From IMG/VR virus record IMGVR_UViG_3300037485_001979, positions 107,560 to 171,559 of that record: a stretch of DNA of 64,000 nt, one strand, 5' to 3'. The notes under the pieces are model-generated. The model saw only the letters and a program-made list of their open reading frames with translations, did no database searches and was not told where the DNA came from. Source of the DNA: a virus. The translations under genes and the position numbers were made by a program. This document shows, piece after piece, positions 1 to 64,000 of this stretch (position 1 is the first letter of the stretch; each line of letters starts with the position of its first letter).

Positions 1-845
1 ACGGTGTCACGGAGCTCAATGGTCTTCGCACGGGAGACCCCATAGGTGATGCCACTGACGACGCGATCGAGGAGCCAGTCATCGAACGATGGCTTGTCAT
101 CCCCGGCGTCTGCGGTCTCCAAGACGTAATCGGTCTGCTGCTTCGCCTTGTCCAGGCTAGCACACCTCGCCTTGGCTTCCTGCAGGATGACCTCGGTCTG
201 CGTGGCCATGTGTTCATGCACCAGCTTACTAATCTCATCAGCGGTGTACTTCGGCACGGGCTTCATCGTGAACCCGGGGTCACGCCTCCAGTCCTTGCCT
301 GGCTTCCACTGCAGGTCCTCAATCAAGGCCTCGCGGATCCCGGCGAGCATCCTGCGCTCCCTGTCAGTCAAGGAGACCTTGTCGCCCTCGGCAACGGTTT
401 CCACAGAACTGTCCTGGACCTCGATCTTGAATGGGGAATCCACGGGAATCGCACCACCCCCTGTTGAGGGTTGAACCGGTACGAACACGAAGGCGTGCTT
501 CCAGATCAGCTTCGCTGTCGGCAGCATGTAGAACTCAGTCCCGGTATCCCAGCCAATGGGCTGGTAAGGGGAATCCCCGTACTTGACGAAGACCACCTTG
601 TTGTCAATGAACACACCGGTCTGGCACCAGAAGGTGCCAGCGTAGAGGCGGGAGAGCAGGATACGACCTTGCATGCCGTGACGGATGACCTTGGTGAGGA
701 ACCGATAGAGATGCACACGATCCAGCTTGCCCTCAGCGATTTCCTCAGGGGTCTTGGTGTCAGGTTTCAAGGCTTCCATGACCTGCTTGCGCAGGGCTTC
801 CTTGCGTGCCTGGGCCTCGTCTTGGGCTACTTCGATCTCCGCCAT
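1..845 (-). CDS. Hypothetical protein, C-terminus cut by window edge
   Basis: The reading frame opens at an ATG at 845 preceded by a GAGGAG ribosome binding site and stays open to base 1, so at least 281 residues are visible and the C-terminus is missing. No family is recognised. The N-terminus (about residues 1-45) is a charged Glu/Lys/Asp-rich helix, residues 60-115 are richer in aromatics, and a second charged region follows. It heads away from a promoter-like motif at 885-900, so it may begin its own transcript. Confidence 0.75.
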   Translation of the reverse strand, partial: MAEIEVAQDEAQARKEALRKQVMEALKPDTKTPEEIAEGKLDRVHLYRFLTKVIRHGMQGRILLSRLYAGTFWCQTGVFIDNKVVFVKYGDSPYQPIGWDTGTEFYMLPTAKLIWKHAFVFVPVQPSTGGGAIPVDSPFKIEVQDSSVETVAEGDKVSLTDRERRMLAGIREALIEDLQWKPGKDWRRDPGFTMKPVPKYTADEISKLVHEHMATQTEVILQEAKARCASLDKAKQQTDYVLETADAGDDKPSFDDWLLDRVVSGITYGVSRAKTIELRDT

Positions 846-884
846 GTCGTGCTCCTCTTGGTGTGAGCACGCAGTTTGATTCAG

Positions 885-900
885 GTTTTCCCTGAGTCAA
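885..900 (-). promoter_or_regulatory. Promoter-like motif, site 1 of 5
   Basis: The minus strand reads TTGACTCAGGGAAAAC in the short gap between two minus-strand genes. It shares the TTGAC box and the following G-AAAA-C block with sites at 4775, 14443, 30862 and 57369. TTGACT resembles a bacterial -35 box, but no good -10 box lies at a standard distance. It would drive the gene that starts at 845. Assignment as a promoter is inference. Confidence 0.4.
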
Positions 901-907
901 CCCCGCA

Positions 908-1510
908 CTAATCCAGGCGATGGAGTAACCATGCCTTGAGGAGCGCCCACTTCATCTTGAGGCGTGACCTCAGCCCTGGTTTGGCTGGGCATTCACCCGG
1001 AGTGAGTTGTACAACCGCCCCAATGTTTTTTGGAGCGGAGACATGGTGTTCCGTTATGGGCCGCCTGGCGAGCTCACGCTTGGCTTCAGCATTCCACATC
1101 TCACTCTGGATTCTACATCTGAAGTCGTCACTGGTCGGCTCGTTTTCGAGACGGATGCCTTGCTTGGCGAACTGCTCGATGGCGCGTTCTCTGGCGACAT
1201 CATCGAGATCCTTCAGGGTCTCCTGGGCATCCTCGGCGTATTCAGTGAACGGGACCATGGGGCCATTCGTGCCAAAGCATCGCGAGTAGATCGCGATCAT
1301 GCGGGCCTCACCGTTGAGGGTGATCTCATCAGGGAGGTTGAGGTCCTCCTGTGTCCACATCTGGGCCGGCGGGGGTGCGTGAATGTCGAACCCCCAACTA
1401 AATGCGGCGTCGACGAGATTAGCGCGTACCCAAGCCTCGGCTTGATCTCGTGCAACAACTTGATTCTCGGAGTCCGTGTAGACGGGTACGCGAACAATGA
1501 CTTCAGTCAT
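908..1510 (-). CDS. Hypothetical protein (200 aa)
   Basis: The start at 1510 (MTEVIVRVPV) was chosen because its ATG overlaps the TGA of the upstream gene as ATGA; the frame extends 15 codons further upstream but without need. The protein is mixed alpha/beta with a beta-rich N-terminus and a basic C-terminal tail (residues ~175-200, rich in Lys/Arg/Leu/Trp). No family is recognised. Translational coupling to the zinc-ribbon-like gene upstream suggests co-expression. Confidence 0.7.
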   Translation of the reverse strand: MTEVIVRVPVYTDSENQVVARDQAEAWVRANLVDAAFSWGFDIHAPPPAQMWTQEDLNLPDEITLNGEARMIAIYSRCFGTNGPMVPFTEYAEDAQETLKDLDDVARERAIEQFAKQGIRLENEPTSDDFRCRIQSEMWNAEAKRELARRPITEHHVSAPKNIGAVVQLTPGECPAKPGLRSRLKMKWALLKAWLLHRLD

Positions 1511-2202
1511 GAACCTTTTGCGAGACGTCTTGGGTTCGTTCGATGTGGCCACCATGAGACCTCCAGATCTTTATTGCTGATTGTTTTTCTTATGATCCTG
1601 CCGTCCCCAGGAGTATTGGGGCCTATATCCGGAGGGAACCTAGACCGCGTCATGATCCCCAACCCGACTTCATAGTTGTCAGTACAGTGCCCACAGAGGA
1701 CTCCATGCTCTAGGCGGGACCCCACACCCTCAGTGATTGTGATCCCACACACGGCGCACTCGCCTACGATGAGCTTACCTGTCAAATCGAAACACTGCTG
1801 CACATGAGGTGCTCTCCACTTGTTCTTGGAGCGTGGATGCTCGACAACACAGGCGTCCAGGAACTCCTGCGCGATCCGTGCTTGCGCATCTTCTGCTTTA
1901 CGTGAGTGCTTTTTGTATTGGTCTGGTTTCGTTGGCTTCTCGGGAGCATTTTTACGCGGCCTTCCCCTAGTAACATATTTCTTGGGAGGGGTATAGTTGG
2001 GCTGCGTGTACACTGGGGGCTCATGCTTTGGCTTATACTCCGGGTAGCCATCGCCGAGTCGCTGCAGCCAGGCATCAATGCTCACCGTCTCAGCAGCATG
2101 CCTCCCATCCTCGTCGATGGCTCCCTGGGTTTTCGCCGAGCTGGCCAAGACGTTCTGAATACCGCATTCTATCTGCGCATTCAAATCTTCTTTGCTTGAC
2201 AT
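1507..2202 (-). CDS. Zinc-ribbon-like hypothetical protein (231 aa)
   Basis: The ATG at 2202 has an excellent GAAAGGAGG site. Residues ~85-115 are very basic (Lys/Arg/Pro). A later segment has CxxC (CAVC) and another CxxC (CGHC) about 20 residues on, the spacing of a treble-clef or zinc ribbon, so zinc and nucleic acid binding are plausible. It ends in an ATGA overlap with the next gene. No specific family is recognised. Confidence 0.75.
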   Translation of the reverse strand: MSSKEDLNAQIECGIQNVLASSAKTQGAIDEDGRHAAETVSIDAWLQRLGDGYPEYKPKHEPPVYTQPNYTPPKKYVTRGRPRKNAPEKPTKPDQYKKHSRKAEDAQARIAQEFLDACVVEHPRSKNKWRAPHVQQCFDLTGKLIVGECAVCGITITEGVGSRLEHGVLCGHCTDNYEVGLGIMTRSRFPPDIGPNTPGDGRIIRKTISNKDLEVSWWPHRTNPRRLAKGS

Positions 2203-2214
2203 ACAGGCCTCCTT

Positions 2215-2448
2215 TCAAGTATCCATACGCTGTATCGTGATCCCCCACTTGGCCTGAAACTCGGCTTCATCCTTAACCTGTTTTTCCAGGTTCGCCATGG
2301 CCCTCTTATCGGCCTCCATTCTGGCGAGAATCTTGGCGCGGCGGATCATGATTTCATTGTCTGGGAGCCCCAGGTACACCCGGGGGTTCAGATTTAAGTT
2401 GTTGGACAAGATGGTTGACATAGGCACTACAGCTATTTTTGCAGACAT
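2215..2448 (-). CDS. Small hypothetical protein (77 aa)
   Basis: This frame was picked from the 3' end of a longer shadow frame because an ATG at 2448 has a near-ideal AGGAGG site six bases upstream. The product (MSAKIAVVPM...) has a charged helical C-terminal half (residues 38-65, Arg/Lys/Glu/Ala rich) likely to form a coiled coil. It overlaps the 3' end of the upstream gene by 95 bases in a different frame, an unusually long overlap. Confidence 0.65.
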   Translation of the reverse strand: MSAKIAVVPMSTILSNNLNLNPRVYLGLPDNEIMIRRAKILARMEADKRAMANLEKQVKDEAEFQAKWGITIQRMDT

Positions 2449-2917
2449 CTTTAACCTCCTGCATCGGGATGTTGTGGTCCCAGGTGGCATGCCTGACCCA
2501 GGAACGCCACGTCGACCACGGAGTGGTGTGAACTGGTGCCGCAAAAGCCGGGTTGCCCCTGATGTTCTTATAGAACTTGATCGTGACCTGGCGCCCCTTG
2601 GTATTGACTTCGATGACGAAGCGTCGACTCGGCCCCTTGGTGAAAGTATCACCGGGTTGTGGGAACACGTTGGGATCCCGGGGTACGGGATCCTGGTTGC
2701 CCGGCTTCCACAGGGGGTAATGGGGGTCGCTGACCAGTGCCCAGCCCTCGATGTCATCGTGGAGACGATACCGGATCTTGAGATCCCGGCTGTCCCTGAG
2801 TTGGGCCTTATTCCTCGAGACGGAGACCACACTGAATTCAGCCCCCTTACGAGACTTCCAGACCTGACCGGGGTGGAAGCTATGAACACGTTCATCAGGT
2901 ATCGATGTCAGCATCAT
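2354..2917 (-). CDS. Hypothetical protein (187 aa)
   Basis: The start at 2917 (MMLTSIPDER) forms ATGA with the stop of the upstream gene; an extension to 3019 would overlap that gene by 100 bases without benefit. The N-terminal 60 residues have a compact beta-barrel look (GQVWKSRKGAEFSVVSVSR), reminiscent of small SH3-like phage domains, and a similar segment recurs at residues ~75-105 (GDTFTKGPSRRFVIEV). No family is recognised. Its last 31 codons overlap the next gene in another frame. Confidence 0.65.
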   Translation of the reverse strand: MMLTSIPDERVHSFHPGQVWKSRKGAEFSVVSVSRNKAQLRDSRDLKIRYRLHDDIEGWALVSDPHYPLWKPGNQDPVPRDPNVFPQPGDTFTKGPSRRFVIEVNTKGRQVTIKFYKNIRGNPAFAAPVHTTPWSTWRSWVRHATWDHNIPMQEVKDVCKNSCSAYVNHLVQQLKSEPPGVPGAPRQ

Positions 2918-3201
2918 GACTTCCTCCGGGGACCCACGAAGAAGTGATGGATGCCACTCCACTTCATGACCACACAGGGATTCCCGCAATAGACCCCCTT
3001 GTAGTACCTGACTGCCCAATCATTGCGCAGGAGGAGACCGTATTTGCGGCCATACTTGTTGGCCTCCATCCATTCCTTGAGATCCTCTTTATCCGCATAC
3101 TTCACGAAGGTGCGATAAGTGATCTCGCGGGAGCTGTCATCGAAAGCGTCGACGTGACACCCGCAGGCGCCCACGCAGGTTCCAATTAGGCAGTAGCTCA
3201 T
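2914..3201 (-). CDS. Small Cys-rich hypothetical protein (95 aa)
   Basis: The start MSYCLIG at 3201 overlaps the stop of the thymidylate kinase gene as ATGA. Cysteines at residues 4, 9, 13 and 15 cluster at the N-terminus (CLIGTCVGACGC), and another lies near residue 75, so metal binding is possible. The rest is rich in Lys/Tyr/Trp. Function unknown. Confidence 0.65.
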   Translation of the reverse strand: MSYCLIGTCVGACGCHVDAFDDSSREITYRTFVKYADKEDLKEWMEANKYGRKYGLLLRNDWAVRYYKGVYCGNPCVVMKWSGIHHFFVGPRRKS

Positions 3202-3920
3202 CTGACCTCCTCGAACTCGGCGAGCCATTGGGACGGTAGGGTCTCGTAGATCTTTTCTACGACTTCACGGGGGCTCGCCGTGCTGACATCAAGGACTGAG
3301 GTTGTAAAGGAGTGACCACTGAGATCGTGGAGCTCAATGGTGACCTGTTCGGCGCCCAGGTAACCGTCATCGACCCGACGGCGGAAGTCATCGTTCGCGG
3401 ATTCAAAGCGATCCTTGCCACGATCACCGACGAGGCGACTGCGGCGGACCTCAGGGGAAGCCCGCAGGAACACGTAGTGGATGTGCTGGGACACCGGGAT
3501 GTACTTGTCGAACAGATACAGCGCAGTGGAGATCACGAGCTGTAGGGGCACCCCGTTGCCGTAACTCTGATAGGCCACCGTGCTCGGCCACAGGCGATCC
3601 ATGATCACGGTGTAGCCATGGGAGAGAAGCCTGGCGGCCTCAGCCATGAGTTCAGCACGTGCTGCCAGGAATCCGAAGAACAGAGTGGGCACCTCTGCCT
3701 TCTGGTTGGGATCCAGCAGGATCGTGCGGAGCTTCTCGCCCAAGGCGGTGGTCCCAGGATCCCTGAGGATCTTCACCTTGTCCATTGAAGTCACCTTCCA
3801 GGGTGCCACACTTTGATCGATGACACACTGGGGGGTCACCAGGAACTCGGCGAGGTTGTGACATGCCAGGCTCTTGCCCGAGCCGTCTGGGCCATCCAGA
3901 ATTATGAGTTTTGCAGTCAT
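3198..3920 (-). CDS. tmk: Thymidylate kinase (dTMP kinase)
   Basis: The enzyme phosphorylates dTMP to dTDP with ATP in the cytoplasm, feeding dTTP synthesis. Residues 10-17 are a P-loop (GPDGSGKS). Residues 53-65 (RDPGTTALGEKLR) match the family's (R)EPGGT-xxGExIR block. Residues 108-118 (DRLWPSTVAYQ) match the DRY-x-x-S-x-x-AYQ block, and a lid-like RGKDRFE follows. At 240 aa it is slightly longer than typical (205-215). The start at 3920 has GGAGG upstream and forms ATGA with the preceding gene; the 46-codon upstream extension was rejected. Confidence 0.9.
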   Translation of the reverse strand: MTAKLIILDGPDGSGKSLACHNLAEFLVTPQCVIDQSVAPWKVTSMDKVKILRDPGTTALGEKLRTILLDPNQKAEVPTLFFGFLAARAELMAEAARLLSHGYTVIMDRLWPSTVAYQSYGNGVPLQLVISTALYLFDKYIPVSQHIHYVFLRASPEVRRSRLVGDRGKDRFESANDDFRRRVDDGYLGAEQVTIELHDLSGHSFTTSVLDVSTASPREVVEKIYETLPSQWLAEFEEVR

Positions 3921-4300
3921 GAAATAAAACCTCCATGAATGAGTGGTTTGGAATAGGGACGGATCATCAGAGGTGCAGTCTTTACTCCAACGATGTGCAT
4001 TCGCAAGGCGAGATGCTGGGGGCGGAACGTGACGACGCCACCGTTGTGGCGGTAACACGCCGGTCTCTTGTAACGCGTGAAACTGATGAAGACACCGGCC
4101 TCAGTACGCTCGATGGCGTAATGGGTGAGGTGATGATCAGGACGGGGACCCAGGGCACGCTGGATGCGATCCGCAGTGGGGCTGAGATCGGCGCCTTCAA
4201 TCCAGGCCTTGGCGGCCTCATGGATCACGTAGTCGTTGATATCACCGGTGGCCACGCAACACGCCCCGGTGTCCTCTGCACGAATAACAACCGAATTCAT
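3917..4300 (-). CDS. Hypothetical protein (127 aa)
   Basis: The start MNSVVIRAED at 4300 has a GGGAGG site immediately after the terminator hairpin upstream, so this gene probably heads the transcript that carries thymidylate kinase. The product is a mixed alpha/beta protein with no recognisable domain; the C-terminal 50 residues are His/Arg/Pro rich. Confidence 0.65.
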   Translation of the reverse strand: MNSVVIRAEDTGACCVATGDINDYVIHEAAKAWIEGADLSPTADRIQRALGPRPDHHLTHYAIERTEAGVFISFTRYKRPACYRHNGGVVTFRPQHLALRMHIVGVKTAPLMIRPYSKPLIHGGFIS

Positions 4301-4308
4301 AGTACCTC

Positions 4309-4350
4309 CCTGAATAAAAAGAAACGTCGGTGTACTGAGTACACCGACGT
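4309..4350 (-). terminator. Rho-independent terminator
   Basis: An inverted repeat with 11-bp arms (ACGTCGGTGTA / TACACCGACGT, loop CTGAG) lies at 4324-4350. On the minus strand it is followed by the T-rich tract TTTCTTTTTATTC. It would end the transcript carrying the gene at 4377-4718. Confidence 0.85.
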
Positions 4351-4376
4351 CGTGGGACATCTAATTAAAGACGGCC

Positions 4377-4718
4377 TCAAAACTTCGTGGTCGCCGGGGC
4401 TCCTACCTGTGGGGGTTCCGCCTCGGCTTTTTCTTTTTCCTCGGCATCAGCGCCGACTTCGGGGACTTTAATGCCGGCGGCTGCAAAGGAAGTCGACAGG
4501 GCATCCACCAGGGGCTCTTCCTTGGTGAACGTGGCACCGTGCTTGATATGCAGGACGACCTGCTTGCCACCATCAAGGGTGAGCAACAGGGTGTTGGCGT
4601 TGAGGAACGAGAAGCGACCTTGCAGCAGGGCGACACGAGCCGAGGCCTCGCAGACCTCAATGTTATTGGGGGTGCGGCCACCGGGGTTCAGGGTACCGGT
4701 ACGCAGAAAGTTGATCAT
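4377..4718 (-). CDS. Hypothetical protein with acidic tail (113 aa)
   Basis: The start MINFLRTGTL at 4718 has a GGAG site; the longer frame to 4790 runs through a promoter-like motif and was rejected. Residues 1-75 look like a small beta-rich domain. The tail from ~85 is rich in Glu, Ala and Pro (AEEKEKAEAEPPQ), as often seen in phage DNA-binding accessory proteins. It sits alone between a promoter-like motif (4775-4790) and a terminator (4309-4350), so it is probably a monocistronic unit. Function unknown. Confidence 0.65.
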   Translation of the reverse strand: MINFLRTGTLNPGGRTPNNIEVCEASARVALLQGRFSFLNANTLLLTLDGGKQVVLHIKHGATFTKEEPLVDALSTSFAAAGIKVPEVGADAEEKEKAEAEPPQVGAPATTKF

Positions 4719-4774
4719 GTTGACTCCAGGGTGTTGTGCTGTCTTGCAGCGGGTGATGTCAGGATTCTGTAGCG

Positions 4775-4790
4775 GTTTACTCTCAGTCAA
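4775..4790 (-). promoter_or_regulatory. Promoter-like motif, site 2 of 5
   Basis: The minus strand reads TTGACTGAGAGTAAAC, matching the site at 30862 at 15 of 16 positions. It lies 57 bases upstream of the start of the 113-aa gene. CAGAAT 15 bases after TTGACT is a weak -10 candidate. Confidence 0.5.
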
Positions 4791-4806
4791 GCCCCTCTGC
4801 GGGGGC

Positions 4807-5385
4807 TCATTTCCTCGCCTTACTGATCAGAGACTGGGCGATAAAGTTGGCGTCTCGTCCCGGGTTACTCAGAACCACATCCTTGATCTCACCGATGTCG
4901 AAACGTGCGCCGAGTCCGAGTGCCGAGAGAATAGCATAGACCGCTGAAGTCGTCTGGTCGTATTGGAGATTCTCACGGGATTGGAATCGCACCTGAAGGG
5001 AGTCCACGAGTTTCTTGGCACCCGTGGGTCCAAACCCCTTAGTGATCTTCGCCAACGCGGCGACATCACCATTGGCAACCGCAGCGATGACCACTGCGGC
5101 GTCGACTGCGGTGGCCAAGCGATGTGCAGTCTTCGCTCCGATGCCGTCGACGTCCATGAGCTCTAAGGCAAGACGTCGAGAATCATATGTGTTGAACCCG
5201 AAGAGCACCTGCGACTTCTCAGTGAAGTGATGGTAAATCCAATAGGAGGCGTCTCGCCCACACTGGGCGAGGTCTCCGTTGGTGTCGTGGATGGGGCGCA
5301 CGAGGGCATAACCGATGTCCCCTGTACGCAAAACTACTTCAGTGGGGTTCACGGCGATGACACGTCCTAAGATATTGGCAATCAT
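4807..5385 (-). CDS. ruvA: Holliday junction branch migration protein RuvA
   Basis: RuvA binds four-way DNA junctions and loads the RuvB motor. The 192-aa product is close to the bacterial length (~200). Residues 1-62 match the OB-fold domain I (MIANILGRVI, GDIGYALVRP). Two helix-hairpin-helix motifs follow (~78-91, VDGIGAKTAHRL; ~115-127, KGFGPTGAKKLV). The C-terminal ~45 residues match the RuvB-contacting domain III. The start at 5385 gives the canonical N-terminus; the 11-codon extension was rejected. The partner RuvB is 15 kb away at 20849-21817. Confidence 0.88.
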   Translation of the reverse strand: MIANILGRVIAVNPTEVVLRTGDIGYALVRPIHDTNGDLAQCGRDASYWIYHHFTEKSQVLFGFNTYDSRRLALELMDVDGIGAKTAHRLATAVDAAVVIAAVANGDVAALAKITKGFGPTGAKKLVDSLQVRFQSRENLQYDQTTSAVYAILSALGLGARFDIGEIKDVVLSNPGRDANFIAQSLISKARK

Positions 5386-5389
5386 GTTT

Positions 5390-5944
5390 TCACCAGGGTT
5401 TGTTGAGGTGGTTGGCATTGGCGGGGCGGCTGACCAGCTCGCCCTTCAGGAAGTCGGATCCATTGGAGCCCATGTTGTTGCACGGCACCTCGAGGAAGTC
5501 GTCGAGGTTGGCATCAATGAGGCGCAGTGCCCTGGCAGCATACCGCAGGGCTCCACGCGAGGACACCGAGTTGCACTGGAAAATGGGGCAATAAACGCCA
5601 TGCAGTCTAGCTTCCAGTATAAAACTTTCGTCACTGCACCCCTGCGATTCGCGCAGTTCCGCCCAGAAACTCTTCGGCTGATATTGCCGAAGTGCGATGT
5701 ACACCAAAGCGTTATATGGGTACTTGTCTGGTCGCGCATGTGAACGCGGGTTTCCAATTTGACTCACCTCAATCCCTGCCACGACAGGCTCGCCATTTAC
5801 ATTGTTACATGGGCGCAGGACCCCTGCGTAATAATAATCGCTGCCGCAATCATATGTGCACCGCACCTTCCAGGGGTGTGCTGGAAGTGGGCCGAGTTCC
5901 TCGATGAGGTTGGTGTACCGGATGTCAGGGATGGTTGTTGGCAT
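5390..5944 (-). CDS. Hypothetical protein (184 aa)
   Basis: The start MPTTIPDIRY at 5944 overlaps the end of the upstream gene by 20 bases; upstream codons in the same frame look like antisense sequence of that gene. The N-terminal half is Tyr-rich with scattered Cys (CTYDCGSDYYYAGVLRPC), suggesting a metal site. No family is recognised. It ends four bases before the RuvA start, implying co-translation with RuvA. Confidence 0.65.
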   Translation of the reverse strand: MPTTIPDIRYTNLIEELGPLPAHPWKVRCTYDCGSDYYYAGVLRPCNNVNGEPVVAGIEVSQIGNPRSHARPDKYPYNALVYIALRQYQPKSFWAELRESQGCSDESFILEARLHGVYCPIFQCNSVSSRGALRYAARALRLIDANLDDFLEVPCNNMGSNGSDFLKGELVSRPANANHLNKPW

Positions 5945-6623
5945 TGTCGGCTCCCTTGTCGCTATGGCCGCGGAGGAACTCCTCGGCGGTGTCTGGTGCT
6001 TTGAACTTGGTGTCGGACTGGATGTCGTGGAGGATATCAATGGCATACCCATTGATCGTGGCGCTGATGGTCCCGTTGGTGGGGGTAGTATCAACTACCA
6101 AATGCACCAAGTGCTGGATAGGGAACCTGACCTCGGGGTGCCGCCGGTACATGGAGGCTATCACTACGTTGCGCATCAAGCCATGAATTGTGGTGATCGT
6201 CGCAGCGGCGAGAAGACGAAACAATACACTTGGGGTAGTCTCTTTCATTGCGTCGAAGACACCCTTGGCTTCGGGTTCGGCATCGATGTGTGCCAGGAGC
6301 ATACGCATCATTGAAATCAGATCCTGAGTCGCCGCGAAGTCTTCACCTGGGGAAGACGAGTCAGCGATATCCATGACACCTGCGAGCTCTTCGACCTGCG
6401 CGACATGACTCGAATGGATACTCGAAGGGGGTCTCTCTGAAAAGCGCTGGGAGACCCGCTCATTAACAAACGAATAAACGGTTTCATCAGCCTCCCGTTG
6501 CCTTATGGCCACGAACAGGCTTCTCGTGGCGATCAGAGATGTGAGCTCGCGCCGCGCCTGGGCGTCGAGCTCGATGGGACCAATGGGGAACAAGCGTTGG
6601 AGATCGCTGAGACTTGGAATCAT
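5925..6623 (-). CDS. Hypothetical helical protein (232 aa)
   Basis: The ATG forms ATGA with the upstream 433-aa gene. The sequence is predominantly helical, with acidic and basic heptad-like stretches at residues 1-110. A conserved-looking hydrophobic block (residues ~130-190) includes VLFRLLAAATITTIHGLM and could be a membrane-associated helix. No family is recognised. Confidence 0.65.
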   Translation of the reverse strand: MIPSLSDLQRLFPIGPIELDAQARRELTSLIATRSLFVAIRQREADETVYSFVNERVSQRFSERPPSSIHSSHVAQVEELAGVMDIADSSSPGEDFAATQDLISMMRMLLAHIDAEPEAKGVFDAMKETTPSVLFRLLAAATITTIHGLMRNVVIASMYRRHPEVRFPIQHLVHLVVDTTPTNGTISATINGYAIDILHDIQSDTKFKAPDTAEEFLRGHSDKGADNANNHP

Positions 6624-7921
6624 AACGGGATTCCTTTCTTTGTTTTCTGATACGCGTTGACCAACCTGATGATCTCACTAACGGCGGCGTGGGAACTCTG
6701 GGTTCTCGCCGCGGAGTTCATGACCATGGCCAACAAGACCAGGACATGATCGTTGAGCATGGAGTGCTCTTGTATCCCCGGGGCCTGGACTCCCATAGCC
6801 TTAGCGGTGTGGGCCTGGATTCGGGCAAGCATGAAGTCGCGGATATTCACGGCGTCTCGGGTGCGCCCGTTGTCCTTGAGGATCTCGAGCCCCCCTTTAT
6901 CGGTTACCGCGACGATGACATCGCGTTCACGACGCAGGGACTCAGCGATGCGATCCACGGTATCCGCATGCAGGGCCTTCATGGCTACAACAAAGGCAGG
7001 GACGAGTTCCGTGTTCGCATTGGACTCCATTGCGAACTCACCGGGTTCAGTCCACCCCAGCGAGGCCCGTGCGAAGATGCCCCCCTTGGCGAGGTGCTCC
7101 ATGTACTGCTTCGTGGGCCACGTCCTGGGTTGATCGGGTTCCCGGAGGATCTCGAGGCGCTCCAAGAGCACCTGGGTGCAGAAGTCGTAATCGATGTCCT
7201 CGATGACGTGACCGATGTGCTGGCCCAGGTTGTAACGCCAGCTCTCGAGGACGGTCTCGGGGTTGATGCAGTGGGGGACCCACCACGACCACATCGCGAT
7301 ACCCAGGAGGTTCAGGTACTGGGCTACAAATGCTGCCCAGGGGGTCTCATAGCCGTATTCATTATTACCGAAGTACCCGAATACTGACTGACAACTCCGG
7401 AGACCCGAGCAGTCGGTTTCCCAGTACCCGGCCTGCCAGTCCGAGAGCAGGTATAGCCGGGAGTTGTCTTGACTCGCGGATTCCCAGTTGAGCTCCCAGT
7501 AATCCTTTTTGTTGCCACGCCGCTTCGAGGACCAGTAACAACTGAATCTATCGAAGCGCTTCCCGTAGTCGCTGAGAATATCGGAGTCCCGGAGATCACG
7601 GGTGAGGCGTTCCTGGACATCGTAGAGGAGCCCATAGAAGTGGTCGTTATTCCCAATCTTACCACAGTGTTTCTGGACATCGGGGTAGCTGCGTGGCTCC
7701 ATGTTCACCTTGAGTGCGTAGACACTCTTACGATTCGCATGGAACTCGGTGAGGCCGGCAACACATGAATCAATGAATGACTTGGTGTCCGCGTTGAGCC
7801 CGCCGTCTTCGTCGTGCCCGAACCCCAGGGACTTCAGGAAGTCCTCGGTGATCGGGTCAGTTTCTGATGCGGGCAGCCAGGGCTTCAGGCCTGCCCAGTC
7901 CTGGATTTCAAGTGTGTTCAT
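6620..7921 (-). CDS. Hypothetical protein (433 aa)
   Basis: A long soluble protein with no recognised domain. The N-terminus (MNTLEIQDWAGLKPWLP) is followed by a Trp/Tyr-rich middle third (residues 100-230, several WxxxW pairs). The C-terminal 130 residues are more helical. It is flanked by ATGA overlaps on both sides and so belongs to a tightly coupled operon. Function unknown. Confidence 0.7.
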   Translation of the reverse strand: MNTLEIQDWAGLKPWLPASETDPITEDFLKSLGFGHDEDGGLNADTKSFIDSCVAGLTEFHANRKSVYALKVNMEPRSYPDVQKHCGKIGNNDHFYGLLYDVQERLTRDLRDSDILSDYGKRFDRFSCYWSSKRRGNKKDYWELNWESASQDNSRLYLLSDWQAGYWETDCSGLRSCQSVFGYFGNNEYGYETPWAAFVAQYLNLLGIAMWSWWVPHCINPETVLESWRYNLGQHIGHVIEDIDYDFCTQVLLERLEILREPDQPRTWPTKQYMEHLAKGGIFARASLGWTEPGEFAMESNANTELVPAFVVAMKALHADTVDRIAESLRRERDVIVAVTDKGGLEILKDNGRTRDAVNIRDFMLARIQAHTAKAMGVQAPGIQEHSMLNDHVLVLLAMVMNSAARTQSSHAAVSEIIRLVNAYQKTKKGIPL

Positions 7922-8436
7922 GCGATCTCCCCTCTCAGGTTGTAATCGGATCGTCCAATGTAGGCGACACCGCCATCAGCGTTCTCGAACACCCAGAAGT
8001 TATGGTTGAGCCCACTCACGATGCCAAGCCGGGATTCATAGAAGACATCGGGGAGGCATCGGATATTACTCACCGCGATTCTGGTGTGGGGGAGTCCCCC
8101 GGGGCCATGGCGGAGGCGGACAACTCGTGTAGCGGAACCCTCGTACCCAAGGTACTCGATTCCTGGTTTATTGGTCTCAATAAACTTGTCAGAGCTTCGC
8201 ATCTTCTTACGCATATACTTCAGAGTTACATCGGTCCATGCCACTGGATTGGCCTGGCAGTCCAGAATGCAGACGAGCAGTGGCCAGAGCCGAAAGGGAA
8301 CACTGCCTAGGATGCCCAACTTAATCGGCTTCTGGAGTAAGGTGACGACGCCATCGCTGTTCCCGAACTCTGTCGGGAACCCGGGGACATCGGGGAGATC
8401 TGTTTCAGTGTTACGAATCCAATCGGGAAGACTCAT
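7918..8436 (-). CDS. Hypothetical protein (172 aa)
   Basis: ATGA overlaps link it to both neighbours. One hydrophobic stretch (residues ~38-62, IKLGILGSVPFRLWPLLVC) could be a buried core or membrane helix. The C-terminal 80 residues are beta-rich. No family is recognised. Confidence 0.65.
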   Translation of the reverse strand: MSLPDWIRNTETDLPDVPGFPTEFGNSDGVVTLLQKPIKLGILGSVPFRLWPLLVCILDCQANPVAWTDVTLKYMRKKMRSSDKFIETNKPGIEYLGYEGSATRVVRLRHGPGGLPHTRIAVSNIRCLPDVFYESRLGIVSGLNHNFWVFENADGGVAYIGRSDYNLRGEIA

Positions 8437-8753
8437 CTGACCCCCTTATAGGTGAAGTACACCTTGTTCTTGTGGATGCTTGTCTTGATGTCGGGGTGGT
8501 CGCGCAAAAACTTGTCGATGGCACCCCATCCGCACTTGAGGTGCAGGCCCTGCAGGTACCCCATAGACACCGGACGCTTGGCGATGCGGACCTCCTCGAA
8601 GGCCCGCTGGAGGTCGTGCACGAAGACCTCGACACGCCGGTGTGCATACTCGCTCTCCCTGGACTGGAAGGAATCGAAGACGTTCATGGCAACCCTTGCA
8701 GCACTCTCTGGGGTGACCTCTGGCACATCTGGGTTCTTGTCGACTTGGTTCAT
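8433..8753 (-). CDS. Small protein with winged-helix-like C-terminus (106 aa)
   Basis: ATGA-coupled to the 403-aa gene upstream. Residues ~55-105 have the helix-turn-helix plus beta-hairpin rhythm of a winged-helix fold (GYLQGLHLKCGWGAIDKFL, then IHKNKVYFTYKG), so DNA binding is possible. This is a fold impression only; no family is recognised. Confidence 0.6.
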   Translation of the reverse strand: MNQVDKNPDVPEVTPESAARVAMNVFDSFQSRESEYAHRRVEVFVHDLQRAFEEVRIAKRPVSMGYLQGLHLKCGWGAIDKFLRDHPDIKTSIHKNKVYFTYKGVR

Positions 8754-9961
8754 AGGTGCCCCGCTGATAGTAAAGTGATTGTGGTCTCACGGACACGATC
8801 CGGGAGATCTTTCCAGCGCACGTGGCGCTGGTGCTCAAAGCAATGCGATGCCATATTCGTCGTGATCTCCACGGTAACCCCCTTGCCGTGATCCCGCAAC
8901 ACGTAGCCCACGAGATCCCCTGGATTCGTGGGTTTCCCGAAATCATGAGACGTCGGGGTCCTGAGGAGGTAGACACTGGGGTCGTAATCGGAGACCAGGA
9001 GTGTGGCGTTCACGGGCTCGAGGTCCGGCAACAAGGCCTTCTCGATATCCTCCAGAGAAGGCTGACGTTGAGCGTGGCCGGCGTCATCGATCTCGATTTT
9101 ATCATCGAGCTGCCGGCGGGGGTCGTCGGAGTATCGTGTGGACTCGAGGAGCAACCGCATTGGCTTCTCGGGCATCCCGGCCCACTCCGACAACGTGGTC
9201 AGGTGATCCTCGACGACTTCATCCCAGATCTTGTCCTTGGCCCTGCACTCGGCCTCAGAGAACGCGAGGTCATCGAGGATGGGGTAGTTCTCCAGGGATC
9301 CCTTGATCTCGAGAAGTGTCTTGACCACAAGGTATGTGTGGACCTTACCATCATAATTGTTGGCGATGCAGACGTAGAGGCTGTTATCAGAATACGTGTA
9401 GATGTCAAATGCCTTTTCACGAAGATCGTTTAACGTCTTCATGACTGCGTCATAGTTGACCCTGCCAGCAATAGAATTCCGGGTACAGATATGGTCTGGC
9501 ATAAATCGAATCCAGAACCCGGTTTCCAATATGTTTGCAGTCGAAGGCCTCGGGGTCACTTTATCTGGGGCAGCCCCCTCGAACTCTTCGTCACCATCCA
9601 TCTTAACCTTCATCGAGGCGAGGTCCCCAATCTTGTTCAGGAAGTCGCTATCGAGATCATGAAATGAAGGTGGGCGTTCTCGTGTGACGTAAATGAACTT
9701 ATTGTTCTTGACCTCTCCGTAATTCGGTGCTGTGGGCTCCGGCCAGCCATCAAATGGCTTCTCGCCCTCGGAGAGGGCTTCGAGGCTCTCGCGCCAGGCT
9801 AGATCCCGGGAGATCGAAGGTTTGAACTTGCCTTCACAGCTCGGGCACCCCATGCCACGGATGAGCTGGTCATAGGAATGCCAGGGGAGATCGGAATGCG
9901 TGAAGTGGAGGCCCCCGGTGCTATCCCAGGGTTCCCCACACCGGCAAATAATGTCGGCCAT
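8750..9961 (-). CDS. Hypothetical protein with N-terminal zinc motif (403 aa)
   Basis: Residues 6-45 contain CRC, a conserved-looking W/H segment and CPSC, a plausible zinc site. The remainder is a long alpha/beta protein with no recognised domain; the C-terminus (about 330-400) is beta-rich. The ATG at 9961 follows the small gene at 9989 with a short gap, and the 3' end is ATGA-coupled to the next gene. Confidence 0.68.
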   Translation of the reverse strand: MADIICRCGEPWDSTGGLHFTHSDLPWHSYDQLIRGMGCPSCEGKFKPSISRDLAWRESLEALSEGEKPFDGWPEPTAPNYGEVKNNKFIYVTRERPPSFHDLDSDFLNKIGDLASMKVKMDGDEEFEGAAPDKVTPRPSTANILETGFWIRFMPDHICTRNSIAGRVNYDAVMKTLNDLREKAFDIYTYSDNSLYVCIANNYDGKVHTYLVVKTLLEIKGSLENYPILDDLAFSEAECRAKDKIWDEVVEDHLTTLSEWAGMPEKPMRLLLESTRYSDDPRRQLDDKIEIDDAGHAQRQPSLEDIEKALLPDLEPVNATLLVSDYDPSVYLLRTPTSHDFGKPTNPGDLVGYVLRDHGKGVTVEITTNMASHCFEHQRHVRWKDLPDRVRETTITLLSAGHL

Positions 9962-9988
9962 AATGGCTCCTCTGTCTCGACATGGAGA

Positions 9989-10135
9989 CTATTTCTTGGA
10001 TTGGAATCCCCGAACGGCCTCCAGAGGCCACTTCAGGGCGTGGATGACACGTTCCCCGGAACTCATGGTTTCCGGGGACTTGGCGTAGGCGATGCCGACA
10101 CCGATGAGATAGACCACAATGAGGATATCAATCAT
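9989..10135 (-). CDS. Small membrane protein (48 aa)
   Basis: A short frame with ATG at 10135, overlapping the end of the upstream gene by 8 bases. The product begins MIDILIVVYLIGVGIAYAKS, a single N-terminal hydrophobic helix, followed by a charged cytoplasmic-type tail ending in FQSKK. Length and topology resemble phage inner-membrane micropeptides. Function unknown. Confidence 0.6.
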   Translation of the reverse strand: MIDILIVVYLIGVGIAYAKSPETMSSGERVIHALKWPLEAVRGFQSKK

Positions 10136-10784
10136 GGGATTCCTCGTCACGTAACACGGGTTCTAGGAGATCATGGATCAGGGCGTCCAACTGGGAGCTC
10201 ACATAACCATGGACCACTCTGACGTAGCCATGGTTGATCTTCTTGGCCCCGAAGTGGTCGACGCCATATAGGTGGACGTCAAACTCGCGAGTATCATGGA
10301 AGTCCTGGTCACGTAACCAGGACTCCAAGCTATCGAGGTCCACTGGTGGTATCAGTGCCCTGCGGAGGAACTCGTCAAGTGGGATATTAGAACGTGTGTC
10401 GTGCGAAGGTGTCCCGATGAGAACCCCATATCGCTTATGGTGTTCTGCGATGTTCTCCATGACGATATCGGCGACGTGCTCCCATCCCTTCTTGGTATCC
10501 CGTGGGCGGTGGTCGTCGTAGACCTGCCAGGCCTCGAGACGGACATTGGGGACCCCAAACGTGGGGGTAATCGCGAAGACTCGTGTGGTCGTCTTCTTGT
10601 TCGAGATTTGAGAAGTCACGATGTCATGCCGCAGAAATGCGGGCAAGTCATCAATGCACACGGGTGGGAACAATGCCGCTGCCTTAATGCGATCTGGATT
10701 CATGTCCTTTATGGGCAGCTTGTCAAAGGAATCAATGACCACGGCATATTTCGTCAGGGGTTCTCGTGAGGTGTCATCACACAT
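10128..10784 (-). CDS. Hypothetical protein (218 aa)
   Basis: The start MCDDTSREPL at 10784 is preceded by GAGGAGG and lies just after the stop of the upstream gene; the 10-codon extension was rejected. Mixed alpha/beta with no recognised motif. The C-terminus is acidic (LLEPVLRDEESHD). Confidence 0.65.
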   Translation of the reverse strand: MCDDTSREPLTKYAVVIDSFDKLPIKDMNPDRIKAAALFPPVCIDDLPAFLRHDIVTSQISNKKTTTRVFAITPTFGVPNVRLEAWQVYDDHRPRDTKKGWEHVADIVMENIAEHHKRYGVLIGTPSHDTRSNIPLDEFLRRALIPPVDLDSLESWLRDQDFHDTREFDVHLYGVDHFGAKKINHGYVRVVHGYVSSQLDALIHDLLEPVLRDEESHD

Positions 10785-10786
10785 GG

Positions 10787-11257
10787 TTAGGCCTCCTCGG
10801 TGCAGGGTGAACACGCGGTAACCTCGCCTTGGTCGACGCAGACATAGTAGGTGCCGTGGGTCTTATTGTGGAGATAGAACTCGTTGCTGACCCCGGTCTC
10901 GGGACCAGTCACGGTAGCCCACTTCGTCTTGTTCGGGGCTCCAGACGCCGAGCGAACCGCGGCGAGAGCCTTGTCGTAGTCCGATGACCCCTCGGGGGCC
11001 TTATCAAGGATCTCACGGGTGACTTCATGCCACTCCGAGTTCACGAATGCGAAGCACACCGCGTACTCACAAGATGGACACTTGATGTTGGCCTTGTGTT
11101 GGCCTCGCTTTCCAGCGGTGCCCAGTGAACCCACCCCAATGGGTACCATGCCCCAAATCAGGGCGCCATAGGGTATCTTCGTGGTATGAATCTTCGGAAG
11201 CGTGCCGGGCTCAGCCCCCAGAGGTGGACGGCGGGGATCTGTATGCTTTTCAGTCAT
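10787..11257 (-). CDS. Hypothetical protein with zinc-like CxxC pairs (156 aa)
   Basis: The start MTEKHTDPRR at 11257 overlaps the upstream gene by 8 bases. Residues ~58-66 hold CPSCEYAVC and the extreme C-terminus holds CVDQGEVTACSPC, so two Cys clusters could form a metal site. A Pro/Gly-rich N-terminus precedes them. No family is recognised. Confidence 0.62.
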   Translation of the reverse strand: MTEKHTDPRRPPLGAEPGTLPKIHTTKIPYGALIWGMVPIGVGSLGTAGKRGQHKANIKCPSCEYAVCFAFVNSEWHEVTREILDKAPEGSSDYDKALAAVRSASGAPNKTKWATVTGPETGVSNEFYLHNKTHGTYYVCVDQGEVTACSPCTEEA

Positions 11258-11588
11258 CTTCGACCTCTTCCTCGTCGGCGAGATCATCGCAGACGGCAGC
11301 ACTGGTTTGTTCTTCGATGTCATCCTGGCAGGACGAGCACAACTTCTGCGCCTTCTCCTCGGGGATGAACTCGCACCCGCAGGACTGGCACTCTGTCTTC
11401 ACGTCCTTCCAAGCACAGGGGCAGCCGCGCTCATGACAGACCACCCCGTTGATACTGGCGAGCACACAGCTATCGCAGCTCAGGCTGGCAGCGTATTTAT
11501 CCTTCATGGCGATTTGGGCACCTCGGATGGTGTCGAACTCCTGCTTGATCAGGCTACCATCCTCGTCGGTGTACGACGCTTTAATCAT
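11250..11588 (-). CDS. Cys-rich zinc-ribbon-like protein (112 aa)
   Basis: The start MIKASYTDED at 11588 has a GGAG site and overlaps the upstream stop by 8 bases. The middle and end carry many Cys (CDSCVLAS, CHERGCPC, CQSCGCEF, CSSCQDD), fitting two zinc ribbons, followed by an acidic tail (DDLADEEEVEDD). Nucleic-acid or protein binding is plausible; function unknown. Confidence 0.65.
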   Translation of the reverse strand: MIKASYTDEDGSLIKQEFDTIRGAQIAMKDKYAASLSCDSCVLASINGVVCHERGCPCAWKDVKTECQSCGCEFIPEEKAQKLCSSCQDDIEEQTSAAVCDDLADEEEVEDD

Positions 11589-12306
11589 GTGGACTCCGTT
11601 TCTCCTTGCAATTATAGCATACAAAACTACGGGTATTCATGTATTCCATGAAACCATAACCCATGCGTATCTCCAGGGGGTTAACGAACTCCTGTTTGCA
11701 TTTCTTACATGTTATTGGCTTCCCGTTATACGCGTCGAGAGCCCATCTCACTGAACACACTGGCTGCATGCAGTCATAACAAACAAATAATCCGTCTTCG
11801 TAGTACCCGCGTTGGGTAGTGTTGGCACGTGTGTCCACTCCCCCGCAAACCCTGCACACCGAAGACAACGGTGTATCGCCTAGCCTAACGCTGTCGGAAT
11901 TACTAACCCGCATCTCGAGCTTCAAGCCCCCTGCCTCAACCCAGTACGATAATATCGAACGGGTAATCCGCATAATTTCAACTTTCTTGGGCACAAACTT
12001 CCCGTAATACTGATCCCTCCAGCGTGAATCTAAGATAAGCACCCCACCCTCACCAACTATCGCAGGTAGAGTGGTTGGCTGTGGGCTGGCTGCGTATAGC
12101 TGGGTACCTGGCAATGCAGTGACAACCCACTTTGAAGTTTTTGGCGTCTTATATGAGTTACGCGCTCGAACTGGCGCCCCAATGGCTATCTTAGCCTCTC
12201 GGTTAGTATTGCGCATCTCCTCGGCATGCCTATTCATTGGCTTGCTCGATGCGGCACCAAGGGTCGTGTATTTTCCTTTAAGTAAACAAAAAGATGAGGA
12301 GTTCAT
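11581..12306 (-). CDS. Zinc-ribbon hypothetical protein (241 aa)
   Basis: The start MNSSSFCLLK at 12306 has a GGGGAAG site; the 27-codon extension overlaps the helicase side without a site. The C-terminal 100 residues contain four CxxC pairs (CRVC, CYDC, CKKC, CYNC), indicating two zinc-binding knuckles. Codon and base use is noticeably more AT-rich than its neighbours, a hint of separate acquisition. Function unknown. Confidence 0.65.
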   Translation of the reverse strand: MNSSSFCLLKGKYTTLGAASSKPMNRHAEEMRNTNREAKIAIGAPVRARNSYKTPKTSKWVVTALPGTQLYAASPQPTTLPAIVGEGGVLILDSRWRDQYYGKFVPKKVEIMRITRSILSYWVEAGGLKLEMRVSNSDSVRLGDTPLSSVCRVCGGVDTRANTTQRGYYEDGLFVCYDCMQPVCSVRWALDAYNGKPITCKKCKQEFVNPLEIRMGYGFMEYMNTRSFVCYNCKEKRSPHD

Positions 12307-12332
12307 ATAGGCTTCCCCTTTCTTTATTAGTG

Positions 12333-14039
12333 TCAGCTCACGAATGGTTTGACCTCTGGTGCACAGAAAACGGCTTCTGGCACCCATGCGGACAACTTGA
12401 GACCCGCGAGGGTCCGAGTCCGCGATAACGCGACGTAGGCGAGGCCATGCCGGGAATCCCCGGGCATATAGGTAATCGACTTCATGTCGACCCAGGCCTT
12501 GTCCACGGTGGCCCCCTGGGCCTTGTGGATCGTCATCGCCCAGCCCAGGGACAACGGGAACCCCCTGAGGCTGAACTTGGGTTGTCCCAGGGGATCCTTG
12601 ACCTCCTGGGTCACCTCGGTGACCTCAACGGTGGCACCGGTACGATCCATGGTGACCAGGATGGACACCGGGACCGAGGCAGGCTTCGAGCCAACCTCAA
12701 AAGGATTTGGCTCCGGGGTGTCATTAATCCTGGTGCCCCCGGCGACCCTGGCCTCCACGATGAGACCGACGTCCCCGTTGACCCAGCGTTGCTCGCCTTC
12801 CTCGGAGTAGTCATTCATGGTGAAGACTACCCGGGCGCCAACACGGAATACATCGTTGTGGGCGAGACGACCACTAGAGATCTCCCGGGCGATATCGGAT
12901 TCCTTGAGAGCATACTTCTCCTTGATGTGGGTAGGCCGCGTATCTAAGTATTTGGTATGCAATCTGAACAGGCGGTGGCCATCGGGGTTATGGGTGACCC
13001 GCTGGAGGTTGTAGTTGTCCGCGGTGGCATTGGTGGCATAGAGCCGAATAAAGGCGTCATCAGATGGGGGTGTATCGACGACACATGCCTTGAAGACTTC
13101 CTCCACGCTGGAGTCAACTTCCCCTCTGCGAACCTTGTTGAGAGCTCCGAGGAATACTACCTCACTCTGGCGATGACACTCCGTGAGCTTGATGACGTCG
13201 GCTTGGGTGATCAGCTTGGTCGACATCGCCCAGGTGTCCTTGACCGGCGCGGCTTGCCCCCAGTCGCCAACGATGACCAGAGACTTCCCATACTTCTGGG
13301 CCGTCGCGTAGAGATAGTTGGCCATGCAGGCCCCGATCATGGAGCCCTCGTCGATGATGATGACCTTGGGGGTCCCCCGCATCAGCTTCTCGAGCCGGAT
13401 GGCATCCCGGGTCTTATTGAGCTCGCGATCATATGAGAACATGGCATCCACGGTGCAGCCACCAACATTGATGGCGGCTTTACCCGTGGTCGCGCAGATC
13501 GCAGACGGGATCCGCTTGAGGACCTCGCGGATCACCGTGGACTTCCCGGTACCCGCGTACCCCGTGAGGATGGTTACCGTGGCCCGTGTTGACGTCAGCT
13601 TGTTGAGTGCGGACTTCTGATCCGGACTCCAGGGGATCTCGGGCTCCTCGGGTTCATCGTCGTCGTCGAAGGCATCCCCTGCTCTGTTGTCACCCATCGA
13701 TGGTGATGGCTTCGGCGCGGGGTCACAAAACGGGGAATCTCCTGGGGACAACGCTGCCGCCACGACCCGCTGAAAGGCGGCCTCTGGGGTAAGCCGTGGA
13801 GTAATCGGTGCCTGCAGTGGGTTTAGCGTCAGGGGATCGGCATGACTGCCCCCGAGTTCCACCACGGCGTCCTCGGTATCCGCGTTGACTTCACTTTCAA
13901 TAATCGCGGTGATGGCCTCCTGGGACAGGAAGACCTGGTTGAACTGCCTGACCACCTTGAGGCGTCTGGCATCATCATGGAGCCCGGGGAGGTCGAGTAA
14001 CACTCCTTTCCCGGGGACTCTTGTGATTCTTGTGGGCAT
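12333..14039 (-). CDS. Pif1/RecD-like SF1B DNA helicase (Dda type)
   Basis: An ATP-driven 5'-3' DNA helicase by family. From the start at 14039 (MPTRITRVPG): an N-terminal ~120-residue extension, an acidic linker (DAFDDDDEPEEPE, ~122-134), Walker A GYAGTGKST at 160-168, motif II IIIDEGSMIG, motif III GDWGQAAPV, and C-terminal motifs MTIHKAQGAT and YVALSRTR typical of Dda/Pif1/RecD2. At 568 aa it is longer than T4 Dda (439). The start follows AGGAA just after a terminator hairpin. It probably acts in replication initiation or recombination. Confidence 0.88.
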   Translation of the reverse strand: MPTRITRVPGKGVLLDLPGLHDDARRLKVVRQFNQVFLSQEAITAIIESEVNADTEDAVVELGGSHADPLTLNPLQAPITPRLTPEAAFQRVVAAALSPGDSPFCDPAPKPSPSMGDNRAGDAFDDDDEPEEPEIPWSPDQKSALNKLTSTRATVTILTGYAGTGKSTVIREVLKRIPSAICATTGKAAINVGGCTVDAMFSYDRELNKTRDAIRLEKLMRGTPKVIIIDEGSMIGACMANYLYATAQKYGKSLVIVGDWGQAAPVKDTWAMSTKLITQADVIKLTECHRQSEVVFLGALNKVRRGEVDSSVEEVFKACVVDTPPSDDAFIRLYATNATADNYNLQRVTHNPDGHRLFRLHTKYLDTRPTHIKEKYALKESDIAREISSGRLAHNDVFRVGARVVFTMNDYSEEGEQRWVNGDVGLIVEARVAGGTRINDTPEPNPFEVGSKPASVPVSILVTMDRTGATVEVTEVTQEVKDPLGQPKFSLRGFPLSLGWAMTIHKAQGATVDKAWVDMKSITYMPGDSRHGLAYVALSRTRTLAGLKLSAWVPEAVFCAPEVKPFVS

Positions 14040-14056
14040 GGTGTTTCCTAAAAAGG

Positions 14057-14087
14057 AGCCCCCATGTGGGGTCACCACATGGGGGCT
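14057..14087 (-). terminator. Rho-independent terminator
   Basis: A perfect 13-bp inverted repeat (AGCCCCCATGTGG / CCACATGGGGGCT, 5-base loop) is followed on the minus strand by CCTTTTTAGG. It separates the coiled-coil gene upstream from the helicase gene. Confidence 0.8.
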
Positions 14088-14109
14088 GGGTTCTCATGAG
14101 TAACCTGGG

Positions 14110-14412
14110 CTACGCCGTCTGCACTTTTTGACTCTTCTTTTCTTTTGCGGGTTTAACCGGTATTGCGATATCTGGTCGCGTGCATGGCGTGAGTCCTGCG
14201 GATAACAACTGTTTTTCCAGGCGAGATACCTCGGCCTGGGCGACGACAACAGCCCGTCTCGCGATTTGCTCGTTGCGTCCGGAAGTCCGGACATCTTCTT
14301 GAGCTCTGTGCAGGGCGTTTCGTAACTCGTCGGTTGCCTTACCTAATTTCTCGAGTTCAGCCTTGTGGGCTTCCGTGAGAGTTTGGATTCGACGGTCTTG
14401 CGCAGTTATCAT
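14110..14412 (-). CDS. Coiled-coil hypothetical protein (100 aa)
   Basis: The ATG at 14412 has GGAG six bases upstream; a TTG at 14442 is in frame but falls inside the promoter-like segment. Residues 5-75 form a continuous heptad-like helix rich in Glu/Ala/Arg/Leu, ending in a basic tail (KPAKEKKSQK). Bounded by a promoter-like motif and a terminator, it is probably monocistronic. Function unknown. Confidence 0.62.
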   Translation of the reverse strand: MITAQDRRIQTLTEAHKAELEKLGKATDELRNALHRAQEDVRTSGRNEQIARRAVVVAQAEVSRLEKQLLSAGLTPCTRPDIAIPVKPAKEKKSQKVQTA

Positions 14413-14431
14413 AGCGGCTCCAAGGGCGTAG

Positions 14432-14458
14432 CCTATACCCAAGTTTACTCAGCGTCAA
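14432..14458 (-). promoter_or_regulatory. Promoter-like motif, site 3 of 5
   Basis: The minus strand reads TTGACGCTGAGTAAAC (14443-14458) and then TATAGG 15 bases after the TTGACG box, which is a fair -10 box at short spacing. It would start transcription about 15-20 bases before the ATG at 14412. Confidence 0.5.
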
Positions 14459-14459
14459 G

Positions 14460-16568
14460 TCACCCGAGGTCCACGCCGAGTTCAAGGGTCGAGGACACCC
14501 CATGGGAATCCACCTTTGTGATCGCAATCTTTGATGCCTTGGGATCAATGCACACCGCAGTGACACTCTCGCGTTCTCGGAATGAACTCTCGAGCCCACA
14601 CAACCTGAGGATGTCACGGTATGGCTTACCTATCTCGGCGACCCTGGCGATCTCGGTGCGGAACCTGGCGAAGTCAGCCTCAACATCTTTAGCGGCGTCG
14701 TCGTCAGAATCCCCTGAACTCCGTATTATGTTCGTCATCGAGGATTCAACGCTATGTGTTAGCGCGACGACCTCATCCAAGGTGCCCATCCAGATACATT
14801 CTTGAACCCCCTTTTCATTCCCAGTATAGAAACTGAACGCGGGGAGCGCGAAGTCCTCCTGGCGCACCGCTGCCGATCTAATCGGGGCGAACTCGCTGAA
14901 GGACAGTGGAGTGTTCCCGGCATCCCGTAGGGGCTCCAGGACATCGTCTGACGCGGGATCTGTGTCGACGTCGAAGAACAGGATCTGACCCTTGACGCCG
15001 TCATCAAGACGGATGAAGGAGTTGACCCTCATGTCCTGGGGGCGCGTGCACCAACGATTCGTGGCGATGTCGGCGAGCTTGCATGGGATATCGATGACCA
15101 TCAGGGCGACCTGGGCTCCATGTGGATCATCCATGCCATGGATGCCACGAACACTGACACAGACACCATTGGGGACCGCGGTTCCCGCGATGTCGTGACA
15201 CCCCATTAATTTGCCCTCACGTCCCTCACGCAGCTTCCAGGACGAGAGGTCCGCAGGGAAGTTGAAGCGTACGGAGACATCAGAGGCATCGGCGAGGCAG
15301 GAGTCGTCAAGACTCTCGATGAGAACTTGATTGTCTTGAGTCCGCAGGGCAATCATGGGTGCGAGTTCGGCGACACGTTCACCTCGGGGCAGCAGGGCTA
15401 CCTCGAGTTCGCTGGAGTCATCACCCCTGGCCACAGGCCAGAGTACCTTGGGGGCCCCGATGTAGTGGGCATAGAAAGCCTGGAATACCTCGGGTTGTAA
15501 CTCGTGGTTGTCATCCCGAGACCGGTAGCAGACCTCAGAAAATGTGAGTTTCCCCTTCTCGTACTGGATGGCCCTGGTCTTAAACAGTTCCCGTAACTCG
15601 GTGACCTCAGACATGAACAGGGATTCGTAGATGCCCCAGATGAACTCCACGGTTTTCGCATCGAGGATCAGGGACCCACGATCCGGGAGCTTGGGGGTCA
15701 CCGGGGCGGCGCCGTGATCGATGGCGACACACCAGCCGCGTGCCGACCGGATCTCGGGGGTAGTGTCGAACTCGACGTCATCAAACTTGAAGTGCCGCTT
15801 GAGCTCGCGTGCATTCAGTTTGACCTGGATGCGCTGGCCATGCCAGATCACACCGAGTTCACCATCACCGGGGTAGAAGCCTCGGGAGCCCCCACCTGTA
15901 TCACGGTAGATCTCGTAGCCCCGGAAATTAAATGGTTTTTTATCTGAGCCTTGCATGTGTTGAAAGCAATCACGAAACGTGCGAACCTTGACCTGCTCGG
16001 GTTGTCCTGGTTTCCGCATGTAGATGTCAAGGGCGGCGTGGTAGAATGCGGTTTCCTCGACAACCCTGATGACCTCGGAATCCGAGGGGATGCCATGGAG
16101 AGTGATCTCGACCCCCTCACAGTCCCAATGCGGGTCGATGTGGTTGAGGAGATCATCACGATACTCGGGGTCATTGAAGAACGCTTTGCCATGGATCTCT
16201 ATGGTGCCGAACTTGGATACGATGACAGCGCGTTCTGAGAACGCGAGGGCGGCACAGAGCCCCATGCCCGCGGGGTCCTGCTCGCGTTCCACGCTGTCAT
16301 CCCACCCGGAGACCGCGATGCTCAGGGCAGCACCGATGTCGGTGATCCCCTTGCCGTAGTCGCGAACAGTCAGTGTGGTGACCCCCGTGGGATCAGTGTC
16401 CACGCAGACATCGACCCGAGGGCGGACTCCCGTGGTTTCAATGGGCAAGCTGGCCCGATACGCGTTCTGCAGGATCTCGGTGACCGCGGAGCCAAAGTTG
16501 CTGAAGTATCGCGCAGCCTTGGCGAAGAAGTTGGAGGAAACATGAATCGGGGTCTGGGTATGAGTCAT
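14460..16568 (-). CDS. GHKL-family ATPase, possibly rIIA-like
   Basis: The N-terminal Bergerat fold is clear: N-box with E31 and N35 (EILQNAYRAS), G1 box D70-YGKG, and G2 box GMGLCAA at 101-107. These define the histidine kinase/gyrase/Hsp90/MutL superfamily. No MutL or topoisomerase C-terminal motif is recognised. The 702-aa length is near that of T4 rIIA, which also has this ATPase fold, so an rIIA-type role in membrane or exclusion phenotypes is one possibility. It is ATGA-coupled to the next upstream gene. Confidence 0.75.
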   Translation of the reverse strand: MTHTQTPIHVSSNFFAKAARYFSNFGSAVTEILQNAYRASLPIETTGVRPRVDVCVDTDPTGVTTLTVRDYGKGITDIGAALSIAVSGWDDSVEREQDPAGMGLCAALAFSERAVIVSKFGTIEIHGKAFFNDPEYRDDLLNHIDPHWDCEGVEITLHGIPSDSEVIRVVEETAFYHAALDIYMRKPGQPEQVKVRTFRDCFQHMQGSDKKPFNFRGYEIYRDTGGGSRGFYPGDGELGVIWHGQRIQVKLNARELKRHFKFDDVEFDTTPEIRSARGWCVAIDHGAAPVTPKLPDRGSLILDAKTVEFIWGIYESLFMSEVTELRELFKTRAIQYEKGKLTFSEVCYRSRDDNHELQPEVFQAFYAHYIGAPKVLWPVARGDDSSELEVALLPRGERVAELAPMIALRTQDNQVLIESLDDSCLADASDVSVRFNFPADLSSWKLREGREGKLMGCHDIAGTAVPNGVCVSVRGIHGMDDPHGAQVALMVIDIPCKLADIATNRWCTRPQDMRVNSFIRLDDGVKGQILFFDVDTDPASDDVLEPLRDAGNTPLSFSEFAPIRSAAVRQEDFALPAFSFYTGNEKGVQECIWMGTLDEVVALTHSVESSMTNIIRSSGDSDDDAAKDVEADFARFRTEIARVAEIGKPYRDILRLCGLESSFRERESVTAVCIDPKASKIAITKVDSHGVSSTLELGVDLG

Positions 16569-17179
16569 TTCAGAAAATCCTTGTGACTGAGGTGTATGGG
16601 AACCGGGAGGTCGTGGACACGAGCCACGGCCTTCACGGCGACCACGGGGTCATAGATGCCCTCACATGCCGAGAGGAGACCGTTGGCACTAACCCCGGCT
16701 TCAATGAAGTTCAACCACTTTTCGTTACCGGAACCCAAGGCGTAATCGACGACGTAGCGAGCCACCCCCTTGAGGTCCTGGAGACGGAAGGGTTCCGTGT
16801 ATTCGACTTCGGTGCCAATCGCAGTCTTGAGCTTGATCGCAGAGATCCGGCGAAGCAGGGGGCGACACTCGTATTCACCGATCTCCGTCCACTTCCCGAT
16901 GTCCTGGAGACACCAGGAGACCTCATTGGTGTCGATGAGGAAATGGTTGGATTCTGGATCGAACCATTCCACCCAGTGCGGGTTATCCGTGTTACCCTGT
17001 GTGGCCTCTTCCAGGCAGGCCACGAAGGTCCCGGGATCCGGGAGTTCGACCTTGGTATCCAGCATGGCCTCGAGACGTAGAAAACACGGAGGCCAGGCTT
17101 CGCAGTTATCAACTCCTGCGATGTATGCTCGAAACTCCTCGAGGATACCACGTAGGGTTTCTTTTTCTTCGGGGGTCAT
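16565..17179 (-). CDS. Hypothetical protein (204 aa)
   Basis: ATGA overlaps join it to the GHKL ATPase downstream and the 62-aa gene upstream. The N-terminus is helical (MTPEEKETLRGILEEFRAYI). No domain is recognised. If the ATPase is rIIA-like, this position is where rIIB might be expected, but I see no rIIB similarity. Confidence 0.65.
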   Translation of the reverse strand: MTPEEKETLRGILEEFRAYIAGVDNCEAWPPCFLRLEAMLDTKVELPDPGTFVACLEEATQGNTDNPHWVEWFDPESNHFLIDTNEVSWCLQDIGKWTEIGEYECRPLLRRISAIKLKTAIGTEVEYTEPFRLQDLKGVARYVVDYALGSGNEKWLNFIEAGVSANGLLSACEGIYDPVVAVKAVARVHDLPVPIHLSHKDFLK

Positions 17180-17364
17180 GGGGTCCTCTTCTCCACGGTA
17201 CCATCAAGGTAACCGTGGTGCCAAGTAATGAACTCAGACTCGAGGCCCTGACGCTCAATGAAGAGCGCCAGGGCCTCGATGAGCCCGGTTTTCGTGATGC
17301 CATCCACGGTGTCCTCAACCGCGGCGAGGTGGTCTAGGATTCCTGAGGTGGCGCCATCACTCAT
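17176..17364 (-). CDS. Small hypothetical protein (62 aa)
   Basis: The start MSDGATSGIL at 17364 makes ATGA with the stop of the 676-aa gene; the longer frame overlaps that gene without support. Acidic and helical. A near-perfect 15-bp hairpin lies inside the coding sequence at 17241-17278. Function unknown. Confidence 0.6.
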   Translation of the reverse strand: MSDGATSGILDHLAAVEDTVDGITKTGLIEALALFIERQGLESEFITWHHGYLDGTVEKRTP

Positions 17365-19391
17365 TGGGTCCTCCAGGTCACCGCGGCGAACCGGAGGTCT
17401 TTGAGGTGGTGGATCTCGCATTTGCCATCATACGAGTTCAGTTGGCCGCCGGCGTCTTCACGGGCGACCTCATGACACCAGTCCAGCCAGTCCTGGTACT
17501 GCTTCGCATTGAGATCCTTCTGGGGATCCCATTGCTTGACATGGATCTTGTCATCTTTACCGATAAACCCACGTGAACGCAGCCAGCACTGCTTGCCGTA
17601 GTCAGCGTAACCATTGTTGACCCCATGCGCAGCCAATGCGGCCACTGCGCCTTCAGGGGAGTATTCCTGGAGCGACGGCAACGCGATCATGACATATTTC
17701 TCGGGGCCATAACTGAAGGAGACCTCTGGCAACGGTTCGCCCTCGATGCCATCCGGGCTCAGGCAGCGGTGGAAGCTGTCGTTGTCGAGCTCGAAGCCAT
17801 AACACTTCGTGATATCGAAGCGCATGGCGAGGGCGGGCTCAAAGGCTTCCTGGAAACCCTTGTGGCTCGCCTTGGGGAGTTCATTGGCGATGAACTCCTT
17901 GAGCTCAGTGGTGTCCCCAGAGAAATCATCGTACTCCTTGCGGAGTACCTCACATGCCTTGTCATATGGCAGGAAATTGCCGTCGTTATCACAGAGCAAG
18001 TGCATGTTCTCGGGGGGAATGACGAAATGGGCTTCCTTTACAGTGTCGAGATCACGCACACTGAAACCGAGTTCACCAAAGGAACCAATGGTGATGTAAG
18101 GTTTCGCGCCCCTGTGGTTGTTGGTATCACTGAGGATGTGAGGCCAGCCTGCCTTGGCCATGCGCTGGTGTTCCATGCGCTGGGCTTCACCACCGGAGAC
18201 CAGGATACCCGAGCTGCACCAGATCTGGAGCAGGGACTTCGCAAACCTCACCATCTTGGGGTCCGCATGCTTGGATTCCGTGACCAAGGCATACGCATTG
18301 TTCTCGATATAGGTCCGCAGTGCCGCGGGATCCGAGAGGGCTTCATCCAGGGTGCCCCAGGTGATGAGAACATCCACAATAGGTGAACACGTGAACTCAT
18401 TGTGACCCCACCCCAGGAATGGTGGCATGTTGAACTTCCACTCCCTGACCAAGATCGGCAGCTTCTTCTGGATACGGGTGATGAGTTCCAAGAACTCGCG
18501 TTCATCGACGGCGTAATTCCGGATCTTCCTGACGGTGCCTTCACAGCCCCCGTGTTCCTCCAGGGTATTGATCAAGAACTTCTGAATCGCCTCCTGGGTT
18601 TCGACGACCGCACTATGCGAGAAGTGCTGCGCAGTCCTCGCTGTGCACTGCAGGTTGGAAAGAATGAGCTTGAAATACTCGTTGGATTTCATGCCATCCG
18701 TGTACGCCTTGCTGTCACCGTACTTCATGCAATTCACGATCTCAGCGGAGACCCGGGCGACGTCGACTCCAGTGATCCCTGCTGGCGGGGTCTCGAAGAG
18801 ATCAGCATGGGCTACGAACAAATCGAATGCACCCAGAACCGCCTTCTGCAGGAACAAGGCGATGTGATCGGTGGATGAAATGTCATGCTTCCAGGACTTG
18901 GTGGCGCAGTAGGACTCCCAGCGTGGGCGCCCCAGCCGGGCCAAGTAACCGGCTTCATAGGTGTTCATGGCGAAGGTGACCCATGGGGGCTGGGCCTGCA
19001 TGGGCACGAGATCATGGGTACCCGAATGCGTGATACCCCCAATGCCGGCACATGCCTTGGCGAAATCGAGATCAGACAACTTGAACACTGGGGTCCGGGA
19101 GACCTCACGGTAGAACTTCTTTTTGCCCACCTCCCGTGTGAGGATCCCGGGGATCTGCGTGGGTCGTGGTGACATCTCGACTTCATCCCAACTCGGGACT
19201 TCGATGGGCAGCGCATACAGAGAACTCGGGATCCAGACATCACGGGGTTCACCGTTGTCATTCGGGAACCCCGCGGGTGCCTTGGTGAACTTGACTTGAT
19301 CCCATGAAAAAGCCGCACGGTTTCGTGCGGCTGTGGTCTGCAGGGCGTTGAGGCGGCGTGCTGCGGCCTCGATGATTTCAAGAGCTGACAT
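17361..19391 (-). CDS. Large hypothetical protein (676 aa)
   Basis: One of the longest genes without a recognised domain. AAAGGAAC precedes the ATG at 19391. The N-terminal helix (residues 1-30) is Ala/Arg rich, the middle is alpha/beta with scattered Cys and Trp, and the C-terminus ends with a HHLKDLRFAAVTW segment. It lies between exonuclease/RuvB genes and a GHKL ATPase, so a DNA-metabolic role is possible but unproven. Confidence 0.7.
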   Translation of the reverse strand: MSALEIIEAAARRLNALQTTAARNRAAFSWDQVKFTKAPAGFPNDNGEPRDVWIPSSLYALPIEVPSWDEVEMSPRPTQIPGILTREVGKKKFYREVSRTPVFKLSDLDFAKACAGIGGITHSGTHDLVPMQAQPPWVTFAMNTYEAGYLARLGRPRWESYCATKSWKHDISSTDHIALFLQKAVLGAFDLFVAHADLFETPPAGITGVDVARVSAEIVNCMKYGDSKAYTDGMKSNEYFKLILSNLQCTARTAQHFSHSAVVETQEAIQKFLINTLEEHGGCEGTVRKIRNYAVDEREFLELITRIQKKLPILVREWKFNMPPFLGWGHNEFTCSPIVDVLITWGTLDEALSDPAALRTYIENNAYALVTESKHADPKMVRFAKSLLQIWCSSGILVSGGEAQRMEHQRMAKAGWPHILSDTNNHRGAKPYITIGSFGELGFSVRDLDTVKEAHFVIPPENMHLLCDNDGNFLPYDKACEVLRKEYDDFSGDTTELKEFIANELPKASHKGFQEAFEPALAMRFDITKCYGFELDNDSFHRCLSPDGIEGEPLPEVSFSYGPEKYVMIALPSLQEYSPEGAVAALAAHGVNNGYADYGKQCWLRSRGFIGKDDKIHVKQWDPQKDLNAKQYQDWLDWCHEVAREDAGGQLNSYDGKCEIHHLKDLRFAAVTWRTQ

Positions 19392-19402
19392 GCGTGTTCC
19401 TT

Positions 19403-20233
19403 TCAGAACGGTGGAGAGTCATCGTCGATGCGGGACCAGAAGTCACTGAAAACTCGGGGAGGCGCATCGGGGTACCGTGTCTTGACTACGGCATCAACGA
19501 GTCTGCGATAGGTCTCCGCGGGGATCTGGGCTCCCTTGACTTGGCCGAGCACCTTGAACAGGAGCCCAGCGGTGTTCAGACAATCACAGAGACAGTAATC
19601 GATGACATCATCGATCTTTCCTGCCTTGACGAGAGCGCCGACATCGGAGCCATCGCAGTCCAGTTTTCCAGGGAGCCCGACGAGACGGGACCAGAAGTTG
19701 AGATCGCCTCCTGAGCGTGATTTACCGGAGAGGAAGACGCTGAGGTCCAGATGGGTGTCATTAGAGGTATTTGAACTCCGTGGATCCTCCCAGGGCTTCA
19801 GGGCGAGGCCTCGGAACCACCAGGGCACCGAGACGCCATGCTTGAGTGCCTGGGCCTCCATCATGGGGAAATCGAAGTTGTGGCCCCCGAAGGTGACCAG
19901 GGTTCGTGTGCCCAGGGAGTTCACGGCACCGACCACGGCACCCCAGAAGGCTTCAGTGAAGGCGCGATCGAAGACATGATGAATGGTCTGGACCCCGAGG
20001 AGTCTGAGATCCTCGGAGATCGCGAGCATGCAGGCGACCACGGGGGTCTGGAGACGGCCGGGGTAGAAACAGTTCTCGGTCTCCTTGCAGATCTTGTCAC
20101 CCACCCGGGCTAAGCAGGCATCGTAATTCTCGGCGACGAGCCCACCGGTCTGGGCATCCCGGGTGTAAGTGTGATTCGTGTTATACACTACAGAGTCATG
20201 CCGAACACTCTCGATATCAAGTACGAGGTACAT
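19403..20233 (-). CDS. PolB-type DEDDy 3'-5' exonuclease
   Basis: Predicted 3'-5' exonuclease of the DnaQ-like superfamily. ExoI is D6-I-E8 (MYLVLDIES), ExoII is GHNFDFPM at 117-124 with D121, and ExoIII is Y213-xxx-D217 (IDDVIDYCLCD), the DEDDy arrangement of the stand-alone PolB-like exonuclease family. From the start at 20233 it is 276 aa. It overlaps the upstream gene by 17 bases. Likely roles are DNA end processing or degradation of host DNA. Confidence 0.8.
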   Translation of the reverse strand: MYLVLDIESVRHDSVVYNTNHTYTRDAQTGGLVAENYDACLARVGDKICKETENCFYPGRLQTPVVACMLAISEDLRLLGVQTIHHVFDRAFTEAFWGAVVGAVNSLGTRTLVTFGGHNFDFPMMEAQALKHGVSVPWWFRGLALKPWEDPRSSNTSNDTHLDLSVFLSGKSRSGGDLNFWSRLVGLPGKLDCDGSDVGALVKAGKIDDVIDYCLCDCLNTAGLLFKVLGQVKGAQIPAETYRRLVDAVVKTRYPDAPPRVFSDFWSRIDDDSPPF

Positions 20234-20852
20234 CGGTGTCCTCCCCGTAAACATTGTGGAGATGGACAACACCACCGTCGTGGACGACATGTGGGGACAT
20301 CTGGAGATTCGCCCACCGCTCGGATTCCTCGGCCTCCTTCTTCGTGTTGTAGGGGCGCGAGGAAATCACGCCATCAACACAGATGACCACTGCGGTACGT
20401 GGTAGCGGGGCATTGGGGTCGTACCCCGAGATATCAGGGGAGGCATCGGAGCGCCCCGTGGGGGTCACGATGTCATTCTCCTCGGCGATCTCTTGGCGAA
20501 CCCGTCTGGCCTCGATCTGGGCCAGCGATGATGTCTTGATCTCACCAAGCGTGATGTCGCAGCCATGCTTGACGACCCCGAAGCCTCCGAGATGGAGGAG
20601 TTTGGCGATCACGGGAGTCACGGCGTCGGATACCGAGGGCATCCCATCGGCGTACGCCGGGGCCACGGCGTAGATCATGCCGTCACGAATCGGAACGGGG
20701 TCCACTGAGGATGAGACCACAGCAGCGACCTGGTTGGTGCGCAAACAGTGGGCCAGGAACTTCTCGGCACCCCCTGGCGAGATGACCACGTAGGCATTGG
20801 ACATTTCGATCCAGTTGAAATAGAACTTTCGGAACTCGTCGAGCAAACTCAT
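20217..20852 (-). CDS. Hypothetical protein (211 aa)
   Basis: ATGA-coupled to ruvB upstream. The first 110 residues are alpha/beta; the last 60 have the ICVDGVISSRPYNTKKEAEESE pattern of a short repeat-like beta/alpha unit. No family is recognised. Confidence 0.65.
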   Translation of the reverse strand: MSLLDEFRKFYFNWIEMSNAYVVISPGGAEKFLAHCLRTNQVAAVVSSSVDPVPIRDGMIYAVAPAYADGMPSVSDAVTPVIAKLLHLGGFGVVKHGCDITLGEIKTSSLAQIEARRVRQEIAEENDIVTPTGRSDASPDISGYDPNAPLPRTAVVICVDGVISSRPYNTKKEAEESERWANLQMSPHVVHDGGVVHLHNVYGEDTDVPRT

Positions 20853-21817
20853 GTGTTCCCTATCTTGCCGAGGATCTCGGCGCCTCCAGCGGTGAGCTTG
20901 CGGCCCTGGCGGCCACGTTCAATGAAACCCTGCTGGAGTAACCAGGGCTCATAGGTGTCTTCAATGGTGCGCTCTTCTTCGTCGAGTGCAGCCGACAACG
21001 TCTTCAACCCGGTGACCCCATTGGTGGCCAGGATCTCGAGGATCCTGACTTCCATCTTGCCGAGCCCCTGGGTGTAACCGAGGCGATCCAGGGTGCGCTG
21101 CACGGTACCCGTGGTGATCCCCCCGGTCTCCGAGATCGAGGAACCAAAGTAGGTGTCGAGGACGGCTTCGATGAGGCGCCCCGCGAATCTCCCGGTGCCA
21201 TGACAGGGTTTGATGAGAAGCCCGATGGCATCGGAGTCCCATTCGATGCCCTTGATGTCATCAGACTCCTCACGATACGCGTTCACGGTCCACTTGAGGA
21301 CCTCGAGCATGGAGGCGTCATCGTAGAGCTCGAGCCGGATGTGGTGCTTGAACCGATCCCGCATGGGCTCTGGAATCAGGCCCTCACGAGTCGTCGCCCC
21401 GGCCACCGTGTAATCAGCAACCTCCAGAGTGATCAGTGGCTGGTTCTCCCCCATGGAGACCGTGACCTTTTGATCCTCCATGACGTGGTAGAGATACTCG
21501 GAGACCTCACCGGGTAAGGCGTGGATCTCGTCGAGGAACAGGAGACCACCTTGGGGAACCGTGGTCAATGTGGGCAGGATATCCTTGGGCTTCTCGACTG
21601 CGGTGCAGTTGAGAACCGTGACACTCTCAGGCCTCAGCCCGAGTTCATGGGGGACCACGTGGGCTGCCAGAGTGGTCTTACCAACCCCCGGGGGACCCAC
21701 GATGAGGAAATGTGCGAATCGCTTTGACCTCCGAGTCGCGGCACGGACGGCAACAGCGAGCTGTTCGACGGCATCAGTTTGGCCGTGGAACGCCTGGAAA
21801 CTGTTCGGACGGGGCAT
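20849..21817 (-). CDS. ruvB: Holliday junction branch migration ATPase RuvB
   Basis: Hexameric AAA+ motor that drives branch migration with RuvA. Walker A GPPGVGKTT is at 41-49, Walker B LFLDEIHALP at 93-102, and the sensor/arginine-finger block GATTREGLIPEPMRDRF at 140-156 matches the RuvB consensus closely. The C-terminal winged helix ends with WLLQQGFIERGRQGR. At 322 aa it is near the bacterial length (~335). GGAGG precedes the ATG, and the gene begins inside the rusA-like gene. Confidence 0.92.
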   Translation of the reverse strand: MPRPNSFQAFHGQTDAVEQLAVAVRAATRRSKRFAHFLIVGPPGVGKTTLAAHVVPHELGLRPESVTVLNCTAVEKPKDILPTLTTVPQGGLLFLDEIHALPGEVSEYLYHVMEDQKVTVSMGENQPLITLEVADYTVAGATTREGLIPEPMRDRFKHHIRLELYDDASMLEVLKWTVNAYREESDDIKGIEWDSDAIGLLIKPCHGTGRFAGRLIEAVLDTYFGSSISETGGITTGTVQRTLDRLGYTQGLGKMEVRILEILATNGVTGLKTLSAALDEEERTIEDTYEPWLLQQGFIERGRQGRKLTAGGAEILGKIGNT

Positions 21818-22328
21818 AACGTGCCTCCAATAGTGTTAGTATAACGATTTCTTCGTCACCTCTGCGCTGCGAGTAATCGCACTTAAAACATGAGGGCTTG
21901 TCATCGAGGATGACTGCATTCCTTGTTAGTGCATCGATTGTTGGCTTCGCGCCACCTACGAGGTTTCCATAGTCCATTTCTCTGGATTTACCGGTGTAGA
22001 CGCGCTCAATGGACCAATGTGACCACGGCAGCCTGAGGCCACGCAAGGGGGCAATGAAGGGGACAATCCCAGAATACCACTTGTTGCGGTATGTTGAGTA
22101 GACCCGCCAGTGTGCGTACTGTGACTTGTTCTGACTCTCGACACGGATGGGAACTCGTATAACAAATGGAAGCACTGGCTCCACTATCTGCTGTGGGATC
22201 CGATCTCGTGCTGGCGGCGGGGATGCCGCGGGTTTACGCTTTCGTGCGCACGCCTTGACGTGTGCCCGGATCGTGGCGAGATCCCCGCTGATCGTCTCCC
22301 CGCACCCCGGGCATCTCGTGCTTGTCAT
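21774..22328 (-). CDS. RusA-type Holliday junction resolvase with zinc finger
   Basis: RusA cuts four-way junctions as a dimer. The family signature D-x-D/N-N-x-x-K...DAL...DD is seen as D119, N122, K128, D132-A-L and D142-D143 (MDYGNLVGGAKPTIDAL, ILDD). An N-terminal C6-x2-C9...H23...C27 zinc finger and a basic linker are extra relative to E. coli RusA (120 aa). It overlaps the RuvB start by 44 bases, so junction motor and resolvase are co-translated. Confidence 0.78.
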   Translation of the reverse strand: MTSTRCPGCGETISGDLATIRAHVKACARKRKPAASPPPARDRIPQQIVEPVLPFVIRVPIRVESQNKSQYAHWRVYSTYRNKWYSGIVPFIAPLRGLRLPWSHWSIERVYTGKSREMDYGNLVGGAKPTIDALTRNAVILDDKPSCFKCDYSQRRGDEEIVILTLLEARYAPSEQFPGVPRPN

Positions 22329-22776
22329 AAAAGGACCTCACGGAGTCATGGAACCTGGCGAGGTTAAAAACCGTGAGCACGAAGGGTGCACCGCTGGGTT
22401 CCCTGACTTCCTTCATGGAAGATGTATTGAAACACTTGATACCACTGGGGGTCGTGATCACCATGATGGCGCCATCAAAGATGGATACACTATCAGTGGC
22501 GATGACTTCAGCGGGATGCTTGGAGACCTCGGAGACAAACGCCATCCTGGCGGACTCCGGGATCCCCGATCTCGACAAAAAGGCGGAGACTACCGAAATA
22601 GTCACCGCCTCGACTTGACCCAGTGTGGGGTTCAACATCCCGATCAGGGATAGAGTTGAACGTATGTAACCGATGCCCTGGTCACCGATCCCGAAGGATG
22701 CTGCCACGGCTTCGACGACATCAGACTCAGATTGAACGTGTGAGCTTGATGTCTCTTTCATATGCGACGACGACAT
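22234..22776 (-). CDS. Hypothetical protein (about 180 aa)
   Basis: The start is uncertain: ATGs at 22785, 22776 and 22761 all follow an AAGGTACAGAAGG stretch, and I chose 22776. The 3' end overlaps the resolvase gene by 95 bases in another frame. Residues ~15-70 look like a helical domain (VVEAVAASFGIGDQGIGYI). The C-terminus is basic and Arg/Gly-rich. Function unknown. Confidence 0.55.
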   Translation of the reverse strand: MSSSHMKETSSSHVQSESDVVEAVAASFGIGDQGIGYIRSTLSLIGMLNPTLGQVEAVTISVVSAFLSRSGIPESARMAFVSEVSKHPAEVIATDSVSIFDGAIMVITTPSGIKCFNTSSMKEVREPSGAPFVLTVFNLARFHDSVRSFYDKHEMPGVRGDDQRGSRHDPGTRQGVRTKA

Positions 22777-23047
22777 CTGCCCCATCCTTCTGTACCTTAA
22801 CAGGGTAGGTATGCCCGTTGTCCATCCCATAATTGGTAATGCCGAGTTCCGCTTTCTTCTCTTCGACTTCATTGCGGAATCCAGGGGACGACAGGTAGGA
22901 GATCACACCTGAGATCTCCTTGGGGTCATCAATGGCTACACGCGCAATGATACGCGTTTTATCCAGACCCTTGGTAGACGTGAACTCTGAACCGTCACTG
23001 GTGTGAAAGGTTACTGGGTACTTTTTGATTCCGAACTGCTGACTCAC
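22727..23047 (-). CDS. Hypothetical protein (106 aa)
   Basis: The first gene downstream of the best promoter-like sequence in this part of the window (23073-23101). A small beta-rich protein with a Lys-rich surface; no recognised domain. Confidence 0.62.
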   Translation of the reverse strand: MSQQFGIKKYPVTFHTSDGSEFTSTKGLDKTRIIARVAIDDPKEISGVISYLSSPGFRNEVEEKKAELGITNYGMDNGHTYPVKVQKDGADVVVAYERDIKLTRSI

Positions 23048-23072
23048 GGTAGGCTCCTTGCTGGGGTTGACC

Positions 23073-23101
23073 TATAGTGAATCCCTGCGGTGCGGAGTCA
23101 A
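23073..23101 (-). promoter_or_regulatory. Sigma70-like promoter
   Basis: The minus strand has TTGACT, a 17-base spacer and ACTATA in the 66-base gap upstream of the 106-aa gene. It shares the GGCTTGACT context with the motif sites at 4775 and 30862 but lacks their GTAAAC block. Confidence 0.5.
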
Positions 23102-23113
23102 GCCACCGCGGGT

Positions 23114-23758
23114 TCAGGCGTCGTGCATGAACCCGGCGTTGTCGAGACACTCGGCGACAAACCGAGCCGCATAGCAGTCATCCAGTGCGGTGTGGCGTTC
23201 CCAGGTCTCCCCGGTGACACCTTGGTAGTTGAGCTGCTCACATGCCGCACCTAACTTGGCCATGCCCTTGCCGACTTGAGTGACCCCCTGGACCTTCTTG
23301 AGCCACCGAGTAAAGGCGACACAGGGATCTCGCCATTCGGGGAGACAGGCATCATGGATCTCGGGGATGAGATCCTTACACCACGATTTATCGAACCCCT
23401 TGTTATACGCGATGCCATGGAAGCCCTGGCGACCCCCGAGCCAGCCCTTGATATTCGTGCGAACCTCGGAGAGCTCAACAAGTGGGGATACAATGTTCTC
23501 GAGCTCGGCGGGGTTCGGGGTGCGGCCTCCGAAGTCACCCCAGAGTTCGGGTCGGTACCCATTGATCGCAGCGGCATCAGGTGAGATCTTCTTACCAGGC
23601 TGCGGGATGATGTAACTCTGGAAGGAATCCAGAATCTTGTACTCGTGATCCACGATGAGAATCGCGATCTCGATGAGGGCGTCGTCGAAGCGACTGAAGC
23701 CCCCGGTTTCGATATCCACGATTGCAGATCTGGAGCCCGGATTTAATAGGCGTGTCAT
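23114..23758 (-). CDS. DnaQ-like DEDDh 3'-5' exonuclease
   Basis: ExoI is D15-I-E17 (VDIETGG), ExoII centres on D123 (GIAYNKGFDKSW), and ExoIII is H189-TAL-D193/194 (ERHTALDDCYAA), the DEDDh arrangement of DnaQ/RNase T-type nucleases. The 214-aa length is normal for a stand-alone exonuclease. It is ATGA-coupled to the gene upstream. The phage therefore has two free exonucleases in addition to the polymerase proofreading domain. Confidence 0.82.
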   Translation of the reverse strand: MTRLLNPGSRSAIVDIETGGFSRFDDALIEIAILIVDHEYKILDSFQSYIIPQPGKKISPDAAAINGYRPELWGDFGGRTPNPAELENIVSPLVELSEVRTNIKGWLGGRQGFHGIAYNKGFDKSWCKDLIPEIHDACLPEWRDPCVAFTRWLKKVQGVTQVGKGMAKLGAACEQLNYQGVTGETWERHTALDDCYAARFVAECLDNAGFMHDA

Positions 23759-24405
23759 TTGACGTCTTCTTCTCCCACGATTACGTGGGTTTCGGGTGCA
23801 TTGAGTACCCAGCCCCCGCAGTCCTCTGCGGAGGGGCCACGGCGGTGTATGGTCCCCACACTTTTGCCATCACTGAGTGTGATCTCACGTGATACCATCG
23901 GAGACCGAATCACTGCGATGATATTCTCGGCATTCGCAGTGGCACGTAAGGCGGAATCCCGGAGATGATCATCTAGGAGCTCTGCGGACTCCAGGTTGAA
24001 CTCGATCTCAGACAGAATCCTGACGTCGTGATCACAGGGCTGTAGGACCACGAAGACTTGACCCGAGGATACCCGGAGGACTTCCGTGATCTGTGTGGTC
24101 GCATACTTCGCTGACCAGACGACGTCGAGATCCTTGGGGCGCCAACTCACGAGACCGTTGAGTCGGGAGTAAATCGATTTTGCACGAGACCACCATACAT
24201 TCAAATCTGAATCCATGATCATGGCAAACTCGAGCTCCAGCCGTGCTGATTTCGAGAAGCTCAGAAATATCGAGGGTAGGAAGAATGGTGAATCCGTAGC
24301 ACAATCGGCGAGGGCACGGGCTACGCCCAGCACACTGCCTTCAATTTCCAGGGGGTCATTCCCCTTCCGCTGGAGCTTGTTGTCCTGTAGGAATAATTTG
24401 CCCAT
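23755..24405 (-). CDS. Hypothetical protein (216 aa)
   Basis: The ATG at 24405 lies inside the preceding gene (50-base overlap). No domain is recognised. The N-terminal third is hydrophobic/helical and the C-terminal third beta-rich. Coupled to the DEDDh exonuclease by ATGA. Confidence 0.6.
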   Translation of the reverse strand: MGKLFLQDNKLQRKGNDPLEIEGSVLGVARALADCATDSPFFLPSIFLSFSKSARLELEFAMIMDSDLNVWWSRAKSIYSRLNGLVSWRPKDLDVVWSAKYATTQITEVLRVSSGQVFVVLQPCDHDVRILSEIEFNLESAELLDDHLRDSALRATANAENIIAVIRSPMVSREITLSDGKSVGTIHRRGPSAEDCGGWVLNAPETHVIVGEEDVK

Positions 24406-24760
24406 ATAAAGAAAGTCCTCTGGTGTCCTCGAGACTCGAGGACACCGGTAAAGTTTGAGAGTCCGCGGTGAGGGATCCCTGGGATCCGATGATTAAGATG
24501 TCTTCGTGTTCGATGGGTACCAGGTGCCCCCTGACCACACGAACCACGTTCTCACCTCGGAGGTGAGAGGCCAGCGCCCGGTGACCATCGGGGTCATCGG
24601 TGAAGTCGAAACAGCGCGCACCCCTGGGGGATGTCGTGAACGCGTATATCCGTGGTGGGATGTCCACCGCAGGTAACTCGACACGAAACCCCCGGGAGCC
24701 GAACTCCTGGGTGCGCGTGGGGCGCCGAAGCCTGAGATGATCGAATCCAAACCTGGCCAT
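24356..24760 (-). CDS. Hypothetical protein (134 aa)
   Basis: The start MARFGFDHLR at 24760 follows an AAGGATG site; the upstream extension overlaps the end of the previous gene. The N-terminus is basic (RLRRPTRTQ). No family is recognised. Confidence 0.6.
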   Translation of the reverse strand: MARFGFDHLRLRRPTRTQEFGSRGFRVELPAVDIPPRIYAFTTSPRGARCFDFTDDPDGHRALASHLRGENVVRVVRGHLVPIEHEDILIIGSQGSLTADSQTLPVSSSLEDTRGLSLYGQIIPTGQQAPAEGE

Positions 24761-24776
24761 TACGACATCCTTGCGG

Positions 24777-25538
24777 TTACACCGCGTACTGTTTGGCTTC
24801 TTCATCAACCACGGTGTTCACGCTGAACACCGGGGCGTCGAGCCCCCACCCAGGGAGAGTCATGACTCGAGGCCCCCGTGATGTCGTCAGGTTCAGAGGA
24901 ATCGCGAAATGTACATCAACGGCGACGCGATCATGGATGAAGGGGTCCGCGATCTTGATGGTCGCCCAGTCAACACGAAACACGGTTTCCCCGGGGACAT
25001 AGATGTCATCGGAGGCCCCGGGGTCAGTCTTGAACCGATACGATGCAATGAAGTCTCGGAACTTAGCAGAGTACGCATGCGGGATCCCCAGGATCTGATG
25101 TGCGAACTCCGACTTCTCGAACTGGGCGACTCCATGTACCTTCGCAATCGGTTTCGAGCTGACATGTGACTTAATCGGTACATCGAGTTTCCCTGCGGAC
25201 AGGAAGACGTCGAAGAGACGCCGAGGATTCCGGTTGTAGAGATTCCGGATGAACCCGTAGGGGAGTCCAAGAAAGAACCAGGAGAAATCCCGATCGAGAC
25301 CTGATGGGGTCGTCAGCTCGGGATCCCCGCCTTGGATCTCCAGTGTGGTATGATGCACGGGAACCCCCTCGGGATCCTCGTGATGCTTGAGTAACTTGGT
25401 CAAGGATTCCGCGGATTCCTTGGGGTCGACATGGAACCCAATTGAGTTGGGGTCCACAACCGTCGCCGGGATCCCCGCTGCTTTCATCTTGTTCACGTAG
25501 CCGTCGAGACGACTACCACCTGTGTTGACGCCGGACAT
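24777..25538 (-). CDS. Hypothetical protein (253 aa)
   Basis: The start MSGVNTGGSR at 25538 has GGGAG upstream and overlaps the previous gene by 46 bases. A soluble alpha/beta protein with a beta-rich C-terminal half containing several Phe/Val strands. No recognised motif. Confidence 0.62.
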   Translation of the reverse strand: MSGVNTGGSRLDGYVNKMKAAGIPATVVDPNSIGFHVDPKESAESLTKLLKHHEDPEGVPVHHTTLEIQGGDPELTTPSGLDRDFSWFFLGLPYGFIRNLYNRNPRRLFDVFLSAGKLDVPIKSHVSSKPIAKVHGVAQFEKSEFAHQILGIPHAYSAKFRDFIASYRFKTDPGASDDIYVPGETVFRVDWATIKIADPFIHDRVAVDVHFAIPLNLTTSRGPRVMTLPGWGLDAPVFSVNTVVDEEAKQYAV

Positions 25539-26272
25539 TCGTGTCTCCCTTTTGTGCATGAGTTGCAATCCCAATCGAAGTCGTATTCGCAGATGGGATC
25601 AACTGGGGTTGGTGTAACCGTAAACCTGAGACGCCTACGCAGGATCTCTTTGTTTCTCTTCTGCATCCACGGTGGCACCCCCCACTCCACGAAATTGAGC
25701 ATGGCGCCGTCGGCATCGGGGACAAGGTATCCCCATAGCCAGAGCCAGGTGAGTACCCAGGGTTCGTGGGGGTAGGCGAGACGCCGTGAGCACCCCATCT
25801 GGTAGGCCAGGAAGGCCAGCCAGGACTCGGGTACCTTCTTGGTCAAGACGTGGCCGGCGGGGTGGCCGCCCATAGCGAGGAGATCAAGTTTGATCCCCCG
25901 CTCATTGTTCCGCCACACACAAGACGTCAGCCCATGGATCTCCAGGGGCACCCACTCAGATCTCACGGGTTGCGTGTACAAGAGCAGGGGACCCTTGTCG
26001 AGTTCATCACGCCTCGCCGCGATCTGCATGGCCAGGACCTCGGCGAACCCTGGGGTCAACACGGTACCCTCGTATTGCAGGAACGTGAATACGAGAGGTT
26101 CAAACAGCATGTCGCCATCGGTTACCGAGTTGAGCTCATGTGCGAACCTCTTGGCGAGGTCGGCAGTTATGGTTTCCCCAACGTAGAGATTGAGGACGCA
26201 GAGAATCCAGTCCCGGGTCGAAAACACGGGGTCGAGTTTCCTCGACGGTGGTTTCCCGACGTCTTCACTCAT
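25493..26272 (-). CDS. Hypothetical protein with C-terminal Cys cluster (259 aa)
   Basis: ATGA-coupled to the upstream gene. Trp-rich between residues 150 and 200 (EPWVLTWLWLWGYLVPDADG). The C-terminus has CEYDFDWDCNSCTKGRHEC, four Cys in a zinc- or iron-sulfur-like cluster. No family is recognised. Confidence 0.65.
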   Translation of the reverse strand: MSEDVGKPPSRKLDPVFSTRDWILCVLNLYVGETITADLAKRFAHELNSVTDGDMLFEPLVFTFLQYEGTVLTPGFAEVLAMQIAARRDELDKGPLLLYTQPVRSEWVPLEIHGLTSCVWRNNERGIKLDLLAMGGHPAGHVLTKKVPESWLAFLAYQMGCSRRLAYPHEPWVLTWLWLWGYLVPDADGAMLNFVEWGVPPWMQKRNKEILRRRLRFTVTPTPVDPICEYDFDWDCNSCTKGRHECPASTQVVVVSTAT

Positions 26273-27279
26273 TTGAACTTTCCGCGCTTCTTCTTGGCGG
26301 CCTTGGCAGCCGCAGTGGGCTCCGCGAACTCCTTGGCACCATCACTGAGCATGCAGGACTTCAGCAAGGCCCGGATGGGTTCAAGATACTTATCGGTGTC
26401 CTCACAGTTCGCCTTGAGCTCCTCACACGCCGCCGCCCAGTTCTTGGCTGCCACTGGGGAATCGAAGCCCACCTTGGGGACTTCCTTGAGAGCAACGACG
26501 GCATCGGCGACCGCGGCGACCACGGAGACCATCGCCTTGGAGAGGCGCTTCACCCCGGGGAGCGGGGACTTCGAGTAATCGGGGGCCTTGGGGGCCGCAC
26601 CGAGACCTGGCTTGCCATCCCGGGTGGGTGCCTGGGATGCCTTGGATTCCGGGATCTCGACGAAGTTGCCTTCACCATCAGTGTACCCGTTGGCCTTCGC
26701 GGCTTCCTCTTTGGACTGCGGGGCCAGGGCGGCGTCAGCCTTGTTCTTGGCGTCCTTACCCGTGAGTTCCTTGACCTTGGTTCCGAGATCCCGGGTGGTC
26801 ATGACATCCTTGGTCGCGGGATCCACGAGATCCAAGAACACTTTCTCACGAATATCCGGACTCAGGGGGAGCAAGAGGCGGGCGTGTTCGACGCTGTAGC
26901 CTCGAGCCGAGAGTTCCTTGATCTGGGCCTCACTGAGTTCCCTGAAGACGTGGCGACAATGGTACAGGGAACTCCGGGCACTCAGCGAGCACCCCTTGGC
27001 CTTGAGTTGCTCGCTGAGCTCCTCGATGCCGTGGGATCCATAGCGGCCGCCGTTCTTCTTTTCAGCCTCGATGAGAAAGTCATCGACGAGGCGCCCCATG
27101 GACCACATGGCATGGATGGCGCCGGCTTGCCCCAACCGGAATGTCTGGACGAGGTCGGTGACCAGTTTGGTGAACGCGGAGTTCGCTGAACTCGCGGAGA
27201 CCACTGTACCCGGAGTAGCCTTGATGGCTTCCTTGGCACGGTCGATCATGGATTGCTTGGGTGGAACTTTACTGCTCAT
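26269..27279 (-). CDS. DUF1016-like N-terminal domain protein (336 aa)
   Basis: Residues ~45-115 (MWSMGRLVDDFLIEAEKK, YGSHGIEELSEQLKAKG, then a helical LYHCRHVF segment) resemble the winged-helix N-domain of DUF1016/YhcG-type proteins by eye. A Lys/Ala/Pro-rich linker (residues ~170-245) and a helical C-terminus with a basic tail (KKKRGKFK) follow. I do not see the PD-(D/E)XK nuclease half of those proteins. It neighbours the RecA-like gene, so DNA binding is plausible. Confidence 0.6.
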   Translation of the reverse strand: MSSKVPPKQSMIDRAKEAIKATPGTVVSASSANSAFTKLVTDLVQTFRLGQAGAIHAMWSMGRLVDDFLIEAEKKNGGRYGSHGIEELSEQLKAKGCSLSARSSLYHCRHVFRELSEAQIKELSARGYSVEHARLLLPLSPDIREKVFLDLVDPATKDVMTTRDLGTKVKELTGKDAKNKADAALAPQSKEEAAKANGYTDGEGNFVEIPESKASQAPTRDGKPGLGAAPKAPDYSKSPLPGVKRLSKAMVSVVAAVADAVVALKEVPKVGFDSPVAAKNWAAACEELKANCEDTDKYLEPIRALLKSCMLSDGAKEFAEPTAAAKAAKKKRGKFK

Positions 27280-27751
27280 TGGGATCCCTCACTGTGGACA
27301 AGAAGTCCTTTAGAGTTGCGATCGATACGATCTGGTTGAATACGGAGACATGAATATGCGTGACCGCCGAGAGGTCTTTCGATGTCGCCACGAACAAGGT
27401 GCTGGGCATGCCATGCACCTTGAAGATCAGTGCGAAATCATCCTCAGACGGAAACAAGGCACGCTGCTCCCGATACGCGGCGAGCAGCGCGCTCTTCGTG
27501 GGGGCGTCAAACGCCATGGCTAAGTCGAAGTTGAAGACTCGTGTGGCCGTCACAGAAAAGGGCAGGAGGCCCTGAGAGTTAAACCAGTCGAATCCCCAGT
27601 CGGCGTCGCCGTAATCGCGTCTGGCCTGAGCCACGGCTTCCTTGGTCCACCCCAGCCCCCTGAGGAGCTTGTCCAGGGTGGACCTCTGGAAGTCCGCGAT
27701 CTTTTCTTCGTCGGATTTGACTCCGAAGGTGATCGGGAACTCGTCGCTCAT
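27269..27751 (-). CDS. Hypothetical protein (160 aa)
   Basis: ATGA-coupled to the RecA-like gene upstream and overlapping the next gene by 11 bases. Its N-terminus has a helical KLLRGLGWTKEAVAQARRDY stretch; the rest is mixed alpha/beta. Being locked between the recombinase and the DUF1016-like protein suggests a recombination accessory, but no family is recognised. Confidence 0.62.
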   Translation of the reverse strand: MSDEFPITFGVKSDEEKIADFQRSTLDKLLRGLGWTKEAVAQARRDYGDADWGFDWFNSQGLLPFSVTATRVFNFDLAMAFDAPTKSALLAAYREQRALFPSEDDFALIFKVHGMPSTLFVATSKDLSAVTHIHVSVFNQIVSIATLKDFLSTVRDPNEQ

Positions 27752-29238
27752 TTCTTGCCCTTGGGTGCGGGTTTATCAGGAAGACTCCAGTCGATGTCGG
27801 CTTCCTGAACCGTGGGGTACCTGTTGATGCACAAGTAGTGCTGGACTGCCCTGCGATGCTTGGGTGAAGCCTCGATGCGTTTTCCGAACTCGTGCATACT
27901 CATGACCCCACGTTTGTCCTTGTCGGCGGCGTCGAGTTCCTCTGGGGTACAGAGTTCCTCACACTTCACGAAACCGGCGCTGACCTGGGTGAAGTACACG
28001 GCTTCGTTGAGAACTCCGACCTCGTACTTAGACCCCTTCTCGGTGTCCCTGCCATATTTACACGTCCACAGCATTTCGCCGAGGGCACCCTCCCAGTCAT
28101 AGACCATGACCTGTTTCGTGCTGCCATCTGGAAGTCTTGGGAACTGCCAGAGAACATCCACTTTGACCTTGAGCTTGTCGGGGCCCAGGGATGAACAGTT
28201 GGACTTGAACACCACAGTGGTGCGGGTGACGGGTGGGCCCTGGAATGGGGCTGCGGGGTGGAAGGCGAGTTCATCGTGGGCCTGCTTGTCGAGACGGAGA
28301 CCTAGTGACGCCGCGAACTTAGCGAAGTCACCTCCGGCCTCCTTGTGTTTGTCAGCGAACTTGGCTTCAAATGATCCATCTGCGATAACATTGCTGAGGT
28401 GCTGGACGTACCCCGCGGACATACAGGTTCCACGCATGGAGACACTGCGCAGGAAGCTGGAGATCATGTTGGCGCGGGTGGCACCCCCATAACCTCGTTC
28501 CTGAGCATGGCCTTCCTTCTCGATCGCGGCTGCACCGGCTTCGGAATCCTTACCAGTCAAGGAGTCCACCGCACAATAGATGGGGACTCGTTTCCCCTTC
28601 TCCTTGAGCTCGGGATGCTTGACCACCATGTCGCGTGCCCACTCCAGGGTCTCGACCAAAGCGGTCTGCCAACCCTCGATTGAGGTCACCGGGGTGTAGA
28701 TCAGACGACTGCGACCCGTCTGAATCATGGGGTCTGGATTAACGTGGAGCATGATCTCACGATCGGGGTGATCCATGTCCACTGGCATCCCGGTTTCGGG
28801 GTCTCTCGGAATCGAGTTGTTGTACGAACAGAAGTTGCCTTGACTGTCGGTATAAGAATCATCGGGGCTCAGGAAACGCCACCACGTCATGGCCTCGAAC
28901 ATCGTATAGGACGCCTTTTCTTCGGCGTCGATGTAACGCGCGCAGCCATTGGCCATGGCGTACCACATACAGATCATGATCTGAAACGTGGACTTCATGG
29001 ACTTCGGGAGTCCGCTGACCGCATACCAGCGCTGCAAGGGCAGCACGTTGGTGAGCCCGGCGAGGTACTGCATGGCCAGAGACGGCAGCTCGATGCCATA
29101 GGTGTGCTGGGCGTGATCTCCGAGAAGATAACCCTTGCTCGAGGATGCCCGATCCTTGGCGGAGCCGAGAAGACTCTGAACCAAGGAATGCACCACGGTT
29201 TCTTGAGTGGAAACGTCTGCTTCTTTTTTCTTCGCCAT
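27748..29238 (-). CDS. RecA/UvsX-like recombinase
   Basis: Strand-exchange ATPase by family. Residues 76-84 (GLPKSMKST) take the place of the RecA Walker A (GPESSGKTT) with an unusual Lys in the second half. Residues 102-110 (YIDAEEKAS) match the RecA FIDAEHALD block, and residues 219-228 (PIYCAVDSLTG) match Walker B VDSVAAL. The 496-aa length exceeds RecA (~350) and UvsX (~390), with an extended C-terminus. TGGAGA precedes the ATG, and a hairpin separates it from the SSB-like gene. Confidence 0.75.
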   Translation of the reverse strand: MAKKKEADVSTQETVVHSLVQSLLGSAKDRASSSKGYLLGDHAQHTYGIELPSLAMQYLAGLTNVLPLQRWYAVSGLPKSMKSTFQIMICMWYAMANGCARYIDAEEKASYTMFEAMTWWRFLSPDDSYTDSQGNFCSYNNSIPRDPETGMPVDMDHPDREIMLHVNPDPMIQTGRSRLIYTPVTSIEGWQTALVETLEWARDMVVKHPELKEKGKRVPIYCAVDSLTGKDSEAGAAAIEKEGHAQERGYGGATRANMISSFLRSVSMRGTCMSAGYVQHLSNVIADGSFEAKFADKHKEAGGDFAKFAASLGLRLDKQAHDELAFHPAAPFQGPPVTRTTVVFKSNCSSLGPDKLKVKVDVLWQFPRLPDGSTKQVMVYDWEGALGEMLWTCKYGRDTEKGSKYEVGVLNEAVYFTQVSAGFVKCEELCTPEELDAADKDKRGVMSMHEFGKRIEASPKHRRAVQHYLCINRYPTVQEADIDWSLPDKPAPKGKK

Positions 29239-29255
29239 TGATGGTCTCCAGTCTG

Positions 29256-29288
29256 GAGACAGGGAGAGGGTGGCCCCCTCCCTGTCTC
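29256..29288. other. Intergenic 11-bp hairpin
   Basis: GAGACAGGGAG pairs with CTCCCTGTCTC across an 11-base loop, in the 71-base gap between the SSB-like and RecA-like genes. There is no T-tract on either side, so it is more likely an RNA processing, stability or attenuation element than a terminator. Confidence 0.5.
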
Positions 29289-29309
29289 GCGTTCAGGGGT
29301 GAGTGGGGT

Positions 29310-30779
29310 TCATGCCTTCGGTGGCTGGAGCGCTGCGCTGAACTGGGAAGCCAGAGCGTTGGCACTCGGAGGAATCACACTTGCTGCTGGAGCCGTAGGG
29401 GCTGGTGCGGGGGGTGCTGCGGGAGCCGGGGCTGCAGGTGCCGCTGGGGCCGGCCAGGGGTTCGCAGGAGCCGCTGGGGCTGCGGGGGCCACGGGTGCCG
29501 CCGGGGCTGGCCAGGGGTTCGCCGGAGCCGCTGGGGCTGCCGGAGCCGCCGGGGCTGGCCAGGGGTTCGCCGGAGCCGCTGGGGCTGCCGGAGCCACGGG
29601 ATTACCCCATGGAGCCGCTGGGGCCACTGGAGCCGCGGGCGGGGTCTGCCAGGTATTCGCTGGGGCCGCTGGGGGTGCCATGGGAGCCGCGGGGGCCGCA
29701 TGATTACCCCAGGGGGCCGCCGGAGCCGGGGCCTGCGGAGGGTAGCCAGATGGGGCTTGGGGGTAGCCAGCTGGAGCCGGGGCTTGTGGGTAACCAGATG
29801 GGGCCTGGGGAGGATACCCCGTGGCCATCTGGGGCAGCGGGATCCCCAGACGTGCGATGTCATCACCGAAGGCTTCGGCGACGAGCACGGGTCCAAACGC
29901 GGACACCATCTTCTTGATGTGGTCATCGCGGGTGAACCGCAGGAAGCAGTCTTCCCAGGGATGCCATGCCGACCGGCAGAAATCATCGGGGATCGGCGAT
30001 GGCGCATAGTTGATCAGAGTGGGGGTGACTCCTTTGGGGAAGTAGAGCTGTGGCATCCCCGGGAACTGCATGACATTCCCGTTGTAGTCACAGAGACCAC
30101 ACTGCATCGAGGCCTGCTCCTGCCCAGGCAGGGTCTTCGGAGGCAGGCCCCAGAACTTGACGTAGCAACCACCCGATGGGCTGAAGATATCGATACCAGC
30201 CAGATAGGCAGCTTTGGCAATGGCATCAAACGATGTGAAAGCTGACTGCTTGAGGACGATCGCAGTGTTGGTCTGCATCTGGGCAAGGGCGGCATTGTTG
30301 GCCATGATCACGACGCCTTGTGCGAAGTGCATGCTGCCTGGGTTATCCAGTGCACCCGGGCGATCCCCTTGCCGTTTCGCCAACGCGGCCTGGAGAATGG
30401 GCACGATCATGGGATTGATCTGGCCCTTCTTGAGGCGCCCCTTGAGCTGGATGAAGAGACCGGACCAAGGCAGGTTGGGTTCATCGGTGACGAGATCAAC
30501 GCGACCATCCATGCCCAGGGGGCGGACGAGGCCAGTGAAGAGATTGGCGGTACCCGCGGCGACGGCAACACGTTCAAACCAGAAGTTCGAGTAATCGATG
30601 CCTTGGGCATCGACGACACGTGCCATGGGATACGGGGTGCCATCGGGGGCCATCTCGGGCAGGAACCGAACGATGGAGACCGCGTTGGTCTTCGGCGTGA
30701 AGGCTTGAAGCGTGCCGGGCTTGAAGCAGTGTTGGTAGAAGTCGCCTTTTTCAGACGAATTGTAGGACGGAGCGCGCAT
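29310..30779 (-). CDS. Putative ssDNA-binding protein with Pro/Ala repeat tail
   Basis: The N-terminal ~320 residues are a folded domain; a segment near residue 33 (NAVSIVRFLPE) resembles the gp32-type NAVIRFLP strand, and CGLCDY offers a Cys pair. From ~330 to 470 the sequence is low-complexity Pro/Ala/Trp (units such as APAAPANPWP), then a helical tip (ANALASQFSAALQPPKA). Its place between polymerase and recombinase fits an SSB, but this is inference. AAAGGAA precedes the ATG. Confidence 0.55.
   Translation of the reverse strand: MRAPSYNSSEKGDFYQHCFKPGTLQAFTPKTNAVSIVRFLPEMAPDGTPYPMARVVDAQGIDYSNFWFERVAVAAGTANLFTGLVRPLGMDGRVDLVTDEPNLPWSGLFIQLKGRLKKGQINPMIVPILQAALAKRQGDRPGALDNPGSMHFAQGVVIMANNAALAQMQTNTAIVLKQSAFTSFDAIAKAAYLAGIDIFSPSGGCYVKFWGLPPKTLPGQEQASMQCGLCDYNGNVMQFPGMPQLYFPKGVTPTLINYAPSPIPDDFCRSAWHPWEDCFLRFTRDDHIKKMVSAFGPVLVAEAFGDDIARLGIPLPQMATGYPPQAPSGYPQAPAPAGYPQAPSGYPPQAPAPAAPWGNHAAPAAPMAPPAAPANTWQTPPAAPVAPAAPWGNPVAPAAPAAPANPWPAPAAPAAPAAPANPWPAPAAPVAPAAPAAPANPWPAPAAPAAPAPAAPPAPAPTAPAASVIPPSANALASQFSAALQPPKA
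29454..29615. repeat. Tandem GC-rich coding repeats
   Basis: Imperfect units beginning CCAGGGGTTCGC start at 29454, 29511 and 29559 (periods 57 and 48 bases) and share GGAGCCGCTGGGGCTG cores. They encode the Pro/Ala repeats of the SSB-like protein. The block is prone to slippage, so copy number may vary between isolates. Confidence 0.8.
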
Positions 30780-30814
30780 GTTTTTCCTTTGTTGTCGGGG
30801 TTGATTTGACGCTT

Positions 30815-30842
30815 CCCCTGCCGAATTGCGCTACGGCAGGGG
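30815..30842. other. Leader hairpin upstream of SSB-like gene
   Basis: CCCCTGCCG pairs with CGGCAGGGG around a 10-base loop in the 5' leader of the SSB-like gene, downstream of the promoter-like motif at 30862. No T-tract follows, so it could be a translational control or mRNA-stability element. Confidence 0.5.
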
Positions 30843-30861
30843 ACCTCCAGAACGTAACTGG

Positions 30862-30877
30862 GTTTACTCACAGTCAA
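30862..30877 (-). promoter_or_regulatory. Promoter-like motif, site 4 of 5
   Basis: The minus strand reads TTGACTGTGAGTAAAC, overlapping the last codons of the polymerase gene and preceding the SSB-like gene by about 83 bases. It matches the site at 4775 except at one position. Confidence 0.5.
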
Positions 30878-33800
30878 GCCGCACCGAGCAGCGAGACGAC
30901 TTCAGCCTTGGGAAGTTTTACACCCCAACGCTTGAAGATTTCAATGTCGACTCCGAGGTTCTTATCTGTCCCCGGAATCTTGCAGGCGGTGCCCATACAG
31001 AACTTGATGACCTGCACCATCTGGGGCACCGAGGGGATTGGAACCTGGAACAGGAAGGCGTCATGGATCGGCAAGATGATGCTGTACCCAAGAGCCTTCC
31101 CGATCTCGGTGCGATACCTGAATCGGTATAGGTTGATTCCTGCTAGACTGAGAAGGAATGCCACAGATCCCTGAATGGGACTATTCGAGGCCTGGCGACG
31201 CGCCGCGGCCTGCTGTGACCTCGAGAGCTGGTGCACACCGGTGAAGTACCGGCGACGACGGGCGCAGTCTTCCACCCATCCGTTCTCGATCGCTGAATCC
31301 ATGTTGGCTTGCATCCATTTCCAGGCCACTGCAAACCGCTTGGCGAACCCGTCGATAAGACCCTGTGTTTCATCTTGTGTGATCGAAACACCTGCCTTAC
31401 CGATTTCACGTGTTAAAGCACGTGCACCTCTTCCGTATAAAATCCCAAAATTAACTGTTTTACTGGCATCTCTGAAATCCTTGTACGACTTCTTGAACTT
31501 GTCACACCACTTGTCGTATGGGCACCCCTTGGTGACCACTCCACCATCTAAGACAGCGATCGCGGCCTCCATTTCAGCGAGCAGGGGTAGCTTGAAAGCC
31601 ACGCATGCCATTTCCGAGTGGAGATCACGCCCCTGCTGCACAATCGCGGTGAGCACGGGATCCCCGGAGGCATAAGCCAACTGGGCGAGCTCCGCGGTCT
31701 GAAAGTCGGCCTCGATGAGGACGTAGCCTTCAGGGGCTACAAGGCAGGACTTATAGCTCGGGATCTTGAGACGTTTGTCAGATGGGATCCAGGAACCATC
31801 CGTGGGAACCTTGTCGTCATCGGTCCTACGTTTGTACTCTTTGACATCGCAGCCAACGAAGTAATCCACGAACACCGCGAAGGCTTCAGACTCCTGACGT
31901 TTCGGAGACGTCTGGAGATTGGGCTTCGATGACCGGTATCGATGGGTTTCCGAGGTCTGCCAAAGATGGGTTCTTACGCGCCCATCCCGGTAGATGTTGT
32001 TATGGATCCCTTTGCCATCACAGGGAACCCCGAACTCGTTGATCTCGATGGCGTGGAGATAGTCCCGCAAGAACTTGCCAAGGATGAGGACCTGCTGGAG
32101 GTACTTGATCTCATCGCAGGGGTGCTTGAGGTACAGGAGATCCAGGGATTCCGATTTCGTCGAGGGGGTGTGTCGATCCGCGACTCCTGCTGCCAGGATC
32201 TCTTCCCAGTCACGGGGGTACTTATCCGTATTCGATATCGGAGTCAGTCCTGTGAGGACACGTGCCCCCGGGGGGACCACATGGGGCTTCTTGTCCCTGA
32301 ACACGCAGTCGCTGAACAAGAGCATGAGAACCTGATCCTTGGACCCCGGGTTGAATGCCGGCCAGTTCAACAACTCCCTTAGCTTGACTAGAATGGCGTC
32401 GTGCACGGGTTGATAGATGCCTCTGAGCTCAGTACGCCTGGCCTCATCGACAAGGATGCCCTGTCGTTCGACATCGAGGAGATGAAGGGAGGTCGGCGCA
32501 GTAATGTTCTTGTAGATCTCGAACAAGTGAGCGTTCTCGGGTTTCGCGAATAAGTCGAGGAGGGCATGTAAGGCCTCCCAGGTCACCGCGACGTCGTCCA
32601 TGCTGTACGGGATCAGGATTTCATCGGGGATATTGCGATACCCGAAGTCAAGGTTGGACTCTCGTCCATTCTCAGTCAACCAGTCCTGCAGGGGCTTCCA
32701 GTAGTTTCCAAACTGGGGCGCAAACTTGCGAGTCAGGACTTCCAGGCCTTGGTCATCATCCCCGAATAGGAGATGGTGCATCAGCATGGTATCGTAACCT
32801 GACTCCAACTTGTCATCGACGTTGAACTCCATCTCGGAGAGGCGTTGGATGTCAACACGGAGGTGGTGACCTGCCAGGCGCACCTTGGGGTGCTCGAACA
32901 GGGCACGCATGGACTCCATGGCCTCACCGATCTCGGCTTCAGTCATGAAGGCGTGGCCCTGACAACCATAGAAACCGAAGTAAGCTGCCTCACCCCGGTT
33001 CCAGGCGATCTGGACACTGAGCGTGTAGACGTCTTCCTCTCGAGCCGAGTCGTTGCCGAACTCGGTATCGAAAACGACGACCTCGACTTCGCCGGATTCC
33101 ACCTTGGCGATGACCTCCTTGCACGTCGCCGCGATCTCCCCTGGAGACGTGCATACCCGGTACTTGGAGCGGTCGACGTGGACCTTGTTGACCCCGTTAA
33201 AGATCAGGAAGTCACGTGCACGCTCCAGGTAACTCCGGAAGACATCAAGTGAGGCATGCCCATACGCGAACTGGTTATGGCTGGGGATCACGAGGACCTC
33301 GATGCCATGCCAGTTATGGAACTGGCCCTCATAGTTGTCCATCTTGGCATTACGCCCAAACAGACCCTTGAGGGCCTCGGATCCACTCGCGATGATCAAC
33401 CTGGGGTTAAGCCCCAGGATGTCAGCCCTGAACAAGGCAGCATTCGACTTCTTGTGGGCCTCGCGATACGAGGTCATGCCTTCACCAAGTGGGAACCGAA
33501 TCGATGCTGTGAGGAAGACATCCTTGAGGTTGAGTCCTGAACCCGCGATCTCATTTCGCAACCAGAGACCGACTTCATCGCTGAGGTGGCTCTGGATACC
33601 GAGATCCTCCCGGGTCGCCGGGGGTGTGATGTAGACCACGGGGACCCCCTTTCTCCACTCATACACCGGGGGGTTGTCAAGAATACACCCGGGGAGATGC
33701 ACGGGTTGCCCGGAGACTTTTACCTCGGGCAGCGGAATCATCCTGTTACAGATGTAATGCGCAACCTGTTCCTCGGAGAGATCGGGACGAATGCTCCGAA

Positions 33801-33891
33801 CTGCTGCGAGATGCTCGGGATCGAGGTCAATGACCTCGGCGACCACAGAGCGCGTGGTCGCCTGTGTTTTAGTGTCAGCCAAGGTGCGCAC
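30874..33891 (-). CDS. Family A DNA polymerase with UDG-like N-domain
   Basis: Replicative polymerase. Residues ~80-230 have a uracil-DNA-glycosylase-like layout (VVYITPPATREDLG, NPRLIIASGSEALKGL, VLVIPSHNQ). The 3'-5' exonuclease domain has D275/E277 (VFDTEFG), an ExoII-like HHLRVDI and ExoIII YSMDD. Polymerase motif A is LIEADFQTAELAQLA with D729, motif B is KTVNFGILYG (811-820), and motif C is IHDAFLF at 942-948 with A in place of the usual E. The 1005-aa length fits the extra domain. It overlaps the primase gene by 17 bases. Confidence 0.9.
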   Translation of the reverse strand: MRTLADTKTQATTRSVVAEVIDLDPEHLAAVRSIRPDLSEEQVAHYICNRMIPLPEVKVSGQPVHLPGCILDNPPVYEWRKGVPVVYITPPATREDLGIQSHLSDEVGLWLRNEIAGSGLNLKDVFLTASIRFPLGEGMTSYREAHKKSNAALFRADILGLNPRLIIASGSEALKGLFGRNAKMDNYEGQFHNWHGIEVLVIPSHNQFAYGHASLDVFRSYLERARDFLIFNGVNKVHVDRSKYRVCTSPGEIAATCKEVIAKVESGEVEVVVFDTEFGNDSAREEDVYTLSVQIAWNRGEAAYFGFYGCQGHAFMTEAEIGEAMESMRALFEHPKVRLAGHHLRVDIQRLSEMEFNVDDKLESGYDTMLMHHLLFGDDDQGLEVLTRKFAPQFGNYWKPLQDWLTENGRESNLDFGYRNIPDEILIPYSMDDVAVTWEALHALLDLFAKPENAHLFEIYKNITAPTSLHLLDVERQGILVDEARRTELRGIYQPVHDAILVKLRELLNWPAFNPGSKDQVLMLLFSDCVFRDKKPHVVPPGARVLTGLTPISNTDKYPRDWEEILAAGVADRHTPSTKSESLDLLYLKHPCDEIKYLQQVLILGKFLRDYLHAIEINEFGVPCDGKGIHNNIYRDGRVRTHLWQTSETHRYRSSKPNLQTSPKRQESEAFAVFVDYFVGCDVKEYKRRTDDDKVPTDGSWIPSDKRLKIPSYKSCLVAPEGYVLIEADFQTAELAQLAYASGDPVLTAIVQQGRDLHSEMACVAFKLPLLAEMEAAIAVLDGGVVTKGCPYDKWCDKFKKSYKDFRDASKTVNFGILYGRGARALTREIGKAGVSITQDETQGLIDGFAKRFAVAWKWMQANMDSAIENGWVEDCARRRRYFTGVHQLSRSQQAAARRQASNSPIQGSVAFLLSLAGINLYRFRYRTEIGKALGYSIILPIHDAFLFQVPIPSVPQMVQVIKFCMGTACKIPGTDKNLGVDIEIFKRWGVKLPKAEVVSLLGAA

Positions 33892-35095
33892 TCCTATGGG
33901 AAGCCGGCAGGGCTTGCAGGAGACCCCGCATGACAGCCCAACCGAGGTCAGCGGGATCCGGAACCTTCAATCTCTGCGATTTCTCCATCTTGGGGATCAT
34001 GCCGTCTTGTTCATCCCTGCGTTGCTTCATCGCGGCATTCGCAGCCGCCATGACCTCAGGTGGATACTTGAGCAGCATTGCCGGGATCCGGAGCCCAGCT
34101 CTATCCAGGCGCTCCTTGAGCTCCTGGGCAAAGATACGACCGTTATCCGCGGGGTCATACTTGACCCCCTTCTTACGCCGTGTCGTGGGATCCGGGATCA
34201 TGGTCTCGGGATCCAAGGCGATGACTGCCGTCTTGAAGTCCCTGACGATGAGACTGATCCGTCTGGGGTCGAGTTCCTTGCCAAAGATCGCAGTAGCCGT
34301 GGGGCCGCTGGCAATCGAGGCCGGGATGCCCTCTGTGATCACGACAACATCCCCGCGTTGGCGCGGCAAGTTGTCCCAGTTGTATAACACCTTCCTGAAT
34401 CCAGTCGGGAAGTACCACCTCTGGGAACACAGGGGATCCAGAGATCTGCCTTGCCAGGACACCCACTTACCATCTTGCTGGATGGGGAAGATGATTCGGT
34501 TGTACGCCGCGGGGTACTTGGGGTCTGGGGTAGAGCAATACCCGACCTTGAAGTAATCACTGATGACGTCGGGGTCGAAACCATACTTCTTCACCACGAA
34601 CTCCCGCGCGGGGTGCCCACTGGGGAGGTCCCGCAGGAACAAGACACCACTGGGGAGATCCTGGGTAACCGGGACCTCGGGTCCATTCTGCTTAGAAGTC
34701 TGTGAACTCATGATACGTGCCACAGAGAACCCGACGAGATCTGGGTTCTTTTTCAGGTAGTCTTCTATGGCAGCATAAGCGGGATGCGTGTGAAACCTGC
34801 AGCCCTCATTATGACACTTGTACAAGTACCTGAGGATCTCTGGCGCAATGTTACGATCCAATGGGGTCAAGAGACGATGCCCGATTTCAAGTCGGTACCT
34901 GTCGTCTCCGCACACCGGACAGCACACATAATACTGCTCACCTCCATAGTCGATTTTTGGGACTCGCGGTGTCTTCGTGAGATCCCACGACCATCTCGCG
35001 TTCTCGCCCTCGGATGTCACCCTGACCTTCCCGAATACGGAGGTCAGGGCATCGAAGAGCGCAGGGTTTTTTACTGTGCCTACTGCGTCTGCCAT
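33875..35095 (-). CDS. DnaG-type DNA primase
   Basis: Makes RNA primers at the fork. An N-terminal zinc-binding domain has C59-x2-C62 (CPVCGDDRYR) and C94...C99 (CHNEGC). Around residue 250 a TOPRIM-like block VVVITEGIPASIASG carries the catalytic Glu, followed by VIALDPE. The 406-aa length is short for bacterial DnaG but typical of phage primases without a helicase-interaction domain. It sits between the DnaB-type helicase and the polymerase. Confidence 0.82.
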   Translation of the reverse strand: MADAVGTVKNPALFDALTSVFGKVRVTSEGENARWSWDLTKTPRVPKIDYGGEQYYVCCPVCGDDRYRLEIGHRLLTPLDRNIAPEILRYLYKCHNEGCRFHTHPAYAAIEDYLKKNPDLVGFSVARIMSSQTSKQNGPEVPVTQDLPSGVLFLRDLPSGHPAREFVVKKYGFDPDVISDYFKVGYCSTPDPKYPAAYNRIIFPIQQDGKWVSWQGRSLDPLCSQRWYFPTGFRKVLYNWDNLPRQRGDVVVITEGIPASIASGPTATAIFGKELDPRRISLIVRDFKTAVIALDPETMIPDPTTRRKKGVKYDPADNGRIFAQELKERLDRAGLRIPAMLLKYPPEVMAAANAAMKQRRDEQDGMIPKMEKSQRLKVPDPADLGWAVMRGLLQALPASHRSAHLG

Positions 35096-35103
35096 GTCTC
35101 CTC

Positions 35104-36570
35104 CTATTCTTTGGGGACAGTGTGTTTGTTGTTATCCGCTGAGTTGCGGGCAATCCGCCCATTGGCTACCGAGAAATCCTTGGATTCCTCAAAAGACGCG
35201 AACTCCCCTGTGTGGCGTAGGACCACCCGGTCACTACCACGGAGTGGCTTATCATTACGAGCCTTGGGTACCCCGAGGATCTGGCACCCAGTCTTGGACT
35301 CACGTGGACCAATGGTCACAAAATATCGAAGTGGAACCTGGAAGTTTGTACGCGAATCCGCGGCGCAATACTGATCGAAATCATAGAACGGCCCTCTACG
35401 CGCGGCATCGCCCCCCATCTGGTGAGATAACACGACGCAGATGTTATACTTCTGGGCGATCTCGGCTGCCCAGGTGGCTATGAATGAGGTCGGACGCCGG
35501 AGGTCGTCGGATTCCCATTTGTTGCCCCGAAACTTTCTGGCCTTCGCCATTTCACCCATGGCACCTGCCCAATCAAAGTAGGCGATACGAAATCTGCCAT
35601 CCCCATCCCCAGCCGCGGCTTCGATGGCGGTCTCAACACTGGTGAGATCGCCGTCGTGATCATTCACGAGGTCCACAAACTTGACATTGTCCTGGAGCTT
35701 CTTCAGGCGATCTAAGGTGATATCACGATCGAGCTTCATGGCTATGGCTGCCTTGATTACGTCATCCCCGTGATCCAGCAAAACATTCGTCGAGATCCCC
35801 AGTGTGCACGCCAACACATTTCTGCGGTAGTCGGCATCCATGCCTTGTTCTGCGATAGCCATAATCGCTGGTCTCCCCATCATGGCCTGCGCAATCACGA
35901 TCTGATTCCCCAGAGTAGTCTTACCACCACCACCGGGGGCGACGAGCCCCATGGCGGCGCTCTGGACCAGACCACGCCCACCACCAACCCGGACATCGAG
36001 GAAATCAATGCCGGAGAGAACACGCGCAACCTGTTCAGCCTTCTCATAGGGGTTAAACGAAGTGCTCGGAGCACTAAAAGCACGAGAGCGCTCCATATCC
36101 AGGGCTGTCGACCTCTTCGAGAGCTCACTCAAGAAGTTGTCGCTGTTCTGGTTTCTCTGGGCCTCTTCGATTAACGCCCTGGCTTGAGCATCAAACCGAC
36201 ACGTCCGGATCATGTGCTCATATAACGCCTTGGCCAACTTTGCACTGCTGTCGGTTACCGTTGGCATAAACACATTTACAAAATTATCAGTATTGTTCTT
36301 AAAAGCCGCGGCCTCTGGTGAATACGGATTCAGGAACCGCTGGGCCAAACCAACAATCTCAGCCTCAAATGCTGGCCTATCCGGAGGAGCCTTGTACTTT
36401 TCAAAATAGGCCTGGATAGTGGAGAATGCTGCCGAGCACCAGTAATCACATCCTATCGGCTCCGACGTGAACCACTCGGATTGTAGGTTCGCCGAAGCAT
36501 CCTTGCAAAACTTGGCACTGTATAACATGTGCCCTATTACGATGTAGTAGTGTTGAGGTGTAAAGCTCAT
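35104..36570 (-). CDS. DnaB-type replicative helicase
   Basis: RecA-fold 5'-3' fork helicase. From the ATGA-coupled start at 36570 (MSFTPQHYYI): an N-terminal helical domain (1-190), Walker A APGGGGKTT at 211-219, a catalytic-Glu region AIAEQGMDADYRRN, Walker B RIAYFDWAG, and a VVLSHQMGG motif of the DnaB/gp41 type. A 27-codon extension was rejected. The length of 488 aa is near DnaB and T4 gp41 (~470). The primase gene lies directly downstream. Confidence 0.85.
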   Translation of the reverse strand: MSFTPQHYYIVIGHMLYSAKFCKDASANLQSEWFTSEPIGCDYWCSAAFSTIQAYFEKYKAPPDRPAFEAEIVGLAQRFLNPYSPEAAAFKNNTDNFVNVFMPTVTDSSAKLAKALYEHMIRTCRFDAQARALIEEAQRNQNSDNFLSELSKRSTALDMERSRAFSAPSTSFNPYEKAEQVARVLSGIDFLDVRVGGGRGLVQSAAMGLVAPGGGGKTTLGNQIVIAQAMMGRPAIMAIAEQGMDADYRRNVLACTLGISTNVLLDHGDDVIKAAIAMKLDRDITLDRLKKLQDNVKFVDLVNDHDGDLTSVETAIEAAAGDGDGRFRIAYFDWAGAMGEMAKARKFRGNKWESDDLRRPTSFIATWAAEIAQKYNICVVLSHQMGGDAARRGPFYDFDQYCAADSRTNFQVPLRYFVTIGPRESKTGCQILGVPKARNDKPLRGSDRVVLRHTGEFASFEESKDFSVANGRIARNSADNNKHTVPKE

Positions 36571-37160
36571 TTGAACACCTCGCATAACTCCACAAATATC
36601 TTCGGGGCAATGGATGAAGCCAGGAACTCGCGTCGAGCCTCCTCGCGGCATGCCTCGGCGATGCCTGGCAGTTTATGGTGTGTCGCCATGGTGAACCTCA
36701 TCAGGGGTGTGAACTCAAACCAAACTGTCCGAAGGATACCCTCGGGGGAGCCAATGCTGACATACCTTTTCCATCTGTCAAGCTGTAATTGGTAACGATG
36801 TAGGTCAATATCGGCTGTACTAATCAAGACATCCCTGGCACCCGTAGTCACGGTTTCAGATGCCAGGCCCTGAGGGTATAGCATGGAGCCCGTCTTGAGC
36901 AGATACCCGATCTGGGTGTTCACGAAGACCTCAGGAGATTCCCCGAGTCGCCTCGCGATCTCAGCTGCCTTAATGAAATACTTGCGCTGCTGCTTCGAGC
37001 ACCCCGAGGCCCCAGGGATCACTGCACGCCTGGCCTCGACAAAGGCACGCTCAATGGCAACGGCCCCATGCTCGATTTCAGGACTCACCACGGGTTCCAT
37101 CTCGGACTCAAAACCAGTCTCGACACTGGAGACTTTCTTTCTCTTATAGCCTGTCTTCAT
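36567..37160 (-). CDS. Hypothetical protein (197 aa)
   Basis: Sits between the SF2 helicase and the DnaB-type helicase with ATGA overlaps on both sides. The N-terminus is basic (KTGYKRKKVSS), the middle helical with a GCSKQQRKYFIKAAEIARRL stretch. The position suggests a helicase loader or replisome accessory, but no loader motif is seen. Confidence 0.65.
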   Translation of the reverse strand: MKTGYKRKKVSSVETGFESEMEPVVSPEIEHGAVAIERAFVEARRAVIPGASGCSKQQRKYFIKAAEIARRLGESPEVFVNTQIGYLLKTGSMLYPQGLASETVTTGARDVLISTADIDLHRYQLQLDRWKRYVSIGSPEGILRTVWFEFTPLMRFTMATHHKLPGIAEACREEARREFLASSIAPKIFVELCEVFK

Positions 37161-38611
37161 GATCCCACCTCGTAGATCCAGCCATTACGCTTGTAGACCT
37201 TGAAGCGATTCGCGGACCTCCCCTTCATGTCTGGACTGAAGACGTCATTGAAATCGATGAGGAGTCCATACTCCTTTTTGCCATCGTGACCCTTACGACT
37301 CAGACGCCCGGGGACCTGACCACTCGCGATCTCAGTTGAGGTACCCTCGGCGCGGACGAGGACGTCGAGGCCCAAGAAGTTGACCCCCTTGGACCACTTG
37401 TACGTCGCGATGACTTTGCGCAGGGTGCCCGCCGAGAACTCCTTCTTCATCCGAGCACAGTCATCCTTGGATGGCGCCGACTGGGTACCCTGCATGACAC
37501 CTCTCCTACGGAGGTCGGCTTCACGTTCATCATCGACTTCTCCGGTGACAACTACGAACTCGGGTAGAGCCTGCTGGAGCAGGAAAGCATGTTCAGTCTT
37601 CTCCACCATGATCAGGATCTGGGGATCCGGGGCCTCCGTGATCTCGGCGCGTCTCACCGCATGCGCGATGAGATCATTGCGTGCCTTGTTACGCCAAAGC
37701 GCGATACGGTCCTTGGCGACCTTGTTGGTCATCCCAGAGGTATCTGGCCCAATGGCGCTCTCGTAGACCCGGTACCTGAGCTGGCAGATGTTCCCGGACT
37801 CCACGGCCTCCTGATAGGGGACGTGGTGGATCACGGGACCGAACAGGGCTTCCATGAACCCATCGGCGCCATCACTGCGCCCCTTGGGGGTTGCCGTGAA
37901 TGCCTGGAACTTGGCGCGAGGGAACCTATTGAACATGTCGATGAAGTTCGGGGTAAGTACGGCGTGGGCCTCATCGGTCATCAGCAAGTTGATGTTTGGG
38001 TCCAACTTTAACAACGAGTGTGTAACCGCTACGGTTACACGCCGCTGCTTGTGCTTACCCCCGCCCACGATGCCCACAGAATACCCGAGCTCGGGTACCA
38101 AGGATTCGTAGATCTCCTTGGCGACATCCGTGCTCGGTACGGTGACCCCAATCATCGAATTGGGGTACGCCCTCACAATCATTCTGATGATAAAGCTCTT
38201 GCCCCACCCCGTGGGGCAGTCGATGACCCCACACCTATTGGCGAGGAGCTTACAGACCACCTCGGACTGAGAACCCCGCCAGCTAATGCCCTGGAGTCTG
38301 GCGAGATCGGGATCCGGGAGCCCGCATGGTGTGAAATCTCTGACCTCGACTTCATGGCCTTGCTTGATCAGCTCGGCATGGATCCGGTACCCGTAACCCG
38401 AATAGGTCACGAATACCGGGGTTCCATCGGGTTGGGTGTCATACCAGTACAGGGTGTGGTCTTCAGGTTTCCTGGATTGCCTCCACCCGTTTTCTGCACA
38501 GGCCTGGACTTGAATCATTCGGGTGACAATGCAGGACTTCTCGAACTGTTTGGCGAGAGGCGCAGGGCTCAGGGAGAGCATGCGCCCCAGGTATGTTAGG
38601 ACTGCTTTCAT
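37157..38611 (-). CDS. SF2 DNA helicase, UvsW-like
   Basis: Motif I is CPTGWGKSF (residues 132-140), motif II DEAH at 213-216, motif III TATPKG, and motif VI QVPGRLSRKG near the C-terminus. The layout and 484-aa size resemble T4 UvsW, which unwinds branched and R-loop DNA and helps switch from origin- to recombination-dependent replication. GAGGAG precedes the ATG at 38611. A RAD25/XPB-like assignment is the alternative. Confidence 0.82.
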   Translation of the reverse strand: MKAVLTYLGRMLSLSPAPLAKQFEKSCIVTRMIQVQACAENGWRQSRKPEDHTLYWYDTQPDGTPVFVTYSGYGYRIHAELIKQGHEVEVRDFTPCGLPDPDLARLQGISWRGSQSEVVCKLLANRCGVIDCPTGWGKSFIIRMIVRAYPNSMIGVTVPSTDVAKEIYESLVPELGYSVGIVGGGKHKQRRVTVAVTHSLLKLDPNINLLMTDEAHAVLTPNFIDMFNRFPRAKFQAFTATPKGRSDGADGFMEALFGPVIHHVPYQEAVESGNICQLRYRVYESAIGPDTSGMTNKVAKDRIALWRNKARNDLIAHAVRRAEITEAPDPQILIMVEKTEHAFLLQQALPEFVVVTGEVDDEREADLRRRGVMQGTQSAPSKDDCARMKKEFSAGTLRKVIATYKWSKGVNFLGLDVLVRAEGTSTEIASGQVPGRLSRKGHDGKKEYGLLIDFNDVFSPDMKGRSANRFKVYKRNGWIYEVGS

Positions 38612-38635
38612 CGCGACTCCTCGCCGCAATGGACC

Positions 38636-41044
38636 TCAAGAGGCCAACGCGGCATTTTCTCCGATTGTTACGGTTTGATCAAAGAATCCCATAAGAGAGG
38701 CCTCATGGGTGACCACGATGACCTGCCGGTGGCTTGCCGCCGAAACCTTCTTGAGCTCGAGCAGCACGGTTTGCAGATTGTGGATATTGGTTTTGTCGAG
38801 GTAGCTGCTGGGTTCGTCGAGGACGATGAGCCCAGCATTCCTGGCAAAGGTATCTGACATGGCAACCCGGAAACTGGATGAGCCCACGATTTGTTCGCCA
38901 CCACTGAGTCGGGCGGCATCCATCTCGGCTTCGGAGCCATCGGCATCTGGCTTCAGTGCCCTGAACTCCATGTTCTCGTTGATCCAGAGGCGGAACGGGG
39001 CGTTCCACTTGTCGAGGTACCATCCGAGTTGGTTGTTGATGATCGCCGCATACTCCCGCATCGCCACTGCTGGCAAATTGGTGGGGTGCAGGATATCGCG
39101 AACCTTGGTCACGGTTTCCACCCAGGCTTGATCCCGGGCTTCCCGTCTCGCGGTATCCGCGAGACGCTCGGCTTCACCCTGACGCATGGTCACCGCGGCC
39201 AGATTGGCGGCATGGGTGGCCTCGGCTTGGGCCTGGGTCTTCCTGAGCTCGGCGAGACGACGTGTCGCCACAACGGCGGCGTCGACTTCCTGAGGACTCG
39301 GGGCATCGAGTTGCTGACCCAGCGAGATCACCGCGGATTCCGCGGAAGCGACTTCGTTGTCCGCAGAAGCCAACCTGACCCCTGCGGTATCCCTGGTGCG
39401 CTGGAGCACGACATGGGCGTCCAGGGCAGCCCGGATCTGGGCGAGGTCGCGATCAATGGTCTCGATCTCACCGGGTTCAGGAGTCGCGACACCACCCAGG
39501 GATTCCAGGAGGCGTTGGTTGGCCTGAATCGCCGTGATGGCCTGCTGGCGCTGGTACACCGCATTCCGCTTCGCCGTGAGGTCTGCGGATGCCGCGTTGG
39601 CCTTCGCCGTCGCCGCCCTGAGGTGCTCACTGAAGAAAGCTGCGGCCTGGACTGCGATCTCGTTGACTTTGGCGGTCGCGGCTTGGACGACACCCATACA
39701 CCTGTTGATCTCCTGCCCCCTGGCGAACTCGAGATCATTTCGACGCTTCTCGCGCTGTACGGTGAGTTCAGCAATTGAGGACCGGATGCTCGCGATGTGG
39801 GCGGGGCCGCCTTTAACCTCCTGTTTGCAAGTCGGGCAGAACCCGGTCTCGAACCCCTGGATATCACCGGTGCGCCGGTTGATCTCCGCTGACATCGCGA
39901 CGAGGTCGGCATCAGTGAGAACATTCCGTGCCTTGGCCTCCTCGAGGGCTCGTGTTGCGGCTTCCTTGGCAGCATTGGCTTCGATCTCCGCAGGGATCTG
40001 GGCACGGTTACCCCGCGCCGCGTTCTCCGCCGTGGCGAGCTCGGCATTCGCCGTCGCCGCAGCGATCTCGGCGGCCTGGCCTTCCTCTGCGGTGATCTCC
40101 GGAATCGTGGCCAGGGTGGCCTGATAGGATGCCACCGCGTTGGCCGCGTTTTGACGCTGGGTGACCTGGGAAAGCGCGACCTCGATCTGGGCCCTGCGCT
40201 TCCTGAGCCCGTCAGCCTTCTCGGGGAGTCCCTGGACGACATGTGACTCCAGGGCAGCCGTGGCCGCCGCGGCTTCCGATTTCGCTGAGGCCTGGGCCTG
40301 CAGGGCGGCTTGATGCCGTGCTGTGGCCTGCGCCAAGGCGGCGCCATGGCGTTGCGCGGCATCGGCACGCCTCAGGACCTCCTCAGCAGGCAACAGGGCC
40401 TCGATGGCGGCCTTTCCGGCCGCACAGGCTTCCTGGGAGACCGCAACCTCGGATTTCGCCGCGGTGAGGCGCTCCGCTGAATCCTTGAGGGCCTGGGAGA
40501 GCCCTGGGGTCAGCGTGTACTTCGCGGCTTCCTCGCCGAGATAGCGATGTGCATCGGCGACGCCCTGGAGACCGAAGACACGCTGGAACTCTTTGAGCCG
40601 ATCCCCGGGACGCTGGAAGAGCACGGCGTTGATGGCACCCTGGGGCACCAAGACGGCATCGAGGAGAACCTTGGCGGTGGAACCCGTGAGGGCGTTCAGC
40701 GTGGTCTGGATCTCAGCAGCCTTGATGAGCTTCTGCTCACCCCCCGTGTTGTCCTCCCATGACATCTCGGCCTTCGCCGAAGTGATCCACCGCTTCAGGT
40801 AGTAGTCGGTGTCCCCGAATCGGATGACACCTTCGACCCACCCTGTCTTCGCGCCCCAGCGGAGATTGTCTTCCTTCTTCCCTGGGTTGTTGGATTCCCC
40901 GGTGAGCAGGAATCGGATAGCGTCGAGGAAGTTGGACTTCCCGCGACCATTGGATCCAATGATCCCGTTGAGGCCGGCGCCGAGTTCAACGGTGACATCC
41001 TCGTGCTGGCAGTAGTTGCGAAGTGTTACTGTTTTGATGAACAT
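38636..41044 (-). CDS. sbcC: SbcC/Rad50-like SMC-type ATPase
   Basis: ATPase subunit of the SbcCD/Mre11-Rad50 nuclease that processes DNA ends and hairpins. Walker A is GSNGRGKSN at 30-38, two long Ala/Glu-rich coiled-coil arms flank a zinc hook CPTC near residue 403, and the C-terminal ABC signature LSGGEQ and Walker B LIVLDEPSSYLD close the ATPase head. At 802 aa it is shorter than E. coli SbcC (1048). The start at 41044 gives the canonical MFIKTVTLRNY. The nuclease partner is 13 kb away. Confidence 0.9.
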   Translation of the reverse strand: MFIKTVTLRNYCQHEDVTVELGAGLNGIIGSNGRGKSNFLDAIRFLLTGESNNPGKKEDNLRWGAKTGWVEGVIRFGDTDYYLKRWITSAKAEMSWEDNTGGEQKLIKAAEIQTTLNALTGSTAKVLLDAVLVPQGAINAVLFQRPGDRLKEFQRVFGLQGVADAHRYLGEEAAKYTLTPGLSQALKDSAERLTAAKSEVAVSQEACAAGKAAIEALLPAEEVLRRADAAQRHGAALAQATARHQAALQAQASAKSEAAAATAALESHVVQGLPEKADGLRKRRAQIEVALSQVTQRQNAANAVASYQATLATIPEITAEEGQAAEIAAATANAELATAENAARGNRAQIPAEIEANAAKEAATRALEEAKARNVLTDADLVAMSAEINRRTGDIQGFETGFCPTCKQEVKGGPAHIASIRSSIAELTVQREKRRNDLEFARGQEINRCMGVVQAATAKVNEIAVQAAAFFSEHLRAATAKANAASADLTAKRNAVYQRQQAITAIQANQRLLESLGGVATPEPGEIETIDRDLAQIRAALDAHVVLQRTRDTAGVRLASADNEVASAESAVISLGQQLDAPSPQEVDAAVVATRRLAELRKTQAQAEATHAANLAAVTMRQGEAERLADTARREARDQAWVETVTKVRDILHPTNLPAVAMREYAAIINNQLGWYLDKWNAPFRLWINENMEFRALKPDADGSEAEMDAARLSGGEQIVGSSSFRVAMSDTFARNAGLIVLDEPSSYLDKTNIHNLQTVLLELKKVSAASHRQVIVVTHEASLMGFFDQTVTIGENAALAS

Positions 41045-41054
41045 AGAGTCCTTT

Positions 41055-41309
41055 CTACCATTCGACTGCAGCGCATAGTGCCTTGAATCCCTGGGAGCGC
41101 CGGACACCAGAGATGTCTTCGACATCCGAGAACACCTGATTGGCGAGTTCACGGCTTACCTGGGCCCCGCCTTGTGGCGAGAATGCCCAGGTGTCGTCTT
41201 CACCCACGATGGCTACCTTTCTGAGACTGGGGTCCTCGTAGCCATTGACGAAGATAAACAACTTCTCGGTCTTCGGGGATCTCCACTTATTCAGGCGTAG
41301 GCGTGCCAT
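41055..41309 (-). CDS. Small hypothetical protein (84 aa)
   Basis: The start MARLRLNKWR at 41309 has a strong AGGAGGGG site. A basic N-terminus is followed by a beta-rich core (KLFIFVNGYED, KVAIVGEDDTWAF). Unknown function; first of the long run of small genes upstream of sbcC. Confidence 0.62.
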   Translation of the reverse strand: MARLRLNKWRSPKTEKLFIFVNGYEDPSLRKVAIVGEDDTWAFSPQGGAQVSRELANQVFSDVEDISGVRRSQGFKALCAAVEW

Positions 41310-41823
41310 TGTTACCCCTCCTGAACGCCTCCTGTGCTCCGCCCAATCCCATGCCACTCACGTAACCTGGGTTGTTGATGTCGGTCCAGGCGCGAACTCG
41401 GGCGACCCCGTTCTGCTGCTCGATGAGTAGCGGGGCACCCCCGTTGACAACTCCCCCCATTGCACTGCAAGTCCCATACCCCTTGAACCCAACCTCGATA
41501 CCGTCACAGGTGATTTCAATGTGGCCGTCGAGAACACTGCCATCACCCCCAGCGGAGCAAAGCGAGAACGGTATTGGGCACTGATTCCCGGGGTGCTCGC
41601 GTAGCCTGTTGAACGCACGTCGCACCCGCATGGTGACCACGATGAGTTCCTCGAGTATGAGATCAAAGTGATCCAGGGCCTCCTTGGAGACCTCGCCGTG
41701 GTCATTCTCCGAGTTCGAGATGTGGTCCTCGAGGAGATCGGAGACCAGGCGAGCCTCGGTACCCTCGGGGTTCGCGAGCTTCTGTTGTAATTCGTCAAAG
41801 ATTTCAAGTGGGGTCTTGCCCAT
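41287..41823 (-). CDS. Hypothetical protein (178 aa)
   Basis: The start MGKTPLEIFD at 41823 follows AAAGGAG. Residues 1-85 are helical and acidic; residues 85-178 are Gly-rich and beta-like (CSAGGDGSVLDGHIEITCDG). No family is recognised. Confidence 0.62.
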   Translation of the reverse strand: MGKTPLEIFDELQQKLANPEGTEARLVSDLLEDHISNSENDHGEVSKEALDHFDLILEELIVVTMRVRRAFNRLREHPGNQCPIPFSLCSAGGDGSVLDGHIEITCDGIEVGFKGYGTCSAMGGVVNGGAPLLIEQQNGVARVRAWTDINNPGYVSGMGLGGAQEAFRRGNNGTPTPE

Positions 41824-42355
41824 CTTTTGTCTCCTTTTTCCTGAGTTGTTTAATATGTGGCACCCAGACCCCCTCGTCTTTCCTCGATGACTCCATGTCC
41901 TCGAGGCGCAGGGATTCCGCGATACTCGCGGCGTGCTCACGTGATTTCGCGTTGACCACATGAGTCTTCGTGCTCACCTTGTAGAAAGTGACCTCGAAAT
42001 CAGCGGTTTCCCCGGGGGCCAGGAGACGTGGAGGCAGCATGGCCTCCCAGCCTATCGGGGTCACCTGAGTGGGCCGCGGTTTCGCCTTGGGATCAATGGG
42101 GCTGCCATAGCGCCATTCCCCGTCATGGATCTCCAGCTCCTGTGCCTTGGTCATCGCGGCGAGCTCGGACTCGGCTTCAACGAGCACGTTGGCATGAACC
42201 ACCGCAGGCATCGTGAACCGCACCGAGTAGGTTCGATTCAGCATTTGCTTGGCATACTCGTTGCCGGCCTCCATGGCCTGTTTGGCTGCCACGGGGTCAT
42301 TGAGGATGCTGAGAAACAGACGATTGATGGCGTCTGGTGGTTTAGCGCCGCTCAT
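41804..42355 (-). CDS. Hypothetical protein (183 aa)
   Basis: The start MSGAKPPDAI at 42355 overlaps the upstream gene by 14 bases; over 100 upstream in-frame codons are antisense-like. Residues 1-35 are helical; two similar beta/alpha units follow, each with AxSxEHAAS/AESELAAMTKAQEL-like helices. No recognised family. Confidence 0.6.
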   Translation of the reverse strand: MSGAKPPDAINRLFLSILNDPVAAKQAMEAGNEYAKQMLNRTYSVRFTMPAVVHANVLVEAESELAAMTKAQELEIHDGEWRYGSPIDPKAKPRPTQVTPIGWEAMLPPRLLAPGETADFEVTFYKVSTKTHVVNAKSREHAASIAESLRLEDMESSRKDEGVWVPHIKQLRKKETKDGQDPT

Positions 42356-42707
42356 ACAGCCTCCGAGGACGGGGTGACCGCTTGTGCCACGTGATGAGAC
42401 CAGGGGCGTCGTATTCAAACTTGCTCTGGGCCTCCGCACGTGAGTACGCCCGGGCGAACATCTGGAAAGTCTCATCCCCATCGAAACCATTGGTGGCACA
42501 CCAGAGATCATTGGGGCCACCCCAATACGCACCCCCGGAGTCGTAGCCCTGGCACAGGCGTACCCGGAAACAATACGCGGGGGCCTTGAAGCATTCTGTC
42601 TGCGTGATATCGAGGCCCTCACTGCAGGGGGTCTTCCGAGGCCACGGTGGGCGCCCCATTGGGCTCCCACGTGAAGTATCTAATTCTGGCAATTTAGGCG
42701 TAGGCAT
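42342..42707 (-). CDS. Hypothetical protein (121 aa)
   Basis: The start MPTPKLPELD at 42707 has AAGGAG upstream. It is Cys- and aromatic-rich in the middle (CFKAPAYCFRVRLCQGYDSG) and ends in a basic tail (PRPRRLYERR). Function unknown. Confidence 0.6.
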   Translation of the reverse strand: MPTPKLPELDTSRGSPMGRPPWPRKTPCSEGLDITQTECFKAPAYCFRVRLCQGYDSGGAYWGGPNDLWCATNGFDGDETFQMFARAYSRAEAQSKFEYDAPGLITWHKRSPRPRRLYERR

Positions 42708-42724
42708 CGCCGACTCCTTATTGG

Positions 42725-42934
42725 TTAAATGATCTGCCAGGTCGTCGTGTTGACCGTCTTCATGCCTTTCGAGCACGGGAACGTGACCTTGGCTCGCTTC
42801 TGCCCGGATTCCTTTGGCCACCGGACACCAATGCAGGCGCCTCCGCAGCCCTCGAGACGACAGCACCGCACTGATCCCGTGGTCTCCCCCTTGAGGGTAC
42901 CACACCGACTCAACACAAACTTAGGTGGCCGCAT
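42725..42934 (-). CDS. Small Cys-rich protein (69 aa)
   Basis: The start MRPPKFVLSR at 42934 overlaps the upstream gene by 14 bases. Five Cys in the first 35 residues (CGTLKG, CCRLEGCGGAC) suggest a zinc knuckle. Basic throughout. Function unknown. Confidence 0.55.
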   Translation of the reverse strand: MRPPKFVLSRCGTLKGETTGSVRCCRLEGCGGACIGVRWPKESGQKRAKVTFPCSKGMKTVNTTTWQII

Positions 42935-43328
42935 GATCCACCTCCAATACACAGGATTCCCATTTGGCGATTTCAGCGTGGTGCTCGGCAAGGGTGGCAC
43001 AGTAGCAATCCTTGATGGCCTGCACCATCACTGCCTTGCAGGCCTCGACGTCTTCCATGGCGCAGTAAGCAAACCCCTTAATAACCTTGCCGTAGTCCAT
43101 GCACTCATGCTTTTCAGCGATGCCGTAGACGTGTTTTGACGACAGCGAATTGCCCCCGGCGACGAAGTCACTGCCGGGGCCATGCGTGCTCCCCCTGCCG
43201 TAGGACACCGCCATCTCGTGTGTCGTTACCTCGATCTTTTTACCGGGCTCCAGGCGGACATTGACGTCCAACATGGGGAACCCATCCATCTTGCGGAAGT
43301 CGTCGGGGAGGTTTTGTGATTTCGTCAT
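42921..43328 (-). CDS. Hypothetical protein (135 aa)
   Basis: The start MTKSQNLPDD at 43328 makes ATGA with the 63-aa gene. The C-terminal 50 residues are helical and His/Cys-rich (HECMDYGKV, CYCATLAEHHAE). No family is recognised. Confidence 0.6.
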   Translation of the reverse strand: MTKSQNLPDDFRKMDGFPMLDVNVRLEPGKKIEVTTHEMAVSYGRGSTHGPGSDFVAGGNSLSSKHVYGIAEKHECMDYGKVIKGFAYCAMEDVEACKAVMVQAIKDCYCATLAEHHAEIAKWESCVLEVDHAAT

Positions 43329-43516
43329 GGTGCTCCCTGCTTTCTGCATTCCTTAATGTGGTCTTCAGTGAAACCCCGCCCTGCCGCCACGGCTTCAGCG
43401 ATGGCGAGATCCTCGCGGTGGTTGTTCTTGTGCTCGCTGTGGATGATGTTGGCGAGTTGACGATCCGTGGCCTGCTGACAGAACGCACGGAAATCGTCGG
43501 AGTCGTATTGTGACAT
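43325..43516 (-). CDS. Small helical protein (63 aa), paralogue module
   Basis: The sequence (FCQQATDRQLANIIHSEHKN, then EDLAIAEAVAAGRGF) is clearly similar to residues ~120-165 of the 185-aa protein at 43896-44453, so this is a stand-alone copy of that helical module. Likely a protein-binding or regulatory domain; function unknown. Confidence 0.62.
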   Translation of the reverse strand: MSQYDSDDFRAFCQQATDRQLANIIHSEHKNNHREDLAIAEAVAAGRGFTEDHIKECRKQGAP

Positions 43517-43519
43517 GGG

Positions 43520-43891
43520 TCACTCCAGTTGCTTGGAATAGTCAGGGAGAGGAACCGCCTCGAACTTATCGAAGAGGTAACCCTCTGACTTCGTGTAATT
43601 CTTTCGGGTGAATGCGCCCACAATGCAGATCTCCTTCGGAGGGTGCCTGCGATACTTTGCGGGGTTCCCCGCTGTGCCGAGACCAAATAGCCAGGTCTCA
43701 AACTCGGACTCCGTCATCGTGGTATCCACGAACACCTTGGTGTATCCGGCGTCCTCTCGGTAGGCGCCTTGGGACTCAAACGCCAGGATGTCCTTCTTTC
43801 GTTGTAGTGCACGTAACAGGGGGCGTAGAGTATCCGTCTGGACATCAACTCCGAGGAAGTGAATGACTTGCTCACATATGGTATCTACCAT
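43520..43891 (-). CDS. Hypothetical protein (123 aa)
   Basis: The start MVDTICEQVI at 43891 has GGAG upstream. Lies between the two copies of the EDLxIAE module. Alpha/beta with a Lys/Tyr-rich C-terminus. No recognised family. Confidence 0.6.
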   Translation of the reverse strand: MVDTICEQVIHFLGVDVQTDTLRPLLRALQRKKDILAFESQGAYREDAGYTKVFVDTTMTESEFETWLFGLGTAGNPAKYRRHPPKEICIVGAFTRKNYTKSEGYLFDKFEAVPLPDYSKQLE

Positions 43892-43895
43892 GCGG

Positions 43896-44453
43896 TCACT
43901 CCATTTCTCTGGGGTAGAATTTAGATGGCAGCGAGCCTTCAGGGAGTTTTCCACCCCGGAACTCCTCGATGGCCTGCTCGCTGAACCCACGCCGGCGCGC
44001 CACCTTCTCGGCGATCAGGAGGTCTTCAGTCCTCTTGTTCTTGTACTCCTCGTAGATGACATGCGCGAGCTGATTCTCCATGACCTGTTCGCAGACCAGC
44101 CGAAATGGGAGCTGTTCTATCTTCTCTTCCTTACGACAGTTGTCATAAGTCGGAGAAGTGTAGTCATAGTTCGTCCATGCTGCTATGGGTACCTGGATTA
44201 AACCATCAACATCCCAATTCAGGAGATCTCGAAACCAACGTGGTAGTGCTGCTTCGTCTAAATCTTTCCCACGTGAGTAAACAGACCAGGAGCCCATGCC
44301 TGAATCAAATGCGTAACCATACTTATCACAGAATGGCTTGACATAGTCCTCGAAAATATCCTTGGCGATGCTATCAATCTCAGCATGAATAGCATCACAT
44401 CTCTTTTGGAACGCTGGGATCCCCTTGCGGGGCTTGTACTTGTAGAACCCCAT
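43896..44453 (-). CDS. Hypothetical protein with duplicated C-terminal module (185 aa)
   Basis: The start MGFYKYKPRK at 44453 follows AAGGAG inside the upstream gene (59-base overlap). Residues 1-105 are a Tyr/Trp-rich domain; residues ~118-165 (QLAHVIYEEYKNKRTEDLL, IAEKVARRRGFSEQ) repeat the sequence of the 63-aa gene at 43325. Function unknown. Confidence 0.62.
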   Translation of the reverse strand: MGFYKYKPRKGIPAFQKRCDAIHAEIDSIAKDIFEDYVKPFCDKYGYAFDSGMGSWSVYSRGKDLDEAALPRWFRDLLNWDVDGLIQVPIAAWTNYDYTSPTYDNCRKEEKIEQLPFRLVCEQVMENQLAHVIYEEYKNKRTEDLLIAEKVARRRGFSEQAIEEFRGGKLPEGSLPSKFYPREME

Positions 44454-44811
44454 TCGTGATCTCCTTTTTAGGAAGCGGTTTGTCGAACTGATCCAGACCT
44501 TTGGCGTCCTGGCAGCGCGGGCAATACCGGCGACGGCAATCCCCAAACATGTCGACCACGCTACCACAGGGAAACGTGCCTCCGTTGGTACCCGCGAGAT
44601 GTGTGGGGGCTCCACAGCCCCCGTTGTCTGGGGGTGGGAGTGCCTTGAACCTGAAACCCATGCAGACACCCCCGGCTTCCGACGCCGCAGCGGAGTGGGG
44701 GTCCCCTGGGATCCCCACTGGGGTCTGCTTAGCGGAAGCCGCGCGTCGACGCCTCACCGCGGCATCACGGAGTTTGCGTTCTTCTGGAGAATCCATCATG
44801 AAAGGTCTCAT
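44395..44811 (-). CDS. Hypothetical zinc-binding protein (138 aa)
   Basis: The start MRPFMMDSPE at 44811 makes ATGA with the upstream gene and has AGGAG at good spacing. N-terminus is strongly basic (VRRRRAASAKQ). Cys at CGAP, CGSV, CRRRYCPRCQD form a likely zinc site. No family is recognised. Confidence 0.6.
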   Translation of the reverse strand: MRPFMMDSPEERKLRDAAVRRRRAASAKQTPVGIPGDPHSAAASEAGGVCMGFRFKALPPPDNGGCGAPTHLAGTNGGTFPCGSVVDMFGDCRRRYCPRCQDAKGLDQFDKPLPKKEITNGVLQVQAPQGDPSVPKEM

Positions 44812-45245
44812 CCCTGTTCTCCTGGTGCCGGGGTGTCGACGGGATACACATGGTTGTCCCATTGGGTAACCGTAGCCATGGTTTCACCTGTAAACTCGGC
44901 ATCCCCCATTGCATTTGGGGCCACGTTATTGAGGCGTTGCTTGATCTCAGCGACGACCCCGTCTAGCCCTTTGGGAGGAACCAAAGTGAGATCGTATTCA
45001 ACCTCGATTACGAGCTTGAAACGTGGTCGCAGTTTATTCTCGATGTCGTCGCGCCAGTCCACTGGAACCCCGGTGAGTTCCCGAGGCGGCACCACGGCGA
45101 CAATGGTACCGCTGGGATCCCCGAGTTCAGTCAGCGCCACGAACTCGTCACCGACAGCAGCGACGCGGATGTACCGCGATGACGTGCCGCCATCGGGGTC
45201 CTCCCAGAACACTGGAGCTCCTACTTTGACGTCTTTCTTTCGCAT
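44808..45245 (-). CDS. Hypothetical protein (145 aa)
   Basis: AAGGAG precedes the ATG. Residues 1-50 resemble a small SH3-like beta-barrel (VKVGAPVFWEDPDGG, YIRVAAVGDEFVAL), the rest is alpha/beta. No recognised family. Confidence 0.62.
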   Translation of the reverse strand: MRKKDVKVGAPVFWEDPDGGTSSRYIRVAAVGDEFVALTELGDPSGTIVAVVPPRELTGVPVDWRDDIENKLRPRFKLVIEVEYDLTLVPPKGLDGVVAEIKQRLNNVAPNAMGDAEFTGETMATVTQWDNHVYPVDTPAPGEQG

Positions 45246-45439
45246 GTCACGTCTCCTTGAGATGGTTTGATTTCAAGCACTGGAAGAATTTGATCTACAA
45301 AACCTGGACCGCGAAGCCTGGCGTTGAACCGACTAAAGTATTTCCGGAAGTGCGCCCACTCCCTGATCTTGTGCTCCCTGACCTCAGCGAGGGCCCTGGC
45401 CATATTGTAGCCAGGGCCCCGCATGCCGCGATGTTTCAT
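45221..45439 (-). CDS. Small basic protein (72 aa)
   Basis: Short helical, Arg/Lys-rich product (ALAEVREHKIREWAHFRKYF). The first ATG was used; one at codon 6 is possible. A 10-bp perfect hairpin lies within the coding sequence at 45391-45419. Function unknown. Confidence 0.52.
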   Translation of the reverse strand: MKHRGMRGPGYNMARALAEVREHKIREWAHFRKYFSRFNARLRGPGFVDQILPVLEIKPSQGDVTCERKTSK

Positions 45440-45442
45440 GGG

Positions 45443-45847
45443 CTACCCATCCTTGAGTTTACGAAGCAGGTCTACCCACTTCTTGGTGGGTCTCCGTCTG
45501 AGCTTCTTCGCATCCTTGAGGCCAAGAAAACTGACGGCATCACATGAACCACACGCGAGGCCTCCGCGCTTATTAACCCACACTGAAACCATGAACCCGA
45601 GTTGCTCGGCCTGGGCCTCAGCCCAGTTTTGATTCCCGGTATCCTTGGAATCAATATCGTCGATATACCACTTGACAGCATCAGAAACAATTACTGCCAT
45701 GGCCCTGGATGACAGCAAGGTGTAGGGCCAATTTGTTTCCTGTTCGGGCCTACATTGGATCACTGTCTTCGCGACAATGCGAGGAGATCCCCCGGTTTGC
45801 CGGAGACGTGGGATTATGAAACGATACCGCTTTTCAGACTTCTTCAT
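45443..45847 (-). CDS. Hypothetical protein (134 aa)
   Basis: ATGA-coupled to the gene upstream. Very basic at both ends (MKKSEKRYRF, KKLRRRPTKKWVDLLRKLKD). Middle contains LLSSRAMAVIVSDAVKWYID and a CGSC pair. Possibly a nucleic-acid-binding or RNase H-fold-like protein, but too divergent to assign. Confidence 0.6.
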   Translation of the reverse strand: MKKSEKRYRFIIPRLRQTGGSPRIVAKTVIQCRPEQETNWPYTLLSSRAMAVIVSDAVKWYIDDIDSKDTGNQNWAEAQAEQLGFMVSVWVNKRGGLACGSCDAVSFLGLKDAKKLRRRPTKKWVDLLRKLKDG

Positions 45848-46266
45848 GATACCACCTCCCCATTGAGGAGCACTGCGGCAACAATGAGTTCGTTGCCATC
45901 CTCAGCTGCTTTCGCCTTCGCGGCGGCTTCGGCGGCCTGTGGTGACGCCGCCCAGAACTCATCCCAGTAGCGCTGATTATTATCCGCGTAAATCGCGACG
46001 ACCTGATACAGCCTGGTGGGGACCTTACTGGGTTCCAGGAGACCCAGCTCATCGAAGGCTTGCGAGAGAGTATCGCAGACATCGGATCCGGGTGCGAAAT
46101 CAGCGGTGGTCTCAATGGACCCATTGACGGGGTCATAAGGTGCCCAGAGCTCCCTGCAACCACTGCTGTACAGGAAGATGATGAGATGCAAGGCAAAATC
46201 CTGCAATATACGTGGTTCGAGTTGCTGGATGCGCTCGGTGAGATCGGAAATCATAACTGTGCTCAT
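45844..46266 (-). CDS. Hypothetical protein (140 aa)
   Basis: The start MSTVMISDLT at 46266 makes ATGA with the upstream gene. Residues 1-40 are helical and hydrophobic; the C-terminus has an Ala/Lys helix (AAEAAAKAKAAEDG). No recognised family. Confidence 0.6.
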   Translation of the reverse strand: MSTVMISDLTERIQQLEPRILQDFALHLIIFLYSSGCRELWAPYDPVNGSIETTADFAPGSDVCDTLSQAFDELGLLEPSKVPTRLYQVVAIYADNNQRYWDEFWAASPQAAEAAAKAKAAEDGNELIVAAVLLNGEVVS

Positions 46267-46775
46267 GACTCCACCTCGTCCCATGCCGCATCCACGGCGT
46301 CTTCAATACTGGTGTGCACACACTTGATGGTGCGGTCGCCGTCTTCGCAATCATCGGGTCCCGTGACATACCAGCGGGGGGCGCTCTGATCGGCTTGCAT
46401 GGGGCAGGGGTGCACTGAGTACCCCTGGGGTAACGCGTAGCCATGCTCGGGGGCCTCGACGTACCAGGTCGCCGTACCATCGGCGTGATGTACCGCGCGG
46501 GTCTCAATCTTACCCGGCATCGAACAGTCCGTGACGACCCGCCAGCCGTTACACTCGGCGTAGATTTTCTCGATGACAGCTCGAAACGACATATCGTCGG
46601 TGCTGTTCTCGTAGTCGGGCTCCAGGGGGTGCCAATGCGTGATCCGCCACTTGGCGTGCTTGCGAAACGGGGTGTACGCCCACATCTCGCCGGTCTTGGG
46701 GTCCGTAACAATAATTGAGGTCCGGTGGGTATGCGTGGCATCCAGCACCGTGAACAAATCGGGTTCATTGCTCAT
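46263..46775 (-). CDS. Hypothetical protein (170 aa)
   Basis: ATGA-coupled on both sides. Two beta-rich segments with WYV motifs (TATWYVEAPEHG, PRWYVTGPDDCE) look like an internal duplication. Acidic C-terminus. No recognised family. Confidence 0.62.
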   Translation of the reverse strand: MSNEPDLFTVLDATHTHRTSIIVTDPKTGEMWAYTPFRKHAKWRITHWHPLEPDYENSTDDMSFRAVIEKIYAECNGWRVVTDCSMPGKIETRAVHHADGTATWYVEAPEHGYALPQGYSVHPCPMQADQSAPRWYVTGPDDCEDGDRTIKCVHTSIEDAVDAAWDEVES

Positions 46776-47107
46776 TTGGGGCTCCTCTTGTATTTGCTAA
46801 GAAGGAAACGGAGATTTGACTCCCACTGGGCTATACTGCGTTGGGGGAACTGCTGATCCAGAACTAACACCGCGGTGACATCTGGGACACCACATGCGGA
46901 ACCGCAGCGCTGCTGCACCCATCGCGAGATAATGTACGCAGTGAGCTGCGCGTGCGCAGCATATCTCTGTGCGGTATCGCCTCCCTTCAGACATCTGTAA
47001 TGACTGACTAAATCATAGACTATGCCTGCCATGTCCGGCACAGTGATAGATTTATAGTAGAGTCGCTCGGGGCGCTCAAGTGACTCAGGGTCGGGTTTGC
47101 GTGGCAT
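46772..47107 (-). CDS. Hypothetical protein (111 aa)
   Basis: The start MPRKPDPESL at 47107 overlaps the upstream gene by 23 bases. Helical, with a basic end (FLLSKYKRSPK). Function unknown. Confidence 0.58.
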   Translation of the reverse strand: MPRKPDPESLERPERLYYKSITVPDMAGIVYDLVSHYRCLKGGDTAQRYAAHAQLTAYIISRWVQQRCGSACGVPDVTAVLVLDQQFPQRSIAQWESNLRFLLSKYKRSPK

Positions 47108-47351
47108 CGTTGGACCCCTTCCCTGGCTCAAAGAACACACCTTCGGGGAAGTAGAACTTGCCGTCTGTGGCGCGCACCATCGTCTTGAGACGCTCAACCT
47201 CAGAAGGCGGCATCACAAATGAAAGCATGTCAATGAGTACATGATACGTGGACTCCCGAATACCCTCGTCGGAGCCCAACAAATCATTTGTCAGCACAAC
47301 AACAGCAGCTTTGGTGTGATTCGCTATCGTAGATAAATCTGGAGTAGTCAT
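47085..47351 (-). CDS. Small hypothetical protein (88 aa)
   Basis: AGGAAG precedes the ATG at 47351. Helical N-terminal two-thirds (NHTKAAVVVLTNDLLG), then a short beta segment. No recognised family. Confidence 0.58.
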   Translation of the reverse strand: MTTPDLSTIANHTKAAVVVLTNDLLGSDEGIRESTYHVLIDMLSFVMPPSEVERLKTMVRATDGKFYFPEGVFFEPGKGSNDATQTRP

Positions 47352-47381
47352 TAGATGACTTCACTTCCTGAGGCCAGGGCC

Positions 47382-47636
47382 TCACTTCAGGTTTTTAACA
47401 CAGGGGAGATTGGCGGCCTTGGCTTCTGCCAACAAGGTCTCAATCTTCACGATGACATCAGCGGTGGCCTCGGGGAGACAGCCGTTCTCGAGATTATCAT
47501 AATCGGAATCCGAGATGTCACGCCATTGCAGGATGGCGCCACCGGTTCCCGAGAACGCGGCGTCGTCTTCAAGGACCAACAGGGTCTGGGGGATGGGGAG
47601 TGGTTTCGACCTCTTCGACTTCTTTTTCTTGGGCAC
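47382..47636 (-). CDS. Hypothetical protein, GTG start (84 aa)
   Basis: A GTG at 47636 has AAGGAG seven bases upstream, whereas the in-frame ATG at 47690 has no ribosome site and lies deep in the overlapping gene, so I chose GTG. The product starts with a run of Lys/Arg (PKKKKSKRSK) and continues as an acidic, helical domain. It overlaps the upstream gene by 68 bases. Function unknown. Confidence 0.55.
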   Translation of the reverse strand: MPKKKKSKRSKPLPIPQTLLVLEDDAAFSGTGGAILQWRDISDSDYDNLENGCLPEATADVIVKIETLLAEAKAANLPCVKNLK

Positions 47637-47913
47637 TGGGGTTCTCCTTCGCGATTCTCGCGAGTATGAGGTTTCGTATGGGGTGGCCATGTTTGAGTTC
47701 AGTGCCGTCCAGGAAATCCTGGACGGCACTGAACCCGTCTTTGCCGGCGGCGACGGCTTCCACGAAGACTCCATGGCTGAGGGCCATGAAGCCTCGTGGA
47801 TTCGTGTAGCCATGCAGGATCCGGGAGTGTGAGTGATACTTGGGGGCCGGGATCTCACGTGGGATCTCGTGCCCCCGAATCACCCTGGTGTCGCCTACCC
47901 AGGTGTACGGCAT
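47569..47913 (-). CDS. Hypothetical protein (114 aa)
   Basis: Starts MPYTWVGDTR with a GAGG site, overlapping the upstream gene by 19 bases. Ends in an acidic/Pro-rich tail (EKEVEEVETTPHPPD). Its coding sequence holds a perfect 17-bp hairpin at 47697-47734. Function unknown. Confidence 0.6.
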   Translation of the reverse strand: MPYTWVGDTRVIRGHEIPREIPAPKYHSHSRILHGYTNPRGFMALSHGVFVEAVAAGKDGFSAVQDFLDGTELKHGHPIRNLILARIAKENPSAQEKEVEEVETTPHPPDPVGP

Positions 47914-48776
47914 GCCGCCTCGGCTTCCTGTGCTTTCACGGCAGCACGGTACCAGGCCGTCGCGGCCTCCTGGATCTCCCGCATCTTCGCGGTGACGTCA
48001 TCGTCGTGCTGGCGCCCATGGTGATCCGACTTCTCATTCATATAGATGCAGAGTCGGAGGGTGTCATCAGTGTTGAGAAAAAGACCCATGCGGGAATAGC
48101 CACCATCGTTGAGATAGATGAGGTTGTCTGGTGACAGCGCAGCATCCTCGAACCGGAAGGGGTACTCCTTGTACCCCTGGGGCATCTTTCCCGTGATGGC
48201 GACATCGAGCTCGGCGAACTTATTGGCCAAGAGGACATCACCGATGAAGTCCGGGGGTTCCACAGCCTTGAACTCGGGATCACTGCGAATCCGTTTGACC
48301 TCCTCCATGTATTCGTCAACTGGCATACGATGACTGTGGTACTCTTTCAAGTCATTCAGCCGCTTCTCCAGTTTGTGCTGGAGCTCCCACCACTTCAGGG
48401 CACCTGGGGTCGCGCACATCGCACAGAATTTGGTGACCACTGATTTCAGATTACTCGAGACGATATTCTTCCAGCCGAGGCCGTAGGTGTCGGGGACCGT
48501 GCACGGGGTGACCTCGATGCTCACGTACCCCTTTCGATTCCAGTTCTGATTGGGGTCAATGGTGACCGCACTGGCACCCTTGAGGGTGAGATGGTCGGGC
48601 AGTGTCTTATTGTCAGTCGGCAGCAACATACGCCTTAAAAGATCAATGACGACGTCGATGTCGATGTATCGATTGGACTTCCCGTCGTCGCCGTGATCAC
48701 ATGACCACTGAGGTCTCCCGAAGTCGAACCCTGCTGTCAGGGTCACCGCGGTTTCAGTCACAGTTACTGGACTCAT
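47895..48776 (-). CDS. Hypothetical protein (293 aa)
   Basis: The ATG at 48776 has GGAGG at ideal spacing. Beta-rich N-terminus (VTVTETAVTLTAGFDFG), a helical charged middle (LEKRLNDLKEYHSHRMP) and an Ala/Glu helix at the C-terminus. CAMC at ~120 is the only Cys pair. No recognised family. Confidence 0.62.
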   Translation of the reverse strand: MSPVTVTETAVTLTAGFDFGRPQWSCDHGDDGKSNRYIDIDVVIDLLRRMLLPTDNKTLPDHLTLKGASAVTIDPNQNWNRKGYVSIEVTPCTVPDTYGLGWKNIVSSNLKSVVTKFCAMCATPGALKWWELQHKLEKRLNDLKEYHSHRMPVDEYMEEVKRIRSDPEFKAVEPPDFIGDVLLANKFAELDVAITGKMPQGYKEYPFRFEDAALSPDNLIYLNDGGYSRMGLFLNTDDTLRLCIYMNEKSDHHGRQHDDDVTAKMREIQEAATAWYRAAVKAQEAEAACRTPG

Positions 48777-48777
48777 T

Positions 48778-49191
48778 TTACATACCTCCACGTTTTTGTT
48801 TACAGAGTTTAACGGCGGCTCTCACGGTGCGGTCACCGTGGTTCCAGGCCATGGTCGCGGCATCGAGAACCACGGTACTCCGTGAGTTCTCGGTCAGGCT
48901 CATGCGTTCATAGCACTGCTGGAGGAACCCTCCGAATGTGCGGACCAGGCGGCCACCACGTGCTCGCTGCCAGATCCCGGAGCCGACGAGACCGGTTTCC
49001 GTGAAGCCCTCCTTGAAGAGATCATCAACACTGGGACCCTTGGCGTCGAAGTCGATTCCGGAGCGCACACGGCTCCAGATCAACTCAGCTTCCGTCTTAC
49101 TCGGAAAGATCTTGGTGAATGCGGAATCCGGAATCTTGTATCGCTTTTTTGAAGACGGGTACATCTTTTCAATCTCAGATGTGGTCGACAT
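48778..49191 (-). CDS. Hypothetical protein (137 aa)
   Basis: AAAGGGA precedes the ATG. Basic helical protein ending KLCKQKRGGM. Its stop lies inside the ribosome-binding region of the next gene, implying coupling. Function unknown. Confidence 0.6.
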   Translation of the reverse strand: MSTTSEIEKMYPSSKKRYKIPDSAFTKIFPSKTEAELIWSRVRSGIDFDAKGPSVDDLFKEGFTETGLVGSGIWQRARGGRLVRTFGGFLQQCYERMSLTENSRSTVVLDAATMAWNHGDRTVRAAVKLCKQKRGGM

Positions 49192-49202
49192 AGATTTCCC
49201 TT

Positions 49203-49658
49203 TCAGTACGTGGGGCAGATGAACTCGAGTTCGTCAAAATCCAGGGTGCATAGGTCATGGATGTGGTCTGGGATCGTGAGTTGGGCCTTGATGACCCAAC
49301 CCAAGTAAGACACGTACCCGCGCCATAAACAGCGTTTCCTTCTTGGCTGGTGGATGTTCTGCCCATAGACAACTCTGTGATGGATGTACGCAATTATTTG
49401 AATGCGCGACGGCTTCTTGAAACCAGGCCAGAGTTCTCGTGGGGGCACCTCGAGGTCCCAGATGACATCTGGGAGCGTGGCCGTGATATGAGGGAGCCCG
49501 CCATCGCGGCGCTCGACATAGGCGGCACCGTTCTTCTTCATCCAATTCGCGAGATCGAGTTCCGCCTTGGCGAAGTCCCGACGACGGGGTCCCAGGATAG
49601 CAAAAGATGGTACCGTGCGACGCAACATGAAATTGGGGCGACTCGTGAGTAACTTCAT
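49203..49658 (-). CDS. Hypothetical protein (151 aa)
   Basis: ATGA-coupled to the 80-aa gene upstream. Basic N-terminal half (LRRTVPSFAILGPRRRDF), hydrophobic C-terminal half ending FDELEFICPTY. No recognised family. Confidence 0.6.
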   Translation of the reverse strand: MKLLTSRPNFMLRRTVPSFAILGPRRRDFAKAELDLANWMKKNGAAYVERRDGGLPHITATLPDVIWDLEVPPRELWPGFKKPSRIQIIAYIHHRVVYGQNIHQPRRKRCLWRGYVSYLGWVIKAQLTIPDHIHDLCTLDFDELEFICPTY

Positions 49659-49897
49659 GTCTCCGCCTTGAATGTTGTGTAAGGTCTCTTGACCTCACTA
49701 TGGATTTGTCGGCACTGGATACACCTGCCCTCGTAATACCCCATGCGGTGGCATGCCGGGCAGATGCCGTGTTCGCTGATGCGCGCCAGGGCCTCCTTGG
49801 GCTTCACACCCTTGCGGAGCCTGTAGATCCAGGGCTCCTCGTCGAAGACGAAGAGCTCGTCGACTACGGCGCGTCGTTTTCTCTCGGATGCACGCAT
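49655..49897 (-). CDS. Small zinc-ribbon protein (80 aa)
   Basis: Two CxxC pairs (CPACHRMGYYEGRCIQCRQ) form a classical zinc ribbon at residues ~46-63; the N-terminus is basic. Probably binds nucleic acid or RNA polymerase, but no specific family is recognised. Confidence 0.62.
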   Translation of the reverse strand: MRASERKRRAVVDELFVFDEEPWIYRLRKGVKPKEALARISEHGICPACHRMGYYEGRCIQCRQIHSEVKRPYTTFKAET

Positions 49898-49904
49898 GTG
49901 AACC

Positions 49905-50180
49905 TCACGATGTCATGGATTGGGGGCCACTGCGGACCCCAGCACGCCTACCCCGACTCCGGAGCTCCCGGACGGCTTCGGCGAACTCGGGGGTGTTCCG
50001 GGGATCCCGGCGGCCCCGGTAGAGAGCAGCGCGACCCCCAGGTGGGTAGAAACCCATATCGGGGTACTGACGTGTATCCGGGGTGGTCCTGTAGATCTTG
50101 CCGTTGCGGCGGGACACCACGGTGCCATCGGGTTCAACCCGAATCGTGACGGTATCAGAGTTGCGATGAAATGGTCTCAT
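49905..50180 (-). CDS. Small basic hypothetical protein (91 aa)
   Basis: Arg/Gly/Pro-rich with a short beta hairpin (VTIRVEPDGTVVSRRNGKI). ATGA-coupled upstream. Function unknown. Confidence 0.55.
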   Translation of the reverse strand: MRPFHRNSDTVTIRVEPDGTVVSRRNGKIYRTTPDTRQYPDMGFYPPGGRAALYRGRRDPRNTPEFAEAVRELRSRGRRAGVRSGPQSMTS

Positions 50181-50521
50181 GATTTCTCCTTTAACCGAAG
50201 GTAGAATTCTCGGGTGGCCTCTGAACCCATGGGGGCCAGACGACCACTACTCTCAATGCGCCACAGGGTACCCAGGTTGTGGTTAAATCCGACCTGGATC
50301 TTGGAGGGCCCAACATCCTGGAGGCGTGGGGTATTCACCGTGGCCTCAGGCTTCCGGTAGATGAAGAGTTCGCCTTGGGGATCCCGCCACAGCGCGAAGG
50401 ACTTCAGGGTGTCGCCGACATACGACATGTTCGGCCGGCTAAAGAAACAACCTCCAGCGGCGATGTTGGCGGCGCGGACTTCACTCACAGTCTTAAACTT
50501 GGCACCCGATTGTTGGGTCAT
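50177..50521 (-). CDS. Hypothetical protein with GAKFKTV N-motif (114 aa)
   Basis: Residues 6-23 (GAKFKTVSEVRAANIAAG) match the N-terminus of the 81-aa protein at 50852-51097, indicating a shared short module. The remainder is beta-rich with ELFIYRKPEAT. Function unknown. Confidence 0.6.
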   Translation of the reverse strand: MTQQSGAKFKTVSEVRAANIAAGGCFFSRPNMSYVGDTLKSFALWRDPQGELFIYRKPEATVNTPRLQDVGPSKIQVGFNHNLGTLWRIESSGRLAPMGSEATREFYLRLKEKS

Positions 50522-50855
50522 AGAATGTTCCTTCGTTCAATGGATCATTGGGATTTAATGGGATTATTTTAATCTTTTGCAAGGCGTCGAACACTCGGGC
50601 TTGCACAGAGCAAGGTGCTTCCTGGTACACTGATGAGCAAATACACCAGGTCACGTTGTTAGCTGCAACACGGAAAGCATCACTCACCATCTGTCCTTTC
50701 TTGACGATGCAGGACACAAAATGGTACCCACGGGTCCGCATCTCAGCGATGTGGTGGTTGTGGTTAGAAGGAGAGGGAGTTAGATAGCATGTTCCGATAG
50801 GCGTCCTTTGACGTAAGAACTCGTCATGGCCACCTACACCTGACTTTTTACTCAT
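50493..50855 (-). CDS. Hypothetical protein (120 aa)
   Basis: The start MSKKSGVGGH at 50855 forms ATGA with the upstream gene. Cys and His are prominent in the middle (CYLTPSPSNHNHHIAEM, CICSSVYQEAPC), so metal binding is plausible. No recognised family. Confidence 0.58.
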   Translation of the reverse strand: MSKKSGVGGHDEFLRQRTPIGTCYLTPSPSNHNHHIAEMRTRGYHFVSCIVKKGQMVSDAFRVAANNVTWCICSSVYQEAPCSVQARVFDALQKIKIIPLNPNDPLNEGTFYDPTIGCQV

Positions 50856-51097
50856 GTCGGACTCTCCGGAAGAGGTTTCTTTGTGGCTCCCTCGGGCATG
50901 TAGCCGTACCGGGCCACCTTGTCCTGCTCCCAGGGATCCAGGGAATCCCAGACCTTGAGGCGCTTCTTCAGCGGGGTCCGCAGAGCAGGCCACCGCTTGG
51001 GATCGGTATCCCCCAACACGGCGATCTTTTTCTGGAGGCGAGACTCGGCGATGGTGGCGGCACGTGCCGCACTCACTGTCTTAAACTTGGCACCCAT
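50852..51097 (-). CDS. Small chimeric-looking protein (81 aa)
   Basis: The N-terminal 18 residues match the 114-aa protein at 50177 (GAKFKTVSAARAATIA), and the C-terminal 45 residues match the C-terminus of the 156-aa protein at 51097 (LKKRLKVWDSLDPWEQDK, RYGYMPEGATKKPLPE). It overlaps that gene's TAA as TAATG. It looks like a product of recent duplication and recombination. Function unknown. Confidence 0.6.
   Translation of the reverse strand: MGAKFKTVSAARAATIAESRLQKKIAVLGDTDPKRWPALRTPLKKRLKVWDSLDPWEQDKVARYGYMPEGATKKPLPESPT
50866..50983. repeat. Direct repeat copy A (118 bp)
   Basis: Matches 51111-51228 with 13 mismatches in 118 bases and no gaps, giving a 245-base tandem spacing. Encodes the shared LKKRLK-WDSLDPW module. 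Confidence 0.9.
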
Positions 51098-51567
51098 TAT
51101 GCACCCCCTTCCGGAAGAGGCTTCTTGATGGCTCCCTCGGGCATGTAACCGTACCGGTCCGCCTTGTCCTGGCCCCAGGGGTCCAGGGAATCCCAGATCT
51201 TGAGGCGCTTCTTCAGGGAGGTCTGCAGAACGGGGTGGTCTGCCCAGCGCTTGGTATCCGCGAGCCAGGAGATCAGTTTCTGGCGGTGAGCATCCGCTTT
51301 GACGTATCGGGTGTGCCGCTCGATGTCCGCTGGGGTCACGAGATCCAGGGCACGCATGCACTCGAAGACTCCGGGGACCCAGTCCTCGCTGCCATCACAG
51401 TACACCCACGTCGACAAGGCGTGGACATTGGTGTACACACGGCCTGACTTCCCGACGGCGACCACGGTGTCCCCGGATCTCGCGATACGGGCTTGGATCG
51501 GAGTGCGCGGGAACCTGAAGAACTGAACTGATTTGACGGCTTCCACTGGTGAACTGATTTTACCCAT
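51097..51567 (-). CDS. Hypothetical protein (156 aa)
   Basis: The C-terminal ~50 residues are nearly identical to those of the following 81-aa protein; residues 1-100 are unique alpha/beta sequence. Probably the parent of the duplicated module. Function unknown. Confidence 0.62.
   Translation of the reverse strand: MGKISSPVEAVKSVQFFRFPRTPIQARIARSGDTVVAVGKSGRVYTNVHALSTWVYCDGSEDWVPGVFECMRALDLVTPADIERHTRYVKADAHRQKLISWLADTKRWADHPVLQTSLKKRLKIWDSLDPWGQDKADRYGYMPEGAIKKPLPEGGA
51111..51228. repeat. Direct repeat copy B (118 bp)
   Basis: Second copy of the repeat at 50866-50983, within the 3' end of the 156-aa gene. Confidence 0.9.
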
Positions 51568-51605
51568 GGTGTTAATCCTTCTGGGTTAAGTAGGTTTATG
51601 TGGAC

Positions 51606-51645
51606 ACCAAAAGAAGGCGCGGATACCACGGGGTATCCGCGCCTT
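51606..51645 (-). terminator. Rho-independent terminator
   Basis: A perfect 14-bp inverted repeat (AAGGCGCGGATACC / GGTATCCGCGCCTT, loop ACGG) at 51614-51645 follows the stop of the ankyrin-like gene. On the minus strand it is followed by CTTTTGG, a short T-run. Confidence 0.75.
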
Positions 51646-51668
51646 AAATGGTACTGAAATCTGAACAG

Positions 51669-52370
51669 TTACTTCTTCGTGCCAGGTTTCCCAGGTGTAC
51701 GTGGGGTGGCCTGAGGCGCTGATTCCGCCTTGAGTTCCTTACCCGTCTTGGCCCCCTTACTCCGCAGGAACTTGACAATGCCATTGGGATCCGTGTCGTC
51801 TTCCTCACAAGATTTCGTGAAATACTCGCTACCACGAATCGCGAAGTCGAGTGCAGTAGAGCCTTTGTTATTTGTCTGATCGACTCTCGCGCCTAACTCA
51901 ACCATGTATTTGACCATCTCGAGTTGGTAGGGTCTCCCAGCAGCCCGCATAAACGGAGTATTACCACGTGAATCCGGGGTCTTCCACCCAGTGGGATCAA
52001 TGATCACACACTTCTTGAACGTCTTGAGATCCCCAAACATGGCGAGATCATTCCACCCATTACATGCCCAGCGACCCAGGTACCTGGGATCCGGAGTCGG
52101 GGTATCCGCCTTGGTGTCGAGAAGAGGGGTCGTCGCTGATAACGCCTGGGGATCCGACTTCAGGAGATCCAGGAGAGCACGGGCATCCCGGTTGTAAATA
52201 CACAACATGGCCGGCGAAGGATAAATCCAGGTATGGGGATACTGCTTGAAATAATCCTCCAGGGTTTTCGTGGGGCGGTTGGTGTCGCGTTCCTTCCATT
52301 CGTAGGAATACGTCGCCGCGGTGACCTCGATTCCGAGGAGGGCGAGGAAAATGAGAATTGATTTCATCAT
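51669..52370 (-). CDS. Secreted ankyrin-repeat-like protein (233 aa)
   Basis: A Sec signal peptide is clear: MMKSILIFLALLGIEVTA, a basic n-region, a hydrophobic h-region and a likely cleavage after VTA. Residues ~125-190 hold ankyrin-type repeats (SRGNTPFMRAAGRPYQLEMV, then VELGARVDQTNNKGSTALDF). A Lys/Pro tail follows. Ankyrin repeats bind proteins; with a signal peptide it probably acts in the periplasm or outside the cell. AAAGGA precedes the ATG. A terminator follows directly. Confidence 0.72.
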   Translation of the reverse strand: MMKSILIFLALLGIEVTAATYSYEWKERDTNRPTKTLEDYFKQYPHTWIYPSPAMLCIYNRDARALLDLLKSDPQALSATTPLLDTKADTPTPDPRYLGRWACNGWNDLAMFGDLKTFKKCVIIDPTGWKTPDSRGNTPFMRAAGRPYQLEMVKYMVELGARVDQTNNKGSTALDFAIRGSEYFTKSCEEDDTDPNGIVKFLRSKGAKTGKELKAESAPQATPRTPGKPGTKK

Positions 52371-52398
52371 GGCTGATCCTTTCGGGATTCAGGGTTTA

Positions 52399-53382
52399 TT
52401 AGGACGGGGTTTCTTCATAAGGCAAGGCATCGGCGCCGCCATGGCCGTTCTTGCACGTGAAGCCACTTGGGCTCCAGAACTGGGGGCTCCAACACCGGCA
52501 ACACAAGGCAAGACGGATTTGGGAACGCTGGCTTACCGGGACACATCTACCAAATTCATCATCAATAACGACTGCCTGAGCTGTCTTCATTCGTACGAGT
52601 TCTTCCTGGTTGCAATGCGTGTAACCAATCGATAACTCGTTTTCATCCGCACTCGCTTTACAGAGTCTACCAAGGATGGGGTGTTGTGCCCTCACCACGT
52701 AGACCCGGGACAACAAGGGCACCCCATAGATCTCGCCAACACTGGGGGGTGACACGGGAGTGCCATCTCCGGCATCAGGGGCCTCCCATCGGGCTCCCAG
52801 CCCCTTAGTCAGCACGGCTACCTCGATCTTCTTCAGAACGTAATCCACGGCTGCCTTGAGGGTGCTCTCACAGGCCCCGAATCTGCGGTCATCTGACATG
52901 CCGTCAACACGAACACTCCAAGTCTTGCCAACGGGGTCATAGCCAAACTCAACCATGAAATAACCCTTGAGGCCATCAACAGCCGTGAACATGGCCGCAA
53001 GGGCGTCATCAGCGGAGTGCTCCTTGCAGTAGACCCCAAGTCGAATCCTGGATTCCAGGTTGGGGTTGGATTCTACCCCCAGGGAATCGAGAATACGGTG
53101 GAGCCCGTCCACAGAGGCGAGATGGGACTCCCTGGATTGATCCTGCTGAGCCCTCACCATTTTCGTTTCCAGGGCATTCGAGGCCTGGGAGGGTGGCTTC
53201 AGACCCCAACCCAGGAAGTCGATGCTGGAAACGCCTAGAATCGCGGCGGCGAGGGCTTCGATGCCACTGGGATGAGGAAGTAGGGACCCCGGGGCTGCGG
53301 CGAGTTCGAGAACACTGCGGGGAAGGTGGATCTCGGTGCCATTGTAGAGTTGGAAATAGGCGAAGCGGGAGTCTGAGTTCAT
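52399..53382 (-). CDS. Hypothetical protein with C-terminal Cys cluster (327 aa)
   Basis: The start MNSDSRFAYF at 53382 makes ATGA with the gene upstream; 68 upstream in-frame codons were rejected. The C-terminal 35 residues hold LCCRCW...FTCKNG, a probable zinc ribbon. The middle has two similar alpha/beta segments. No recognised family. Confidence 0.6.
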   Translation of the reverse strand: MNSDSRFAYFQLYNGTEIHLPRSVLELAAAPGSLLPHPSGIEALAAAILGVSSIDFLGWGLKPPSQASNALETKMVRAQQDQSRESHLASVDGLHRILDSLGVESNPNLESRIRLGVYCKEHSADDALAAMFTAVDGLKGYFMVEFGYDPVGKTWSVRVDGMSDDRRFGACESTLKAAVDYVLKKIEVAVLTKGLGARWEAPDAGDGTPVSPPSVGEIYGVPLLSRVYVVRAQHPILGRLCKASADENELSIGYTHCNQEELVRMKTAQAVVIDDEFGRCVPVSQRSQIRLALCCRCWSPQFWSPSGFTCKNGHGGADALPYEETPS

Positions 53383-53789
53383 GCGGCCTCCAGGCACTCG
53401 TAACCAATGCTTTGAATCGCATCGTAGTTTTCTGAAATCCAGAGAACCAGGCCACCCAGACTGGGTGGGTAGCCCTGCACCATGATGGCCCCTAGAATGG
53501 GGTACACCCCATTGCATCGCCATCGACCCGTGAGAACGAGATCCTTCGTGCCGTCTTCGCGATCCTCTACCACAACCCAGTACCACTCATCGGCCCACCT
53601 GGATCTCGGTATTCTCACCTGGACATGCTTGTCCTCACTGAACCGATTACCCGTGACCTCGACTCGATTATCCAGGTTGGCAAGGATGGAACCCCCGATG
53701 CCGTGAACACGGAGCTCATGAACACTCCTGGTGACCACATAGGGTACCAGATCAAGAGTAAGACTGAGTTGTCTGGGGTTCGTGGTCAT
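53379..53789 (-). CDS. Hypothetical protein (136 aa)
   Basis: Beta-rich product (QLSLTLDLVPYVVTRSV; WYWVVVEDREDG) ATGA-coupled to the prepilin-like gene upstream. No recognised family. Co-translation with an exported pilin-like protein suggests linked expression, not necessarily function. Confidence 0.6.
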   Translation of the reverse strand: MTTNPRQLSLTLDLVPYVVTRSVHELRVHGIGGSILANLDNRVEVTGNRFSEDKHVQVRIPRSRWADEWYWVVVEDREDGTKDLVLTGRWRCNGVYPILGAIMVQGYPPSLGGLVLWISENYDAIQSIGYECLEAA

Positions 53790-54109
53790 CGCGTCACCTC
53801 GGCTTCACAGCGCAGGACCCCTGGGGCCGTCGCCGATGGTGAGACTTGGGCGAACCCGTATTGGAAGGCACGTAGCCACTCCTGACCGGTCTTGGTGTCT
53901 GTGATGAGAAACACTGGGTTATTGCCGAACCCCCCTTCGAGAACCTTGGTTTCGATGAAACGTGGGGGCTTCACTTGGGGTGTATCAGCTTTGGAATCTG
54001 ATGCCCCCCGGGTATATGCCTGGCCCAGGAACCCTAGAGCACAGACCACAAGAAGCACAGCAATCACGATAAATAATTCGATGAGTGTAAAGCCTGATGT
54101 GGATTTCAT
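53786..54109 (-). CDS. Type IV prepilin-like (pseudopilin) protein (107 aa)
   Basis: The N-terminus MKSTSG-FTLIELFIVIAVL is a textbook class III (prepilin) signal: short basic leader, cleavage after G6, Phe at mature +1, Glu at +5, then ~20 hydrophobic residues. Such proteins are cleaved and N-methylated by the host PilD peptidase and inserted in the inner membrane or assembled in type IV pili or type II secretion pseudopili. The 75-residue C-terminal domain is unrecognised. It could interfere with host pili. Confidence 0.82.
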   Translation of the reverse strand: MKSTSGFTLIELFIVIAVLLVVCALGFLGQAYTRGASDSKADTPQVKPPRFIETKVLEGGFGNNPVFLITDTKTGQEWLRAFQYGFAQVSPSATAPGVLRCEAEVTR

Positions 54110-54117
54110 TGGATTCC

Positions 54118-54267
54118 CTAGCGTTGATGGCGTTTCTTGTCTTTGGACCGCTTCTTACGCAGAGCGCGGGCCTTCTCGCGGGTGTCTCGTTTCGGTGGGC
54201 CACCCATGCGCCCACTGAAGGGGTTATCGTATGGGGTTAAGAGGTTTTGGATGACGTGTTCAGACAT
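54118..54267 (-). CDS. Very basic small protein (49 aa)
   Basis: Short frame with AAGGAG before its ATG at 54267. The second half is almost all Lys/Arg (REKARALRKKRSKDKK), typical of nucleic-acid-binding micropeptides. Function unknown. Confidence 0.6.
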   Translation of the reverse strand: MSEHVIQNLLTPYDNPFSGRMGGPPKRDTREKARALRKKRSKDKKRHQR

Positions 54268-54312
54268 GTAGTGCACTCCTTATAGAGAGACCGTTGAATA
54301 ACGCGATACGTG

Positions 54313-55443
54313 TCATGCGCTCTCCTGGAGGAAGCGTTGACGTGCGGATTCGATTTTGGCGACTATGCCTTCTTTGCCCTGGGTGCCATCGAGGAGATCC
54401 AAGGCGAGACCATGTGCTCTGGGGTCATCCTCGGGTTTCAGGAACCCGGAGACAAACGTGGAGATCTCGGGGACCCCCTCGGCGGCCACACTGGGATCAA
54501 AGGTGATCTCGGCCTTCTGGGATCCCGTGAACTTGGAGACCACGAAGACGTCTGACTTCGCTGCTTTGATGACGTCGCCAATAATCTCGGGTGCCGAGAC
54601 AATCGAGTTGTCATAAGTAATATAAATCACCCCTGGCAACTTGGTGACTTCCTGGTTGGCGTCGGCGTGTTTGATGAACTCCCGAATCGAGGGTAGAAGC
54701 CCTTGGGAGTTCTCTAGGGTCATCGCGAACTGACAGATCGAACGGGAACGAATCGGGACTCGCTCGAAGACACCACCGGGGTGACGAAGCAATACCGACT
54801 TGGGGTGCCGGGCCTCATTGATCGATCGGGTTGTCATCGCCCCGGTGTAGCCAGCCCAACGAGTCCCGGATCGGGGACCACCCCAGGGTTCATGGATATC
54901 CGACATCACGATGTCGCCGGCTAACTCGGGAACCCAGTCGAGGTCCAGACTCCAGCAGCCCTCGATGTCCAGGTACTGCTTACACGCCTGGTGCATGACG
55001 ATGACTTCACTGGGGACCCCATTGGAACCCACCTCGGCCAACTTAGCCGCGAGGTCATCCCGTGACGTGTAATCGAAGGCACGGATAGCCGTACCCGAGA
55101 TCTCACGGAGCTGGCCATCCCCGATCCAGTGGGCGTCCCCGGAGACCGCTTGGCCCCAGGACAACACACGCTTGTCGTGATTGCCCTGGATGAAGGATAC
55201 CGAGGTGCCCTGCGCAAGAGCTCGCTCCACGAAGTCCCGGAACTTGTAGACCAAGGCGGGGTGAGGATCCGGAGAATCAAAGATATCACCGGGGAGAATG
55301 AGGTCCCGGATTCCCCGAGACTTGCAGACCTCGAGGATCTCAGACAACCCGAGATCACTGTCACCTGTGATCTCTCGGCGAGACTCCCAGATCGTGAAAG
55401 AGAGGTGTAAATCACCAATGAAAGCGATGGTAGAAGGTGCCAT
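54313..55443 (-). CDS. sbcD: SbcD/Mre11-like DNA nuclease
   Basis: Metallophosphoesterase nuclease subunit of SbcCD. Motifs are D11-L-H13 (GDLHLS), GDIFDS with D53, GNHDK with N88/H89/D90, and downstream VMHQ and SDIHEPW supplying further metal ligands. 376 aa is near E. coli SbcD (400). The start at 55443 has AAGGAG. The ATPase partner is at 38636-41044. Together they resect ends and open hairpins. Confidence 0.88.
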   Translation of the reverse strand: MAPSTIAFIGDLHLSFTIWESRREITGDSDLGLSEILEVCKSRGIRDLILPGDIFDSPDPHPALVYKFRDFVERALAQGTSVSFIQGNHDKRVLSWGQAVSGDAHWIGDGQLREISGTAIRAFDYTSRDDLAAKLAEVGSNGVPSEVIVMHQACKQYLDIEGCWSLDLDWVPELAGDIVMSDIHEPWGGPRSGTRWAGYTGAMTTRSINEARHPKSVLLRHPGGVFERVPIRSRSICQFAMTLENSQGLLPSIREFIKHADANQEVTKLPGVIYITYDNSIVSAPEIIGDVIKAAKSDVFVVSKFTGSQKAEITFDPSVAAEGVPEISTFVSGFLKPEDDPRAHGLALDLLDGTQGKEGIVAKIESARQRFLQESA

Positions 55444-55468
55444 TTTTAACTCCTTGTCTAGTAGAGGT

Positions 55469-55588
55469 TTATTTGAAAAGCAGCACATACGGTGCTCCTA
55501 ATACTCTAATACCAACAGCCAACAGCCCCCCAGCGGTGGCGCCGACACCACCGGAGGTGGCGATGACGGCGACCCAGATCAGTGGCAT
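55469..55588 (-). CDS. Possible hydrophobic micropeptide (39 aa)
   Basis: An ATG at 55588 opens MPLIWVAVIATSGGVGATAG and continues hydrophobic to a TAA just before the sbcD ribosome site. It would be a membrane peptide. There is no ribosome site and it overlaps the inverted repeat, so it is doubtful. Confidence 0.3.
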   Translation of the reverse strand: MPLIWVAVIATSGGVGATAGGLLAVGIRVLGAPYVLLFK

Positions 55589-55711
55589 TCACACGTCGAG
55601 GATCTCGACACCAGTGACTCCACCAGTGGTGGCGCCACGCGCAGCGGGCGGTGGGGCCGGATGTTGGCTATCTGGTATTAAAGAACTAGAAGCACCGTAT
55701 GTGCTGCTTTT
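55476..55711. repeat. ~50-bp imperfect inverted repeat with outward terminators
   Basis: The arms 55476-55525 and 55662-55711 are imperfect reverse complements, with the outer 18 bases (AGCAGCACATACGGTGCT) identical. Each outer end forms an AGCAC/GTGCT hairpin followed outward by TGCTTTT, so one acts as a minus-strand and the other as a plus-strand terminator. The central ~135 bases are GC-rich and also partly self-complementary. It fills the gap between sbcD and the next gene. Confidence 0.8.
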
Positions 55712-55737
55712 TCTATTTTTGAGCAGATTTTGATCAA

Positions 55738-56649
55738 TTATTGAACAACAGGGATTTCCTGGGAACCCTGGTTTCCCGTGTCTGATTTCGCAACACTTGA
55801 TGTCCTTGTCTCCAACATTGAAGCCGCATAGAACTGTCTACCCAGGTGGACTTCCTTATGGATTATGGGGAGTGCGGCGTGGTATAGGAAGTTGCTTATT
55901 ATCTTCACCGGGGAGATCACGGATTCTCTCCACTCCGTGAGCATATCGGGGTCCCTGCAATGAGTATCATAGATCATGGCATAGGTACCCACTGGTGTGG
56001 GTACCGCCCCTGTTGATGGGTTCATGACTGGGATTGCCTTGTATCTATGCCCTCCGGAGTCCGCGAAGATTCCACGATACCTGAACCCAACATTGGTCAG
56101 GGGATCATACGCCTTCGGGACATCCATGCCCTCCTCGACCTCGACGACTTCCAGGGACCACACCAGAGGGGTGAGGCTGCGGACATTACGCGCCCTGAAG
56201 GTCTCCCAGGTCCGATCGGCGTTGAGGGTGCCGAACTCACGCAATGGAATCGTGTCGGACTCCCTGAAGATCCACAGCGGGGGTGCTGGGGTATTCACGA
56301 GGACATCCCGGATCACGAGTTCCCTTTTGAGCCAGCACGAGGGGCACAGGGGGTGGCGGCAGTAGCCACCATGGCGTCGCTTATGCTTGATGTGGACCCC
56401 AACACAGTGCTCCATGGGTTTGTCACCAAAGGTACGCTCATTAAACGCGTGCTGGATGGCACAGAACCCTCGCAGGAACGCACGCGTGAGTTCTTCGTGG
56501 TGATTGCCTATCATCCCAGCGGCGAGGTCATGATAAACCCCTAGAGGGTCATCTAGGGGTTCGGAGTCGTCCTCGGGGTTATGGTTTCCGGAGGCGCGCT
56601 CACCTTTGTGGTGCTTGCGTGCCCCCCAGGTTGGTGGCTGCTTTTTCAT
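55738..56649 (-). CDS. Hypothetical protein with Cys/His cluster (303 aa)
   Basis: The start MKKQPPTWGA at 56649 is inside the 66-aa gene (50-base overlap). Residues ~75-115 contain HCVGVHIKHKRRHGGYCRH and then PLCPSCWLKREL, a zinc-type cluster resembling those of some replication proteins. The C-terminal two-thirds are alpha/beta. No family is recognised. Confidence 0.6.
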   Translation of the reverse strand: MKKQPPTWGARKHHKGERASGNHNPEDDSEPLDDPLGVYHDLAAGMIGNHHEELTRAFLRGFCAIQHAFNERTFGDKPMEHCVGVHIKHKRRHGGYCRHPLCPSCWLKRELVIRDVLVNTPAPPLWIFRESDTIPLREFGTLNADRTWETFRARNVRSLTPLVWSLEVVEVEEGMDVPKAYDPLTNVGFRYRGIFADSGGHRYKAIPVMNPSTGAVPTPVGTYAMIYDTHCRDPDMLTEWRESVISPVKIISNFLYHAALPIIHKEVHLGRQFYAASMLETRTSSVAKSDTGNQGSQEIPVVQ

Positions 56650-56800
56650 CGAGTCGTCCTTTGGGGTCCAGACGACAGACCACCTGTGGTGTCCGGATGC
56701 GATCCGTAGACGCCACGGTGAGGTCTGAGAGCGGGGCCCGGTATCTCGGGGTGGGATAGGCACGGCGAATCACGGCGCGGGGGCTCTGGGATAAGTACAT
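56600..56800 (-). CDS. Small basic hypothetical protein (66 aa)
   Basis: Starts MYLSQSPRAV with a GGGG(A) element upstream, ten bases after the previous stop. Arg-rich, no recognised domain. Confidence 0.5.
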   Translation of the reverse strand: MYLSQSPRAVIRRAYPTPRYRAPLSDLTVASTDRIRTPQVVCRLDPKGRLDEKAATNLGGTQAPQR

Positions 56801-56809
56801 GTCCCCAGT

Positions 56810-57091
56810 CTATTCAGATGGCTTCGCTGGGCTACTGGTGGTACCCGCACGGGTACCCGAGTTCGTGTACATGTCCTCGGCGATGGCGTCCACATGGGAA
56901 TCCAGCCAGTCAATACAGTGCTCGGTGAAATCGCGATGCAGCTTCGCCGCGGTCGCGCACCTCTTGAGATCCTGCAGGTAACTCGCCAGGGCACATTTCA
57001 GCTCACTGATCTCTTCACGTCTGGTGAGCTCGGCGCGCAGGGTATCCACGGGATACTTGGCGAGTTCAGGTGGAATCGGTCGTGTAGCCAT
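56810..57091 (-). CDS. Small helical protein (93 aa)
   Basis: AAAGGAG precedes the ATG. Residues 10-75 are helical with a heptad-like pattern (RAELTRREEISELKCALASY). Function unknown. Confidence 0.62.
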   Translation of the reverse strand: MATRPIPPELAKYPVDTLRAELTRREEISELKCALASYLQDLKRCATAAKLHRDFTEHCIDWLDSHVDAIAEDMYTNSGTRAGTTSSPAKPSE

Positions 57092-57114
57092 TGGCTTCTC
57101 CTTTTGAGTTGGTT

Positions 57115-57163
57115 GTTAATAAAACTGGGGTCGACTCGCCGAGTACGGCATCAGCGAGTCGAC
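57115..57163 (-). terminator. Rho-independent terminator
   Basis: GTCGACTCGC pairs with GCGAGTCGAC (57130-57163, 14-base loop). On the minus strand CCCAGTTTTATTAAC follows. It ends the transcript of the 44-aa gene and lies just upstream of the 93-aa gene. Confidence 0.75.
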
Positions 57164-57171
57164 TGGGGGTC

Positions 57172-57306
57172 CTAGCCCTTCCAGGGATGACCACGAAAGC
57201 CTCTTAGCGCCCAGACCACGAGGATCACGATGAGCGCAAAGATGGCAAACTTGAGTACGATATATGCGAGTGCAACGAGCACGAGCACTTTGATGACGGG
57301 CGCCAT
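57172..57306 (-). CDS. Small membrane protein (44 aa)
   Basis: The start MAPVIKVLVL at 57306 has AAGGAAA upstream. Residues 5-35 are one long or two short transmembrane helices (ALAYIVLKFAIFALIVIL) followed by a basic tail (RGFRGHPWKG). Possibly a holin-like or superinfection-type membrane peptide; not assignable. Confidence 0.6.
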   Translation of the reverse strand: MAPVIKVLVLVALAYIVLKFAIFALIVILVVWALRGFRGHPWKG

Positions 57307-57339
57307 ACAGGTTTCCTTGAGGCCATGGGGCCACAGGAG

Positions 57340-57393
57340 GTGAGGGTGCTGGCATTGCTGCCACACCGATTTACCATGAGTCAACCATGGTAG
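57340..57393 (+). other. Possible leader ORF coupled to terminase
   Basis: AGGAGG at 57335-57340 precedes GTG at 57346 and a 15-codon frame ending MSQPW-TAG that overlaps the terminase ATG (57387). The terminase ATG itself has no ribosome site, so its translation may depend on this leader. Confidence 0.4.
57369..57384 (-). promoter_or_regulatory. Promoter-like motif, site 5 of 5
   Basis: The minus strand reads TTGACTCATGGTAAAT in the divergent gap between the 44-aa membrane gene and the terminase. It fits the shared pattern and would drive the 44-aa gene. It partly overlaps the terminase start, so transcription of the two may interfere. Confidence 0.4.
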
Positions 57394-59231
57394 AGTTTGC
57401 ATCCAAGGAGGTCGCGAGTCTCGGGCACGATCCAGTGCCCCCGAGATACGCCGACGCCCTTGAACAAATTAGAAAGATGAGACTGGCCAGCCCCAATATG
57501 CCATTGTCGGCTGCGCTGCCCCTGATTTTCAGGTTGAAGGGTAAACCATACTCAATCGCGAATACCCATTTCCTCTTCGAGCACGAATACGCCACACACA
57601 ACATTCCACGACGCCAGATCGATAAGGCGGGGCGTCAGCTCTCCAAGTCCACCAACAAGGCCGCCGGGAGTATCATCAGGGCGGCATGCCACCCCTATTA
57701 CAACTTGCTCTCGGTGACCCCACTGTTCGAGCAGATCCGCAAGTTCTCGAATAACTATATTCGACCGTTCCTGCAAGAATCCATCGTGAAGTCCCGGCTC
57801 ATGGATAATCGAGGGGATCAGCAGGTTCTCCAGCGCACCCTTGGCAACGGCAGTAACCTGTTCTACAACTATGCCGCGAACTCCGCTGACCGCATAAGAG
57901 GCACGAGTGCCGACGAAATCGCTATAGACGAATGTCAGGACTTCGACATCGATGTCCTCCCGGTTATCCAGAGCTGTCTGGACGCCTCACAGTACAAACT
58001 CGAGAGATATGCGGGGACCCCGAAAACATTTGATAATCCCCTAGAAGTCTACTGGGAACAGTCATCCCAGGGCATCTGGCATATCCCGTGTCAGGAAACC
58101 GGGTGCAAGCACGAAAATGTGTGCAGTGTCGAAGGCGACCTCCTCAATATGATCGGGGATAACTCGAGACGTCGTGACGGCTCCGTGCGCACCCTGATGT
58201 GTGCGAAGTGCGGGGGTGCCCTGGATTCCAGGCTTGGCTACTTCATCCATAGATTCCCAGAACGCAGGTTGACCTTCGCGGGGTACCATGAACCCCAGGT
58301 CGTCTTTCCCATGCACTACACGTCGCCGTTGTCGTGGGATAAGATCATGGATACCATGCACAACAAACCCAAGTATATCTTCTATAACGAAGTCCTTGGG
58401 GAGAGTTATGACACCGGCCAGAAGTTGATGACGATCAAGGATCTCACCGCTGCGGGCACCGCGAAATACATTCGGCCCTCACAGTACGTGAAGAACAACT
58501 GGGTCGCCAGCATTCTTGGGGTCGACTGGGGCGGCAAGGGGCGTGAGAAGACAACGGACACCGAAGAGTTCATCTCGAATACCGCACTCGCCTTGGCAGG
58601 GATCACCGCGGATGGCACCATCACGATATCCTGGGGATACGCGGTACCCTATGCCGCCGATCACTTCGCCGAGGCCAGCATGGTCAAGGAAGCCGCGGTG
58701 ACCGCTGGGGTCAACTATATCGCACATGACTACGGCGGTGCCGGAAATGTTCACGAAAGTATTTTAACCCACATGGGCTGGCCAACCGACATGTTGTGCC
58801 CATTCACGTATATGTCGTGCCCCAATAAAAACGTGGTCAGCTATACGCCGGCTGGTGAAGCCGGGGTACGTGACTACTGGGCACTCGATAAAGCCAGAAG
58901 CCTCCTGATGCTCTGCGAACTCATAAAATGCGGGAAGATTAAGTTCGCGGCCTACGAGGGCCCCATGGTACCCTTGATGAACGACTTCCTGTCAATCTTC
59001 GAGGAAGTCCGCGATAACCCCAGGGGTCAAGCTCTCCGCTTGGTACACCGGATCTCGAAGCGACACGATGACTTCGTGCATGCCGTGAACTTCGCAGTCA
59101 TGGCGCTGTACCATCACTGCCAGAAGTGGCCGGATACCGCGCAGGCCTGGCACAAGATGCGGGAGATGGTGGCCTCAGACGGCACCATGGAATCCATGGA
59201 TCGTCAGTGGTTACCTGAAGACGTCCGCTGA
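57387..59231 (+). CDS. terL: Terminase large subunit
   Basis: DNA packaging motor and nuclease. A degenerate Walker A is at 82-89 (GRQLSKST), Walker B IAIDECQDF near 180, a Cys cluster at ~236-275 (CQETGCKHENVC, CAKCGG), and the RNase H-fold nuclease acidic motifs GVDWGGKG (~377), HDYGG (~448) and RHDDFVHA (~558). 614 aa is normal. This is the only plus-strand gene; it converges on and overlaps the next gene by 28 bases. No small subunit or portal is adjacent. Confidence 0.85.
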   Translation: MVEFASKEVASLGHDPVPPRYADALEQIRKMRLASPNMPLSAALPLIFRLKGKPYSIANTHFLFEHEYATHNIPRRQIDKAGRQLSKSTNKAAGSIIRAACHPYYNLLSVTPLFEQIRKFSNNYIRPFLQESIVKSRLMDNRGDQQVLQRTLGNGSNLFYNYAANSADRIRGTSADEIAIDECQDFDIDVLPVIQSCLDASQYKLERYAGTPKTFDNPLEVYWEQSSQGIWHIPCQETGCKHENVCSVEGDLLNMIGDNSRRRDGSVRTLMCAKCGGALDSRLGYFIHRFPERRLTFAGYHEPQVVFPMHYTSPLSWDKIMDTMHNKPKYIFYNEVLGESYDTGQKLMTIKDLTAAGTAKYIRPSQYVKNNWVASILGVDWGGKGREKTTDTEEFISNTALALAGITADGTITISWGYAVPYAADHFAEASMVKEAAVTAGVNYIAHDYGGAGNVHESILTHMGWPTDMLCPFTYMSCPNKNVVSYTPAGEAGVRDYWALDKARSLLMLCELIKCGKIKFAAYEGPMVPLMNDFLSIFEEVRDNPRGQALRLVHRISKRHDDFVHAVNFAVMALYHHCQKWPDTAQAWHKMREMVASDGTMESMDRQWLPEDVR

Positions 59232-59647
59232 CGTGGAATCGCCATCTCGCTGACTTCTCGGGCCCCCGCGGCCACCGCACCCGGGATACGAATCCCGGGG
59301 AGCCCAGCGATGATCTCCCCTTTAATCGGAGTATAGACGCCATCCTTGAGGACATTGGAGTCCGAGGGGCATCTATAGATCCTATAGGCATTCGCGGACA
59401 TCACGGTGACCAAGCGGCCGCCCTCAGTGCGCACTAGCCAGATATTGTTGCCACGGACGACCACGGAGACGTAGAAGCGCTCCCCGAACTCCTTGAAGAC
59501 CTCACGAGGGATCTTGATGATCGTCGGAGTAATCTTGAGGAGGTCGGAGCCCTTCTGGGGGCCCCGAACCCTCGTGGGTCTGAGATCAACGATGTTGAAG
59601 GCGTCAGGAGGCAACAGCTCCGCAAGCCTGGAACTTTTGACGAGCAT
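59204..59647 (-). CDS. Hypothetical protein (147 aa)
   Basis: The start MLVKSSRLAE at 59647 follows AGGAAG and overlaps the upstream gene by 44 bases. Beta-rich, with IPREVFKEFGERFYVSVVV and a LVTVMSANAYRIYRCPSD segment. Convergent with terL. No recognised family. Confidence 0.6.
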   Translation of the reverse strand: MLVKSSRLAELLPPDAFNIVDLRPTRVRGPQKGSDLLKITPTIIKIPREVFKEFGERFYVSVVVRGNNIWLVRTEGGRLVTVMSANAYRIYRCPSDSNVLKDGVYTPIKGEIIAGLPGIRIPGAVAAGAREVSEMAIPRQRTSSGNH

Positions 59648-60047
59648 GGAGGGCTTCCTGTATGATGGGGAGATGTTCGTATCTGGACTCCCAGGTCCAC
59701 GAGATCTCGTAGCCCCGGGTCTCAAACCAGGTAATGAATCTCCAGTCCGAGGCCAGGTTTCGCTTCCAGGGATTAACACCAGCAGTGATGACATCCGGGG
59801 CATCCGTGATGCAAAGAACCTGCGGGTGCAGTTTCTTGAGATCCGCGTTGTGCGTGTTGTGCCACCACTGAATCGCAGCAGCAAACGGCATGACGTCGGC
59901 GTCGTCCTGGGTGGCCTCGGCACTGCCGTCCACGATCTTTTTCTTCTCCCCGGTACTCGGGACAATAATGAACGCAGCCCAGCCGACAGGACCACCCCAA
60001 CGGGCTCCCACGGCTCCACCAATCACGATGAGATCTGGCTGCGACAT
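59604..60047 (-). CDS. RNase H-fold-like protein (147 aa)
   Basis: The order of elements resembles RNase HI: a Gly-rich first strand pair (IGGAVGARWGGPVGWAAFII), a helix where the second acid sits (DVMPFAAAIQWW), TDAPDVI for the third Asp, and a DWRFITWF helix. Two of the usual catalytic acids appear replaced (first D by G, E by P/F), so it may be inactive or misassigned. Similarity is by eye only. Confidence 0.5.
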   Translation of the reverse strand: MSQPDLIVIGGAVGARWGGPVGWAAFIIVPSTGEKKKIVDGSAEATQDDADVMPFAAAIQWWHNTHNADLKKLHPQVLCITDAPDVITAGVNPWKRNLASDWRFITWFETRGYEISWTWESRYEHLPIIQEALHARQKFQACGAVAS

Positions 60048-60085
60048 GACTCCCAGTAAATCATGTTTCTTAGTTCTGTCTACCC

Positions 60086-60112
60086 CGAAAGTCTCCAGCG
60101 TCGAGACTTTCG
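60086..60112. other. Intergenic 10-bp hairpin
   Basis: CGAAAGTCTC pairs with GAGACTTTCG across a 7-base loop, in the 180-base gap. No T-tract, so a regulatory or processing hairpin is more likely than a terminator. The remainder of the gap is AT-rich without a gene. Confidence 0.5.
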
Positions 60113-60129
60113 CGGACAGGAGAGGTCAT

Positions 60130-60193
60130 AGGTAAAGAAAACACTATGCCCCCTCCGATACCACTGGGGACACCAGCGATATCAGAGGGGGCA
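60130..60193 (-). terminator. Rho-independent terminator
   Basis: TGCCCCCTC pairs with GAGGGGGCA (60147-60193, with a large partly paired loop). On the minus strand it is followed by TAGTGTTTTCTTTACC. It ends the transcript of the 63-aa gene upstream. Confidence 0.72.
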
Positions 60194-60229
60194 CGTGTTT
60201 AACTTTTCATAATGAAGCCCGAGGGCTTA

Positions 60230-60421
60230 TTATGTCCCGGCGAGAGCCGGGCGGGCCTCGAGGCCCGATTTGTCGGTGTCGACCCGACGGAGCTGCCATT
60301 TCGCGGCTCCCTTGCGGCACATGGGCTCCCCATGAGGACCCCTGACGATCACCCACATGTATCCCGAGGGCGGGTGGTTTGGTTGTGATTTCGCCCATTG
60401 GACATTACGTGTAATAGTCAT
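60230..60421 (-). CDS. Small protein, GYxWV domain (63 aa)
   Basis: ATGA-coupled to the 262-aa gene. Its middle (PPSGYMWVIVRGPHGEP, then WQLRRV) resembles the 36-aa product at 62870-62980 (APNGYHWVFIRQ, then WKLKPL), so the two are probably paralogues. Likely a tiny beta-sheet domain; function unknown. Confidence 0.58.
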   Translation of the reverse strand: MTITRNVQWAKSQPNHPPSGYMWVIVRGPHGEPMCRKGAAKWQLRRVDTDKSGLEARPALAGT

Positions 60422-61206
60422 ACTGCCTCCGCTTCAACTCCCTGAGTTGCGAAAACCCGCAGGGCATCGATGACGCCTGCGGGTGCCCGCCCCGTGTTTA
60501 CCGCCGCACGAATCCGCGGCATGATCACTGCAATGAAGTCTTCCTTGGCGAGACCCAATTTGGGAACCGCACCGAGGGCAGTGGCCATACGACGGAGATC
60601 CAGGAGACGCATGGTCTCCAGGGCTTCCGGGGATGCCACGACTTCGAGGAGGACACACGCTTCCTCTTCCAATGCCTCGACTTCAGTCTTCGGGAGATCG
60701 TTGATATCAACGTACCCCCGGGGCTGCTTCCTGGACACCAGCGCAGCGCCGACTGCGGGTGCCCACACCCGGTCTTCACTTCTCCGCTGAATACGGAGAC
60801 GCCGGGTGGCCATGCCAATGCGAGGCGACGACCACAGCGAGACGAACTCGTTGGCCTCCGCGGCATCTGGATTCGCCGCAAAGGCCTTTCCGGCCGCCAT
60901 GGTACGAATCCGTTCGCCAACCAGGGTTTCCTGGTCGTCGACGGTTTCCGAGACCTGGTAGCCGAGATCGACGCCATCGGCGTAGACCTTGTAGACATTC
61001 AGGCACCCGACATGTGGGACTTGAACTTTTCCGGATTCCACGATCCGGGAAACAATCTTGGTAGCCCCGGATGCCCGGAGCAAGAGATCACTTCCAATTT
61101 GGATTTTGGGATTGCTGGAACGAAGACCTTTTTTCATGGTCTCCGCGGCCAGACTACTGAGGGATTCAACGCTGTCCCGATTAGGGAATGTATTAACTGA
61201 GTTCAT
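60418..61206 (-). CDS. Hypothetical protein (262 aa)
   Basis: A strong GAAGGAG precedes the ATG. The C-terminal 75 residues are helical (LETMRLLDLRRMATALGAVP, KEDFIAVIMPRIRAA) with the rhythm of a SAP/LEM-like helix-extended-helix, so nucleic-acid binding is possible. The central part is beta-rich. No recognised family. Confidence 0.65.
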   Translation of the reverse strand: MNSVNTFPNRDSVESLSSLAAETMKKGLRSSNPKIQIGSDLLLRASGATKIVSRIVESGKVQVPHVGCLNVYKVYADGVDLGYQVSETVDDQETLVGERIRTMAAGKAFAANPDAAEANEFVSLWSSPRIGMATRRLRIQRRSEDRVWAPAVGAALVSRKQPRGYVDINDLPKTEVEALEEEACVLLEVVASPEALETMRLLDLRRMATALGAVPKLGLAKEDFIAVIMPRIRAAVNTGRAPAGVIDALRVFATQGVEAEAV

Positions 61207-61273
61207 GATAGACTCCTTCTTGCGCTGCTAAGGCGCAGTGAGGTTGTGCTGACCCCGTGGGGTTGCAGCGGGT

Positions 61274-61498
61274 TTAGATTTCCCGGACATCGCCACCAAG
61301 AGCGGTGACGAGGCCTCCCACGGCGATGCCGCCACCAATGGCAACAATCGCAACGGGGATGAATGCGGCTTCATCGGGACAGATCCCGACGACGGCGCAG
61401 GCAACGATGGCGACTACGAAGGCTACACCAGCCATGACGGCACAGTTGCACCCCATAGTCTTGATGGCGTCCATCGTAGTTATTTCCTTGTCGCTCAT
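61274..61498 (-). CDS. Small membrane protein with two TM helices (74 aa)
   Basis: ATGA-coupled to the 125-aa gene. Two hydrophobic helices (residues ~18-40 and ~46-66, FIPVAIVAIGGGIAVGGLVT) separated by a short CPDEA loop. Topology resembles small class II holins or host-takeover membrane proteins. No endolysin is nearby, so lysis is unproven. Confidence 0.6.
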   Translation of the reverse strand: MSDKEITTMDAIKTMGCNCAVMAGVAFVVAIVACAVVGICPDEAAFIPVAIVAIGGGIAVGGLVTALGGDVREI

Positions 61499-61872
61499 GG
61501 CAGGATTCCACGGTTGTGGCTGACAACTGCGAGATACAGGCGGGCGGCTTGAGTCGCCGCCTTGGTGGTCTTGGCGAGCATGGCCTTGCGGCCGCGAAGC
61601 CAGGACTCACTCCTGGGGTTGTAGGCCGGGGTGCCCTGCTTACGCCGCAGGGAAGTCTCGGCGCCACGGACAACACCATTCGCAAATGTTAAACGGGATT
61701 CCCAGTGGGGCATCCCTTTAAGATTCGGTTTCAAACCCACGGCGCGTTCGCACCGTGCAACAGCTTCTTCGACGAGGTGCAAGGCCTCGCGGAAGGCGAC
61801 ATCAGGGTGGGCACCAGGCAGGACCTGGATCAGGGCTTCATGGGTGGACAGCAGGGCTTCGATACTCGACAT
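61495..61872 (-). CDS. Hypothetical helical protein (125 aa)
   Basis: The start MSSIEALLST at 61872 has AAAGGAA upstream. Helical, acidic N-terminus and basic C-terminus (RKAMLAKTTKAATQAA). Its 5' leader contains a three-way-junction RNA fold at 61960-62026. Function unknown. Confidence 0.62.
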   Translation of the reverse strand: MSSIEALLSTHEALIQVLPGAHPDVAFREALHLVEEAVARCERAVGLKPNLKGMPHWESRLTFANGVVRGAETSLRRKQGTPAYNPRSESWLRGRKAMLAKTTKAATQAARLYLAVVSHNRGILP

Positions 61873-61959
61873 GGTGTTTTCCTTTGTGCGCACGCGGCGC
61901 ATTGAGGGTTAGCAAGGCGCACACACAACGGCGTGGTGCACACAAGAAGACTCGGGGGG

Positions 61960-62026
61960 ACCACCCCTGATGCCCGGACTTGAGACCGGGTCCACTTTCG
62001 TGGAGGCCTTACAACTCAGGGGTGGT
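61960..62026 (-). ncRNA. Structured three-way-junction RNA element
   Basis: An 11-bp perfect outer stem (ACCACCCCTGA / TCAGGGGTGGT) encloses two adjacent 5-bp hairpins: TCCAC-GAAA-GTGGA (minus strand, with a GNRA tetraloop) and CCCGG-TCTCAAGT-CCGGG. An 11-base single strand (GTTGTAAGGCC) completes the junction. The GNRA loop favours transcription from the minus strand. It resembles no tRNA (no 7-base anticodon loop). Riboswitch-like, small RNA or attenuator roles are possible. Confidence 0.5.
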
Positions 62027-62040
62027 GAGTTGCTCTCGGA

Positions 62041-62298
62041 TTAAAATCTCCGCTCAACCGTCAACATTTCTTCAATCCCCGTGGGTCCCATGGCTTGGTC
62101 AGGCATGTCCTCAAGGATCTGGAACTGCTCACGCACCGACAGCTTTCGCCAGAGATGGCGCAGCATGTGGTGTTGGGCATGCCCAGCTGACCACTTGCGG
62201 TCGTCTGGATTCTTCGTGTAGTCTCGGTCAAACTCCTTCCATCCCGTGATGAAGGCTTGTGCCATGCCACTTAGGGCCGGCGGTGCGGTTGCTTCCAC
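62041..62298 (-). CDS. Small hypothetical protein, GTG start (85 aa)
   Basis: A GTG at 62298 has AAGGAG six bases upstream; the ATG at 62265 has none, so GTG was chosen. Helical and His/Trp-rich (SAGHAQHHMLRHLWRKLS), with an acidic end. Function unknown. Confidence 0.6.
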   Translation of the reverse strand: MEATAPPALSGMAQAFITGWKEFDRDYTKNPDDRKWSAGHAQHHMLRHLWRKLSVREQFQILEDMPDQAMGPTGIEEMLTVERRF

Positions 62299-62354
62299 TT
62301 TACTCTCCTTGCCCCAAAGGGGCCGTGATGCCGGGATCCGCCGGCGCGGTTTAG

Positions 62355-62398
62355 AGACGAAAATAAAACGACCCCGAGGGCACGTGGCCCCCGGGGTC
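62355..62398 (-). terminator. Rho-independent terminator
   Basis: GACCCCG(A)GGGC pairs with GCCC(C)CGGGGTC around a short loop (62370-62398). On the minus strand GTTTTATTTTCG follows. It ends the transcript of the 60-aa gene upstream. Confidence 0.8.
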
Positions 62399-62469
62399 TG
62401 TGATGCCCTGGTTTCCCAGGGCGGCTTGCATGACACGCCTCCTTATTGGTATTTCGCTAGTGTGACGGC

Positions 62470-62652
62470 CTAGGCCGCCACTGCAGGTTCGAGTTGCGCC
62501 CGGAGCTCAGCGATCTCCTCAGAGATCGCGAACGTGTCTAAGCCGCGATCACTGCGATGATCGTATTCGGCCTCGAGCTCTTCGATTCGCAGTTGGATAT
62601 CCCGTCGACGCAGGATATCATCGACTTCTTCGCAGTTATTTCGATAATCCAT
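62470..62652 (-). CDS. Small coiled-coil protein (60 aa)
   Basis: The start MDYRNNCEEV at 62652 has AAAGGAA upstream; the longer frame runs back through the terminator region. Acidic coiled coil (DIQLRIEELEAEYDHRSD, then ISEEIAELRAQLE). Bracketed by two terminators, so probably its own unit. Function unknown. Confidence 0.6.
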   Translation of the reverse strand: MDYRNNCEEVDDILRRRDIQLRIEELEAEYDHRSDRGLDTFAISEEIAELRAQLEPAVAA

Positions 62653-62713
62653 GGTCTGTTCCTTTTTAAGCTGGGTGGGTGAGCATGACTTCCGCTTTGC
62701 CAGACAATGAGTC

Positions 62714-62790
62714 ATAGCAAAAAAGAAAGTCACGCCCACCCAACTATGACGCCTCTTTCGAGAGCGGTCATAGTTGGGTGGGCGTGACTT
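62714..62790 (-). terminator. Very long perfect-stem terminator
   Basis: A perfect 24-bp inverted repeat (62727-62750 with 62767-62790) encloses a loop that forms its own CTCT-TTCG-AGAG hairpin. On the minus strand it is followed by CTTTCTTTTTTGC. It ends the transcript of the gene at 62870-62980. Confidence 0.85.
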
Positions 62791-62869
62791 CGTATAAAAA
62801 GGTTCGTCTTGCGACGATAACTTTTTTTATGGATTATCTTTAACGTCCCTCCAAGGGGGACAAGGACAC

Positions 62870-62980
62870 CTACAGGGGTTTGAGTTTCCAAACCGCCCCG
62901 TCGGTGTCCTGCCGAATGAATACCCAGTGGTACCCATTCGGGGCTTGGGGAGGCTGGCTCCCCTTATGGGTGCGCTTCAT
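62870..62980 (-). CDS. Small protein, GYxWV domain (36 aa)
   Basis: The ATG at 62980 has AAAGGG upstream; in-frame ATGs at 63091 and 63109 have no site. The product (QPPQAPNGYHWVFIRQDTDG, then WKLKPL) is similar to the 63-aa protein at 60230-60421. Function unknown. Confidence 0.5.
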   Translation of the reverse strand: MKRTHKGSQPPQAPNGYHWVFIRQDTDGAVWKLKPL

Positions 62981-63124
62981 GGCGTACCCTTTCCGCCGCT
63001 TTAGGCCCGGCCGGCCAATGCGCTCGTCTTTTACGCCGGGGGCGGCGACGTCCTCTGCGTTTATAGGGGCTTGGAACCCTCGATCTGACATCAGACAGAT
63101 CGGCCGCATTACGTCATAAAAAAC

Positions 63125-63430
63125 TTGGGCAGTTTAACGACCTACCCAGGTCGTGGTGTTTCGTACACCTGAGTCCTCGGCTGCCGGCACAACACGGCGG
63201 GACCACGTATCTCAACAGTGGACAGTGAGTTCAGTGGGCTGTACGGCCCACCTTATCAGGCACCCAGCACGGTCTCGCGACGCGTCTGTCCTGGTGCCAG
63301 CTACCCCCTCGATAACCCAGGGTAGCCAATTACCTTGCCGGAATACAAGGCGTGACCTTGTTTCAGGGACGAGTCCCTGCCTTAATAATAAATAAGATTC
63401 CAAGCCTTTTAACGACCTGCTCAGGTCAAA
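63125..63430. other. Gene-free region packed with hairpins
   Basis: No convincing gene lies in this ~310-base stretch. Successive short inverted repeats are visible: CGACCTACCCAGGTCG at 63139, GTGGGC/GCCCAC near 63235, GGCACC/GGTGCC near 63260-63300, CTACCC/GGGTAG near 63300, ACAAGG/CCTTGT near 63345, AGGGACGAGTCCCT near 63364 and GACCTGCTCAGGTC near 63415. The first and last share a TTTAACGACCT block. It may encode a structured RNA, an attenuator series or a replication origin. Confidence 0.45.
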
Positions 63431-63436
63431 GCCTTA

Positions 63437-63751
63437 TCAGCCTGCTGCGAGGACCCCCTGCGCTGCGGCAGAACGTCGCAGCGCTTCACACATCGACTGG
63501 CACGCTGTCCAGTCGATGTGGTGGGTGCACTCCGCGTCGTCCCATACAAACGGGGCATCCCCTTTAGTGATGTCCTTCTGCCTGGCGATCCTTGCCAGCG
63601 CGGAGACGCAGCTCCTTACGTTCTGGTCCCCTCCCCATTTTTTAACCATATACAGATCGTGCTCCAGCTGAGCATCTGATCCGAAGGCTCCATACGGTTT
63701 CGGGAAGCTGGCGAGAACGGCCTCCGCTGTCATAATAATCATGCTCTTCAT
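63437..63751 (-). CDS. Hypothetical protein (104 aa)
   Basis: The start MKSMIIMTAE at 63751 has AAAGGA upstream; a 5-codon longer frame lacks a site. Helical, with Cys at three positions in the second half (CVSAL, CTHH, CQSMCEALR) and a CTHHIDW segment that could bind metal. No recognised family. Confidence 0.6.
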   Translation of the reverse strand: MKSMIIMTAEAVLASFPKPYGAFGSDAQLEHDLYMVKKWGGDQNVRSCVSALARIARQKDITKGDAPFVWDDAECTHHIDWTACQSMCEALRRSAAAQGVLAAG

Positions 63752-63808
63752 GCACTGTCCTTTCATAACGAGGTGAACCCACAGGGATCCAAAGCGGACC
63801 CCTATAGC

Positions 63809-63846
63809 AAGACAACCCTTGCACAGTGAAGTGCAAGGGTTGTCTT
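63809..63846. other. 16-bp perfect hairpin
   Basis: AAGACAACCCTTGCAC pairs perfectly with GTGCAAGGGTTGTCTT around a 6-base loop, in the leader upstream of the 104-aa gene. No T-tract on either strand, so an operator, processing site or leader structure is likelier than a terminator. Confidence 0.55.
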
Positions 63847-63869
63847 GGTGGGTGATGGAGATGTGGGTA

Positions 63870-64000
63870 CTGGGGTGAGCCAGAACTACTTAGGTCCATC
63901 ACTATAATATACGACAAAACGGGGTTTTATTTAGGTAACCCCCTGGCGGGGGTCTATTTACGCTTACAAGCCTTATTTTAGACCCCATAAGGGCATGGAC
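63870..64000. other. AT-rich gene-free end of window
   Basis: No gene is visible. TATAAT occurs on the plus strand at 63902-63907 (minus TATTATAGT), and ACCCCCTGGCGGGGGT forms a hairpin near 63940. It may hold the promoter for the 104-aa gene, but no -35 box at correct spacing was found. Confidence 0.35.

Follow-up and report, generated by a model that had tools for sequence, protein, structure and literature searches.

The locus and its gene neighbourhood

The window, which is the whole stretch of 64,000 nucleotides analysed here, belongs to a 171.6-kb (171,559-base) tailed-phage contig from IMG/VR. We found that it encodes a terminase, a DNA polymerase, a DnaB-like helicase, a Dda-like helicase, an SbcC-like subunit and RuvB, with a further UvsX-like match, and these terminase, polymerase, helicase and recombination genes indicate a tailed phage. 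The phage is remote from those described, since its terminase is 21–29% identical to the best listed matches and its polymerase about 22–24% identical to those of described phages. The phage RuvB (20849–21817, minus strand) has both the P-loop and the C-terminal winged-helix domain. No tRNA genes were found in the window or in the remainder of the record. The features around a small prepilin-like ORF are as follows.

54313–55443, minus strand: SbcD-like metallophosphoesterase, the conserved gene upstream of the prepilin-like gene (Metallophos; PHROG SbcD-like; 90–93% identical in relatives; start set from homologues)
54115–54119, minus strand: AGGGA, ribosome-binding-like, 5 bases before the ATG of the 107-aa ORF (sequence)
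53786–54109, minus strand: candidate mini-prepilin gene, 107 aa (ORF and translation; N_methyl over cut-off; homologues in contigs L002 and L003)
54092–54109, minus strand: leader MKSTSG, predicted prepilin-peptidase cut after Gly6 (sequence; Ala at −1 in relatives)
54014–54091, minus strand: FTLIE and hydrophobic helix, residues 7–32 (FTLIE invariant through synonymous change; helix 9–37 in the model)
53789–53962, minus strand: C-terminal domain, residues 50–107, a family of its own (73–77% identical in relatives; no Pfam or PHROG match)
53379–53789, minus strand: 136-aa ORF, ATGA overlap with the prepilin stop (ORF list; no Pfam match)
52399–53382, minus strand: MNSDSRFAYF protein, conserved downstream gene (37–47% identical in L002 and L003)
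51669–52370, minus strand: ankyrin-repeat protein with an export-signal-like N-terminus, judged by eye (Ank_2 and Ank_4; 66% identical in L003, no L002 match)

Homologues of the 107-aa protein were found in two IMG/VR contigs, L002 (75 kb) and L003 (216 kb), so that three close members are known. All three carriers have the same gene order, namely the SbcD-like phosphoesterase, the prepilin-like gene and the MNxDSRFAYF protein. In L002 and L003 both junctions of the prepilin-like gene are four-base ATGA overlaps; in the window it is flanked by a possible 52-aa ORF upstream and the 136-aa ORF downstream, the latter having no neighbouring counterpart in L002 or L003. A further pair of relatives, more distant (terminase 49% and phosphoesterase 31% identical), share the same backbone genes and carry a 510-aa ORF immediately after the phosphoesterase, in the prepilin slot; the prepilin-like gene was not found in these two records, which may be fragments. 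Because that slot is otherwise occupied in the distant relatives, the gene appears to be accessory. A weak N_methyl match in record G004 lay in an antisense ORF and was rejected.

The N-terminal signal, the head domain and their conservation

The translated product of 53786–54109 (minus strand) is MKSTSGFTLIELFIVIAVLLVVCALGFLGQAYTRGASDSKADTPQVKPPRFIETKVLEGGFGNNPVFLITDTKTGQEWLRAFQYGFAQVSPSATAPGVLRCEAEVTR, and its N-terminus reads MKSTSG/FTLIELFIVIAVLL..., the slash marking the predicted cut. The six-residue leader contains Lys2 and ends in Gly6 at −1, Phe and Glu stand at +1 and +5, and about 20 uncharged hydrophobic residues follow Glu+5. A class III signal combines a short charged leader, the last residue of which is Gly or Ala, with a hydrophobic +1, Glu+5 and a hydrophobic stretch, and the preliminary description, which had read such a signal from Gly6, Phe+1, Glu+5 and ~20 hydrophobic residues, was borne out by the profile searches. 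The ORF passed Pfam N_methyl (PF07963) narrowly, at 21.5 bits against a cut-off of 21.2 (E 1.6e-4), passed NCBIfam TIGR02532 at 18.8 against 16.3, and gave the sole N_methyl match in the whole 171,559-base record (E 1.2e-5 genome-wide). A strict prepilin pattern matched a single ORF of the window, the 107-aa one, and did not match in any of 200 random windows, which were generated by a first-order Markov model with the dinucleotide make-up of the real window. Prepilin peptidase accepts Gly or Ala before the cut, and E or D at +5 serves assembly (PMC3244431). Two other readings of the N-terminus were set aside: a lipoprotein was rejected by eye, as no lipobox residue precedes the Cys of the membrane segment and this Cys is absent from the homologues; the conserved Glu where the hydrophobic stretch begins makes a plain Sec signal peptide unlikely in our judgement.

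The naming of the product as type IV prepilin-like proved largely right, and the wider interpretation was supported in part: the signal stood, and no family profile matched past the N-terminal helix. A full-length profile aligned with solved pilins from the first mature residue (best match 6xxd, PilA, E 2.3e-4), and most of the other solved-pilin matches were restricted to the N-terminal helix. Residues 50–107 matched no Pfam or PHROG family, and no second copy of this head domain was found in the records of the three carriers. Structure prediction, as proposed in the preliminary description, gave AlphaFold models that disagreed with each other: the whole 107-aa protein was modelled as a helix and four strands (pLDDT 57), and the head domain alone took a different layout (pLDDT 53). 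The helix of the whole-protein model spans residues 9–37, with pLDDT 84 in block 11–20 and 71 in block 21–30. Structure searches with this low-pLDDT (57) model returned no credible fold match; matches to de novo beta-trefoils and to phage RNA polymerase were at chance level.

The two homologous proteins are 61–64% identical to the window protein. Their N-termini are MKSA/FTLIE and MKSSA/FTLIE (L002 and L003, respectively), so the signal is kept in both, and its absence from related phages, one half of the refuting condition set in the preliminary description, was not observed. The −1 residue is Gly in the window protein and Ala in both relatives, and FTLIE is identical in all three proteins despite synonymous differences in four of the five codons. 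Between the window protein and L002/L003, the membrane segment outside FTLIE is 37–42% identical and the linker 31%. Across the gene dS reached 1.8–5.4, which is saturated or nearly so, and dN was 0.33 with saturated dS, indicating purifying selection on the 107-aa frame; in the three carriers the gene evolves much faster than the neighbouring phosphoesterase. The preservation of FTLIE through synonymous change, beside a variable membrane segment and a −1 position holding only Gly or Ala, shows that the class III signal itself is under selection, beyond simple membrane anchoring. Because Glu+5 would not be expected to persist in a plain anchor, we take it as most likely that a prepilin peptidase recognizes the signal; an assembly platform may do so too. 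A gammaproteobacterial MAG (L004) was not accepted as a relative, since what matched there was an ordinary pilin, and only in its N-terminal part.

Prepilin-like proteins in other phages

The preliminary description had started from the view that phages usually attack pili rather than encode pilins; a premise that they lack pilin genes is too strong in view of the PHROG 3433 family ('pilin') and of cultured Synechococcus, Vibrio and Aeromonas phages. Phage-encoded prepilin-like proteins are not unique to the window's phage and recur in phage records; a literature search for such prepilins found no paper. A pattern of GFTLIE followed by a hydrophobic stretch matched at least 120 IMG/VR stretches, many of which were ORFs carrying the motif close to the N-terminus, and a generic pilin N-terminus used as query found nothing in the phage collection, probably through low-complexity masking. 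Vibrio phage 033B carries a prepilin-like protein, and in Aeromonas phage GomatiRiver_11 the motif is internal to a longer annotated ORF.

The NGMTE family comprises mini-prepilins of 75–95 aa (NGMTE..RC..DEFGKGVKC), and one member, UTS52068.1, comes from the cultured phage BUCT-ZZ01 of Synechococcus elongatus; a control genome of this species gave N_methyl, Peptidase_A24 and T2SSE matches. With the C-terminal domain alone as query, 55 loci of the family were recovered, and the N-termini were read in 54 of them, representing 42 distinct proteins (L155–L208; L142 2390–2641 also listed). By reading, Gly, a hydrophobic +1 and Glu+5 are kept in 41 of the 42, the sole exception (L176) having Gln at +5. 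A stricter scripted pattern labelled 32 of the 42 as signal-bearing; nine of the ten unlabelled proteins have Met, Tyr, Val or Ile at +1, Ser at +2/+3, or merely another choice of start codon. Homology of the NGMTE head domain to the window's C-terminal domain was rejected (hhalign probability 0.6%).

We also observed prepilin genes of ~130–155 aa with strong N_methyl matches arranged in tandem, two to four per cassette (L024 5747–7108, L030, L054, L105 1–1240 and L123). The contigs of L054, L105 and L123 have a terminase and no pilus motor above cut-off, and so seem to be phages that themselves encode several prepilins, a case that may be more novel than the 107-aa gene. One record filed as phage, L145 (CAKLQH020000003.1, Acinetobacter phage MD-2021a), carries pilY1, ppdD, rpsP, rimM and trmD and so contains bacterial chromosome; its ppdD, adjoining rpsP, rimM and trmD, is evidently chromosomal and was left out.

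Proposed role and comparison with known systems

In the three carrier records we found no match to Peptidase_A24, and for the pilus motor family (T2SSE) sub-cut-off P-loop matches only. A pilus machine of the phage's own was rejected, as no Peptidase_A24 was found and the T2SSE match in G000 is sub-cut-off and lies inside the Dda-like helicase ORF. Since neither a prepilin peptidase nor a pilus motor turned up in these records, the machinery must come from the host if the signal is used.

We tentatively favour, at somewhat less than even confidence, an accessory phage mini-prepilin that is cut by the host, docks into a type IV pilus or pseudopilus machine, and alters or blocks the filament. 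The protein would be inserted in the host inner membrane with its short leader inside and its C-terminal domain in the periplasm, and the host prepilin peptidase would cut after Gly6 (Ala in the relatives). Via Glu+5 the mature protein could then dock into the host type IV pilus or pseudopilus assembly machine, where its short, non-standard head would most likely make it a dominant minor pilin or cap, altering or blocking the filament during infection. A possible benefit is the exclusion of other pilus-dependent phages, given that certain other phage proteins are able to disable type IV pili (PMC11436027). We favour filament entry on the N_methyl and TIGR02532 passes, the invariant FTLIE, Gly or Ala at −1 and the solved-pilin profile matches, together with the lack of Peptidase_A24 or a real T2SSE in the three records, the retention of the signal in the NGMTE family and the existence of pilus-blocking phage proteins; the absence of mature Pro22 from two of the three homologous proteins, the small number of close members known (three) and the disagreement of the head-domain models count against it. 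Processing, location and engagement with a filament machine are what we infer from these observations, and our view of which machine is entered and what the phage gains is speculative.

Nearly as good, and a real possibility, is that the signal provides an export route and anchor only: the peptidase would trim the protein, and the C-terminal domain would work in the periplasm with no filament entry, its target being, for instance, an envelope enzyme or the DNA of an incoming phage. It agrees with the C-terminal domain being the best conserved long part (73–77%) while resembling no pilin family, and with a second probably exported protein, the ankyrin-repeat protein, lying nearby in the window and L003, but a mere anchor does not need the invariant Phe+1 and Glu+5. 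Entry not into a pilus but into the host's type II secretion pseudopilus, by which secretion would be redirected or blocked, is improbable, for although pseudopilins have the same signal and weak N-terminal matches to GspH and GspG were obtained, there is no pseudopilin-specific feature and no equivalog cut-off was reached. Least credible is a coincidental motif in an ordinary small membrane protein on which no prepilin peptidase acts, which would suit the barely sufficient N_methyl score and the L003 homologue's score under the cut-off, but not the lack of a comparable ORF in any of the 200 random windows, nor FTLIE kept despite saturated synonymous divergence with −1 changing only from Gly to Ala.

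If the favoured reading of filament entry is right, phages could change pili by an added subunit rather than by motor inhibition, with a bearing on superinfection exclusion, twitching and natural transformation. As a broader and rather doubtful proposal, many unrelated tailed phages may independently carry mini-prepilins, made of a class III signal and a lineage-specific head, that hosts process and build into pili or pseudopili as phage-made minor subunits, a general route of filament reprogramming. Phage proteins whose C-terminal domains are unrelated share the signal, and one of them belongs to a cultured cyanophage with a genetically tractable laboratory host, which makes the idea of filament entry directly testable.

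Like type IV pilins and pseudopilins (PF07963, TIGR02532), the window protein has a class III signal with the cut-site residue, Phe+1, Glu+5 and a hydrophobic N-terminal helix; unlike them, it has a short head (mature protein 101 aa) that matches no pilin or pseudopilin family, and is encoded by a phage in which no assembly genes were found. With PHROG 3433 ('pilin'; moron, auxiliary metabolic gene and host takeover) it shares phage origin and a prepilin-type N-terminus; the match covers profile positions 17–76 of 127, the N-terminal part only (E 0.0012), which does not place it in the family. The NGMTE family (UTS52068.1 of BUCT-ZZ01) likewise consists of small phage proteins with a class III signal and a short head, whereas its head domain is unrelated. 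Gp05 of phage D3112 and Aqs1 of DMS3 have in common with the window protein the proposed change of host pili during infection. To our knowledge, neither has a pilin signal. Both are tied to inactivation of the PilB motor (PMC11436027).
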